A stretch of DNA of 37,207 nucleotides from a virus, in IMG/VR virus record IMGVR_UViG_3300046007_003234, positions 1 to 37,207 of that record. The stretch is one strand, 5' to 3'. Below the pieces are notes generated by a model. That model was given only the letters and a program-made list of their open reading frames with translations. It was not told the DNA's origin and ran no database searches. Of the stretch, positions 1 to 37,207 are shown one piece after another. A program made the position numbers and the translations under genes. Each line of letters begins with the position of its first letter. The stretch's first letter is position 1.

Positions 1-1
1 T

Positions 2-328
2 TACCACGCCAATTTAGATAAAAATCGTCAAAAACAACTGGAAAGACAAAAACTTAATCCAGCGCTATACGCGGCTCACACCGCTAAACGCCGTGCGGCA
101 TTATTACAACGCACGCCCAAATGGCTGACAGATCAAGATTTTGCTGATATAAAGAAATTCTATGCTTTGGCCCATGAACTTTCGCAGGCTTATGGCTTTC
201 TTTGGCATGTAGATCATATTATACCGCTTCAAGGTAAGACTGTCTCAGGGCTGCATGTAGTAGACAATCTTCAAATTATACCGGCTAACGTAAACATAGC
301 TAAAAATAATAAGTTTGAGGCTGCTTAA
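2..328 (+). CDS. HNH endonuclease, C-terminal part (5' end outside window)
   Basis: The open frame enters from the left edge and ends at TAA 326-328, giving about 108 residues. The C-terminal half reads WHVDHIIPLQGKTVSGLHV followed by a conserved DNLQ and a late Asn (NVNIAKNNKF), which is the H-D-H plus N/N signature of phage HNH nucleases. The upstream part is a basic helix rich in Lys, Arg and Gln with the segment AKRRAALLQRTPKWL, typical of this family. Such genes commonly sit between terL and the portal gene and act as free-standing DNA nicking or cutting enzymes, in some phages helping terminase. The stop overlaps the next ATG as TAATG. The catalytic core is complete here; only the N-terminus is missing. 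Confidence 0.85.
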   Translation, partial: YHANLDKNRQKQLERQKLNPALYAAHTAKRRAALLQRTPKWLTDQDFADIKKFYALAHELSQAYGFLWHVDHIIPLQGKTVSGLHVVDNLQIIPANVNIAKNNKFEAA

Positions 329-588
329 TGGCTATACGGAAAACCACAAAAGGGCCGGGACGGCATTATCTCACTACCAAAGAAGGTGCTGGGATGACTG
401 AAGCTGGTCGAAAAGCATATAATGCTGCAACGGGTAGCAAGCTGAAAGCACCTGCACCTAATCCTAAAACTAAAGCAGACGAAGGCCGTAAAAAGTCATT
501 TTGCGCGCGTATGGGCGGCGTAGTCGCTAAATCGAAGAACGCTGACCGCGCTAAAGCTAGTATGAAAAGGTGGAACTGTGGCAAGTAA
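328..588 (+). CDS. Small basic phage protein (DUF6321-like)
   Basis: This gene encodes 86 residues, strongly basic, with the segments GRKKSFCARMGGV and a C-terminal MKRWNCGK. The pattern GxxLTxxGRxAYNxxTGSxLKxPxPxPKT followed by KSFCARM and a final KRWxC is a recurrent small protein of environmental phages, which I recall as DUF6321; the family name is from memory. The function is unknown. The positive charge and two conserved Cys suggest nucleic-acid or metal contact, but that is inference. The start ATG overlaps the HNH stop (TAATG), and the end overlaps the next gene by 11 bases. Confidence 0.8.
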   Translation: MAIRKTTKGPGRHYLTTKEGAGMTEAGRKAYNAATGSKLKAPAPNPKTKADEGRKKSFCARMGGVVAKSKNADRAKASMKRWNCGK

Positions 589-727
589 ACCAGGTCTTTA
601 CAGTAATATTCATGCTAAACGCGCACGCATCGCAGCCGGATCGGGCGAGAAGATGCGGAAGGTAGGCGCTAAAGGCGCACCGACAGCGAAAGCGTTCAAA
701 GAGTCAGCTAAGACGAGGAAGAAATAA
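578..727 (+). CDS. Tiny basic phage protein, 49 aa
   Basis: It starts at GTG 578, inside the previous gene, and ends at TAA 725-727. The product contains KPGLYSNIHAKRARI, then AAGSGEKMRKVGAKGAP and a Lys-rich tail. This pattern (LYxNIHAKRxRIxxGSGExMRxxGxxGAPT) recurs next to portal or terminase genes of many environmental phages, which supports a real gene despite its size. It is unusually rich in Lys, Arg, Gly and Ala, with no predicted membrane segment. A DNA- or RNA-binding role near packaging is possible but unproven. Codon-phase overlap on both sides (11 bases upstream, one base downstream) suggests coupled translation. Confidence 0.75.
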   Translation: MASKPGLYSNIHAKRARIAAGSGEKMRKVGAKGAPTAKAFKESAKTRKK

Positions 728-888
728 TGCCTCTAGTTAAGTCGTCATCGAAGAACGCCTTTCGTAAGAATCTTAAGGCTGAAGTAAAGGCTGGAAAGCC
801 TATGAAGCAAGCCCTCGCAATTGCGTATGATACGAAGCGCACGGCGGCCAAGAAAGGCAGCAAAGGCGGCAAAAGTGGCTGCAAGTGA
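727..888 (+). CDS. Tiny basic phage protein, 53 aa
   Basis: ATG 727 overlaps the previous stop (TAATG). The product begins MPLVKSSSKNAFRKNLKAE, continues with GKPMKQALAIAYDTKR and ends in a Lys/Gly-rich tail with a final Cys. The MPLVKS-x-S-x-xAF-x-KN and KQAxAIAY elements recur in small proteins encoded beside the portal gene in many uncultured phages. The function is unknown. The Lys-rich tail resembles nucleic-acid-binding or disordered packaging accessories. Its last 14 bases overlap the likely portal start. Confidence 0.75.
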   Translation: MPLVKSSSKNAFRKNLKAEVKAGKPMKQALAIAYDTKRTAAKKGSKGGKSGCK

Positions 889-3004
889 TGTAGAAGGCGC
901 AGGCCAAGTATCAGACAACCCAGACGGCGACCGTCTGGCGACGATGCGTCACCGCTTTACGGTGGCGAGCGCAGCCTATTCAGATTCAAGAGAAGACGAG
1001 CTGGACGACTTGCGATTTATGGCAGGTTCTCCAGATAATGCTTGGCAATGGCCTGCCGACGTCTTGGCGACCAGAGGCGCGGTGCAGGGCCAAACGATCA
1101 ACGCGCGGCCATGCCTGACGATTAACAAGCTGCCACAGCATGTTAGGCTGGTAACAAATGAACAACGACAGAACCGCCCCTCCGGCAAAGTCATCCCAGC
1201 GGACGATAAAGCCGACGTCGCGGTCGCAGAAGTCTTTCAAGGTATTGTCAGACACATCGAATATTTGTCGGACGCGGACGTTGCTTATGATACCGCCTGC
1301 GACAATCAAGTTACCTACGGCGAAGGTTATATCCGAATCCTTACGGAATATTGCCGCGAAGACTCGTTTGACCAAGATCTAAAGATCGGTCGCGTCCGTA
1401 ACAGCTTCAGCGTCTATATGGATCCAATGATCCACGATCCATGTGGATCAGACGCGGAATGGTGCTTCATCACCGAAGACATTCCAAAAGAAGAATACGA
1501 GCGCCTCTATCCAGACGCGCTGCCAATCTCTGTGATGATGTCACAAGGCGTTGGCGATCAGTCACTTAGCATGTGGATGAGCCAGGAAACCGTCCGTATT
1601 GCTGAGTATTTTTATATCGAGCATCAGAAACGCAAGCTGAACCTGTATCCAGACAATATGACGGCGTTCGATGGCACGCCGCTGGATAAACAGCTCAAGG
1701 CGATGTTTGGCAAACCGCTGAAGTCTCGCACAAGCGAGCATCGGCAGGTGAAGTGGCTAAAGACCAACGGCTTCGAGGTGCTCGAAGAACGCGACTGGGC
1801 GGGTAAATGGATTCCTGTAATCCGCGTGGTTGGCAATGAGTTTGAGGTAGACGGGCAGTTATACATCAGCGGTTTGGTGAGAAACGCCAAAGACGCGCAG
1901 CGGATGTATAACTACTGGGTCAGCCAGGAAGCAGAAATGCTGGCGCTGGCTCCGAAAGCTCCGTTTATCGGATATGGGGGACAGTTTGAAGGATACGAAA
2001 CAAACTGGAAAACGGCCAATACGAACAACTGGCCCTACCTCGAAGTCAACCCAGACGTCACCGATGGCGCTGGAAATCCTCTTCCACTACCTGAACGCGC
2101 GCAGCCACCTATGGCGCAAACCGGCCTTATCCAGGCCAAAATGGGCGCTGGGGAAGATATTAAATCCACCACGGGTCAATACGACAGCTCCATTGGTGCG
2201 ACCAGTAACGAGAGGACGGGTCGTGCGATTCTGGCTCGGCAAAACCAAGGCGATACATCCACATACCACTATGTGGACAATCTCGCCCGTGCGGTCAGAT
2301 ATACGACAAGACAACTCGTCGATCTGATCCCTAAGATCTATGACACAGAACGCGTGGCCCGCATCGTCGGGTTAGACGGCGAAGTGGGTATGGTGAAGAT
2401 CAACCCGAACCAGCCGGAGCCAGTGCGCGTTATCAAGGATCCGATCACAGGTCTGGACATCGAAAAGATCTACAACCCATCCGTCGGCACATACGACGTG
2501 GTGGTGACGACAGGCCCAAGCTACGCAACCAAGCGCCAAGAGGCGATGGAAGCGATGCAGATGATCTTGCAGACCAACCCGCAGCTCTGGGGTGTGGCAG
2601 GCGACCTGTTCATTAAAAACATGGATTGGCCTGGAGCACAGGAAATGGCGGCGCGCTTTGCCAAGACGCTCGATCCAAAGGTTCTGGATAATACAGATGA
2701 GTCGCCAGAAGCGCAGATAATGCGCGCTCAGATGAACGACATGGCGAACCAGATGGAACAGACTGCGGCGCTCGTCCAGCAACTGCAACAGTCTTATGAT
2801 ATGCAGAAATTGGCGATTGACGAGCAAAATACGCAGATTAAGGCGTATGACGCAGAGACAAAACGTCTTCAGGCCATGCAAAGCGGGCTGTCGCCTGAAC
2901 AAATTCAAGACATCGTAATGGGAACGGTCGCAGCGGCTATGGATACGGGCGATATTGTCCCGCGTAACACGCCCATGCAACCACAACTGCCAGGATTAGA
3001 ATAA
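875..3004 (+). CDS. Portal protein (P22 gp1-like)
   Basis: This is a roughly 709-residue protein of the P22-type portal family: it forms the dodecameric ring at one capsid vertex through which DNA is packaged and ejected. Visible hallmarks are an N-terminal RFxxAxxxYSDSREDELDDLRFMAG, a GEGYIRI segment, SVYMDPM, a central ISNERTGRAI-like SNERTGRAI, and a C-terminal long helix rich in Gln (about residues 630-690) that corresponds to the portal barrel and coiled coil. I chose GTG 875 because AAAGGCGGC lies just upstream; the frame stays open to TTG 821, but that stretch is the Lys-rich tail of the preceding gene read in another frame. An internal ATG at 944 is the other possibility. Length fits the family (P22 portal is about 725). 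Confidence 0.93.
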   Translation: MAASDVEGAGQVSDNPDGDRLATMRHRFTVASAAYSDSREDELDDLRFMAGSPDNAWQWPADVLATRGAVQGQTINARPCLTINKLPQHVRLVTNEQRQNRPSGKVIPADDKADVAVAEVFQGIVRHIEYLSDADVAYDTACDNQVTYGEGYIRILTEYCREDSFDQDLKIGRVRNSFSVYMDPMIHDPCGSDAEWCFITEDIPKEEYERLYPDALPISVMMSQGVGDQSLSMWMSQETVRIAEYFYIEHQKRKLNLYPDNMTAFDGTPLDKQLKAMFGKPLKSRTSEHRQVKWLKTNGFEVLEERDWAGKWIPVIRVVGNEFEVDGQLYISGLVRNAKDAQRMYNYWVSQEAEMLALAPKAPFIGYGGQFEGYETNWKTANTNNWPYLEVNPDVTDGAGNPLPLPERAQPPMAQTGLIQAKMGAGEDIKSTTGQYDSSIGATSNERTGRAILARQNQGDTSTYHYVDNLARAVRYTTRQLVDLIPKIYDTERVARIVGLDGEVGMVKINPNQPEPVRVIKDPITGLDIEKIYNPSVGTYDVVVTTGPSYATKRQEAMEAMQMILQTNPQLWGVAGDLFIKNMDWPGAQEMAARFAKTLDPKVLDNTDESPEAQIMRAQMNDMANQMEQTAALVQQLQQSYDMQKLAIDEQNTQIKAYDAETKRLQAMQSGLSPEQIQDIVMGTVAAAMDTGDIVPRNTPMQPQLPGLE

Positions 3005-3366
3005 TGAGCTGCGGGGATCTGATAGGACACCTCTTCTTAGCCCGCGATGTGACTCACAGCGTGCATCTAAACACCCGTTCTTATGCAAAACATAAGGCTC
3101 TGGGCGGTTTTTATGAGAATGTGATCGAGTTAGCGGACGATTTGGCCGAAGCCTATCAAGGCAGACACGGCCTAATTGGGCCTATTACGCTCCATTCGGC
3201 CAAGAAAACGGGCAATGTTGTCGAATTTCTTGAAGATTCGCTAAAAGATGTTGAAGATTTGCGGTATAAAGTCTGTGAAAAGGACGATACGGCGATTCAA
3301 AACATAATTGATGAAATCGTCAATTTATACCTAAAAACGCTCTATAAACTCAAATTTTTGGCGTAA
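3004..3366 (+). CDS. Ferritin-like phage protein (DUF5856-like)
   Basis: The 120-residue product has the pattern ARDVTHSVHLNTRSYAKHKALGGFYENVIELAD, then EAYQGRHG, and a C-terminal amphipathic helix. This resembles a Dps/ferritin-like four-helix family of phage proteins that I recall as DUF5856; the paired His residues and helical spacing fit, but metal binding is not shown. ATG overlaps the portal stop (TAATG), so it is probably translated with the portal. Its place directly after the portal is common in environmental podoviruses. The role is unknown: a minor virion protein or an accessory acting on host DNA protection are both possible. Confidence 0.75.
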   Translation: MSCGDLIGHLFLARDVTHSVHLNTRSYAKHKALGGFYENVIELADDLAEAYQGRHGLIGPITLHSAKKTGNVVEFLEDSLKDVEDLRYKVCEKDDTAIQNIIDEIVNLYLKTLYKLKFLA

Positions 3367-3369
3367 ATT

Positions 3370-3774
3370 ATGCCGACAGTCAGCTATAACAAGTTCCAGC
3401 CCGCCATTGAAAACCTGTTTGAGAACATCAATGCAGGGTCTGATTCATGGGCTATTAAGCTCGCCACGGGCGTAAATGCTGCGGCTGGCACGATAACAGA
3501 AGTCGCCAACGGCAACGGCTACACGACAGGCGGCAACGCCGCTACTGTGTCATCAGCCACCCAAACGGGCGGCACATTTAAGCTCGTCTTGGCAAGTCCT
3601 GCGACATGGACAGCCACGGGCGCTGGATTTACGTTTCAATACGCTGTTCTTGTTGACACAACGACAAGCACGAACGTGGCGTATTGGGATTATGGGTCAA
3701 GTCAGGCAGTCGCTGCGGGAGAAACAGTTACGGTAACGCTAGATCCAACGAATGGCGTCTTCCAGGCGACATAA
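3370..3774 (+). CDS. Putative virion structural protein
   Basis: This gene encodes 134 residues starting MPTVSYNKFQPAIENLFE, followed by a beta-rich, Gly/Thr/Ala-rich body and ending NGVFQAT. The N-terminal element (SYNKFxxFVExLxxxxxNLxSDxxxxxL-like) is seen in small phage structural proteins encoded among capsid and tail-fibre genes. No catalytic motif or membrane segment is visible. It starts three bases after the previous stop and shares TAATG with the next gene. A decoration or head-fibre function is inference from composition and location only. Confidence 0.7.
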   Translation: MPTVSYNKFQPAIENLFENINAGSDSWAIKLATGVNAAAGTITEVANGNGYTTGGNAATVSSATQTGGTFKLVLASPATWTATGAGFTFQYAVLVDTTTSTNVAYWDYGSSQAVAAGETVTVTLDPTNGVFQAT

Positions 3775-4121
3775 TGTCAGACAATCGCTTACTTTTAACG
3801 GAAGGCGGCGATTACCTTGTTACGGAATCTGGCGACTACATTATCGCCGTTGTTCAGTATCTGGTAACGGCGACAAATGGGTCATACACCGTAACAGGGC
3901 AAGCGGCTAACCTATTAAAAAGTAAAGTTTTAGTCGCGGATTATGGGACGTATTCGGTAACAGGGCAAACTATTGGATTAACATACGGCTATGAAGTTCT
4001 GGCGGCAAATGGGGCCTATTCAATAACTGGCAATGATGCTACGATTACATATGTTGCACAAACTGGCACAAACCAGTATTACATAGAACTTAGGTCGTTC
4101 ACTGAACGAAGGAGAATGTGA
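3774..4121 (+). CDS. Beta-repeat virion protein with TE-G-DY motif
   Basis: I set the start at ATG 3774, which overlaps the preceding stop; the frame is open further upstream but only as a shadow. The 115-residue product opens with two copies of a short hairpin-like unit (LLTEGGDY, LVTESGDY) and then has three about 30-residue repeats built on NGSYTVTGQ, YGTYSVTGQ and NGAYSITGN. Such repeats are typical of beta-solenoid or Ig-like virion appendages. The same TE-x-GDY unit is present as an insertion in the gp10-like protein at 12180-13907. No enzyme motif. Probable exposed virion protein; exact position unknown. Confidence 0.65.
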   Translation: MSDNRLLLTEGGDYLVTESGDYIIAVVQYLVTATNGSYTVTGQAANLLKSKVLVADYGTYSVTGQTIGLTYGYEVLAANGAYSITGNDATITYVAQTGTNQYYIELRSFTERRRM

Positions 4122-4430
4122 GTGGCTACTACCCTAAAAGCTATTACCTCTTGCTTGGGGTATCAGCAAATCACGTCTTTAAGCTCTGCTTCTGGTTTAA
4201 CTGTCCCTACGGCAGATCCTACTACAGGGCTAACAGTAAAAGCTAATTTTGCGCTTATTACGCCTGAAACTCAGGGTGTGCGTTGGCGTGATGATGGCAC
4301 AGCTCCTACGGCCTCGGTCGGTATGCCATTGGCCGCTGGCGTAACGCTTCAATATGACGGCGATCTGAGCAAGATCAAATTTATTGAGCAAACAGCCAGC
4401 GCTAAACTCAACATTAGCTATTACGTCTGA
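4122..4430 (+). CDS. Small virion-associated protein
   Basis: It starts at GTG 4122, directly after TGA 4119-4121, with a good AAGGAG site about seven bases upstream. The 102-residue product contains QGVRWRDDGTAPTASVGMPLAAGVTL and KIKFIEQTASAKLNISYY. The RWRDDGxxPTxxxGMPL and KFIxxxxxAxLxVxYY pattern recurs in small environmental phage proteins encoded with capsid or fibre genes. It looks all-beta. The function is unknown; a decoration or fibre-linked protein is likely from context. Confidence 0.75.
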   Translation: MATTLKAITSCLGYQQITSLSSASGLTVPTADPTTGLTVKANFALITPETQGVRWRDDGTAPTASVGMPLAAGVTLQYDGDLSKIKFIEQTASAKLNISYYV

Positions 4431-4437
4431 GGCTTCC

Positions 4438-4920
4438 ATGAATATTTCGAACGACGCGCCGTCAATGGATTACGTTCAATACTTTACTAAACAGCTCCCG
4501 CAAGATCTTGCTAAAATGGCGGCTCTTAAAGATGAGCTTGAGAAGCGTCAGGGTGCGTTAAGCGCAGCCGAAGCAGCGCTCGCTGATCGTGAGAAAGCCA
4601 AGGAAGAACTGGCTAACGCTAAGTTGCAGGCAGCTCAGATCCTGTCAGATGCAGACAAGAAGAACACTGAAGCCTCGGCTAAAAAGGCTGATCTGGACGC
4701 ACGCGAGAAGCTGTTTGTGGCTAATGAAGCTGCTTTTGAGAAAGCCGCTAAAGCTCGTGAATCAGCGCTTGCAGCGGCTGAAAAAGCGGTAGACGCTAAA
4801 GAAGCGGCTGTTGCTAGTAGAGAAGCTGATGTCGCTAATAAACTCGGCAAATTAGAAGCTGATCGCGTCGCGCTGGAAAGCCGGATAAAAGCGTTTCAAG
4901 ACCGCGTTTCGTCTTTTTAG
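4438..4920 (+). CDS. Long coiled-coil protein
   Basis: ATG 4438 is chosen over upstream in-frame starts, which only reread the end of the previous gene. The 160-residue product has a short N-terminal segment (about 1-25) and then an almost unbroken Ala/Glu/Lys-rich helix of some 130 residues with heptad-like spacing (for example EKRQGALSAAEAALADREKA). No catalytic residues are apparent. A long coiled coil among tail-fibre genes could form a fibre shaft, a needle-like plug or a ruler; P22's needle gp26 is a trimeric coiled coil but I see no sequence identity. Function therefore open. Confidence 0.75.
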   Translation: MNISNDAPSMDYVQYFTKQLPQDLAKMAALKDELEKRQGALSAAEAALADREKAKEELANAKLQAAQILSDADKKNTEASAKKADLDAREKLFVANEAAFEKAAKARESALAAAEKAVDAKEAAVASREADVANKLGKLEADRVALESRIKAFQDRVSSF

Positions 4921-4930
4921 GACTAATTAA

Positions 4931-5569
4931 ATGGCCGACATAAAGATTTCCAATCTTCCCGCCGCCGAAGTCCCACTCGACGGCTCGGAAGTTCTGCCAA
5001 TAGTCCAATCTACCACGACTAAGAAAGTCTCTGTTGCGAATGTCACCGCAGGCCGCGCTCTTACGGCGTTGAGTGCGACGCTTACCAACCCATTAGGCGT
5101 ATCGAGCGGCGGCACGGGCACAGCGACGGTATTTACGACGGGATCTCTTGTCTTTGCTGGCGCGTCAGGCGTCTACAGCCAGAACGCGAATCGTCTTGTC
5201 TGGGACAACACGAACTATCGTATTGGTCTGAACACCAACACGCCTGCCGTTTCTCTTGCCATATCGGCTACTGACGCTATCCAAGTGCCGGTTGGCTCGA
5301 CAGTGCAGCGCCCGTCAGGCGCGCAAGGCTATATTCGCTTTAATACGACGCTATCGAACTTTGAAGGTTACGATGGCTCGAACTGGCGTAGTGTCGGCGG
5401 CGGCGCGGCTGGCGGTGGCACAAACCAAATCTTTTATTTGAACGATCAAGCTGTAACGGACAACTACACGCTGGCCGCTACGAAAAATGCGGGCACGTTC
5501 GGGCCTGTAACAATTAACGATAGCGTCACGGTCACGGTCGAGACGGGCGCTACATGGACGGTGGTATAG
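4931..5569 (+). CDS. Tail-fibre-like protein
   Basis: The 212-residue product starts MADIKISNLPAAEVPLDGSE followed by VLPIVQSTTTKKVSVANVT, a well-known N-terminal module of phage fibre proteins, then SSGGTGT, a typical fibre linker, then RIGLNTNTPAVSL, the repeat type seen in trimeric fibre shafts (xIGxxTxxPxxxL), and YIRFNTTLSNFEGYDGSNW, another common fibre element. The C-terminal part is Gly-rich and beta. These parts indicate a trimeric fibre, perhaps short. It precedes a C1q-like tip protein by one base, so the two may form shaft and head of one appendage (inference). Confidence 0.8.
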   Translation: MADIKISNLPAAEVPLDGSEVLPIVQSTTTKKVSVANVTAGRALTALSATLTNPLGVSSGGTGTATVFTTGSLVFAGASGVYSQNANRLVWDNTNYRIGLNTNTPAVSLAISATDAIQVPVGSTVQRPSGAQGYIRFNTTLSNFEGYDGSNWRSVGGGAAGGGTNQIFYLNDQAVTDNYTLAATKNAGTFGPVTINDSVTVTVETGATWTVV

Positions 5570-5570
5570 T

Positions 5571-6149
5571 ATGGGCGATCTAGTCCTCAAAGGCGCAACA
5601 TCTGGTCAGATTACGCTGACGCCTGTAGGCACAGCCGGAACGAACACGCTGACGCTGCCAGCTAAGACAGGCAACATCATAACGTCTGCGGATAGTGGGA
5701 CTGTCACGCAGACGATGCTATCGACTAATGTTGTCGGTAATGGGCCTGCTTTTATAGCTGTCCCTGCGGCTGCAACATCAATGTCAAATAATGCGTTCAC
5801 AAAAATTACTTTTGGTACTGAAAATTACGACACAAACAACAATTACGATCCTTCAACAAGTGTGTTTACGGCGACGGTTGCAGGATACTATCTCGTTTCT
5901 TCAGGAATGACTGCAAATAGTCCGTTAGGAACCAATAGCGTTATATCTATTTACAGAAACAATAGTGAATATCTGCGCGGTAACATGTCAGCAAATATTG
6001 CCAATACATACATGACTGTATGTGGCTTAGTGTACTTAGCTGCTACGGATTATATAGATACACGCGTTTATCAAAGCAGCGGCGGCGCTGTTAATTCAGG
6101 TACGTCTACCGCAAATACATTTTCAGCAGTTTTAGTGAGGGCGGCATGA
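5571..6149 (+). CDS. C1q-like (TNF-fold) tail-fibre tip protein
   Basis: The N-terminal third (about 1-60) has the GATSGQITLTPVGTAGTNTLTLPAKTG element that links to fibre shafts. The rest reads as a C1q-like domain: ITFGTENYDTNNNYDPSTSVFTAT, VAGYYLVSSG, then alternating strands and a C-terminal FSAVLVRAA. C1q/TNF folds form trimers and often serve as receptor-binding tips on phage fibres (established for the fold; binding here is inferred). 192 residues. The stop overlaps the next ATG as ATGA. Confidence 0.83.
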   Translation: MGDLVLKGATSGQITLTPVGTAGTNTLTLPAKTGNIITSADSGTVTQTMLSTNVVGNGPAFIAVPAAATSMSNNAFTKITFGTENYDTNNNYDPSTSVFTATVAGYYLVSSGMTANSPLGTNSVISIYRNNSEYLRGNMSANIANTYMTVCGLVYLAATDYIDTRVYQSSGGAVNSGTSTANTFSAVLVRAA

Positions 6150-6319
6150 ATAATTTATCGGATAAAATTGTTAGCTTATATCCTTTGCTGACAAACGCCG
6201 ACTTTTATCCAGATACTGGGACTATTCTCCTTCAAAATGACAGCGACGGACGCGGCGATTATATCGCCAAGTGGGCACATCCAGATTACCCACAGCCTAC
6301 AGATGAGGAATTGAAATAA
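6146..6319 (+). CDS. Small XkdW-like protein, 57 aa
   Basis: This short gene starts at ATG 6146 (ATGA overlap) and ends at TAA 6317-6319, which overlaps the next ATG. The product begins MNNLSDKIVSLYPLLTNAD, then has ILLQNDSDGRGDYIAKW and ends YPQPTDEELK. The pattern of an acidic middle with YIxxWxxxxPxPTxEEL is the hallmark of small phage proteins often annotated XkdW or tail assembly, encoded beside fibre genes. A chaperone-like role in fibre assembly is likely from context but not demonstrated by sequence. Confidence 0.75.
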   Translation: MNNLSDKIVSLYPLLTNADFYPDTGTILLQNDSDGRGDYIAKWAHPDYPQPTDEELK

Positions 6320-6573
6320 TGCCCATCATTCTTGACGGCACAAAGGGCGAGACGTTCCCGACATGGACGACAGGCACACGTCCTGCCACGCCTAATGCTG
6401 GGCAAACGGGCTATAATTCGACGCTTAGTGTGATTGAAACATACAATGGCACTGGTTGGGCTTCCGGCCTTGGCGCTGTTACTTCATCCACGACTAATAC
6501 AAACACAAACAAGATAGCCGTAAACATTAATGGAACTGTTTACTATCTTTTAGCTTCTACGTCTGGAACGTAA
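6319..6573 (+). CDS. Short tail-fibre-like protein
   Basis: The 84-residue product starts MPIILDGTKGETFPTW and continues with TRPATPNAGQTGYNSTLSVIETYNGTGW, a widespread element of phage tail-fibre proteins (RPxxPxxGxxxYNxxxxxxExYNGxxW). The end is Asn/Thr-rich and beta. It may be a small fibre subunit or a detached domain of a longer fibre. It starts on the stop of the XkdW-like gene and is three bases from the next fibre gene. Confidence 0.75.
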   Translation: MPIILDGTKGETFPTWTTGTRPATPNAGQTGYNSTLSVIETYNGTGWASGLGAVTSSTTNTNTNKIAVNINGTVYYLLASTSGT

Positions 6574-6576
6574 CCA

Positions 6577-7638
6577 ATGGCCGCTACACTTAAATGCGAT
6601 ACAATCCAGAACGCTGCCAGCACGAACCCTAACATTACGTTAGATGGCTCTGCCAACGCGACGGTCGGCGGCACGTTGGCGATGGGCAGCAGCTTCAAGC
6701 GCAATAAATTAATAAATGGCGATATGGGTGTCTATCAACGTGGTTCTGTAGCAGCTACGACTGCTGGCGCATATACTTTAGACCGTTGGTTTGTGACGCC
6801 TACGGGCGCGACTGTTACGGTTACGCAAAGCACCACGGTTATTCCGACTGGCTTTGCTGATAGTCTGAATGTCGCCAGCGCGGCATCTGTCACCAACGTC
6901 GCTGTGTATCAGCGCATTGAGAGCGTGAACACGCAGGACTTGGCAAGCGGCGTTCAGGTTACGGTGTCGGGCCGTATTTATCAAAGCACTGGTTCGGCAG
7001 TTACGACTGCAACGATTGCGCTTGCTGCGCCGACTGCGCTGGACAATTACACGTCTACCACATCGGCTGCGACGACTTACACACTACCAAGTATTGCTAA
7101 CGCCACTTGGACAACTTTCAGCAATACGTTCACACTGACAACAAGCTGCGTGAATGGCCTACAAGTCACTATTGCTCTTGGGACCGGCCTTACAACAGGG
7201 TCGTTCAACCTTACCGGCGTCCAACTAGAGACAGGCTCAGTCGCCACTCCGTATGAGCGGCAGATTTACTCAGACCAGTTGGTGCAGTGTCAGAGGTATT
7301 ATTATCGTATTAAAGGTTCGGACACACTGACAAATATTGGAGCATATGGCTCTGGGGTGTCGCAGACAACAACGACAGGGAGAGCGGTTATTCCCTTTCC
7401 TGTAACAATGAGGACGCCTCCCGGGTCTTTAGAGCAATCAGGTACTGGATCAGATTATCGTATTATTGCAGGTTCTGCTGGATCAATAACTTGCTCTGCT
7501 GTTCCAACTTTATCAACAGCAAGTGTGATAATGGGGGATATTAATTGGACAGTAGCTTCTAGCGCTACGGTAAATCAAGGCATTATTTTTCTGTCAAATA
7601 CCTCGGCAAGCTATCTTGGTTGGAGTGCTGAACTATGA
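6577..7638 (+). CDS. Tail-fibre protein with carbohydrate-binding-like body
   Basis: This 353-residue protein starts MAATLKCDTIQNAAST and carries the fibre element NKLINGDMGVYQRG, then LDRWFVTPTG, and later QLETGSVATPYERQ followed by QLVQCQRYYYR. The NxxINGxxxVxQRG, DRW and QLExGxxATPFExRPxxxELxxCQRYY series is characteristic of a large class of phage and prophage fibre proteins with jelly-roll carbohydrate-binding-like domains (about residues 45-240). The C-terminal 110 residues are more variable and likely the receptor-facing end. It overlaps the next small gene by four bases (ATGA). Confidence 0.83.
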   Translation: MAATLKCDTIQNAASTNPNITLDGSANATVGGTLAMGSSFKRNKLINGDMGVYQRGSVAATTAGAYTLDRWFVTPTGATVTVTQSTTVIPTGFADSLNVASAASVTNVAVYQRIESVNTQDLASGVQVTVSGRIYQSTGSAVTTATIALAAPTALDNYTSTTSAATTYTLPSIANATWTTFSNTFTLTTSCVNGLQVTIALGTGLTTGSFNLTGVQLETGSVATPYERQIYSDQLVQCQRYYYRIKGSDTLTNIGAYGSGVSQTTTTGRAVIPFPVTMRTPPGSLEQSGTGSDYRIIAGSAGSITCSAVPTLSTASVIMGDINWTVASSATVNQGIIFLSNTSASYLGWSAEL

Positions 7639-7883
7639 GTTATCAATTCACTGACAGCACAAATTGTGTCGTTGCTAAAATTGATGATGACGGCATTTCT
7701 CGCATTTCATTTCTTGTGGATGCTGAAGGCACATATCAAGACGAATATAAAGATTGGCTCGCAGAAGGCAACACGCCTAACCCATATACGCCGCCTCCTA
7801 CGCCGACCCCACTAACGCCACAAGAGAAACTCGCGGCGGCGGGGTTGAGCGTGGATGAATTGAAAACATTATTAGGTCTTTAG
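7635..7883 (+). CDS. Small tail-fibre-associated protein
   Basis: The product has 82 residues. It begins MSYQFTDSTNCVVAKIDDDG and contains DWLAEGNTPNPYTPPPTPTPLT, a Pro-rich linker, then QEKLAAAGLSVDELKTLLGL, an amphipathic helix that is very common at the C-terminus of phage fibre-associated proteins (xxxLxxxGLTVDELKxLLGL). ATG overlaps the preceding fibre stop. It may help fold or attach the fibre (inference). It closes the fibre-like cassette; the following 72 bases carry a promoter-like sequence. Confidence 0.75.
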   Translation: MSYQFTDSTNCVVAKIDDDGISRISFLVDAEGTYQDEYKDWLAEGNTPNPYTPPPTPTPLTPQEKLAAAGLSVDELKTLLGL

Positions 7884-7912
7884 TTGACGATTAAGTAGCG
7901 TAAGAGTAAATT
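7884..7912 (+). promoter_or_regulatory. Candidate sigma70-like promoter for scaffold/coat genes
   Basis: TTGACG (7884-7889) and TAAATT (7907-7912) are separated by 17 bases, matching 5/6 and 4/6 of the consensus. It lies in the only gap of note (7884-7955) in this part of the late region. Transcription would begin near 7919, so a TTG at 7911 in the scaffold frame could not be the start, which supports GTG 7956. Confidence 0.5.
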
Positions 7913-7955
7913 GACTGAACCGACTAGCCGGATAGCTAGGAAGATAGGAGGTCGC

Positions 7956-8738
7956 GTGAGCGACGAGGATCTCGCTACAGCGGAGATAAGCACCGCGCCA
8001 GAGTTGGAAGCTACGGTGGCCCCAACGACTGAGGAAAATAAACCGGAAGAACAGCCGCCCGAAAAGATGTTCACTCAGAAAGAGTTGGACGCTCTGATCG
8101 ACAAGCGGTTTCGCAAAGAGAAGCTTAATGCAGCTAAGGCAGCTCAAGAGTTAGCCGAGCTTCAGGCGAAGTTACAGGCTCAGTCTGCAACCCCGCCCGC
8201 GCCAGATGATTTTGAGAACGCGCAAGCCTATGCGGAAGCATTGGCCGAGCAAAAAGCTCAACAGATTCTAGCGCGTAAAGAAGCAGAGCGACAACAAGCG
8301 GCTGTGCTTGAGGCGTATCAAGACCGAGAGGAAGAAGCTCGGAGTAAGTATGATGACTTTGAACAAGTCGCATATAACCCGAATCTTCCTGTAACGGACT
8401 ATATGGCTCAAGTGATTCAGGCGTCCGATATTGGCCCCGAAGTGATTTATCACCTTGGTTCCAATCCAAAGGAAGCTCATCGAATAGCCAAGTTACCGCC
8501 GATCTTGCAAGCAAGAGAAATCGGGCGAATCGAAGCCAAATTGGCCGCTGATCCACCGACTAAACGCACTTCAACTGCGCCAGCTCCGCTTGCTCCTGTT
8601 TCAGCTACTCGGTCAAGTTCAGGCCCAAGGTATGACACGACAGATCCTAGAGCTATCAAGGATATGACGCCGTCTCAATGGATTGAAGCCGACAGGTTGC
8701 GACAGATCAAGAAGATGGAAGCGCAAAACCGTAGGTAA
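7956..8738 (+). CDS. Head scaffolding protein
   Basis: GTG 7956 is preceded by a perfect AGGAGG (7946-7951), which decides the start over the upstream TTG. The 260-residue product is acidic and Pro/Glu-rich at the N-terminus, has a long charged helix rich in Ala, Gln and Glu (about residues 40-140) and a conserved C-terminal part containing PEVIYHLGSNPKEAHRIAKL and IGRIEAKL, a pattern typical of scaffolding proteins of P22-like environmental podoviruses. Its position directly before the coat gene is the classical order. It guides procapsid assembly inside the shell and exits before DNA packaging (family knowledge). Confidence 0.88.
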   Translation: MSDEDLATAEISTAPELEATVAPTTEENKPEEQPPEKMFTQKELDALIDKRFRKEKLNAAKAAQELAELQAKLQAQSATPPAPDDFENAQAYAEALAEQKAQQILARKEAERQQAAVLEAYQDREEEARSKYDDFEQVAYNPNLPVTDYMAQVIQASDIGPEVIYHLGSNPKEAHRIAKLPPILQAREIGRIEAKLAADPPTKRTSTAPAPLAPVSATRSSSGPRYDTTDPRAIKDMTPSQWIEADRLRQIKKMEAQNRR

Positions 8739-8745
8739 TTAAGTC

Positions 8746-9942
8746 ATGTCAAACTCAATTTTAACAATTGACATGATTACTCGCAAGGCTCTTGAGATCC
8801 TTGAGAATAATCTTGTCCTTACGCGCACTGTAAACCGTCAGTATGACGATTCTTTCGCTGTCGAAGGCGCTAAGATCGGCTCAACCCTTCGCATCCGTCT
8901 TCCTGACCGCGCATTGGTCACGGACGGCGCTGCCCTTCAGGTTCAGGACGACAACGAGCAATACACCACGCTCACTGTCTCCAGCCAGAAGCACATCGGC
9001 GTGAACTTCACGACCGCCGAACTGACGATGCAGTTGGACGACTTTGCTGAACGTGTTCTGAAGCCTCGTATTTCGCAGCTTGCGTCTTCTATCGACGCTG
9101 ACGTTGCGAACAGCTTCAAATACATCGGCAACTCAGTCGGCACCCCAGGCACCACGCCTGCTACGTCGCTGGTTCTGTTGCAGGCTCAACAGAAGCTCAA
9201 CGAGAACGCCGCTGTTATGCAGCCTCGTTATGCCACTGTTAACCCAGCCGCTAACGCTGCGTTGATCGAAGGCATGAAAGGTCTATTCAACCCTGTGTCG
9301 GCTATCTCGAAGCAGTTCAAGAACGGCGTATTTGGCGAAGGCATCCTCGGCTACGACGAGCTGAACATGTCTCAGTCAATCAAGCAGTTCACGACTGGCT
9401 CGCGCACCGGCACTGTCACGGTCAACGCTTCAGTCACGACCGAAGGGTCAACGACTGTTGTTCTGACGGGTCTTTCGACCACGACGATCAAAGCTGGCGA
9501 CGTCTTCACGATTGCTGACTGCTACGCTGTCAACCCACAGACCCGTGAGTCAACCGGCTCGCTGTTCCAGTTCGTGGCTCTTGCTGACGTTACGGCGTCA
9601 ACGACGGCTTCGGTCACTGTTGCTGCGATGTATTCGGCTTCGCAGGCTCTCGCTACGGTTGATGCGTTGCCACAGTCCGGCAAAGCCGTCACGTTCCTCG
9701 GCGCTGCTTCTACGCAGTATCCACAGAACTTGATCTATCATCGTGACGCGATCACCTTCGCCACCGCCGACCTTCTGCTTCCGCAGGGCGTCGATATGGC
9801 AAGCCGTCAGGTTCACAATGGCATCAGCTTACGCGTTGTTCGTCAGTATGACATCAACAACGACCGTCTGCCTTGCCGTATTGACGTGCTCTATGGCTAC
9901 AGCGTGATTCGTCCGCAGATGGCCGTTCGCCTTTGGGGCTAA
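8746..9942 (+). CDS. Major coat protein (P22 gp5-like)
   Basis: The 398-residue protein fits the P22 coat family: MITRKALEILENNLVL at the N-terminus, VNRQYDDSFAVEGAKIG, TLRIRLPDR, VNFTTAELTMQLDDF and a C-terminal LRVVRQYDINNDRLPCRIDVLYG followed by RPQMAVRLWG. It forms the icosahedral capsid shell with an HK97-like core. Codons are strongly biased to GGC, CGT and GCT compared with neighbouring genes, as expected for a highly expressed protein. A tetraloop hairpin follows at 9948. Confidence 0.95.
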   Translation: MSNSILTIDMITRKALEILENNLVLTRTVNRQYDDSFAVEGAKIGSTLRIRLPDRALVTDGAALQVQDDNEQYTTLTVSSQKHIGVNFTTAELTMQLDDFAERVLKPRISQLASSIDADVANSFKYIGNSVGTPGTTPATSLVLLQAQQKLNENAAVMQPRYATVNPAANAALIEGMKGLFNPVSAISKQFKNGVFGEGILGYDELNMSQSIKQFTTGSRTGTVTVNASVTTEGSTTVVLTGLSTTTIKAGDVFTIADCYAVNPQTRESTGSLFQFVALADVTASTTASVTVAAMYSASQALATVDALPQSGKAVTFLGAASTQYPQNLIYHRDAITFATADLLLPQGVDMASRQVHNGISLRVVRQYDINNDRLPCRIDVLYGYSVIRPQMAVRLWG

Positions 9943-9947
9943 TAAGC

Positions 9948-9980
9948 GATGGCTCTACGGAGCCATCCTTTCCATCTTTT
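9948..9980 (+). terminator. Hairpin with cUACGg tetraloop after coat gene
   Basis: GATGGCTC (9948-9955) pairs perfectly with GAGCCATC (9960-9967) around a TACG loop, giving the very stable C(UACG)G tetraloop, followed by a pyrimidine-rich CTTTCCATCTTTT. It may act as a partial terminator or as a 3' stabiliser of coat mRNA. The ribosome binding site of the next gene (AGGAG, about 9981) lies just downstream. Confidence 0.6.
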
Positions 9981-9993
9981 AGGAGATCTTATC

Positions 9994-10452
9994 ATGGCTA
10001 TAACTACACAGGGCGCGTCCTATCCATTGGAGTCGTTTGGCCCTACGCCAGCTCTTCCGCAGGGAACTGGCGGCTATCAACTTGGTGCAGGTAATCTTGT
10101 TGAAGGAAATATGCAGGTAGCTACCGTCACGTCTTTGACGGGCGATGCTACTTTGACGGCAGCGCAGGTCGCTGGCGGCATCATTTCCTGCAACAAAGGC
10201 AGCGACGCTGGCCTCACAGTTACGACGCCAACTGGCGCGTTGCTTGACGCTGGTTTCCCAAGCGCCAAAGTTGGCTCAACCTTTGAGCTGACGATCACCA
10301 ACAACAATAACAGCGGCGCTTCGTCGACTGTTACGGTTACGGGTGGCACGGGCGTTACGATTGTTGGTTCGGTTACTGTTGCTCGTTTTGGCGGCTCGAC
10401 CTATCGCTTCGTCAAGACAGGCACCGCTACCTACTCGGCGTATCTGAAGTAA
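9994..10452 (+). CDS. Putative capsid decoration or head-associated protein
   Basis: ATG 9994 follows TTTTAGGAGATCTTATC, a strong ribosome binding site; an upstream in-frame ATG at 9949 falls inside the hairpin and is rejected. The 152-residue product begins MAITTQGASYPLESFGPTPA and has a beta-rich body with LTAAQVAGGIISCNKG, VTTPTGALLDAGFP and TVTGGTGVTIVGS, and a YRFVKTG-x-ATY end. This pattern recurs in proteins encoded just after environmental phage coat genes. A decoration or head-fibre role is inferred from position and high-expression codon use. Confidence 0.72.
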   Translation: MAITTQGASYPLESFGPTPALPQGTGGYQLGAGNLVEGNMQVATVTSLTGDATLTAAQVAGGIISCNKGSDAGLTVTTPTGALLDAGFPSAKVGSTFELTITNNNNSGASSTVTVTGGTGVTIVGSVTVARFGGSTYRFVKTGTATYSAYLK

Positions 10453-10469
10453 CATTAGGAGAAAAGGCA

Positions 10470-10787
10470 ATGCCTAACACCAAACCTGTTGGCGTTGCTT
10501 TTTCTGATCCCGAACTCGTAAGTGGCACAACCATTACGGGCGCGACGATCAGCGGAAGCACGCTCACTACCGCTACTGTCTCTGGCACGTTCACGTCGAC
10601 GGCCACTACGGGAGCTGTTGTCGCTAACGCGACGGCAGGTCTTTACTTTCTGACATCAGCCATTACGGCCAACTCGACCACGACAACGGCTCCTGCCGGT
10701 TCGATTGCTACGACAACGAACGCAACAGGCACCGGCAAATTGTTCGTGTCAGATGGCACTAAATGGCAGTTTGCTGTAGTTGCCTAA
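10470..10787 (+). CDS. Small head-associated protein
   Basis: A good AGGAGAAAAGGCA site precedes ATG 10470. The 105-residue product is rich in Thr, Ala, Ser and Gly, with TTITGATISGSTLTTATVSGTF, a stretch of imperfect short repeats that would build a thin beta structure, and ends GKLFVSDGTKWQFAVVA, an element common in phage head fibres and tail fibres. It lies between two tetraloop hairpins with the coat gene and is likely an abundant virion protein. Exact role unknown. Confidence 0.7.
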   Translation: MPNTKPVGVAFSDPELVSGTTITGATISGSTLTTATVSGTFTSTATTGAVVANATAGLYFLTSAITANSTTTTAPAGSIATTTNATGTGKLFVSDGTKWQFAVVA

Positions 10788-10793
10788 TAAATC

Positions 10794-10820
10794 CAGCGGC
10801 CTTCGGGCCGCTGACTTCTT
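10794..10820 (+). terminator. Terminator with cUUCGg tetraloop
   Basis: CAGCGGCC (10794-10801) pairs perfectly with GGCCGCTG (10806-10813) around a TTCG loop, followed by ACTTCTT. This is a compact intrinsic-terminator-like hairpin seven bases after the stop of the previous gene. With the candidate promoter at 7884 it would bound a separate coat transcription unit. Confidence 0.75.
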
Positions 10821-10832
10821 AGAAAGTAACAA

Positions 10833-11081
10833 ATGGCTGTTATTTATTTGAAACACCCTCAACATGGGGTTAAAGTGGCGTGTCTCGACCTAGAAGCCGA
10901 GGCTGACGAAGAGAACGGCTGGACAAGGTTCGACCCAGATGACGACTTACACAACCTACGACCAGATAACGGGCGCGTTGAGACTTCTGGGGGTTCTAGC
11001 AGAAGGCGAAACGCCTTCGTCGGAGACAGCGCAAGACGCACTGTTCGCGCTGAACCAGATGATCGACAGTTGGAACACTGA
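10833..11081 (+). CDS. Small phage protein overlapping the gp4-like gene
   Basis: The product starts MAVIYLKHPQHGVKVACLD, then EAEADEENGWTRFDPDDD. The first 35 residues match a recurrent tiny phage protein (VYLxHPxHGxKVAxxExEAExDExxGWxRY) usually only 35-60 residues long. Here the frame continues 47 codons into the gp4-like gene in another frame, giving an Arg-rich low-complexity tail that is probably a by-product of the overlap or of a lost stop codon. Function unknown. The SD-like AGAAAG before ATG is weak. Confidence 0.65.
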   Translation: MAVIYLKHPQHGVKVACLDLEAEADEENGWTRFDPDDDLHNLRPDNGRVETSGGSSRRRNAFVGDSARRTVRAEPDDRQLEH

Positions 11082-11655
11082 ACGCCTATCTGTCTTTTCT
11101 ACACAAGATCAAATCTTTAGCTGGCCGTCAGGCGAGCGCACACGCACGCTAGGGCCGACCGGCGATTTTGTTGGTTTGCGTCCTGTATTGCTGGACGACT
11201 CTACTTACTTCCGCGATCCGCAGACAAATGTGTCTTACGGAATCAAGTTCATCAACCAACAGCAATACAACGGCATTGCGGTCAAGACGGTAACGTCTAC
11301 CTATCCACAGGTCATATTTACCAATATGACCTACCCCGACATTGAGATGTATATATATCCAGTGCCGTTGCGGCTTTTGGAATGGCATTTTATCTCGGTC
11401 GAAGAACTTACCGCGCCAGCGGATCTGGCGACGGTGCTTGCCTTTCCGCCAGGTTATCTACGGGCGTTTCGATATAATCTGGCTTGCGAATTAGCTCCTG
11501 AGTTTGGCGTTGAACCATCTCCGCAGGTGCAGCGCATCGCTATGTATAGCAAGCGGAATCTGAAACGCATTAATAATCCTGACGACATCATGGCTCTGCC
11601 ATATAGCATTGTTGGAAATCGCCAGCGCTACAATGTGTATGCTGGAAACTATTGA
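10939..11655 (+). CDS. Head-tail connector / tail accessory protein (P22 gp4-like)
   Basis: This 238-residue protein begins TTYTTYDQITGALRLLGVLAEGE, followed by SSETAQDALFALNQMIDSWNTERLS, the standard N-terminus of the gp4-like packaged-DNA stabilisation or adaptor family. Later elements include GPTGDF, RP-rich strands and a C-terminal LACELAPEFGVEPSPQV with a helix ending NLKRIN. In P22, gp4 binds below the portal after packaging and builds the connector. The start is fixed by family similarity, so the 143-base overlap with the preceding frame is real. No SD is evident; translation may be coupled. Confidence 0.87.
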   Translation: MTTYTTYDQITGALRLLGVLAEGETPSSETAQDALFALNQMIDSWNTERLSVFSTQDQIFSWPSGERTRTLGPTGDFVGLRPVLLDDSTYFRDPQTNVSYGIKFINQQQYNGIAVKTVTSTYPQVIFTNMTYPDIEMYIYPVPLRLLEWHFISVEELTAPADLATVLAFPPGYLRAFRYNLACELAPEFGVEPSPQVQRIAMYSKRNLKRINNPDDIMALPYSIVGNRQRYNVYAGNY

Positions 11656-11667
11656 TAAATCAATGAC

Positions 11668-12150
11668 TTAGATGGTGCATGTTGTATGGTAAAGACGTTT
11701 CAAAGTCAAGTATCTTTTATGAGCCTCTTCAGGGGTATTAAATCCGCTTTCGCGGATTCGCTGTCCGTTTGTCATTATTTGCACGCGCCATTTGCCCTGA
11801 TGCGCGGATACGCCAAGAAAACCAACTTTATTTGCTTTGGTTGGCAACCGCATATTTTGCAAATTCCCAAACCGCGTAACTTCACGCAAGTTATCAAAAC
11901 TGTTGTTTTGTTTATCTCCGTCTATATGATCTATATGACCGAAGGGCCATTTTCCCGTAATATAAAGCCACGCAAGTCTATGCGCCAAGCGTTTTTCATT
12001 GTTTATGGCAATAGCCCAATATCCCGTGTTTGTAGGACTGCCAGCTTTCTTTCCTATAAGATCGTGTCTATGTTTATGCGCTTTCCAGATAAAGACGCCC
12101 GTTGCGGGGTCATAGTCAAGAATAGATCGTATATGGTCAGCCGTAATCAT
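11668..12150 (-). CDS. Free-standing HNH homing endonuclease with AP2-like domain
   Basis: This 160-residue gene lies antisense between the gp4-like and gp10-like genes. Residues 10-100 form an HNH_3-type unit (LDYDPATGVFIWK near the start; AHRLAWLYITG; GHIDHIDGDKQNNSFDNLRE with the catalytic His and Asn), and residues 109-150 match an AP2-like DNA-binding domain (GVSAHQGKWRVQI, then an aromatic helix). That combination is typical of mobile phage HNH endonucleases. It occupies a 524-base gap that would otherwise be a short junction, so it looks like a mobile insertion. It is more AT-rich than the flanking structural genes. Confidence 0.9.
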   Translation of the reverse strand: MITADHIRSILDYDPATGVFIWKAHKHRHDLIGKKAGSPTNTGYWAIAINNEKRLAHRLAWLYITGKWPFGHIDHIDGDKQNNSFDNLREVTRFGNLQNMRLPTKANKVGFLGVSAHQGKWRVQIMTNGQRIRESGFNTPEEAHKRYLTLKRLYHTTCTI

Positions 12151-12179
12151 GAACTAGCTTTTACCATAGGAGCTGGTCA

Positions 12180-13907
12180 ATGAAAACCCCCATTCTTGGG
12201 TCTAGTTATGTCACCCGTAGCCCTAATGCTGCCGATAGTAGATGTGTAAATCTTTTCGCAGAGGTCATACCAGAAGGCGGCAAAGAAGCCGCTTGGCTCC
12301 AGCGTGCGCCAGGTCTTCGGCTGTTAGCTACCTTTCCTACCGGCCCTGTTAGAGGGCTTTGGCAATACGCCGGTTATGGCTATGCGGTCGCGGGAAACAA
12401 ACTCTATCGCGTTGATACAGACTGGTCATACCAAGAACTAGGCACTGTTGCTGGAACGTCTAACGTCAATATGACTGATAATGGCGTGCAGCTTTTCATT
12501 GCGGCAGGCGCTACTGGCTATATCTACAACAATACTGATATTCAGTTAGAATGTAACACTACTAATGGCGACGCGACGGTCACGACGACAGATACGTCTG
12601 AGATCTGGGTTGGTCAGCCTGTGTCCGGCGTAGGGATTCCGTCAGGCGCTACAGTTCTTAGCATAACGAATAGCACGACCTTCGAATTGTCCGCTAACGC
12701 TACGGCGACATCGACCGGCGTCACGCTGACATTCTCACCGTTCTTCAGCCAGATCACAGATACGGATTTTCCTGGCGCTGTGGGCTGCGGCTTCTTAGAC
12801 GGCTATTTTGTTTTTAACGAACCTAACAGCCAAAAGTTCTGGGTCACGGCATCTTATAATGGTCTGTCCGTTGACGCGCTTGACTTTGCCAGCGCTGAAG
12901 GTTCGCCAGACGATCTTGTTACGCTGATCGTCGATCACCGCGAAGTCTGGCTATTTGGTCAAAACTCAGTCGAGGTCTGGTATAACGCCGGAACGCCTGA
13001 CTTTCCGCTTGCGCGTATCCAAGGCGCGTTTAACGAAATTGGTTGTCTTGCCGCATACTCAGTCGCCAAGCTCGACAACGGTCTGTTCTGGTTAGGCTCT
13101 GACGCGCGCGGTTTTGGTATTGTCTACCGCTCGAAAGGCTACTCCGGCGAACGCATTTCGACACATGCGGTTGAGTGGCAGATCCAGCAATACGCGACGC
13201 TCGCAGACGCGGTGGCCTACACCTATCAACAGGACGGCCATAGTTTCTATGTCCTGAACTTCCCGACAGCGAATACGACTTGGGTTTTTGATGTCGCTAC
13301 TGGCGTATGGCATGAGCGCGCTGGCTGGGAAAACAATCTGTTCACACGCCATCGCGGCAACTGTCAGATGAACTTCAACAACGAGATCGTCATCGGCGAT
13401 TACGTTGCAGGCGGCATCTACGCTTACGATCCAACGGTCTACACAGAAGCCGGATCAATTATGAAATGGCTGCGCTCTTGGCGCGCGTTGGGGACAGGCG
13501 AGAACAACCTAAAGCGAACGACGCAGCATAGTCTTCAGTTAGACTGTCAGTCGGGTGTCGGTATCCCAGGCGAAGATTATCTCTACGTCGATGGTCTATA
13601 TATTACGACCGAAGACGAGTTAAAATTAATCACTGAAGACGGCGATTATATTATTGCCGAGTCCACTCTTTTCCCTGGCGTTAATCCACAGGTCATGCTG
13701 CGCTGGTCGGACGACGGCGGTCATACTTGGTCTAACGAACACTGGAAATCTATGGGCCGTATCGGTCAGACCGGCTACCGCGTCATTTGGCGGCGGCTTG
13801 GCATGACATTAAAACTGCGCGACCGTGTTTACGAGATATCAGGAACTGAGCCAGTGAAGGTAGCCATTATGGGCGCTGAAGTCATAATGGATCCGACTAA
13901 TGCCTGA
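12180..13907 (+). CDS. Tail hub / packaged-DNA stabilisation protein (P22 gp10-like), with two insertions
   Basis: The 575-residue product opens MKTPILGSSYVTRSPNAADS followed by CVNLFAEVIPEGGKEAAWLQRAPGL and a GPVRGLW element, the signature of gp10-like proteins. The end has MLRWSDDGGHTWSNEHW and GRIGQTGYRVIWRRLG. In P22, gp10 is the hub of the tail that seals the portal channel and carries the tailspikes. Two segments look inserted relative to the usual pattern: about residues 120-188, an adhesin-like beta domain (VGQPVSGVGIPSGATVLSI), and about 468-496, holding ITTEDELKLITEDGDYIIAE. ATG 12180 has AGGAGCTGGTCA upstream. Confidence 0.9.
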   Translation: MKTPILGSSYVTRSPNAADSRCVNLFAEVIPEGGKEAAWLQRAPGLRLLATFPTGPVRGLWQYAGYGYAVAGNKLYRVDTDWSYQELGTVAGTSNVNMTDNGVQLFIAAGATGYIYNNTDIQLECNTTNGDATVTTTDTSEIWVGQPVSGVGIPSGATVLSITNSTTFELSANATATSTGVTLTFSPFFSQITDTDFPGAVGCGFLDGYFVFNEPNSQKFWVTASYNGLSVDALDFASAEGSPDDLVTLIVDHREVWLFGQNSVEVWYNAGTPDFPLARIQGAFNEIGCLAAYSVAKLDNGLFWLGSDARGFGIVYRSKGYSGERISTHAVEWQIQQYATLADAVAYTYQQDGHSFYVLNFPTANTTWVFDVATGVWHERAGWENNLFTRHRGNCQMNFNNEIVIGDYVAGGIYAYDPTVYTEAGSIMKWLRSWRALGTGENNLKRTTQHSLQLDCQSGVGIPGEDYLYVDGLYITTEDELKLITEDGDYIIAESTLFPGVNPQVMLRWSDDGGHTWSNEHWKSMGRIGQTGYRVIWRRLGMTLKLRDRVYEISGTEPVKVAIMGAEVIMDPTNA

Positions 13908-14508
13908 CTTAGCCAATAATACCCAGATACCGGCAGCGCGTGTCTCTATCTGGGATCATGTGACGAATTACGTCTCGCGTGAATGGTATCGCTGGTTTTA
14001 TAATATGTATGTGGCCGTTGAAGCAGGACGGCGATACGGGTCATTTTATAGCACAACGACGTTCTCGCCCGCTGCGATTAATACGGCTTACGCCCTGACG
14101 TATAATAACACTTATACTCGCGCGAACGGGTCTGAGCTGGTGTATGGCGTTTATGTTGACACTGTAAATACATCGCGCATTTATGTAGATAACACCTCAA
14201 CATATAATTTTCAGTTTTCAGCGCAACTCCATAATACCGCAGGTGGCACTAAGCGCGTTTATATCTGGCCTCGAATAAATGGCGTCAATGTAGATGATTC
14301 GGCGACAGAAGTGACTTTAACGGGCGGATCTAACGACGCGATTGTCGCCGCATGGAATTTTGTGTTAAATCTCCAAGCAGGGGATTATTTTGAGTTAATA
14401 TATTCAACGAGCAATATTAACATCTCAATTCCGTATGTTGCTGCGTCTAGTCCAGTCCCCGCTATTCCTTCGGTCATTTTGACCGTAACCAGTTGTGTAG
14501 GTGTTTAA
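13900..14508 (+). CDS. C1q/TNF-fold-like virion protein
   Basis: The 202-residue product starts inside the last codons of the gp10-like gene (8-base overlap). Residues 1-45 (QIPAARVSIWDHVTNYVSREWYRWF) resemble an anchoring segment seen in phage proteins encoded after gp10. The rest reads as a jelly-roll: GSFYSTTTFSPAAINTAYALTYNN, then RIYVDNTSTYNFQFSAQLHN, RVYIWPRINGVNVDDSATEV and LQAGDYFELIYSTSNI, matching the strand pattern of C1q-like domains in phages. Probably a trimeric tail appendage; receptor binding is inference. Confidence 0.75.
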   Translation: MPDLANNTQIPAARVSIWDHVTNYVSREWYRWFYNMYVAVEAGRRYGSFYSTTTFSPAAINTAYALTYNNTYTRANGSELVYGVYVDTVNTSRIYVDNTSTYNFQFSAQLHNTAGGTKRVYIWPRINGVNVDDSATEVTLTGGSNDAIVAAWNFVLNLQAGDYFELIYSTSNINISIPYVAASSPVPAIPSVILTVTSCVGV

Positions 14509-15687
14509 ATGGCCGTCGTAACTCCAACCGCCAAAACTCAGTTTATTGACGCCGCTGGCGTCCCTTTGGCAGGCGGTAAGGTCTACACTTACATTGCGGG
14601 CACGACGCTCGCGCAGGCGACCTATACGGACTACACAGGCGCGACATCGAACACAAATCCTGTTATCTTAGATGCGCGCGGCGAAGCTAACATATGGCTC
14701 GGCGAAGCGACGTATAAGTTCAAGCTGACAGATGCTGACGACGTTGAGATCTGGACAGTTGACTACATCGCTGCACCAACAACGGCGTTGTCGCCGGTTC
14801 TGTCTGGTAACGTCACGATCTCGACGGACTCGTCCGGCGCGGCGCTTAAGATTACGCAAACGGGCACAGGCCCTGCGCTGCGCGTTCAAGATAGCGTCGA
14901 TCCTGACTCAACGCCCTTTATTATTACGTCTTCAGGTCTTGTCGGCATAGGAACAATTTCGCCAGGCGAAGCGCTTACTGTTGATAATAACGGTAAGATA
15001 GAACTCGCCGATAGTGGCGTGCCGCTTACGGTCATATCGGCAACGGCTACCGAATCTATTTTCAGCGCTGAAGGCGCGCGCGATTTTGTTATTAAGACAA
15101 ACAGCAATACCCGCGTTACGGTAGACGATGCGGGAGACGCGGCCTTCACAGGGTCTGTTACTGCGCCGACATTCTATGGCGCATGGGCTAACATTCCTGC
15201 GGGCACTGTCATGCTGTTCGTGCAGACGGCAGCGCCGACAGGCTGGACGAAATCAACGACGCACGACAATAAGGCGCTTCGTGTTGTGTCAGGCGCAGCG
15301 TCGTCAGGCGGTTCTGTTGCGTTCACAACAGCTTTTGCTTCACAGGCCGTCACAGGCACCGTCGCCAGCTATACGCTGACGACATCAGATATACCTTCGC
15401 ATAACCATAGCGCCTCCAGCTCCAGCTCTGTAAGCGATCCAGGCCACGCGCATAGCTATACTGGTGTATCCGGGTCAAATTCGTATAACGCAGGTACTGG
15501 CGGCAATTTTTCGGTTCCTAACGCAGCCGGATTAACTACAGGTGGATCTGGAACAGGCATCAGTGTTTCTACTTCGACATCTATTGGTAATACAGGCGGC
15601 GGCGGAGGCCATGCCCACGGCTTCAGCGCGCCAAGTATCAATCTTGCCGTTCAGTATGTAGACGTAATCATCGCAACGAAAGACTAA
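14509..15687 (+). CDS. Tail fibre with N-terminal anchor and collar-type tip
   Basis: This 392-residue fibre has three parts. Residues 1-85 (TPTAKTQFIDAAGVPLAGGKVYTYIAGT, then TYKFKLTDADDVEIWTVD) match the head/tail-binding domain used by many podoviral fibres and tailspikes. Residues 95-220 contain shaft repeats (LVGIGTISPGEALTVDNNGKIEL). Residues 225-392 form a tail-collar-like tip: IPAGTVMLFVQTAAPTGWTK, DNKALRVVSG, then SHNHSASSSSS, GHAHSYTG and GHAHGFS in Gly/Ser-rich surroundings, ending VQYVDVIIATKD. HxH motifs like these bind metal at fibre tips in known systems. Likely the main receptor-binding protein. Confidence 0.87.
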   Translation: MAVVTPTAKTQFIDAAGVPLAGGKVYTYIAGTTLAQATYTDYTGATSNTNPVILDARGEANIWLGEATYKFKLTDADDVEIWTVDYIAAPTTALSPVLSGNVTISTDSSGAALKITQTGTGPALRVQDSVDPDSTPFIITSSGLVGIGTISPGEALTVDNNGKIELADSGVPLTVISATATESIFSAEGARDFVIKTNSNTRVTVDDAGDAAFTGSVTAPTFYGAWANIPAGTVMLFVQTAAPTGWTKSTTHDNKALRVVSGAASSGGSVAFTTAFASQAVTGTVASYTLTTSDIPSHNHSASSSSSVSDPGHAHSYTGVSGSNSYNAGTGGNFSVPNAAGLTTGGSGTGISVSTSTSIGNTGGGGGHAHGFSAPSINLAVQYVDVIIATKD

Positions 15688-15689
15688 AC

Positions 15690-15956
15690 ATGGAGCTGAA
15701 GAACGGAACTTTTTGCCCTTTAATCAAGAAAGACTGCGTGCAACTAAAATGCGCGTGGTTCACACTGTTACGGGGCACAAACCCCAACACGGGCAAGGAA
15801 GTAGACGAGTGGGTCTGCGCCGTCGCTGCGCTACCTATGCTCCAGATAGAGGTCGCCAAAGAAGTCCGTCAGGGCGCTGCGGCAACTGAGTCTTTCCGTA
15901 ATGAAGTAGTTAGTATATCATCGCGGCCAGAACCGCACTTGATTGGCAGGAATTAA
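15690..15956 (+). CDS. Conserved small Cys-containing phage protein
   Basis: The 88-residue product begins MELKNGTFCPLIKKDCVQLK, then CAWFTLLRGTNPNTGKEVDEWVCAVAALPML, with four Cys at 9, 16, 21 and 43. The pattern FCPLxKKDCxxxxCAWxxxxRGxNPxTGxxxDEWxCAxxxxPxLxIE is highly recurrent in phages between fibre and ejection genes. Four conserved Cys suggest a metal or Fe-S site, which I infer and cannot confirm. The C-terminus is polar (ATESFRNEVV). Function unknown; position suggests a virion or assembly role. Confidence 0.8.
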   Translation: MELKNGTFCPLIKKDCVQLKCAWFTLLRGTNPNTGKEVDEWVCAVAALPMLQIEVAKEVRQGAAATESFRNEVVSISSRPEPHLIGRN

Positions 15957-17210
15957 ATGGATCCTTTTACACTAGCCCTTTTAGGAAGCACAGCCGCCAG
16001 CGCCCTCAGTAGCGGAGCGGGCTACGCAGCCTCACAACGCGCGGCTGGCACTCAGGCACAAGCAGCTCAACAGAGCGGCATGTTGGGCTACATCGCTCAA
16101 CAGCAAGCGCTTGAGCAAGCTCGGCAAGCGGCTGAAAAAGGCGCGGCGGCGTCTCGTGAGTTTTATAATAAAGGCGCTGGCGACGTAAGAGAGTTTTACG
16201 GCAAAGGCCGTCAGGACATACAGGACTATTACGGACGCGGTGAAAGCGCGCTTACAGATTATTATAATCGCGGGCGCGGCGATATTTTAGGTCAGGCTCA
16301 ACTCGGCGAAGATATAGGCCGAGAGTTTTACGGACGCGGTGTAGCAGCTCAAGAGCCCTATACTACTACGGGTGCCGGAGCGACTAATCAACTTGCGGCG
16401 TTATTTGCTCCTGGCGGCGAATATACGCGAGAACCGACGCTTGAAGAACTTAAGATGGATCCAGGCTACGCCTTTCGCACACAAGAAGGCTTGCGCGCAT
16501 TATCGGCGCTTCAAGGTGCGTCAGGATTGCGTGGTTCGGGCGCGGCCATGAAGGCTGGCATACGCTATGGCCAGGAAGCGGGCAGTCAAGAATACCAGAA
16601 CGCTTATAATCGTTTTATGGCTAATCGTCTTGCAGCTACGCAAGGGCTTGAGAATATTGCTGGCAGAGGCGCTTCCGCCGCAGGAACAGTGTCGCAGTTA
16701 GCAGGCACAACAGGGGGCCAACTGTCGGGCAATAGATTCACAACAGGCTCTAATTTGGGCCAAGCCGCTCTGACTACCGGCGGTAACATCGGTCAGGGCG
16801 CGTTCAACACAGGCGCTAACTTAGGTCAGGCTGCGACTACAGCGGGCGCTAATCTTGGTAATTTAGCCTCTAACGCTGGTGGCGCAATATCGGGCGCATA
16901 TACAGGGCTTGCAAGCCCTCAGATGACAGCTTTAGCAGCGACCAATCCTTATGCGGCTGCGATAGAAAACGTAGGCCAAGCTCGCGCTTCAGGCTATGTC
17001 GGCGGCGCATCGGCGCTACAGAGCGCTCTTAATACGCCAGTCAACGCCATGATGGCGTATGGCATGGCAGATCGTTTTGCGCCTCAGAATAGGTCATCTA
17101 TATATGCGCCGCAACAAGTAGGCTATTTAAGTGGTGGGCCGACTTATGCGCCAGGATACAGCCCTGGATTTATGGGCGTGCCGACTTTTGGCGCTCCAAG
17201 AGTAGGGTGA
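15957..17210 (+). CDS. Internal virion / DNA ejection protein 1
   Basis: The 417-residue product has an N-terminal hydrophobic, Gly/Ala/Ser-rich segment (about 5-28, LALLGSTAASALSSGAGYAA), a Gln/Ala-rich helix, four consecutive 11-residue repeats at 67-110 built on REFYxKG, and the family element DPGYAFRTQEGLRALSALQG with LRGSGAAMKAGIRYGQEAG, QEYQNAYNRF and an LAxxG region. This matches DNA-transfer/ejection proteins (P22 gp7-like role) encoded first of three in podoviruses. A second set of about 14-residue NLGQAA-type repeats lies near 260-310. The protein is packaged and released to help DNA cross the envelope. Confidence 0.85.
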   Translation: MDPFTLALLGSTAASALSSGAGYAASQRAAGTQAQAAQQSGMLGYIAQQQALEQARQAAEKGAAASREFYNKGAGDVREFYGKGRQDIQDYYGRGESALTDYYNRGRGDILGQAQLGEDIGREFYGRGVAAQEPYTTTGAGATNQLAALFAPGGEYTREPTLEELKMDPGYAFRTQEGLRALSALQGASGLRGSGAAMKAGIRYGQEAGSQEYQNAYNRFMANRLAATQGLENIAGRGASAAGTVSQLAGTTGGQLSGNRFTTGSNLGQAALTTGGNIGQGAFNTGANLGQAATTAGANLGNLASNAGGAISGAYTGLASPQMTALAATNPYAAAIENVGQARASGYVGGASALQSALNTPVNAMMAYGMADRFAPQNRSSIYAPQQVGYLSGGPTYAPGYSPGFMGVPTFGAPRVG

Positions 17211-17215
17211 TTTAA

Positions 17216-18613
17216 ATGCCAGTTGATTACACAATAGCTTCGCGTAACGCCCTAGCTAACACAGCCCCCGACTTCACGAACATGCTGGCGCAATACCAGA
17301 TGATGGGCGCTCGCGCTCAACAGCAAGAGCTTCAACAGCGCGAGTTAAATCGTCAAAATCAACTGATTAATTTATTGAGCGGCGCAGATATCAACTCGCC
17401 TGAAACTATTAACGCGCTTGCAAGAGCGGGATACTTACCTGAATCTATCAGCGTCATGGGCGCGCAACGCCAAGCTGAAGCACAGCGGGCAGCGGCAGAC
17501 GCGCAGCGCGCGACGGCAATGTATCATCAAGGTATGCTCGGCATAGCACAAGCTAAACTTCCTTTTGAAGAGCGTAAATTAACGCAAGAGGCTCTTAAGG
17601 AAGAACGGCTTGCTGGCGAAGCAGAAACTAAAGCCGCCAAGACGCAGTTAGAACGCGATGCAGAGATGTTTAAAACCGCTGAGAATACAGCGGCTAAGAT
17701 CGTCAGGGCTGGCGGCAAAGGCTATAAGCCTTTCTATGATAAATTACCCGATCCTTTGAAAAATGTATTGCGCCCTGACTACGACGAAGAGGCGCTGACA
17801 AACTTCACAACTCAGATGGCGACGTTCCAAGATCAGATTAAACGTCGCGATGAATTTGAGCTTAAGGAAAGAATCAACCCAGATACAGGTCTTAAAGAAA
17901 CAATCGCTATTCCTAAGTTTAAGCCTGGAAAAGGCGCTACGGTTGTCCCTGGCAGCGCAGGCGCTGTGCCTGAAAAGTATGGCTTTATGCCTGGGCCTCC
18001 TGAATCTGGCACTGTTATCCGCACAAGTCCGACGGCTGGCACCGCTGAATCTTTACCGCTTACCAGCGGCGGTATCCCTGCGCCGCGTGTTCAAGCTACG
18101 CCAGAAGGCAAGTTAACGCCCCGCGTTGATATGGGCGCGCCTCCTGGCGCTCCGGCTAATGTGCCTGAACCCGTGCCTGGAACGCCTGAATTTACTAACC
18201 GTCGGTTTGCTAATCAAGTATTCAAAGATATCGAATACAATCCTAAGACGGGGGATGATCGGCTATCTAAATTGATTAAACAATCCACAAGCGGCGGTCT
18301 TGAAGCGGCGGCGTCTGGCGTTAGCGGATTCTTTGGCCGCTCAACGTCTGGCGCTAAAGCTATTGCTCAGATCGGGACGCTTGTTAACGATATTGTCTTG
18401 GAAAGAATGAACGGCAAGTTAGGCGCTGGCGTATCTAACGAAGATCGTGAGTTCTTTAAATCCTTGCAAGGTAATCTCGACAACCCGTCGATTCCTGTCG
18501 AAACACGATTGGCTGCGTGGCAAGAAGCTAAACGACGCATGGCAAAATATGCTGGCGGCATGACATCTGCGCCATCCGATAATCGCCCATCTCTTAACGA
18601 GATTTTTAAATAA
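17216..18613 (+). CDS. Internal virion / DNA ejection protein 2
   Basis: The 465-residue product is Gln/Ala/Glu-rich and helical at residues 20-170 (QQQELQQRELNRQNQLINLL is one such stretch), with a Pro-rich, likely disordered middle (240-330) and a helical C-terminal domain containing IGTLVNDIVLERMNGKLGAG followed by VSNEDREFFKSLQGNLDN. The LGAGVSNxDRxFxxxLxGNxxxP pattern is typical of the second ejection protein of environmental podoviruses. It probably acts with its neighbours to form the trans-envelope conduit. The stop overlaps the next ATG (TAATG). Confidence 0.82.
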   Translation: MPVDYTIASRNALANTAPDFTNMLAQYQMMGARAQQQELQQRELNRQNQLINLLSGADINSPETINALARAGYLPESISVMGAQRQAEAQRAAADAQRATAMYHQGMLGIAQAKLPFEERKLTQEALKEERLAGEAETKAAKTQLERDAEMFKTAENTAAKIVRAGGKGYKPFYDKLPDPLKNVLRPDYDEEALTNFTTQMATFQDQIKRRDEFELKERINPDTGLKETIAIPKFKPGKGATVVPGSAGAVPEKYGFMPGPPESGTVIRTSPTAGTAESLPLTSGGIPAPRVQATPEGKLTPRVDMGAPPGAPANVPEPVPGTPEFTNRRFANQVFKDIEYNPKTGDDRLSKLIKQSTSGGLEAAASGVSGFFGRSTSGAKAIAQIGTLVNDIVLERMNGKLGAGVSNEDREFFKSLQGNLDNPSIPVETRLAAWQEAKRRMAKYAGGMTSAPSDNRPSLNEIFK

Positions 18614-20559
18614 TGGCTAATTTCTCCGCTAAGATCCAGACAGCGCGCGATGCCGGATACTCTGATGAAGAGATTAAACGGTTTCTTATGTCTACGCCTG
18701 AAGCGGAGAAAGCTAAAGAAGCTGGTTATTCGGATATAGAGATTGCGTCGCATTTTGGGTTAGCGCCGTCAGAGCCTCAAGAGATCGTTACGACACCGCA
18801 AAAGATAGCAGGCTATCTTGGCGAGACGATTGGAAATATCCCCGCGAGCACGCTCAATCTCGCGCAAGGCGTTTATGAGACAGCGACGCATCCGCTTCAA
18901 ACAGCGGAAGCATTAGGACAGGCCGCGATGAGTCCTGTCCAGACAGCCAAAGCCATTGGTGGATATGCTGCCGAACGATACGGATCACCTACGCAAGCGC
19001 TGGAAACTTTTAGACAAGATCCTGTTGGCGTCTTGTCAGACATATCAGCTATTGCTGGCGGCGTCGGAGCCGGCGCGCGTTTAGCAGGGAAAGGCCCATT
19101 AGCGCAGGGCGCTATGAAATTAGCGGAGCGCGCTGCACCATCAAATGTATTGGCCGGTATGGTGCAAGCGCCATTTAATGCTGCCGCACCTAGCTATGAG
19201 TTCGCGCGTAACATGATGGCTCCTAAATACGCGGCTTACACAGCGGCGACAGAAGGTAGGACGCCGGAGATTATCGCTGCGCTGCGTAGTCCGCAAGCGC
19301 AGATTGTTCCTGGCGCTATGCCCACGGCGGCTCAAGCCGCTGCACCTGTCGGCGCGGCTAAGTTCCAGGCGCTCGGCGCTACAGCCGCTGAGACAATGCC
19401 GTCTGAATATATGCAGCGCGCGCAAGAGCAAGGCGCGGCGCGTTTGAAGGCGTTGCGAACTGTCGCTGGATCTGAGCGCACGTTAGAAGCGGCTAAAGCC
19501 GGTCGCTCTCAAGAAGCCGCGTATCTTTATGGTAAAGCGGATAAGATGCTTGTGCCAGAGGATAAGAAACTTGCAGAACTATTAACACGTCCTTCAATGG
19601 ATAAGGCGCTCGCTCGCGCCGAAGAGTTGGCCGCAGAGCGCGGGCATACGTTCCAGCTTGGAGAGACTAAGCCTGCTACGACTGTTGAGTCAGCTATTGT
19701 TGACGAGTTTGGTCAGCCAATTAAGCGCACAATTCCGGCGACTACCGCTAAATATCCAGTTAGCAGCTTGCATGCGCTTAAGATGTCTATGGACGATCTT
19801 ATCCGCAACCCAGAGCGCTTTGGCATCGGCGCGTCTGAAGCCGCTGCTATCGGTAATACGCGCAAGCAATTAATTAGTTGGATCAAACAAAAGTCACCGC
19901 TGTATGAACAAGCGCGTGGACAATTTGCAAAGCGTAGCGGCCCGATCAATCAAATGGAGATCGGCCAGTATCTTGAAAGCAAATTGCTGGCACCGTTAAG
20001 CGAGGAAGCGCCGCAACGCGCTGGCGTGTTTGCGACGGCTGTTGAGGCTGCACCGCGCACGATTAAACAAGCGCTTGAAGGTGGTGGGCCTCGGTTTGAA
20101 AAACTGTCTCAGGTCTTAACGCCGTCGCAGGTAAAAGCTATCGAGAATATCCAAGCCGATTTAGCGCGAGAGGCGCAAGCGGATCGTATGGCGCGCGTTG
20201 CTAGAGAAGCTGCGCCTGACGCAACGGAAATAACAAAAGGCGTCCTACCGCGCGCGCCTAACTGGATGAACCGTATTACATCTACCGTTAATAAAATAAT
20301 GGATAAATCGCAGGGCGCGCTTGACCGTAAGTATGCGCTTGAGATCGCGACTGAGATGTTGGATCCCGAACAGACCGCAAAGGTTCTTGAAGCCGCTGTT
20401 GCGTATGCGGAGAAAACTAAAAAGACCGCTGAAAAGATAAAAGGTATGGGCGCAGGTGTGAAAGAAACTGTGCAGAAACTTGGCCCCGCGATCTCTGGAG
20501 CTGTAACCGTTCAGAACGTGATGCGCCGCAGAGACAACCAAAATGCGATGGCGAGATGA
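18613..20559 (+). CDS. Internal virion / DNA ejection protein 3
   Basis: This 648-residue, Ala-rich helical protein is the largest of the three ejection genes. The N-terminus contains two related helices (ARDAGYSDEEIKRFL and AKEAGYSDIEIASHF), a known short repeat in phage ejection proteins. It then has an amphipathic, Gly/Ala-rich region with possible membrane affinity (about 130-160, SDISAIAGGVGAGARLAG) and a long helical body to the Lys-rich C-terminus. Such proteins enter the host periplasm or membrane at infection. Function assigned from order, size and composition. It overlaps the following gene by four bases. Confidence 0.8.
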   Translation: MANFSAKIQTARDAGYSDEEIKRFLMSTPEAEKAKEAGYSDIEIASHFGLAPSEPQEIVTTPQKIAGYLGETIGNIPASTLNLAQGVYETATHPLQTAEALGQAAMSPVQTAKAIGGYAAERYGSPTQALETFRQDPVGVLSDISAIAGGVGAGARLAGKGPLAQGAMKLAERAAPSNVLAGMVQAPFNAAAPSYEFARNMMAPKYAAYTAATEGRTPEIIAALRSPQAQIVPGAMPTAAQAAAPVGAAKFQALGATAAETMPSEYMQRAQEQGAARLKALRTVAGSERTLEAAKAGRSQEAAYLYGKADKMLVPEDKKLAELLTRPSMDKALARAEELAAERGHTFQLGETKPATTVESAIVDEFGQPIKRTIPATTAKYPVSSLHALKMSMDDLIRNPERFGIGASEAAAIGNTRKQLISWIKQKSPLYEQARGQFAKRSGPINQMEIGQYLESKLLAPLSEEAPQRAGVFATAVEAAPRTIKQALEGGGPRFEKLSQVLTPSQVKAIENIQADLAREAQADRMARVAREAAPDATEITKGVLPRAPNWMNRITSTVNKIMDKSQGALDRKYALEIATEMLDPEQTAKVLEAAVAYAEKTKKTAEKIKGMGAGVKETVQKLGPAISGAVTVQNVMRRRDNQNAMAR

Positions 20560-20822
20560 CACCAATGGCTGAATATCAAGTGTTTTTTGACGTGGCCGTT
20601 GGCGTGATCGGCGTCCTGGGCGGATGGGTATTGAATACCGTCTGGGGCGCTGTCAAAGATTTGCAAGCAGCGGATAAAGAACTGGCCGAGAAAGTCGGCG
20701 AGATCGAGGTGCTTGTCGCTGGTCGTTACATCACACGCGAAGAATTTAATACCGTGCTCAATCAAGTGTTCGCAAAACTCGATACGATTCGAGATATTGT
20801 GAGCCAGAAAGCAGACAGATGA
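20556..20822 (+). CDS. Small membrane protein upstream of endolysin
   Basis: The 88-residue product has one hydrophobic segment at about 9-30 (FFDVAVGVIGVLGGWVLNTVW) followed by a charged helix (KDLQAADKELAEKVGEIEVL), then VAGRYITREEFNTVLNQVFAKLDTI. This pattern (hydrophobic anchor, then a coiled coil with VAGxYVxRxxF) is common just before phage endolysin genes. It may be a holin accessory or tail-associated membrane anchor; the sequence does not decide. It overlaps ejection protein 3 and the endolysin by four bases on each side (ATGA). Confidence 0.75.
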   Translation: MTPMAEYQVFFDVAVGVIGVLGGWVLNTVWGAVKDLQAADKELAEKVGEIEVLVAGRYITREEFNTVLNQVFAKLDTIRDIVSQKADR

Positions 20823-21322
20823 AAGAGAACTACGCTCAGGCGCTGAAGCAAGTCCTGAAATACGAGGGCGGCTACGTTGACCATCCAAAAGACCCAGGTG
20901 GCCCGACGAATAAGGGCGTTACGCAAGCGGTCTATGATAATTGGCGCAAGTCGCAGAATCTCTCCGCCCAAAGCGTGCGCGCTATTGCTGATTCGGAAGT
21001 TGCGGCGATTTACAAGAACCTATACTGGGATCGTATTTCTGGAGATCTTTTGCCCTCTGGCGTTGATTTTGCTGTGTTCGATTATGCTGTAAACTCCGGC
21101 GTAAGCCGCGCAGCTAAGACGTTGCAAGCCGTTGTCGGCGTTACGCAAGACGGCGTGATCGGGCCTGCAACGATCCAAGCCACTAAAACTTACGTTGCGA
21201 TGACAGTCACAAATAAGCGGCTGGCGTTCATGCAGTCTTTGTCGATCTGGTCAACATTCGGCAAAGGATGGTCTGCGCGTATCGCTGACGTTAAGAATCA
21301 GATCATAGCGCTATGCGGATAA
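20819..21322 (+). CDS. Endolysin, glycoside hydrolase family 108 type
   Basis: The 167-residue enzyme carries YEGGYVDHPKDPGGPTNKGV near its N-terminus, with the presumed catalytic Glu at residue 16, the family hallmark of GH108 lysozymes that hydrolyse peptidoglycan glycan strands. The C-terminal half has the peptidoglycan-binding PG_binding_3 pattern (FDYAVNSGVSRAAKTLQ, then VGVTQDGVIGPATI, and RLAFMQSL with GWSARI). There is no signal peptide, so release should depend on a holin. Size fits the family. Confidence 0.93.
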   Translation: MKENYAQALKQVLKYEGGYVDHPKDPGGPTNKGVTQAVYDNWRKSQNLSAQSVRAIADSEVAAIYKNLYWDRISGDLLPSGVDFAVFDYAVNSGVSRAAKTLQAVVGVTQDGVIGPATIQATKTYVAMTVTNKRLAFMQSLSIWSTFGKGWSARIADVKNQIIALCG

Positions 21323-21408
21323 TCTTACTCTGCCTTTTACTCTCAGGCTGCGCGCCGGCTAAGTATATCTTTCACTGCACGGTGACGCAGCCGGAGAACT
21401 GTAACTAA
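21313..21408 (+). CDS. Tiny lipoprotein, 31 aa
   Basis: ATG 21313 lies inside the end of the endolysin gene and the frame ends at TAA 21406-21408. The product is MRIILLCLLLSGCAPAKYIF followed by an 11-residue tail with two more Cys. LLSGC is a clear lipobox, so the mature lipoprotein would be only 19 residues, anchored in a membrane. It lies in the lysis cassette, separate from the Rz1-like lipoprotein further on. It may be a second outer-membrane lysis factor, but no function is known to me. Confidence 0.65.
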   Translation: MRIILLCLLLSGCAPAKYIFHCTVTQPENCN

Positions 21409-21521
21409 TGGATCCGCGATTGGCGTATATTGTTTACGCTGTCGCTGCCGCCGCATCGGTTGCTTACGGAGCCAAGCTGCTATTCATGCTCGGCATTTAT
21501 TTCAGGAGGACAATGGAATGA
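21408..21521 (+). CDS. Single-span membrane peptide, 37 aa
   Basis: ATG 21408 overlaps the previous stop (TAATG); the frame ends at TGA 21519-21521. The product is MDPRLAYIVYAVAAAASVAY followed by GAKLLFMLGIYFRRTME: one transmembrane helix of about 23 residues flanked by charged ends. It ends with a Shine-Dalgarno (AGGAGG) for the next gene within its own coding sequence. Possibly a holin or antiholin component. Confidence 0.6.
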   Translation: MDPRLAYIVYAVAAAASVAYGAKLLFMLGIYFRRTME

Positions 21522-21682
21522 TTAAGAATTGGCGCACAACGATCCCTGGTATCATCACTCTGGTCGGTGTCCTCTTCAACGCTTGGCAGACCAAGACGCT
21601 TGATTGGACATCACTCCAAGGCGCGCTCGTCGCCATCGGCCTTATCGGCGCTAAAGATTTTAATGTAACTGGCGGCGCATGA
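21518..21682 (+). CDS. Small holin-like protein, 54 aa
   Basis: ATG 21518 (ATGA overlap) has CAGGAGGACAATGGA upstream. The product starts MIKNWRTTIPGIITLVGVLF, then has a polar turn (NAWQTKTLDWTS) and a second hydrophobic stretch (LVAIGLIGAKDFNV). The arrangement NW+TTxxG, two hydrophobic segments and a C-terminal GLxxAKDxNV is common in small phage holins or holin-like proteins located next to lysozymes. It would permeabilise the inner membrane to release the endolysin. Confidence 0.72.
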   Translation: MIKNWRTTIPGIITLVGVLFNAWQTKTLDWTSLQGALVAIGLIGAKDFNVTGGA

Positions 21683-21891
21683 CGACTGCTATCTTAGTCG
21701 GTTTATTCTTAGTCGTTCTTTACGCGAGCGCTAAGATGTTGATGGCCGACGCTTATGATCGTGGGCGGCGCGAGGAAGTCTTACGCCGTGCAGACCTGCA
21801 AGCTAAACTGAAAGCACAACAAACCAATGTCGTTATGGCCCCTAAAACCGTGGACGATACTGCTACTGATCTCGACAACGGCACTTTCTAG
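21679..21891 (+). CDS. Rz: Inner-membrane spanin (Rz-like)
   Basis: The 70-residue product has an N-terminal membrane anchor (TAILVGLFLVVLYASAKMLM), followed by a charged helix (YDRGRREEVLRRADLQAKLK), the layout of an i-spanin with one transmembrane domain and a periplasmic coiled coil. It is short for an Rz protein. The identification rests on the lipoprotein gene nested in its 3' end in another frame, which is the classical Rz/Rz1 arrangement. Confidence 0.7.
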   Translation: MTTAILVGLFLVVLYASAKMLMADAYDRGRREEVLRRADLQAKLKAQQTNVVMAPKTVDDTATDLDNGTF

Positions 21892-22048
21892 TTGCCAGAC
21901 AGTCAGGGAAGGGTCATGCCCTCCCCTGGCTCAGTACTCAGTCGCTCAACAGCGCGCCGTTGCCGCTGAACTGCGGCGGCTCCGTGGAACCGAAACGGCT
22001 CAGTTTATCATCGATTACGGCAAGCTCCGCGCGGCGTGTCGGCTTTAG
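21827..22048 (+). CDS. Rz1: Outer-membrane lipoprotein spanin (Rz1-like)
   Basis: ATG 21827 lies within the Rz-like gene, overlapping it by 65 bases in the +1 frame. The product starts MSLWPLKPWTILLLISTTAL, then SSC: a signal sequence with lipobox LSSC, Cys23 being the lipidation site. The mature part (about 51 residues) is helical and ends DYGKLRAACRL. With Rz it would fuse inner and outer membranes at lysis. Its 3' end overlaps the oppositely oriented DUF6378-like gene by 111 bases. Confidence 0.78.
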   Translation: MSLWPLKPWTILLLISTTALSSCQTVREGSCPPLAQYSVAQQRAVAAELRRLRGTETAQFIIDYGKLRAACRL

Positions 22049-22390
22049 CGGCTCGGTCTTAGCTGGTCTTAGCTCAGTCCGCTTCTTATAGCCTATGTTC
22101 GCGCCTTTATCCGCTTTCTGCGCTATGTAATCCGCAGCAAACTGCGCTGCAAACGCTTCATAGTTCATGGCGTCTACGCGGCTATCAAGATGCGTAGGGT
22201 CATTAAACGCCCGCGCATTCTTAACGCAGACCATAATAATCGCCACTTCAAACGGATGGATGTCGCGCCCCAACCGCAACGATGCCAAATCCGCTATGAG
22301 CTGGAAATTATTTTCGATTCCGCCATATGTCTCGCCGCGCTCGGCGATGATATCAGCGGCCTGTCTTAGGAGATCGGTAGGTGTATGCAT
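21938..22390 (-). CDS. DUF6378-like phage protein
   Basis: The 150-residue product reads PTDLLRQAADIIAERGETYG, then NNFQLIADLASLRLGRDIHP, VAIIMVCVKNARAFNDPTHLDS, VDAMNYEAF: an all-helical pattern recognised in phage proteins as DUF6378, with conserved acidic and His residues that may recall the MazG-like nucleotide pyrophosphatase helices (a weak link). The C-terminal 40 residues are Lys/Glu/Arg-rich and coded in antisense to the Rz1-like gene. It is the last gene of the leftward helicase unit. Confidence 0.75.
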   Translation of the reverse strand: MHTPTDLLRQAADIIAERGETYGGIENNFQLIADLASLRLGRDIHPFEVAIIMVCVKNARAFNDPTHLDSRVDAMNYEAFAAQFAADYIAQKADKGANIGYKKRTELRPAKTEPLKPTRRAELAVIDDKLSRFGSTEPPQFSGNGALLSD

Positions 22391-22559
22391 CTTTCAACAG
22401 TTCCTCTCTTTCGCGCAACACTCGCAGAATGTTGTAGCGTTGATGCAAGCGGGTCATAATAAAAGCGCGCCGCCCATTCGCGCGTTCATCCTGAAGCAGG
22501 TCGTAAACTTGCTTCTCAGATAAATCTGCTAATTTCTTATTCAGTTCGTTCCAGTGCAT
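22353..22559 (-). CDS. Small helical phage protein
   Basis: The 68-residue product begins MHWNELNKKLADLSEKQVYD and contains LLQDERANGRRAFIMTRLHQRYNILRVLRERE. The pattern of a short acidic helix followed by RRxxxxxRLHQRYNxLRxxRER recurs in small phage proteins near replication genes. It overlaps the helicase stop (19 bases) and the DUF6378-like start (38 bases). Function unknown; charge distribution suggests nucleic-acid or protein contact. Confidence 0.72.
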   Translation of the reverse strand: MHWNELNKKLADLSEKQVYDLLQDERANGRRAFIMTRLHQRYNILRVLREREELLKDAYTYRSPKTGR

Positions 22560-23833
22560 AATTCCTCCAACGCCAATTCCGACATGGAGCGCTTGTCTTT
22601 CAGCGCGGTTTGGATCTTTTCATCGATGGTGTTAGCACAAATAATATTGTAACACCAGACATCTTTTGTTTGCCCGCTGCGATGCAAGCGTCCTATGGTT
22701 TGTTCGTACAGTTCCAGCGACCACGGCAACGACAAGAAAATCATTTTATTGCCGCCGTGTTGCAGGTTTAGTCCATGCCCAGCGGATTTAGGATGGATCG
22801 CTAATAGCTCTGTTTCGCCTCTGTTCCACTTGTCCACAGCCTGTGGATCGTCCATAGTAGAGAGTTTCGGAAATAGTTCTCGTAACTTAGCAAGCTCTTC
22901 CTTGTAGTTATACACAATGATCGTGTTGTCGTGTTGGTTCTCTTCGAGCACTTCTTTTAATAGGTCATACTTATGAGAAGTAAGCCACTCTGCGCCCTCG
23001 GTACCATAGACGAAGCCGCCGGCGAGTTGCTGTAGTTTCTGCGTAACGACCGCAGCGGTTGGCGCTGTGATGGTCTGGCCCAGCTCCAAGACAAAATCTC
23101 GTTTCATCTTGTTGTACGGCCCCATGTCCATCGTGCAGCGCATATCAACGACGTGCAGCTCCGGCAGTTTGTCCTTATATTCTCCAGGCTCTAACACATA
23201 TGTCGCCGGCTTGATCGCGTGCATGACGCTCTCTAGCGCGGTGGGTAGTGGCACCCATTGCTGATACTCGCGGTTTAAACAATAAAAGTATTGCTGTAAA
23301 AACGCGCCTTTAGATCTGCCTAGCAACTTCTGATCAACGACTTTGCATTGACCAAATACGTCTTCCAGGCCGTTAGACGTGAACGATCCAGTCAAACCCC
23401 AGCGTATATGAAACTGATCAAGGATCTTTAACAGATGCTTGAAGCGTTTGCCGCTTGGATTCTTAAGCCGCGTTAATTCGTCAAACACTATTCCATCAAA
23501 GCCTGTAGGATCAATTGATGGTATGTTGTCGTAATTAGTCACGACGACATCAACGTCCGCATCAAATGCTGCTTGGCGCTGCGCTGGCGTACCGACAGCT
23601 ACAGTCATAGGCATTTCAGGTGCCCATTTCGGCCCTTCAACAGGCCACACGTCAGTGCATACGCGCTTGGGCGCAAGCACTAACCAGCGACCCACGAAGC
23701 CTTTTTCAAGCATGTCGCGCATAGCAGTTAATGTTATTGCTGTTTTCCCCGCGCCTACTGGCGCAAGGATCATGGCTCTGTTGCGGCAAAAAAGAAAATC
23801 CGCCGCCTCATCTTGATACGGTCTTAATTTCAC
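22541..23833 (-). CDS. SNF2-type superfamily 2 helicase
   Basis: This 430-residue protein has the ordered SF2 motifs: motif Q/I region LRPYQDEA at 3, Walker A APVGAGKT at 24-31, a DEAH-like VFDELTRLKNP at 116-126, motif III LTGSFTSN near 158, and the C-terminal helicase lobe with IHPKSAGHGLNLQHG, then LPWSLELYEQTIGRLHRSGQ ending at about 388. The GHGLNLQ and QxxxRxHRxGQ elements are typical of the compact SNF2-like helicases of phages. It probably remodels or translocates along double-stranded DNA during replication or recombination. A VRR-NUC nuclease gene overlaps its start by 26 bases, suggesting joint action. Confidence 0.92.
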   Translation of the reverse strand: MKLRPYQDEAADFLFCRNRAMILAPVGAGKTAITLTAMRDMLEKGFVGRWLVLAPKRVCTDVWPVEGPKWAPEMPMTVAVGTPAQRQAAFDADVDVVVTNYDNIPSIDPTGFDGIVFDELTRLKNPSGKRFKHLLKILDQFHIRWGLTGSFTSNGLEDVFGQCKVVDQKLLGRSKGAFLQQYFYCLNREYQQWVPLPTALESVMHAIKPATYVLEPGEYKDKLPELHVVDMRCTMDMGPYNKMKRDFVLELGQTITAPTAAVVTQKLQQLAGGFVYGTEGAEWLTSHKYDLLKEVLEENQHDNTIIVYNYKEELAKLRELFPKLSTMDDPQAVDKWNRGETELLAIHPKSAGHGLNLQHGGNKMIFLSLPWSLELYEQTIGRLHRSGQTKDVWCYNIICANTIDEKIQTALKDKRSMSELALEELCTGTN

Positions 23834-24095
23834 AAGCCCACCTATCTACTTGCTCTTTATTCCACAGACACGCGTAACGCTGATTCATACGCTTCATGTC
23901 TTGTGCAAAGATCTTTTGAAGCGCCGACAACTTGCCCCCTGTTGTCTTCACTTCGATGAACCACGTCTCGCCATTTGGTAAACACACGACGCGATCACTC
24001 ACGCCGCGATGCGATAACGAGTTGAATTTGTAGGCTTCGCCGTCCATAGCGCGGACAGTTTTAACCAAATATTGTTCGATTTCTGATTCGCTCAT
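23808..24095 (-). CDS. VRR-NUC domain nuclease
   Basis: The 95-residue product is almost exactly one VRR-NUC domain. HRGVSDRVVCLPNGETWFIEVK carries the catalytic Asp34 and the E48-x-K50 pair, and KLSALQKIFAQDMKRM gives the conserved Gln and helix. These nucleases act on branched or damaged DNA. Next to an SNF2 helicase, this pairing is common in phages. ATG 24093-24095 has no Shine-Dalgarno, and the candidate promoter places the transcription start about at the ATG, so the mRNA may be leaderless. Confidence 0.9.
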   Translation of the reverse strand: MSESEIEQYLVKTVRAMDGEAYKFNSLSHRGVSDRVVCLPNGETWFIEVKTTGGKLSALQKIFAQDMKRMNQRYACLWNKEQVDRWACEIKTVSR

Positions 24096-24101
24096 AAAAA
24101 A

Positions 24102-24130
24102 GTTATTGCATAATCACAAAAAGTTGTCTA
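24102..24130 (-). promoter_or_regulatory. Candidate leftward sigma70-like promoter
   Basis: On the minus strand TAGACA (24130-24125) and AATAAC (24107-24102) are separated by exactly 17 bases, matching 5/6 and 4/6 of the consensus. Transcription would start near 24095, the first codon of the VRR-NUC gene. It overlaps the inverted repeat at 24112-24138, so a bound protein would block it. Confidence 0.5.
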
Positions 24131-24145
24131 GTGTGATTTGCATAA
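24106..24145. promoter_or_regulatory. Divergent control region with inverted and direct repeats
   Basis: AATCACA (24112-24118) and TGTGATT (24132-24138) form a perfect 7-base inverted repeat with a 13-base spacer containing GTCTAG. A direct repeat TTGCATAA occurs at 24106-24113 and 24138-24145. A weak rightward promoter TTGCAT (24106) / TAGTGT (24129) with 17-base spacing may also be present. The element lies in the 62-base gap between the divergent nuclease genes and looks like an operator. Confidence 0.5.
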
Positions 24146-24157
24146 GGGAGACATTAA

Positions 24158-25255
24158 ATGGCACATTCTACTATCGTTGGGGGTTCTTCAGCAAAGCGCG
24201 TTATTAATTGCCCTGGCAGTGTTGCATTAGTCACTAAAGTTCCGCCGAAGCCTACGTCATCATACGCAGAAGAAGGCACATTCCTGCATGAATGCATGGA
24301 GCGTATACTTAACGGCGAATCAATTGACACGTTTACAGATGCGACTGAGGAACAACTTAATGAGAAACTACGGCCTGCATTCGCCGCGCTCGATGAGATC
24401 GATCCAGAGGGCAAGCTGGAGTTCCAGACTGAAGTTCACGTCGCGTTTCCTGAACCATTACAAGAAGTGTTTGGATCTTGCGACGTGGTTGGTCGCCGTG
24501 GTGATACTGCTATTATTCTTGACTGGAAGTTCGGCAGCGGCGTCTGGGTTGACGCAGAAGAAAACGACCAGCTCATGTTCTACGCAGCCGCAGCCATGCA
24601 CACAGAGAACTGCCGCTGGGCTTTCGAAGGCGTCAACAAAATCGAGTGCATCATCGTCCAGCCCCCTTACGTCAAGGTCTGGGAGACAACCCCCGGACGC
24701 ATCAAAAACTTTGAGCGTGAACTGGTGCGTGCTATTCATTCTGCCATGCGTGAAGACGCCCCTTTAAAACAGGGCGATCATTGTCGCTGGTGCGCTGCTA
24801 AACCTATTTGTCCCTTGATGAACGGCGAGGCTAAACGCGCAGCTAAGATACAACTAAAGCAACTGCCGGATCTTTCAGATGCTCTTAAACTTGCTGATTT
24901 GCTTGAGCCGTGGATTAAAGATGTGCGAGAGCTTGCTCTTCGCAGTATGGAAGAAGGAAAACAAATCACAGATTTTAAACTGGTCTCAAAACGAGCAACA
25001 CGCCAATGGGTGGATGCTGAAGGAGCGCGAGAAGCTCTTGAGCAAATGGGACTGGATATGTCGGAATTGATGGAGACAAAACTCCTATCGGTAGCGCAAG
25101 CGGAAAAGGTGTTGAAAAAGCACAAGCTCGCTTTACCGAAAGAGCATGTTGTGTCCATCTCATCGGGCAACACAATCGCGCCAAAGGATGATCCTAGGCC
25201 GGCGGTGTCGCAACTCAGCCAGAGTCTTCTGGCTTTTAGCAAAATGGAAAGATAG
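24158..25255 (+). CDS. Cas4-like PD-(D/E)XK exonuclease (DUF2800)
   Basis: The 365-residue product matches the DUF2800 phage nuclease family. GTFLHECME (40-48) gives the motif with His44. CDVVGRRGDTAIILDWKFGS gives the metal-binding Asp109 and D122-x-K124. CRWCAAKPIC at about 209-218 (CxxCx5C), together with Cys18, would make a four-Cys Fe-S cluster like that of Cas4/AddB nucleases. The C-terminal 100 residues are helical. Such enzymes resect DNA ends for recombination. AGGGAG lies 8 bases before ATG. It opens the rightward replication unit and is followed by its usual partner gene. Confidence 0.9.
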   Translation: MAHSTIVGGSSAKRVINCPGSVALVTKVPPKPTSSYAEEGTFLHECMERILNGESIDTFTDATEEQLNEKLRPAFAALDEIDPEGKLEFQTEVHVAFPEPLQEVFGSCDVVGRRGDTAIILDWKFGSGVWVDAEENDQLMFYAAAAMHTENCRWAFEGVNKIECIIVQPPYVKVWETTPGRIKNFERELVRAIHSAMREDAPLKQGDHCRWCAAKPICPLMNGEAKRAAKIQLKQLPDLSDALKLADLLEPWIKDVRELALRSMEEGKQITDFKLVSKRATRQWVDAEGAREALEQMGLDMSELMETKLLSVAQAEKVLKKHKLALPKEHVVSISSGNTIAPKDDPRPAVSQLSQSLLAFSKMER

Positions 25256-25258
25256 AAA

Positions 25259-25888
25259 ATGTCAGACTTTGCAAACTTACCGGCAGTCGCTGATTTAGGT
25301 GCAGCTCTTGAAAAGTTCGCGGCAGGTTCGCCTACGCGTCTTAGAGAAGTGTATCTAAAAATGGATAAAACAGGTCATTGGGTTTATGGCGCTGATCAAA
25401 CTGAGATCGAGCCTGACTCACTTTGGGCTATCAATCCATTCTCATTTGTGGAAGGTTTCGTATGTTGGGGCGCGCAGAACACGCCTAACATGGGTAAGCT
25501 TCTCGGTGAGGTCATGGTGCCGCTGGGAAAAGATGAACAAGTTATGCCTGAAGATATTCCTGACTCTAATGGTTGGGAAGAGCAAGTTGGTATATCACTG
25601 CAATGCATTAGCGGAAATGATAAAGGATTATCCGCGCGGTATACAACTAAAACCAAAGGCGGCGTGCCGGAAGTTCGGCGTGTGGCTTTTGAAACAGGCA
25701 TGAACTACAGAATCCGTAAATCGGAACCTGTTCCTATCGTAAAGTTAAAGAGTACTCATTACACTCACAACGGCGGCTATGGGCGCGTGTATACGCCTGT
25801 AATCGAGATCGTAAAGTTCGTGAGCAATGAGACAGAACCTACTGTTGAAGAAGTAACGGAAGCTCCCGTTCGTCGTCGCAGAGGATAA
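25259..25888 (+). CDS. Putative single-strand DNA-binding / recombination partner protein
   Basis: The 209-residue product starts MSDFANLPAVADLGAALEKF and has REVYLKMDKTGHWVYGADQT, EPDSLWAINPFSFVEGFVCWG, KLLGEVMVPLG and, later, STHYTHNGGYGRVYTPVIEI, ending with an Arg-rich tail after an acidic linker. It recurs directly downstream of DUF2800 nucleases, where the partner is often annotated as single-strand DNA binding. That role is inferred from the pairing; no OB-fold motif can be proved by eye. Its stop codon is inside the first arm of an inverted repeat. Confidence 0.72.
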   Translation: MSDFANLPAVADLGAALEKFAAGSPTRLREVYLKMDKTGHWVYGADQTEIEPDSLWAINPFSFVEGFVCWGAQNTPNMGKLLGEVMVPLGKDEQVMPEDIPDSNGWEEQVGISLQCISGNDKGLSARYTTKTKGGVPEVRRVAFETGMNYRIRKSEPVPIVKLKSTHYTHNGGYGRVYTPVIEIVKFVSNETEPTVEEVTEAPVRRRRG

Positions 25889-25917
25889 TCACAACGTCTA
25901 GCCTTGCGTTGTGATTA
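25886..25917 (+). promoter_or_regulatory. Perfect 11-base inverted repeat at gene end
   Basis: TAATCACAACG (25886-25896) and CGTTGTGATTA (25907-25917) are perfect arms around a 10-base loop that starts with TCTAG. The outer AATCACA and TGTGATT sequences and the GTCTAG in the middle repeat those of the element at 24112-24138. It may be an operator copy, an RNA hairpin attenuator, or both. Confidence 0.55.
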
Positions 25918-25920
25918 ACG

Positions 25921-25970
25921 GTGGGGTGGTTACGTCGTTGCAACCACCCCGCTTATCTTTAAATTTTTAT
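25921..25970 (+). terminator. Candidate terminator
   Basis: GGGGTGGTT (25923-25931) pairs perfectly with AACCACCCC (25942-25950), extendable by a G-T and a G-C pair, around a 10-base loop. A T-rich CTTATCTTTAAATTTTTAT follows. It may stop or attenuate transcription after the two recombination genes and so lower expression of the polymerase genes. Confidence 0.65.
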
Positions 25971-25988
25971 CGAAGGATTATACGCGCT

Positions 25989-26267
25989 ATGACTGACATA
26001 GTTGAGCGGCTGCGTAATCGCGCATTAGCCACGGAGATTATAAAAGGTAGTCCAGCTTTGTATAACGACGCTGCCGACGTAATCATAAGCCTTTGCGCTG
26101 AGAATGAGAAGCTGCGTGAAGCGTTGAAGCCGTTTGCGTATAACTATCAAGACAATGGTCTTTCACATTCTATGTTTATATTTGAAATGAAAGATCTGCT
26201 TGCGGCTAAGAAAGCATTGGAGAATGGGGATGATCGACAAAGAAGAAATGAAGAAAATGGTGCATGA
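25989..26267 (+). CDS. Small Ead-like coiled-coil protein
   Basis: ATG 25989 is preceded by GAAGGA; the upstream frame covers the hairpins and is not used. The 92-residue product has DIVERLRNRALATEIIKGSP, LYNDAADVIISLCAENEKLREALKPF, a pattern extremely common in small phage proteins (DAADxIxxLxAENExLREAL), and an acidic-basic tail. Probable coiled coil. Function unknown. It overlaps the next gene by 38 bases. Confidence 0.75.
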   Translation: MTDIVERLRNRALATEIIKGSPALYNDAADVIISLCAENEKLREALKPFAYNYQDNGLSHSMFIFEMKDLLAAKKALENGDDRQRRNEENGA

Positions 26268-26475
26268 CGCTGTTGGATCATATTTTAGCTCTCCAGGTAA
26301 GCTGCATCATGAGATTGAGCGCCTCCGCGCTGAGAACGCGCGGCTGTATGCGCTCTTGGTAGAAGCGCAAGACTACATTGACGACATTTATTTATATATC
26401 GCCATAAGCAAAGAATTAGAAGGCCACGACTTACGCGCCGCAGCCGCCGCTATTCGGGAGAGTGGGGATGAGTAG
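26230..26475 (+). CDS. Small coiled-coil phage protein
   Basis: I chose ATG 26230 (after GAATGGGG) rather than upstream starts inside the previous gene. The 81-residue product includes EIERLRAENARLYALLVEAQ, a leucine-zipper-like helix, then DYIDDIYLYIAISKELEGHD and AAAAIRESGDE. It is a paralogue-like companion of the preceding gene in architecture (acidic helix with RAENARL). Function unknown. It overlaps the next gene by eight bases. Confidence 0.65.
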   Translation: MIDKEEMKKMVHDAVGSYFSSPGKLHHEIERLRAENARLYALLVEAQDYIDDIYLYIAISKELEGHDLRAAAAAIRESGDE

Positions 26476-26596
26476 TTTTTTGTTATGGATGATAGCAGGT
26501 GCACCGTTCATTGTAGCATCAGTGGTTCTCACTGTTTTGGCGATGTCGTTTGTTGGTGCTCTGGTTTTCACGATATATGATGTGTGGAGGAACTGA
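26468..26596 (+). CDS. Membrane peptide, 42 aa
   Basis: ATG 26468 has GTGGGG just upstream and the frame ends at TGA 26594-26596. The product is MSSFLLWMIAGAPFIVASVV followed by LTVLAMSFVGALVFTIYDVW and RN: nearly all hydrophobic, one long or two short membrane helices. Its stop overlaps the next ATG as TGATG. It is too short for the usual gene cut-offs, but the tight packing supports it. Function unknown. Confidence 0.6.
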   Translation: MSSFLLWMIAGAPFIVASVVLTVLAMSFVGALVFTIYDVWRN

Positions 26597-26772
26597 TGAG
26601 TGACGAAGAGACACGACTAAAGCAACTGATGGGCGATCTACTGTTCACCATTAAACAATACTCCGACAAACATGAGAAACCAGATGAGATACTTTTTGTT
26701 CTTGACCGCATCGTTGACGCTTATCGCACAGCCTTTGAAGGCACAGGAAGTGGAGACGCCAAGATTCACTGA
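26596..26772 (+). CDS. Small acidic protein, 58 aa
   Basis: ATG 26596 overlaps the preceding stop and has GGAGG about seven bases upstream; an in-frame ATG at 26584 is inside the previous gene. The product begins MSDEETRLKQLMGDLLFTIK and continues with an acidic-basic helix, DRIVDAYRTAFEG. It looks like one or two helices. The last 101 bases are shared with the secreted protein gene in another frame. No family recognised. Confidence 0.6.
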   Translation: MSDEETRLKQLMGDLLFTIKQYSDKHEKPDEILFVLDRIVDAYRTAFEGTGSGDAKIH

Positions 26773-26911
26773 AATGAACTACGGCGAACAGACCTTCATC
26801 TACGACCGCAACGGGCGCATGGTCGCTGCGGGCGTAGGCGATGAGTATGGCATGTATTACAGCAACCGCTACGGCCAGACTATCGGCACAAGATATGATG
26901 CGCCAAAATGA
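26672..26911 (+). CDS. Predicted secreted or periplasmic small protein
   Basis: The 79-residue product starts MRNQMRYFLFLTASLTLIAQ, then PLKAQE: a Sec signal peptide with a cleavage site near AQPLKA-Q. The mature 53 residues (ETPRFTEMNYGEQTFIYDRN, then GRMVAAGVGDEYGMYYSNRYG) are polar, aromatic and beta-like. An ATG at 26684 would give a shorter, equally plausible signal peptide. It overlaps the previous gene by 101 bases and the polymerase gene by four. A phage protein exported in the replication phase could alter the host envelope, for instance to exclude other phages; that is speculation. Confidence 0.6.
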   Translation: MRNQMRYFLFLTASLTLIAQPLKAQEVETPRFTEMNYGEQTFIYDRNGRMVAAGVGDEYGMYYSNRYGQTIGTRYDAPK

Positions 26912-28800
26912 TCTGGCTCGATTTTGAAACGCGGAGCGAGTGCGATCTAAAATCGATGGGCGTGTATAACTACGCCCGTCACCCCACAACAGAAGTGTTG
27001 TGTATGTCCTACGCATACAACGACGAGCCTGTGCAGACGTGGCGTCCAGGCGAGCCGTTCCCACGTTTGAACGGTCAGATCCGCGCTCATAACGCAGCGT
27101 TTGAGCGTCTGATCTTTTGGCATGTGTTAGACAAACAGATCCCGCTTGAACAGTTCTACTGCACCGCGTCGCAAGCGAGAGCGAACTGTGCGCCAGGATC
27201 GCTCGAAGACGTCGCGCGCTTTGCTGGCACAAGCATGCGTAAAGATCACCGAGGCAACTACTTGGTGCGTAAGCTCTGCATCCCGCCATTCAGCGATGAT
27301 GTGCGTTTACTGCAAGAGCTGGTAGAATATTGCGAACAAGACGTGCGTACAATGCGCGCGGCATCTAAGGCGATGCGGGAACTGACAGATGAAGAGCTGG
27401 CAGATTATCATACTAATGAGCGGATCAATGATCGCGGCGTCTTGGTTGACGTATTTCTATGCCAAGCGGCGGTTCGATTTGCGGCTGATGAACTACAGGA
27501 AATCGAACGAATCGTTCGTGAGGTTACGAACGGCGAGATTACATCAGTCCGAAGCCCTAAGATGCGACAATGGGTTCAAGATCGTGTCGGCCCCGCAGCC
27601 CTCAAGCTCATGGAGCGAGACGACAAGTATAGTATCGACAAGACGGCGCGTGCAAATCTATTGGCGATGGACGATCCTGAAGAAGTGCCGCCAGATGTTG
27701 CCGACGTTATACAGTGCGCTGACGATCTTTGGGCGTCTTCTGTAGCAAAGTTCAAGCGCCTTAACGATCTTGCCGGCGATGACCATAGAGTGCGCGGCGC
27801 GTTCGTATTCGCAGGTGGCAGCGCAACAGGCCGCGCTAGTTCGTACGGCGCGCAGGTGCATAACTTTACGCGTGTCTGTGCCGAAGATCCAGAGGCTGTG
27901 CGTCATGCGATGGTGCGCGGTCATAAGATCGTGCCTAAGTTCGGCAAGCGCGTCACTGATGTGCTCAAAGGTATGTTACGTCCTGCGATGATTCCGGCCA
28001 AGGGTCATCAGTTCGTCGTCGCCGATTGGGCGTCCATAGAAGCCCGTGTTACTCCGTGGTTGTCCATGAATGGTGATGACAAGCTCGCGTTATTTAATTC
28101 TGGACAAGATGTGTATAAGTTCAACGCATCAAAAACCTTTGGTTGTGCAATAGAAGATGTGACAAAAGACCAACGCCAGGTTGGTAAAGTGCAAGAGCTT
28201 GCGTGTGGCTTTGCCGGTGGTGTCGGCGCGTTCGCTGCGATGGGTCGTGTGTACGGAATCAATATGCCGGAAGACGAAGCCAGACGCATGGTAAACGCCT
28301 GGAGACTCGCAAATAAATGGTCAATTCCGTTTTGGAATGACATCGAGATGGCGTACACAAGAGCGCTGGCTCGCCCAGGCGAAATATTTAGCGCGGGTAG
28401 AATTAAATACTTGTTTCGCGGTCAGCATCTTTGGTATGCTCTCCCTTCGGGTCGCGTTCTTTGTTATCCCTATGCGCGGTTTGAAGATGACGAAAGCATA
28501 ACCTATGCAAAGGCATCTTGGAAACCAGCCGCAGACGCAAAGGAATGGCCCCGTGCACGGCTATGGCGTGGGCTTGCATGTGAGAATGTAACCCAAGCAG
28601 TTGCAAATGATTTATTAAGGTACAGTCTACGAAATTTAAATAATGTTGTGCTTCATGTGCATGACGAAATAGTTGTCGAATCAGATGAGCCGGAAATAGC
28701 AAGGGAGGCTATGGTTCGTGTGATGACAACGCCGCCAGATTGGGCGGTTGGATTACCACTCGCCGTTGAGGCTAATATTATGGGGCGTTATGGAAAATAG
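26908..28800 (+). CDS. Family A DNA polymerase with 3'-5' exonuclease
   Basis: The 630-residue enzyme has all expected motifs. Exonuclease: DFET at 5-8 (ExoI), HNAAFE at 61-66 (ExoII), YCEQD at 141-145 (ExoIII). Polymerase: motif A DWASIEAR near 373-380, motif B region RQVGKVQELACGFAGGVGAF near 423-442, motif C HVHDEIVVE near 583-591. There is no 5'-3' exonuclease domain, as usual for phage PolA-like enzymes. It is the replicative polymerase. Its frame overlaps the primase-helicase start by 11 bases. Confidence 0.95.
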   Translation: MIWLDFETRSECDLKSMGVYNYARHPTTEVLCMSYAYNDEPVQTWRPGEPFPRLNGQIRAHNAAFERLIFWHVLDKQIPLEQFYCTASQARANCAPGSLEDVARFAGTSMRKDHRGNYLVRKLCIPPFSDDVRLLQELVEYCEQDVRTMRAASKAMRELTDEELADYHTNERINDRGVLVDVFLCQAAVRFAADELQEIERIVREVTNGEITSVRSPKMRQWVQDRVGPAALKLMERDDKYSIDKTARANLLAMDDPEEVPPDVADVIQCADDLWASSVAKFKRLNDLAGDDHRVRGAFVFAGGSATGRASSYGAQVHNFTRVCAEDPEAVRHAMVRGHKIVPKFGKRVTDVLKGMLRPAMIPAKGHQFVVADWASIEARVTPWLSMNGDDKLALFNSGQDVYKFNASKTFGCAIEDVTKDQRQVGKVQELACGFAGGVGAFAAMGRVYGINMPEDEARRMVNAWRLANKWSIPFWNDIEMAYTRALARPGEIFSAGRIKYLFRGQHLWYALPSGRVLCYPYARFEDDESITYAKASWKPAADAKEWPRARLWRGLACENVTQAVANDLLRYSLRNLNNVVLHVHDEIVVESDEPEIAREAMVRVMTTPPDWAVGLPLAVEANIMGRYGK

Positions 28801-31087
28801 AATCTTAGACTATGTGATTAGTCTTGCCGAGATCGGCGAAACGCCGCTCATCGTGCGTCAAATTCCACTTATGCGTGGTGGAGTTCATCAACAATATTTG
28901 GACGGGTCTTATAAATATACATGGCCCGCTTACTTGCCAGCGCATAAGCGCAAGAAAGGCGAGGCGTGGTATATTAATACAGGTTCTTTTATTGTTGAGC
29001 GATTAAAAGACCGCATAAGCGCCGCGACATCAAACTGCGAATATGTGTTGTTTATGATGTTGGACGATATTGGCACCAAGTCCAAGATACCGCCGCTCAA
29101 GCCGACATGGATCGTTGAGACAAGCCCAGGCAATTTTCAATGGTGCTACGCGTTTAGAGAACAACCTACAGTAGGAGAATATTGTGCAGCCATTACCGCT
29201 ATCGCCGACGCTGGTTATACCGACAAGGGCGCTACTAATGCTGTGCGTAATTGCCGCTTGCCTGGTTCAGTTAATCTAAAGCCAGGACGCGATGCATTTA
29301 CTTGTGTAGAAATAGAATTTAATCCTATAGACTACACGTTAAAAGAAATATGCGACGCGCTCGGCGTTGTGCCAGGTGAAGCGTCTACGTCAACTTATAA
29401 ATCAATTACTGTAGAAGATACCGGCGTTGATAACGTAATGACGTGGCTCAACGAGCAAGGGCTTGTTCTGTCGCGTCCTAATCCTGCGGGGTGGATGGGC
29501 GTTGTATGTCCTAACCACGAAGAGCATAGCGATGGACAGATCGAGGGTCGGTATAAACCATTAGATAGATCTTATTGCTGTAAACACGCGCATTGCGAGC
29601 ATCTTAACAGCGAAGCTTTTCTTACCTGGGTCGCCGACAATGGTGGCCCGCGCGAGCGCCAAGGTATCCGAGGCGATCTTATTGCAAATGAATTTAAAGC
29701 AATGTTCGAAGGCATCAAGCCTAATGAGTTCTACCCAGATGTCGCGGCTGAACGCGTCGCGCAGGTAGATCGAGAAGAGGCTGGGCGTGTTGAGCGCGGT
29801 GGCTGGTATGAGCGCTTTGCATACATCGTGGATGATGACGCTTACTTCGACATGACAACGCGCAACGAGATCTCGCGCGGTTCTTTCAATGCTATCTTTC
29901 GTCATATTAACTGCACATCAGTGCATAACCCCAAGCGCCGCATCGAGGCGTCTGTTTGCTTTGACGAGAACAGACAAGAGCATAAAGCAAAATTATTGAA
30001 AGGCTTAACCTATGCGGCAGGTGAAAAGATCTTGGTGCATAAAGATGGCGAAGTCTATGGCAATAGATGGCGAGATGCACGTCCCACTGTCGCACGAACA
30101 CCTAGCGATATATCTCGCTTTACAGCCCATTGTGAACGATTGGTGGCTGATGAGGTTGAACGAAACCATTGCTACGACGTTATGGCGTTTAAGCTCCAAC
30201 ACCCAGAAGTAAAAGTAAATCACGCCGTGTTGCATGGCGGCGATGAGGGCAGCGGCAAAGATACAATGTGGGCTCCGTTCATCTGGTCTGTCTGCGGCCC
30301 GAACAATCACAATTGGGGTATCATCGATAACGAGAGCCTCTCGTCGCAGTGGGGCTATCAGCTAGAGAGCGAGATCCTTATCCTGAACGAGCTACGCGAG
30401 CCGGAGGCCCGTGAGCGCCGCGCTCTGGCTAACAAGCTCAAGCCCATTATCGCCGCGCCGCCTGACATGCTGCCCATTAACCGCAAGGGGCTGCATCCTT
30501 ATGAGATGATCAACCGGCTGCTTGTGCTCGCGTTTACCAACGATCCGATTCCGATCTCTATCCCGTCACAAGACCGCCGCTGGTTCTGCCTATGGTCTAC
30601 CGCGCCGCGTATGACACCGGCAGAGGCGCGAGAGATCTGGGCGTGGTATAAGGCTGGTGGCTTCGAGGCTATCGCTGCTTGGCTCTACGCGCGCGATGTG
30701 AGCAAGTTTAACCCTACCGCTGCGCCGCCTATTACTGATTTCAAACTTTCGCTTGTTGAGCATGGCATGTCTATGGCCGAGAGCTTTATCGTCGAGATGG
30801 CGCGCGGTCGTAAGGGCGATTTTGCAGCCGGTGTTATTGGTGGCCCATTTCACGACATCTGCGGGCGCTTGAGCGTCCAGGCCGGCAATAGCATCAAGGT
30901 GCCACAGGCAGCGCTCTTGCATGCGCTTAAGGAGGCCGGCTGGATCGATTGCGGTCGGTTGCACTCAGGTAAGCACCAGACCAAGCGTCATGTGTTCTGC
31001 GCGCCAAATATGACCAGTTACAGCAATACCGAACTTCGCAACATGTGCGAACCAACCCCAACACCAACTCTACAGGTAGTGAAATGA
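28790..31087 (+). CDS. Primase-helicase (RepB-like primase plus SF3-like helicase, DUF5906)
   Basis: I set the start at ATG 28790; an upstream ATG at 28748 lies inside the polymerase gene. The 765-residue product has a primase-like N-terminal domain (VLFMMLDDIGTKSKI, WIVETSPGNFQWCYAF, RNCRLPGSVNLKPG at about 85-165), a Cys/His cluster near 240-285 (CPNHEEHSDG, then CCKHAHCEHL) that may be a zinc site, and a helicase domain with Walker A GGDEGSGKDTMWAPF near 481, ILILNELREPEAR and LVLAFTNDPIPI with QDRRWFCLW. This is the usual fused primer synthesis and unwinding enzyme of such phages. Confidence 0.9.
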   Translation: MENRILDYVISLAEIGETPLIVRQIPLMRGGVHQQYLDGSYKYTWPAYLPAHKRKKGEAWYINTGSFIVERLKDRISAATSNCEYVLFMMLDDIGTKSKIPPLKPTWIVETSPGNFQWCYAFREQPTVGEYCAAITAIADAGYTDKGATNAVRNCRLPGSVNLKPGRDAFTCVEIEFNPIDYTLKEICDALGVVPGEASTSTYKSITVEDTGVDNVMTWLNEQGLVLSRPNPAGWMGVVCPNHEEHSDGQIEGRYKPLDRSYCCKHAHCEHLNSEAFLTWVADNGGPRERQGIRGDLIANEFKAMFEGIKPNEFYPDVAAERVAQVDREEAGRVERGGWYERFAYIVDDDAYFDMTTRNEISRGSFNAIFRHINCTSVHNPKRRIEASVCFDENRQEHKAKLLKGLTYAAGEKILVHKDGEVYGNRWRDARPTVARTPSDISRFTAHCERLVADEVERNHCYDVMAFKLQHPEVKVNHAVLHGGDEGSGKDTMWAPFIWSVCGPNNHNWGIIDNESLSSQWGYQLESEILILNELREPEARERRALANKLKPIIAAPPDMLPINRKGLHPYEMINRLLVLAFTNDPIPISIPSQDRRWFCLWSTAPRMTPAEAREIWAWYKAGGFEAIAAWLYARDVSKFNPTAAPPITDFKLSLVEHGMSMAESFIVEMARGRKGDFAAGVIGGPFHDICGRLSVQAGNSIKVPQAALLHALKEAGWIDCGRLHSGKHQTKRHVFCAPNMTSYSNTELRNMCEPTPTPTLQVVK

Positions 31088-31278
31088 GCGCTATACATGC
31101 CCTAAAAGATCCGTCCCGTCTAACGCCGGCAGAAGAGAAAATCTACGCGCTGATGCAGCAAGGTTTGACCGGCAAGCAGATAGCTGAGAGAATAGGCTCT
31201 GGTGGAGCGGGAGCGATGAACTGCCGCATCAAGGTTATACGAGAAAAGCTTGCTACGCGCCTTATGCCTACTGGTTAG
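31084..31278 (+). CDS. Small LuxR-type helix-turn-helix protein
   Basis: ATG 31084 overlaps the primase stop (ATGA). The 64-residue product is almost only a helix-turn-helix: LTPAEEKIYALMQQGLTGKQ, IAERIGSGGAGAMNCRIKVI, REKL, which follows the LuxR/GerE pattern (LTxxExxIxxLxxxGxxxKxIAxxLxxxxxTVxxxxxxIxxKL). It is the clearest candidate for a phage transcription regulator in the window. No sensor or dimerisation domain. Targets unknown. Confidence 0.82.
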   Translation: MSAIHALKDPSRLTPAEEKIYALMQQGLTGKQIAERIGSGGAGAMNCRIKVIREKLATRLMPTG

Positions 31279-31305
31279 GGTTACCGTTTTATGGATGCTT
31301 TTCAT

Positions 31306-31330
31306 TTGGTTCTTTATTGAGAACCGAAAG
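31306..31330 (+). other. Small hairpin between HTH gene and next gene
   Basis: GGTTCT (31308-31313) and AGAACC (31320-31325) are perfect arms with a 6-base loop; flanking T/A bases extend the stem with one wobble. No T-run follows, so it is not a clear terminator. It lies in the 62-base gap 31279-31340 and could affect translation of the next gene. Confidence 0.3.
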
Positions 31331-31340
31331 AGGGTAGGTA

Positions 31341-31829
31341 ATGGTTGACGAGATTTCACGGTTTATGATTAGGGGCAAGCCTTACTATGACATGACCAAA
31401 GAAGAGTTCGATGATCTAGCCAAAGAAAAATTGAAGGGCGTGAAGTATAACACGCGCACCAAGGACGATGGCGATTATGCCCTTAACGCGATGTACATGG
31501 CTCAATTGGCGCTAGATCGCGGCGTTCCTATGTACCAGCCTATGGGGCCAAACCGCACATACAGTGATCAGCAATATCTCGACACGCTCGCGCAACAGCC
31601 GCCCACTAATAAGCTTTTCACGCCCCAACAGGACGTAGATGCGCGCGCCGCCCTGGCAGCGCAGCGAGCTATGTTCCAGAACGCCCTACACGGTCAACAG
31701 GCGTTCTCTAACCCTGGGGCTGGGCCTGTATATGGCATGGACTATACGCAATACGCTCCCGTGGCGCGCAATAGCATGCTGTCCTATTTACAGCCCTATC
31801 TAGAGCGCTTTGGGCTATACCAAAAATAA
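31341..31829 (+). CDS. Hypothetical phage protein, 162 aa
   Basis: ATG 31341 follows GAGGGTAGGTA. The product begins MVDEISRFMIRGKPYYDMTK and is rich in Gln, Ala, Tyr and Pro, with NAMYMAQLALDRGVPMYQP and NALHGQQAFSNPGAGPVYGM, ending LQPYLERFGLYQK. I do not recognise the family. The Gln/Pro/Tyr-rich, probably extended composition resembles minor virion proteins more than enzymes, although the gene lies at the end of the replication unit. A strong terminator follows immediately. Confidence 0.7.
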   Translation: MVDEISRFMIRGKPYYDMTKEEFDDLAKEKLKGVKYNTRTKDDGDYALNAMYMAQLALDRGVPMYQPMGPNRTYSDQQYLDTLAQQPPTNKLFTPQQDVDARAALAAQRAMFQNALHGQQAFSNPGAGPVYGMDYTQYAPVARNSMLSYLQPYLERFGLYQK

Positions 31830-31859
31830 GCCCTCTAGCTATGGGGGCAGCTAGAGGGC
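31830..31859. terminator. Bidirectional terminator between convergent units
   Basis: GCCCTCTAGCT (31830-31840) and AGCTAGAGGGC (31849-31859) are perfect 11-base arms around an 8-base loop. It starts one base after the stop of the rightward unit and faces the leftward gene cluster. There is no clear U-run on the plus side, while on the minus side the stem is followed by TTATTTTTG, a good U-rich tail. It probably terminates leftward transcription best. Confidence 0.75.
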
Positions 31860-31905
31860 AGGAGGCTTGCATATAAGGCCAAGGGAGGAGGCCATAGGCC
31901 ACACC

Positions 31906-31959
31906 CTAACGCATCACGATAAACGCTACAAGACCTAAAACGAACAGCGTTAAGATCAA
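31906..31959 (-). CDS. Possible membrane micropeptide, 17 aa
   Basis: On the minus strand TTG (31959-31957) overlaps the upstream stop TGA (TTGA) and the frame reads MILTLFVLGLVAFIVMR before TAG (31908-31906). The peptide is one perfect hydrophobic helix with a basic end, which is not expected by chance, and other tiny membrane peptides occur in the same cluster. The TTG start and lack of a ribosome binding site keep confidence low. The rest of 31860-31905 shows only GGCC-containing short repeats. Confidence 0.3.
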   Translation of the reverse strand: MILTLFVLGLVAFIVMR

Positions 31960-32141
31960 AACATCGTGTCCATATACTGGACAATCTCTGCCTCTGTCAT
32001 GTCCTTACCTTTACCCCATTTAGTCCAGAACTGCCATAGAGGCGTGTTTACATTCTCGCATGGCTCGTCGCGCGGGATGTCGGGAATAGTGCACTGAAGC
32101 TCCTCGTATTGCTCTAGGAAATATTCTTTTATTTTAGACAT
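31956..32141 (-). CDS. Hypothetical small protein, 61 aa
   Basis: The product begins MSKIKEYFLEQYEELQCTIP and contains PLWQFWTKWGKGKDMTEAEI. GAGGTGCTGCT precedes ATG. It is acidic and aromatic with a helical C-terminus. I do not recognise the family. It is near the end of the leftward cluster, ten bases after the DnaA-like gene. Confidence 0.65.
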   Translation of the reverse strand: MSKIKEYFLEQYEELQCTIPDIPRDEPCENVNTPLWQFWTKWGKGKDMTEAEIVQYMDTMF

Positions 32142-32150
32142 AGCAGCACC

Positions 32151-32408
32151 TCAATTAGGGTTGTTACTAGGATCACAAAAGCTGATTCTTCTTTTTTCAT
32201 AGTTAATTCCACTTATAATGGTTGTATGGTCGCGCTTAAAGACGCGCGCGATTTGTGTGAAAGTCTTGTCGGTTTCTATGTGCGCGCGATACATGGCCTT
32301 GCGGCGTACAGCAATAACGCGCAGCGTGTTGTTGTAAGAGATAAGGGTTTCATACGATAACCCCGCCGCTTTCGCCTCCTCTTGTATTATTTGTTTGATT
32401 GTTTTCAT
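32151..32408 (-). CDS. Stand-alone DnaA domain IV-like DNA-binding protein
   Basis: The 85-residue product carries RRKAMYRAHIETDKTFTQIA at 35-54, RVFKRDHTTIISGINYEKRR at 55-74: the helix-turn-helix and the DHTT(I) signature by which bacterial DnaA binds DnaA boxes. The rest of DnaA (AAA+ domain) is absent, so it cannot be a full initiator on its own. In phages such proteins could mark the phage origin, compete with host DnaA, or act as regulators. ATG has no strong Shine-Dalgarno; it overlaps the previous gene by 59 bases and is likely coupled to it. Confidence 0.85.
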   Translation of the reverse strand: MKTIKQIIQEEAKAAGLSYETLISYNNTLRVIAVRRKAMYRAHIETDKTFTQIARVFKRDHTTIISGINYEKRRISFCDPSNNPN

Positions 32409-32613
32409 CGATAGCTTTCATATTGAATGCAAAGTTAAGAGCGCTTGCGACGGTCGCCAATGCGCGCAAGTCTGCTTGTGTCACATACAAGCGCATTATG
32501 GGCGTCTCTTTAGCGTCACACTTGTAGATAATGACGCAGCTAGTGGTCGCGGTCTTAATCGCCTTGGCCTTCATACGCCCTGGGTGTTCGCAAAATAGGT
32601 CAAGATGTAGCAT
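32350..32613 (-). CDS. Hypothetical protein, 87 aa
   Basis: The product begins MLHLDLFCEHPGRMKAKAIK, then TATTSCVIIYKCDAKETPIM and RLYVTQADLRALATVASALN. Beta strands then a helix are suggested; there are three Cys. The last 20 residues (Asn/Gly-rich) overlap the DnaA-like gene and may be an overlap by-product. A second in-frame ATG gives MKAKAIKTATTSC as an alternative start. Family not recognised. Confidence 0.6.
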   Translation of the reverse strand: MLHLDLFCEHPGRMKAKAIKTATTSCVIIYKCDAKETPIMRLYVTQADLRALATVASALNFAFNMKAIDENNQTNNTRGGESGGVIV

Positions 32614-32731
32614 TGCGCGCCTCGATCTCTCCCGCGATTAGTTCGCGTCTTGTTTCGTCACCCTCACCCTGTAGCATTAGCTCAAGCGCTGGGGTTGATA
32701 GGCGATAAAGTAAACAGCAAAAATCGTACAT
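32600..32731 (-). CDS. Tiny hypothetical protein, 43 aa
   Basis: ATG at 32731-32729 and TGA at 32602-32600. The product is MYDFCCLLYRLSTPALELML followed by an acidic helix (QGEGDETRRELIAGEIEARN). It overlaps both the upstream membrane peptide region and the next start (14 bases). It resembles a short phage helix protein with no recognised family. Kept because it fits the dense packing of this cluster. Confidence 0.5.
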   Translation of the reverse strand: MYDFCCLLYRLSTPALELMLQGEGDETRRELIAGEIEARNATS

Positions 32732-32732
32732 G

Positions 32733-32831
32733 CTAGCCTCGTTCTATTAGGTAAAGGATAGTTATGATTGCGGCAGGTATTGCCAGGCTAACACTCGCCG
32801 CTAGCCCTATTAAGTAAAGCGCTTGCCTCAT
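32733..32831 (-). CDS. Membrane peptide, 32 aa
   Basis: ATG at 32831-32829 overlaps the previous stop (ATGA). The product is MRQALYLIGLAASVSLAIPA followed by AIITILYLIERG: a single transmembrane helix with charged ends. It ends one base before the following gene's ATG region. Function unknown; several tiny membrane proteins in this phage suggest envelope modulation (speculation). Confidence 0.55.
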   Translation of the reverse strand: MRQALYLIGLAASVSLAIPAAIITILYLIERG

Positions 32832-33145
32832 ATGTCTGCCTCATAGCATGCGTCTTCTTCACATGATTGCTGCACATGGTCGCTATTAATTAGCGCGTCA
32901 TAGATAAGCTTATAGAGCCAATGATCCTGGCTAAGATTAAGCGAAGGGTTATTTTTATTACTATGTACAACAATAGACGTAATATCGATATCAGTTGCCC
33001 AAGCGTCGAATATGCCGACATCAGGCTCGGCGGGCGCTATTCTATACTCTATGTCTGCTTCCCCTGCCGCCATCACGGCATAGCCTGGGATTAGTTCAAG
33101 TTCATCAAAAGAATATGTGAACGTGTTCATTTTTTTATGCCTCAT
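32828..33145 (-). CDS. Conserved hypothetical phage protein, 105 aa
   Basis: The first ATG has GGGGGAATAATT upstream; a second, MNTFTYSFDELE, starts five codons later. The product includes PGYAVMAAGEADIEYRIAPA, EPDVGIFDAW, TDIDITSIVV and HWLYKLIYDALINSDHVQQSCEE. The pattern of EPDVGI with an HWLYKLIYxALxxSDHVQQSC end recurs in environmental phage proteins. Function unknown. It overlaps the membrane peptide gene by four bases. Confidence 0.75.
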   Translation of the reverse strand: MRHKKMNTFTYSFDELELIPGYAVMAAGEADIEYRIAPAEPDVGIFDAWATDIDITSIVVHSNKNNPSLNLSQDHWLYKLIYDALINSDHVQQSCEEDACYEADI

Positions 33146-33147
33146 AA

Positions 33148-33306
33148 TTATTCCCCCTTTGGATTTACTAATTTAGCAATGCACCACTCGCGCCCATAAT
33201 CTAAATTTTCATCGGCATATGTGCACGCCTCGTCTTTAGAATCAAAAGGCCCATAGAATTGATAGCCGTCTACTGGGTTGCCATCTATAATTATATGCTG
33301 CGCCAT
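33148..33306 (-). CDS. Hypothetical small protein, 52 aa
   Basis: I chose the ATG at 33306-33304, which has GGGGGATAAC directly upstream, over an in-frame ATG 15 codons earlier inside the previous gene. The product is MAQHIIIDGNPVDGYQFYGP, then FDSKDEACTYADENLDYGRE and WCIAKLVNPKGE. It resembles a small alpha/beta protein (GPFDSxxEAxxYAxxxLxxxxWxIxxLxxP), a common tiny phage fold type. Function unknown. Confidence 0.7.
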   Translation of the reverse strand: MAQHIIIDGNPVDGYQFYGPFDSKDEACTYADENLDYGREWCIAKLVNPKGE

Positions 33307-33316
33307 GTTATCCCCC

Positions 33317-33505
33317 TTAGTCGTTTTCAGCTCGTGGGCCTTCATACTCATACCGCGCGCAAAATTGTTGCTCTGCTTCGTTGTCGTACTCTTCTTGCAT
33401 AGTGTGCAGGGCGTCTATTAGATGCCAGGGCAGGGGAGAGGGTTGAGCGTTTAAGATTTTAATAAGCGCCTCGACCGCTTCGTGTTCTAGTGTTAGTTCA
33501 ATCAT
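33317..33505 (-). CDS. Hypothetical small protein, 62 aa
   Basis: The product begins MIELTLEHEAVEALIKILNA and has a helical, acidic body (MQEEYDNEAEQQFCARYEYE). GGAGGGTTTAAA precedes ATG. ATG overlaps the previous stop by four bases. No family recognised; probably a small helical protein of the orphan cluster. Confidence 0.65.
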   Translation of the reverse strand: MIELTLEHEAVEALIKILNAQPSPLPWHLIDALHTMQEEYDNEAEQQFCARYEYEGPRAEND

Positions 33506-33777
33506 TTTAAACCCTCCAAAAAACGGTAAAGCTCTTCAACGCCGTAATTTGTCTCACTAATGTATCCATCGTGAAAAGGGCCATAGGGCGCGGTGTAATC
33601 GCACTCAGGCAACGAGCTCAACACGATATCAGCGTTGCAATATAATGACCCGTTAATGTGAACCGCTGCCGGTTTATTTACGTTTTCGGGAAACCATAGC
33701 AGCGCATGTGTTCGGCTTTCGTGAACTTTGAAGCCCGCTTTTTCTGCCATAGCAACAAGATCAGATATTTTAATCAT
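33502..33777 (-). CDS. Hypothetical protein, 91 aa
   Basis: AAGGGGGGCTAAA precedes ATG. The product begins MIKISDLVAMAEKAGFKVHE, then HALLWFPENVNKPAAVHING, SLYCNADIVLSSLPECDYTA, ending in a helix (GVEELYRFLEGLK). An alpha/beta mix with two Cys. Family not recognised. It belongs to the leftward orphan cluster. Confidence 0.7.
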   Translation of the reverse strand: MIKISDLVAMAEKAGFKVHESRTHALLWFPENVNKPAAVHINGSLYCNADIVLSSLPECDYTAPYGPFHDGYISETNYGVEELYRFLEGLK

Positions 33778-33778
33778 T

Positions 33779-33922
33779 TTAGCCCCCCTTAACTAGCATT
33801 TTGAATCTTGGTGCCCACGACGCAACGCAATCATCCGCAACCCATAAATAAAGGCCCGTAAATATTAAATTTAGCTCATCGTTATAGACTGGCCCATTAT
33901 GCCAGGCGTCAAAAGTTCTCAT
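33779..33922 (-). CDS. Hypothetical small protein, 47 aa
   Basis: This gene is short: ATG at 33922-33920, TAA at 33781-33779. The product is MRTFDAWHNGPVYNDELNLI, then FTGLYLWVADDCVASWAPRF and KMLVKGG. AGAAGGGGTTATATT upstream of ATG is a good ribosome binding site. The end contains the ribosome binding site of the next gene (AAGGGGGG). Rich in Trp. Function unknown. Confidence 0.65.
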   Translation of the reverse strand: MRTFDAWHNGPVYNDELNLIFTGLYLWVADDCVASWAPRFKMLVKGG

Positions 33923-34188
33923 AATATAACCCCTTCTCTTAAAGCTTGCGCCATGTCATCTTGGGCCGTGTAAGTAACGCGCCCTCTATGATCTTTTATT
34001 GGTGTTGTTTTGTATCGTGTCCCAAACAAGCGCCCGCGCTCATAGGCCCACTGCTCATTGAGCGTTTTTCCTGCGTCATAATTGAACGGCTTGCCTTGCC
34101 GCGCCTCTTTAACTCCGCGATTGAATAAGGCGCTCCGCATTATGATTTTTAGCGACACGGTCTTGGTAGTAACTTGCATGATAGCCAT
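33919..34188 (-). CDS. Small basic protein, possibly RMF/CrpP-like
   Basis: ATG overlaps the stop of the previous gene (TAATG) and has GGAGGGCGGCATA upstream. The 89-residue product includes ALFNRGVKEARQGKPFNYDA and WAYERGRLFGTRY. The xxxRGxxxARxGxPxxY-W-YExGR pattern recalls small phage proteins and is loosely like ribosome modulation factor/CrpP peptides; the likeness is weak. Basic, helical. A ribosome- or nucleic-acid-binding role is only a guess. Confidence 0.7.
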   Translation of the reverse strand: MAIMQVTTKTVSLKIIMRSALFNRGVKEARQGKPFNYDAGKTLNEQWAYERGRLFGTRYKTTPIKDHRGRVTYTAQDDMAQALREGVIL

Positions 34189-34958
34189 TATGCCGCCCTC
34201 CCTACTCGGAAACCGTGTAGATTAATCACGATGTCTTTTTTGCTATTGCTGCTATTGCCGGCGCATAGGCCGCATTTATCGCAGCTAGTACGCGCGCCGT
34301 TTTCTTTGGCGGCAGGGCACCCGATTTCATTAGATGATTTAACGTCTTTAGATTTCTTGGCGCGAAAGGTTCGCCATCCACAAGCGCTAGCTAACAAATG
34401 GTCGCTTTCGCTTTCGCAGCTAGCCATGCATAGCAGCGAGAAAGCCTGGAACCTAGGATCGCGCCATTGGTGGCTATAGCCCGTGATCTTTGCCGCCCTT
34501 AACGTCGCGGCGCGCCATATTTGAAAAGGTATCGCGGCAGGGTCGCCATACGTGCCAAGTCTGAAAGCGCTGCCCTCGAATAGCTCCGGCAATATTGCCG
34601 GATCATAGTCTATGCCAGGGCGCGCATAGCGCTTGCGCTCATATGCCCCGTAAACGCTAACAACACTCTTTGCTACGTCGACGTAGCATTTACCGCCCTT
34701 GAATGGTCGCTGGGGACAATCGCCGCATATGCTAGCGTCGCGGCCGTCTTTGATTGCTGTAAAAGGATTAACATCGGCGCGAATAATAAAAGTTTGAACC
34801 ATTGCGCCGGTCTTAGCATTGGCGCTATTCGCGATAATGCGATTAGCTATCGCCACTATAGGCGCGCCATCGATGGCGCTTGGCCCTTCATATAATATCA
34901 CGCCGGTAAATTGATTGCGCTTTATAGCTTGACGCAAGGCGCTTGCTGTATCGATCAT
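34188..34958 (-). CDS. Conserved Cys-rich phage protein (DUF7227-like)
   Basis: I chose ATG at 34958-34956, with GAGGG seven bases upstream, over a TTG eight codons earlier. The 256-residue product has TGVILYEGPSAIDGAPIVAI, NSANAKTGAMVQTFII, SICGDCPQRPFKGGKCYVDV, FRLGTYGDPAAIPFQIW, TGYSHQWRD, LCMASCES, ACGWRTFRAK and a C-terminal cysteine cluster ending CDKCGLCAGN. This order is typical of a widespread phage family that I recall as DUF7227; at least nine Cys suggest metal binding. Function unknown. It has its own candidate promoter. Confidence 0.83.
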   Translation of the reverse strand: MIDTASALRQAIKRNQFTGVILYEGPSAIDGAPIVAIANRIIANSANAKTGAMVQTFIIRADVNPFTAIKDGRDASICGDCPQRPFKGGKCYVDVAKSVVSVYGAYERKRYARPGIDYDPAILPELFEGSAFRLGTYGDPAAIPFQIWRAATLRAAKITGYSHQWRDPRFQAFSLLCMASCESESDHLLASACGWRTFRAKKSKDVKSSNEIGCPAAKENGARTSCDKCGLCAGNSSNSKKDIVINLHGFRVGRAA

Positions 34959-34994
34959 CAGACAACCCTCATATTGAGACAAAAAGACATATTC

Positions 34995-35022
34995 TTGCTA
35001 ACACAAAATCTTTATTAGTCAA
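34995..35022 (-). promoter_or_regulatory. Candidate leftward promoter for the DUF7227-like gene
   Basis: On the minus strand TTGACT (35022-35017) is followed after 16 bases by TAGCAA (35000-34995), 5/6 and 3/6 matches. It shares the 11 bases GCTATTGACTA with the promoter at 35556-35583, at the same spacing. The upstream gene's stop codon lies within it, and a WTGGTCR site and a 14-base palindrome adjoin it. Confidence 0.5.
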
Positions 35023-35291
35023 TAGCGACCATTATGATCATAATTACGAATTTTTGATCTTTTTTCGCGCGCAACACGTTCGCGGAATTTTGGTTTGTTG
35101 TTTGTCTTATGGATATAAGTTTGGATGAATAGCGACGCGTCGCAGTCCTCTTCTAAATAAAGATCATCCCCTCGGCGATAGCTATATGAGCTGAAATCGC
35201 TCGGCGTTAACCCCAGCGCAAACAAGTCGCGGGTGTTTACTTTCAGCCAACCGTGACCAGGGTCAGATATAAAATCAAATGTCGTACGCAT
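35019..35291 (-). CDS. Conserved small phage protein, 90 aa
   Basis: The product begins MRTTFDFISDPGHGWLKVNT, then RDLFALGLTPSDFSSYSYRR and GDDLYLEEDCDASLFIQTYI, with a basic tail. The pattern TxxFDFxSDPGHGWLKVxxxxLxxLGxxxxISxYSYxxxxxxYLEEDxD is very common in phages and plasmids. It seems a compact alpha/beta domain; function unknown. AAGGAC lies about nine bases before ATG. Confidence 0.85.
   Translation of the reverse strand: MRTTFDFISDPGHGWLKVNTRDLFALGLTPSDFSSYSYRRGDDLYLEEDCDASLFIQTYIHKTNNKPKFRERVAREKRSKIRNYDHNGRY
35026..35044. promoter_or_regulatory. WTGGTCR site and 14-base palindrome
   Basis: CGACCA (35026-35031, that is TGGTCG on the minus strand) is joined to ATTATGATCATAAT (35031-35044), a perfect palindrome. 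Both lie immediately upstream of the promoter at 34995-35022. The hexamer matches the repeat family at 35617-35960, so the same protein may bind here. The palindrome is within the coding end of the upstream gene. Confidence 0.45.
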
Positions 35292-35323
35292 GATATTAGT
35301 CCTTATTAGTTAGAGAGATTAGA

Positions 35324-35343
35324 GCGGCGCTTATGCGCGCCGC
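35324..35343 (-). terminator. GC-rich hairpin at gene end
   Basis: GCGGCGC (35324-35330) pairs perfectly with GCGCCGC (35337-35343) around a 6-base loop at the stop codon of the first leftward gene. Read leftward it is followed by TCTAATCTCTCTAAC, a weak U-rich tail. It may reduce read-through or stabilise the mRNA end rather than terminate fully. Confidence 0.4.
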
Positions 35344-35528
35344 TTTCTTTTCTTTGGCGCGACGTATTGCGCCGCTTGCTGCTCATAGTGTTCTACGTGG
35401 CGCTCTAATTGCTCAACCGTCGTAAAGAACGCGCAAAATGTCATGATATCTTGGTTTATGTTAGCCTCGTGATTTTGCGCGGACGTTAGGCGCGCCATCA
35501 ATTCGGGGTTGCTTTTCCATACGCTCAT
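35331..35528 (-). CDS. Small protein with basic tail, 65 aa
   Basis: The product begins MSVWKSNPELMARLTSAQNH, then a helical middle (TFCAFFTTVEQLERHVEHYE) and a C-terminal PKKRKRRA tail, strongly basic and typical of nucleic-acid contact. GGAG lies 9 bases upstream of ATG. It is the first gene of the leftward cluster, directly under a strong-looking promoter and next to the origin-like region. That placement is where phages often encode regulators or origin-binding proteins (inference). Confidence 0.7.
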   Translation of the reverse strand: MSVWKSNPELMARLTSAQNHEANINQDIMTFCAFFTTVEQLERHVEHYEQQAAQYVAPKKRKRRA

Positions 35529-35555
35529 TGTCTTGCTCCGTTTTTCAATATACTC

Positions 35556-35583
35556 ATATTATCACACTTTCTTTGCTAGTCAA
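35556..35583 (-). promoter_or_regulatory. Candidate leftward promoter of the orphan cluster
   Basis: On the minus strand TTGACT (35583-35578) and TAATAT (35561-35556) are separated by 16 bases, 5/6 and 4/6 matches; a TG precedes the -10 region nearby. The start would be near 35549, 21 bases before the first ATG. The GCTATTGACTA core at 35587-35577 recurs in the promoter at 34995-35022. Confidence 0.6.
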
Positions 35584-35616
35584 TAGCTAATTTTGGTAAA
35601 AGCAAACTTTTTTTGT

Positions 35617-35960
35617 TTATTATGGTCATGTTTGGTCATGGTATGGTTATTTTTAGGGATCAAACGACCATGTTTAACGTGATGATATTGCGGGTTAATG
35701 TGACGTTATGGTCGTTATGGTCGTTTTATATTTATCTATTTAAAAAATATATATGTATGTATACAAGAATGTATGTACCTATCCAGTGGCAAGTTCCCCG
35801 CGAAAACATGACCAAAACGACCAAAAGCCAGAAAACTCTTTCTTTTCAGCGTTTTATTATGGTCATTACCATGACCAAGATTGACCATGGTTTGACCATA
35901 GTTTACATTCATATACCAGTGTGACCTCCGACATAAAATCACATGACCATAATGACCATG
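35617..35960. repeat. Origin-like array of 13 WTGGTCR motifs
   Basis: TGGTCA/TGGTCG occurs forward at 35623, 35633, 35709, 35718 and 35860, and in reverse (TGACCA/CGACCA) at 35665, 35809, 35818, 35872, 35882, 35893, 35944 and 35953. Many neighbours are 9-11 bases apart, about one helix turn. Four of five left copies point right, and seven of eight right copies point left, towards the AT-rich core. No gene fits here. The layout resembles an iteron-type origin or a multi-site regulator. Confidence 0.75.
35724..35764. other. AT-rich core, possible DNA unwinding element
   Basis: This 41-base stretch (TTTTATATTTATCTATTTAA, then AAAATATATATGTATGTATAC) has only about four G/C bases. It sits between the two motif arrays and would melt easily. 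Such tracts next to iterons are common origin features. Confidence 0.55.
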
Positions 35961-36053
35961 ACATTTGTCGACAATTGAATGACAACTTAGTTTATGTAAA
36001 CATGTTGACATTGGTTTACATTCAGTTCAGTTGACATTGGTTTACATTCAGTT
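35901..36053 (+). repeat. GTTTACAT copies and a tandem 24-base direct repeat
   Basis: A 24-base unit (GTTGACATTG, then GTTTACATTC, then AGTT) is repeated exactly at 36004-36027 and 36030-36053, a period of 26 bases. GTTTACATTCA also occurs at 35901-35911, and its reverse ATGTAAAC at 35994-36001. GTTGACA recurs once more at 36051. The tandem places TTGACA elements before terS and suggests a second binding-protein site set. Confidence 0.7.
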
Positions 36054-36059
36054 GACAAT
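36031..36059 (+). promoter_or_regulatory. Candidate rightward promoter for terS and late genes
   Basis: TTGACA (36031-36036, perfect) and GACAAT (36054-36059, 4/6) are separated by 17 bases. The promoter lies in the second copy of the 24-base repeat. It would give an about 85-base leader (36066-36153) that holds a G-rich tract (36061-36075) and a T-rich run (36118-36130) but no clear ribosome binding site. Nothing else was seen in that stretch. Confidence 0.5.
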
Positions 36060-36153
36060 CGGGAGGGGGGCTGGGCCTTGCGTGGTCTGGGAATATCTAC
36101 GCAGGGATTACACAAACTTTTTTTTATTTTAAAAATGTGTTACAAAAGATTCT

Positions 36154-36678
36154 ATGTTTGAAAGCTTGCCATACGAGCCTCGTAAAATAGAGGCCACAGA
36201 AAAGAATCTCGAACTGATCTACGAGGCCGCGCGTAAAGGACTCAAAGGCGACGCACTCGCGTTAGCTGCCGGCATGCTGCCGGTTGAGTATCGCCGGCTG
36301 GTGCAGTTCGATCCTATTGCTGAGTATGCGGAGATCAAAGGCCGCGCAGATGGCGAGATGGAGATGGCCGGCGTATTACGCACAGCCGCGTTAAACGGCG
36401 ACACTAAAGCGGCGCTCGACATACTAAAGCATGTGCATAAGTGGACTGCGCCGCAGTCGATGCAGATCCAAGTCGAGCAACGCATATCTATATTAGCGGC
36501 GCTTGAAGAAGCGCAGACCAGAGTTATCGAAGGGCAGGTATTGGATGCAAGTGCCGATTTACTCAGCGGAAGAAGAACAGAAGCTGATGGCGACGCTGTG
36601 GAGTCCGACGCTCAAGAACGACCCGCTCGCGTTCGTGCGGCTGACCTTTCCGTGGAAGAAACCTGGGACACCGCTTGA
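36154..36678 (+). CDS. terS: Terminase small subunit
   Basis: The 174-residue product has an N-terminal helix-turn-helix-like region (LELIYEAARKGLKGDALALA, then AGMLPVEYRRLV), a helical middle (EYAEIKGRADGEMEMAGVLR, AALNGDTKAALDILKHVHKW) and an acidic C-terminus. The ALxAGMxPxxYRxLxxxDP and GDxKAALDIL patterns are typical of terminase small subunits beside this type of terL. It recognises viral DNA and regulates the large subunit. Its last 45 codons overlap the terL start in another frame and code an Asp/Glu/Ala/Arg-rich tail that may be dispensable. Confidence 0.85.
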   Translation: MFESLPYEPRKIEATEKNLELIYEAARKGLKGDALALAAGMLPVEYRRLVQFDPIAEYAEIKGRADGEMEMAGVLRTAALNGDTKAALDILKHVHKWTAPQSMQIQVEQRISILAALEEAQTRVIEGQVLDASADLLSGRRTEADGDAVESDAQERPARVRAADLSVEETWDTA

Positions 36679-37207
36679 ACACTTTGACGGCCCACGCCAA
36701 TGGCAGCGCGAGGTGCTGATTGAGCTGCGCGAGCACATCAAAGCAAACAACGGCAAGATAGACTTTGAGACGCTACGCCTTGCAGTCAGTTCAGGGCGCG
36801 GTATTGGTAAGTCCGCGTTAGTCAGTTGGCTGACGATCTGGATGCTAACCACACGGATCGGCTCAACGACCATCGTGTCGGCTAACTCTGAAGCGCAGCT
36901 CCGTAGCGTCACCTGGGCTGAGATCACCAAGTGGCTGAGTATGTCCATACACAGTCACTGGTTCGAGGTCAGCGCAACCAGAGTCCTACCGGCTAAATGG
37001 ATAGCGGAATTAGTAGAGAAAGACTTGAAACTTGGAACGCGCTATTGGGGCGTAGAAGGGCGGTTGTGGAGTGCAGAGAATCCTGACGCATACGCTGGCG
37101 TGCATAACTTCGCGGGTGTCATGCTGGTATTCGATGAGGCGAGCGGAATTGATGATAGTATCTGGTCAGTTGCAGCGGGCTTTTTTACGGAAAATACCCC
37201 TAATCGC
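36545..37207 (+). CDS. terL: Terminase large subunit, N-terminal part (3' end outside window)
   Basis: The frame runs off the right edge after 221 codons. Visible elements are FPWKKPGTPLEHFDGPRQWQ at about 35-54, the Walker A GRGIGKS at 84-90, the ATPase coupling-like IVSANSEAQLRSVTWAEI, and Walker B MLVFDEASGI near 194-203, that is the motor domain that drives DNA packaging. The nuclease half is missing. I set the start at ATG 36545, which overlaps terS by 134 bases; an alternative is ATG 36587. Family members start with a similar EEEQxLxxxLWxP segment, which supports 36545. Confidence 0.92.
   Translation, partial: MQVPIYSAEEEQKLMATLWSPTLKNDPLAFVRLTFPWKKPGTPLEHFDGPRQWQREVLIELREHIKANNGKIDFETLRLAVSSGRGIGKSALVSWLTIWMLTTRIGSTTIVSANSEAQLRSVTWAEITKWLSMSIHSHWFEVSATRVLPAKWIAELVEKDLKLGTRYWGVEGRLWSAENPDAYAGVHNFAGVMLVFDEASGIDDSIWSVAAGFFTENTPNR

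Follow-up and report, generated by a model that had tools for sequence, protein, structure and literature searches.

A converging iteron array, probably a replication origin, covaries with the predicted C-terminal winged helix of a phage primase-helicase

What is the function of the 344-bp gene-free stretch that lies near the right-hand end of the window, the whole 37.2-kb stretch of viral DNA analyzed here? The sequence-only reading had described 13 copies of a TGGTC(A/G) motif, placed 9–11 bp apart within clusters and arranged in two arrays that converge on a 41-base AT-rich tract. From this it had deduced a multi-site binding element and inferred either a replication origin or a control region for two divergent units. 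The nearest credible genes are a 65-aa ORF starting at 35528 on the minus strand and the small terminase gene (TerS) starting at 36154. Two listed ORFs, 35613–35924 (plus strand) and 35736–36011 (minus strand), cross the repeats and were taken as spurious, although this was not tested. The locus comprises the following features:

35617–35960, no strand: proposed replication origin, a converging iteron array of 13 WTGGTCR motifs with an AT-rich center (motif counts, shuffles, layout kept in relatives)
35622–35723, plus strand: left half, 5 copies, 4 of them rightward (TGGTCR on the plus strand; site list)
35724–35764, no strand: AT-rich core, 41 bp, 90% A+T, candidate unwinding element (base composition)
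35809–35959, minus strand: right half, 8 copies, 7 of them leftward (YGACCA on the plus strand; site list)
35556–35583, minus strand: sigma-70-like promoter of the leftward operon, TTGACT-16-TAATAT (sequence match; such matches are no more numerous in the region than in shuffles)

The described anatomy held up throughout. A motif scan of the window returned 13 WTGGTCR motifs between 35622 and 35959, and the site list bears out both the opposed orientation of the two halves and the 9–11 bp distances between TGGTCR copies within clusters; the length and composition of the AT-rich tract were likewise confirmed. Nor is the density matched elsewhere. WTGGTCR occurs 33 times in the whole window against 14 expected, and the 344-bp stretch holds 13 copies of TGGTCR, compared with 3 in the next densest 344 bp. 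The largest TGGTCR cluster in 300 whole-window resamplings had 4 copies, and local shuffles of the stretch gave a mean of 0.5 and a maximum of 5. GC skew, suggested earlier as a means of finding the replication start, follows gene strand in the window and did not locate an origin.

With the DnaA-like protein, the large terminase and the primase as queries, several hundred uncultured viral contigs related to the window were recovered. Gene order and strand of primase and TerS are invariant across the first set, being identical at each of the 181 loci where both genes are present. A strongly repeated 6-mer (-log10 P ≥ 6) is present upstream of TerS in 152 of 215 regions but in none of 100 shuffles. 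Array units were called by k-mer enrichment, since AT-rich and GC-rich runs had overwhelmed a simple EM motif finder. More than 150 related uncultured phages turned out to have a common layout, in which repeats converge on an AT-rich core, mostly in 9-bp steps, upstream of the small-terminase gene. Left of the core, 174 sites in relatives point rightward and 28 leftward, whereas right of it 348 point leftward and 64 rightward. Gaps between same-strand neighbors are exactly 9 bp in 255 of 384 cases, suggesting, by inference, that neighboring sites are packed side by side and not on one helical face. In 50 of 74 arrays of relatives the most AT-rich 40 bp fall between the facing halves, compared with 22% expected from gap length.

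The repeat word itself is mostly constant inside one phage and different between phages. Among the words found are TGACCA (the window's class), TTGTCCAC, TGACCCAA, GACTAT, GACGAT, GACCTA, CCTA, CGCCTAAC and TTACCCTAA. Within the window's class, some close genomes with the same wing have a partly different word (GGTCA, GGTCT), and in some relatives no clear unit was detected in the region scanned. Conservation in relatives, which had been proposed as a check, is thus divided: the layout is kept, whereas the hexamer is not, its place being taken by a word that differs by phage. Since the layout persists while the sites change in concert, and since the word covaries with one DNA-binding domain (below), the inference of a multi-site binding element is strongly supported. 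One relative, L065, has six tandem 6-bp GATCCC units at about -290 to -250 upstream of TerS, the position of the right-half iterons in its relatives. A host was sought through genome bins; only two relatives were binned, both environmental, and no host was identified.

If the word varies between phages, which protein reads it? The candidates encoded in the window are these:

28748–31087, plus strand: primase-helicase, 779 aa, with RepB_primase (residues 84–180), DUF5906 helicase (residues 495–611) and a C-terminal winged helix (Pfam, PHROG primase, NrS-1 structures by sequence and fold)
30620–31084, plus strand: C-terminal region of the same protein (residues 625–779), which includes the proposed array-binding winged-helix domain (AlphaFold mean pLDDT 81.5; covariation with the unit)
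30962–30985, plus strand: wing loop, residues 739–746 (HSGKHQTK), joining the two strands of the wing; the repeat word varies with residue 739 (covariation, AlphaFold model)
32151–32408, minus strand: stand-alone DnaA domain IV protein (PF08299), 85 aa, set aside as reader (Pfam, 1.6e-11)
36154–36678, plus strand: small terminase subunit gene TerS, named by its position before TerL; the array is always just upstream (gene order)

The clearest discrimination came from 75 related phages whose unit is either TTGTCCAC (29 phages) or TGACCC(A) (46 phages). Seven primase columns, all within residues 735–757, separate the two classes at 0.97 or better. In the same phages no column reaching 0.97 was found in TerS, TerL, the polymerase or primase residues 1–600, the best TerS column attaining 0.73. 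Physical linkage alone cannot explain the match between word and wing: TerS, at a distance of only some 0.2 kb, is far closer to the array than the wing, which is several kb off. When the unit is traced on a tree built from primase residues 1–600, 8 or more changes are required, and in each of 6 independent pairs unit and wing have switched together (p = 0.031, the minimum reachable with 6 pairs). Along the primase, AUC rises from 0.85 at residues 1–100 to 0.957 at residues 723–760 (87 non-redundant genomes). The helix bundle, to which site specificity is assigned in NrS-1, was considered as the specificity element too: once identity over residues 1–630 is removed, residues 201–300 retain little signal, 0.12 versus 0.29–0.37 for C-terminal parts, although the borders of the helix bundle were not mapped in this protein.

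The correspondence extends to a single position. At residue 739, M is paired with GACTA (4 of 4 distinct wings, in three backgrounds), K with CCAC, H with GACCA (the window), S with GACGA, either G or Y with CCTA and, in one wing type, A with CCCAA. L076 at first seemed to break the wing rule, but its word, TGACCCAC, has CCAC in common with the class whose wing L076 carries. These rules were drawn from the first set and fixed before the last two sets were analyzed. Applied to unseen arrays, they gave the right call in 66 of 66 cases, including all 32 that had a strong signal. Since 61 of these calls represent one rule (K with CCAC) and the phages are related, this support is good but not fully independent. 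The conserved layout and the covariation of word and wing are direct observations; that the C-terminal domain sets iteron specificity is a proposition supported by covariation and prediction, with no binding data.

Structural models are compatible with such a role. In the AlphaFold model, residues 676–751 run helix, strand, helix, helix, strand, loop, strand, which is the winged-helix order, and the covarying residues fall in the wing loop, residues 739–746. The C-terminal domain alone gave no confident match in a fold search against PDB (best E = 0.06), nor was the P4 origin-binding domain matched, and the term "winged helix" therefore rests on predicted topology. The C-terminal 360 residues, on the other hand, match the C-terminal region of NrS-1 (6k9c) with a fold E-value of 7e-13 over 346 alignment columns, followed by PriRep1 and D5/PrimPol-type helicases. 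Homology to the NrS-1 C-terminal helicase region is also detected by sequence (E = 9e-4).

Proximity would nominate a different reader. The array is always directly upstream of TerS, and in phage lambda the cosB repeats lie beside the TerS gene, so the array could serve in packaging, as a pac or cosB site to which the product of the adjacent gene, the small terminase subunit, binds. In that case the unit should follow the DNA-binding part of TerS, which it does not. L073 and L077 are identical over the N-terminal 100 residues of TerS, yet their units are TTGTCCAC and ATGACTA, respectively; L056, L052 and L051 likewise differ in unit although their TerS N-termini are almost the same; and, as noted above, the two big classes are not told apart by any TerS column. 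TerS as reader of the variable word is ruled out by identical N-termini accompanying different words, and a packaging function for the array retains next to no credibility. The DnaA domain IV protein, the reader favored at first, raises another possibility, namely that the array consists of diverged DnaA boxes, to be recognized by it or by host DnaA. The phage protein is present in the window and in 86 of 181 spans, Class I arrays consist of TTGTCCACA, close to the DnaA box, and L004, L007 and L011 initially suggested that the unit follows this protein, as an origin of the DnaA-oriC kind would demand. Over the whole set the unit does not follow it. The protein is missing from nine array-carrying records of 36–39 kb and from 82 spans with strong arrays. 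It is nearly identical in phages with different repeats: a single DnaA signature, GGRDHTTIMHGIKRY, accompanies GCATAA in L126 and ATCGTC in L116. Moreover, phages grouped by this signature do carry canonical TGTGGATA boxes, but at another place, the leftward promoter. We consider a DnaA-type reader very unlikely.

The remaining alternative concerns the purpose of the array: the primase-helicase, or some other phage protein, might use it to regulate the two divergent units without replication starting there. The array does sit between divergent units, with the sigma-70-like promoter of the leftward operon at its left edge, and initiators of iteron systems often also repress nearby promoters. 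Yet that promoter does not extend to most of the repeats or to the AT-rich core, covariation points to a primase-helicase and not to a regulator, and converging halves around an AT-rich tract are what an origin needs. A purely regulatory array is unlikely in our estimation, although no replication start has been mapped and a regulatory use of the sites for the divergent units is not excluded. Of the two functions originally inferred, the origin is favored because the covarying protein is the phage's own primase-helicase.

We therefore propose, with a probability of roughly 0.8, that the array is an iteron-type replication origin whose repeats are double-stranded sites for the C-terminal winged helix of the primase-helicase, with wing loop 739–746 reading the variable part. 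Binding is inferred here from covariation, replication from analogy and anatomy; opening of the strands is also an inference. Copies of the primase-helicase would load on both halves, oriented towards the AT-rich tract, which the SF3/D5-like helicase hexamer would then open; the primase domain would start synthesis and the phage family-A polymerase would extend it. Each phage would keep a private origin–initiator pair, as the joint change of repeat word and wing across the family implies.

The same logic operates in known systems, which makes an origin the most likely identity of the array. P4 alpha and SaPI Rep both bind iterons at their origins (PMC4234260, PMC7581432): the winged helix of P4 alpha binds origin repeats, after which the protein unwinds and primes (PMC4234260), and the C-terminal domain of SaPI Rep recognizes iterons (PMC7581432). 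An 8-nt site, TTTGGTTA, is required by the NrS-1 primase-polymerase and has been proposed as its origin (PMC7102993, PMC8718748). An origin of the P4/SaPI type should have multiple short iterons near the initiator gene, an AT-rich tract inside the iteron region, and an initiator that joins a helicase to a C-terminal DNA-binding domain. The iterons are present, the tract is found in the window core and in the 50 of 74 relatives' arrays mentioned above, and the initiator has DUF5906, an NrS-1-like fold and a predicted winged helix.

The differences are also considerable. P4 alpha, like the protein described here, unites primase, helicase and winged helix, but its primase is of the bacterial Toprim type and ours of the RepB_primase type, and here two facing repeat halves enclose an AT core, with a word that changes between relatives. 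SaPIs are satellites with a separate primase, whereas here primase and helicase are fused in a phage with its own polymerase, and the array lies several kb downstream, across an opposing operon. NrS-1 has a C-terminal region of the same fold, but only two copies of its site instead of a multi-copy array, and site reading was assigned to a helix bundle of the primase part, acting on single strands, whereas here it is the C-terminal part that tracks the repeats. The NrS-1 Tail domain was described as a novel fold; our results suggest what this C-terminal Tail may do in NrS-1-type primase-polymerases. Bacterial oriC similarly clusters 9-bp units beside an AT-rich unwinding tract, but its word is fixed and is read by DnaA, neither of which applies here.

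A large family of podovirus-like freshwater phages, all uncultured, can be assigned a probable origin and initiator from sequence alone. With more than 150 natural origin–initiator pairs that vary jointly in DNA word and in a short wing loop, changes of winged-helix specificity become directly testable. The joint changes and their single-residue correlates may also mean that the family holds a readable recognition code. That origin word and wing loop have repeatedly switched specificity together under such a winged-helix wing code is a tentative hypothesis, to which we give slightly less than even odds; selection against cross-recognition with co-infecting relatives or satellites may drive the switching, but this part is a guess.

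Several further observations concern the surroundings of the array. Of 32 loci in the GGRDH-signature group, 69% have canonical TGTGGATA/TATCCACA boxes close to the leftward promoter, compared with only 3% of 66 loci that lack both the DnaA domain IV protein and the TTGTCCAC unit. This suggests that the DnaA domain IV protein is a separate DnaA-box regulator, although the loci are related and the counts not independent. Some genomes have two copies of this stand-alone protein. In L008 and L098 the leftward operon includes an ORF that, judged by eye only and without a profile, resembles a polymerase sliding clamp. The leader before TerS, at about 36060–36130 in the window (GGGGGCTGGGCC...CTACGCAGGG...AACTTTTTTTTATTTT), is kept even where the array word differs and is a possible packaging site. 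In L112, an annotated homing endonuclease gene (27644–28090) separates TerS from the non-coding region found upstream of it in relatives. Finally, a second repeat, GTTGACATTGGTTTACATTCAGTT, occurs twice at 36004–36053 of the window, with a third, partial copy at 35891; it is expanded in L112, L039 and L167, which have many GTTTAC/GTAAAC copies, often as palindromic GTTTACRTAAAC.
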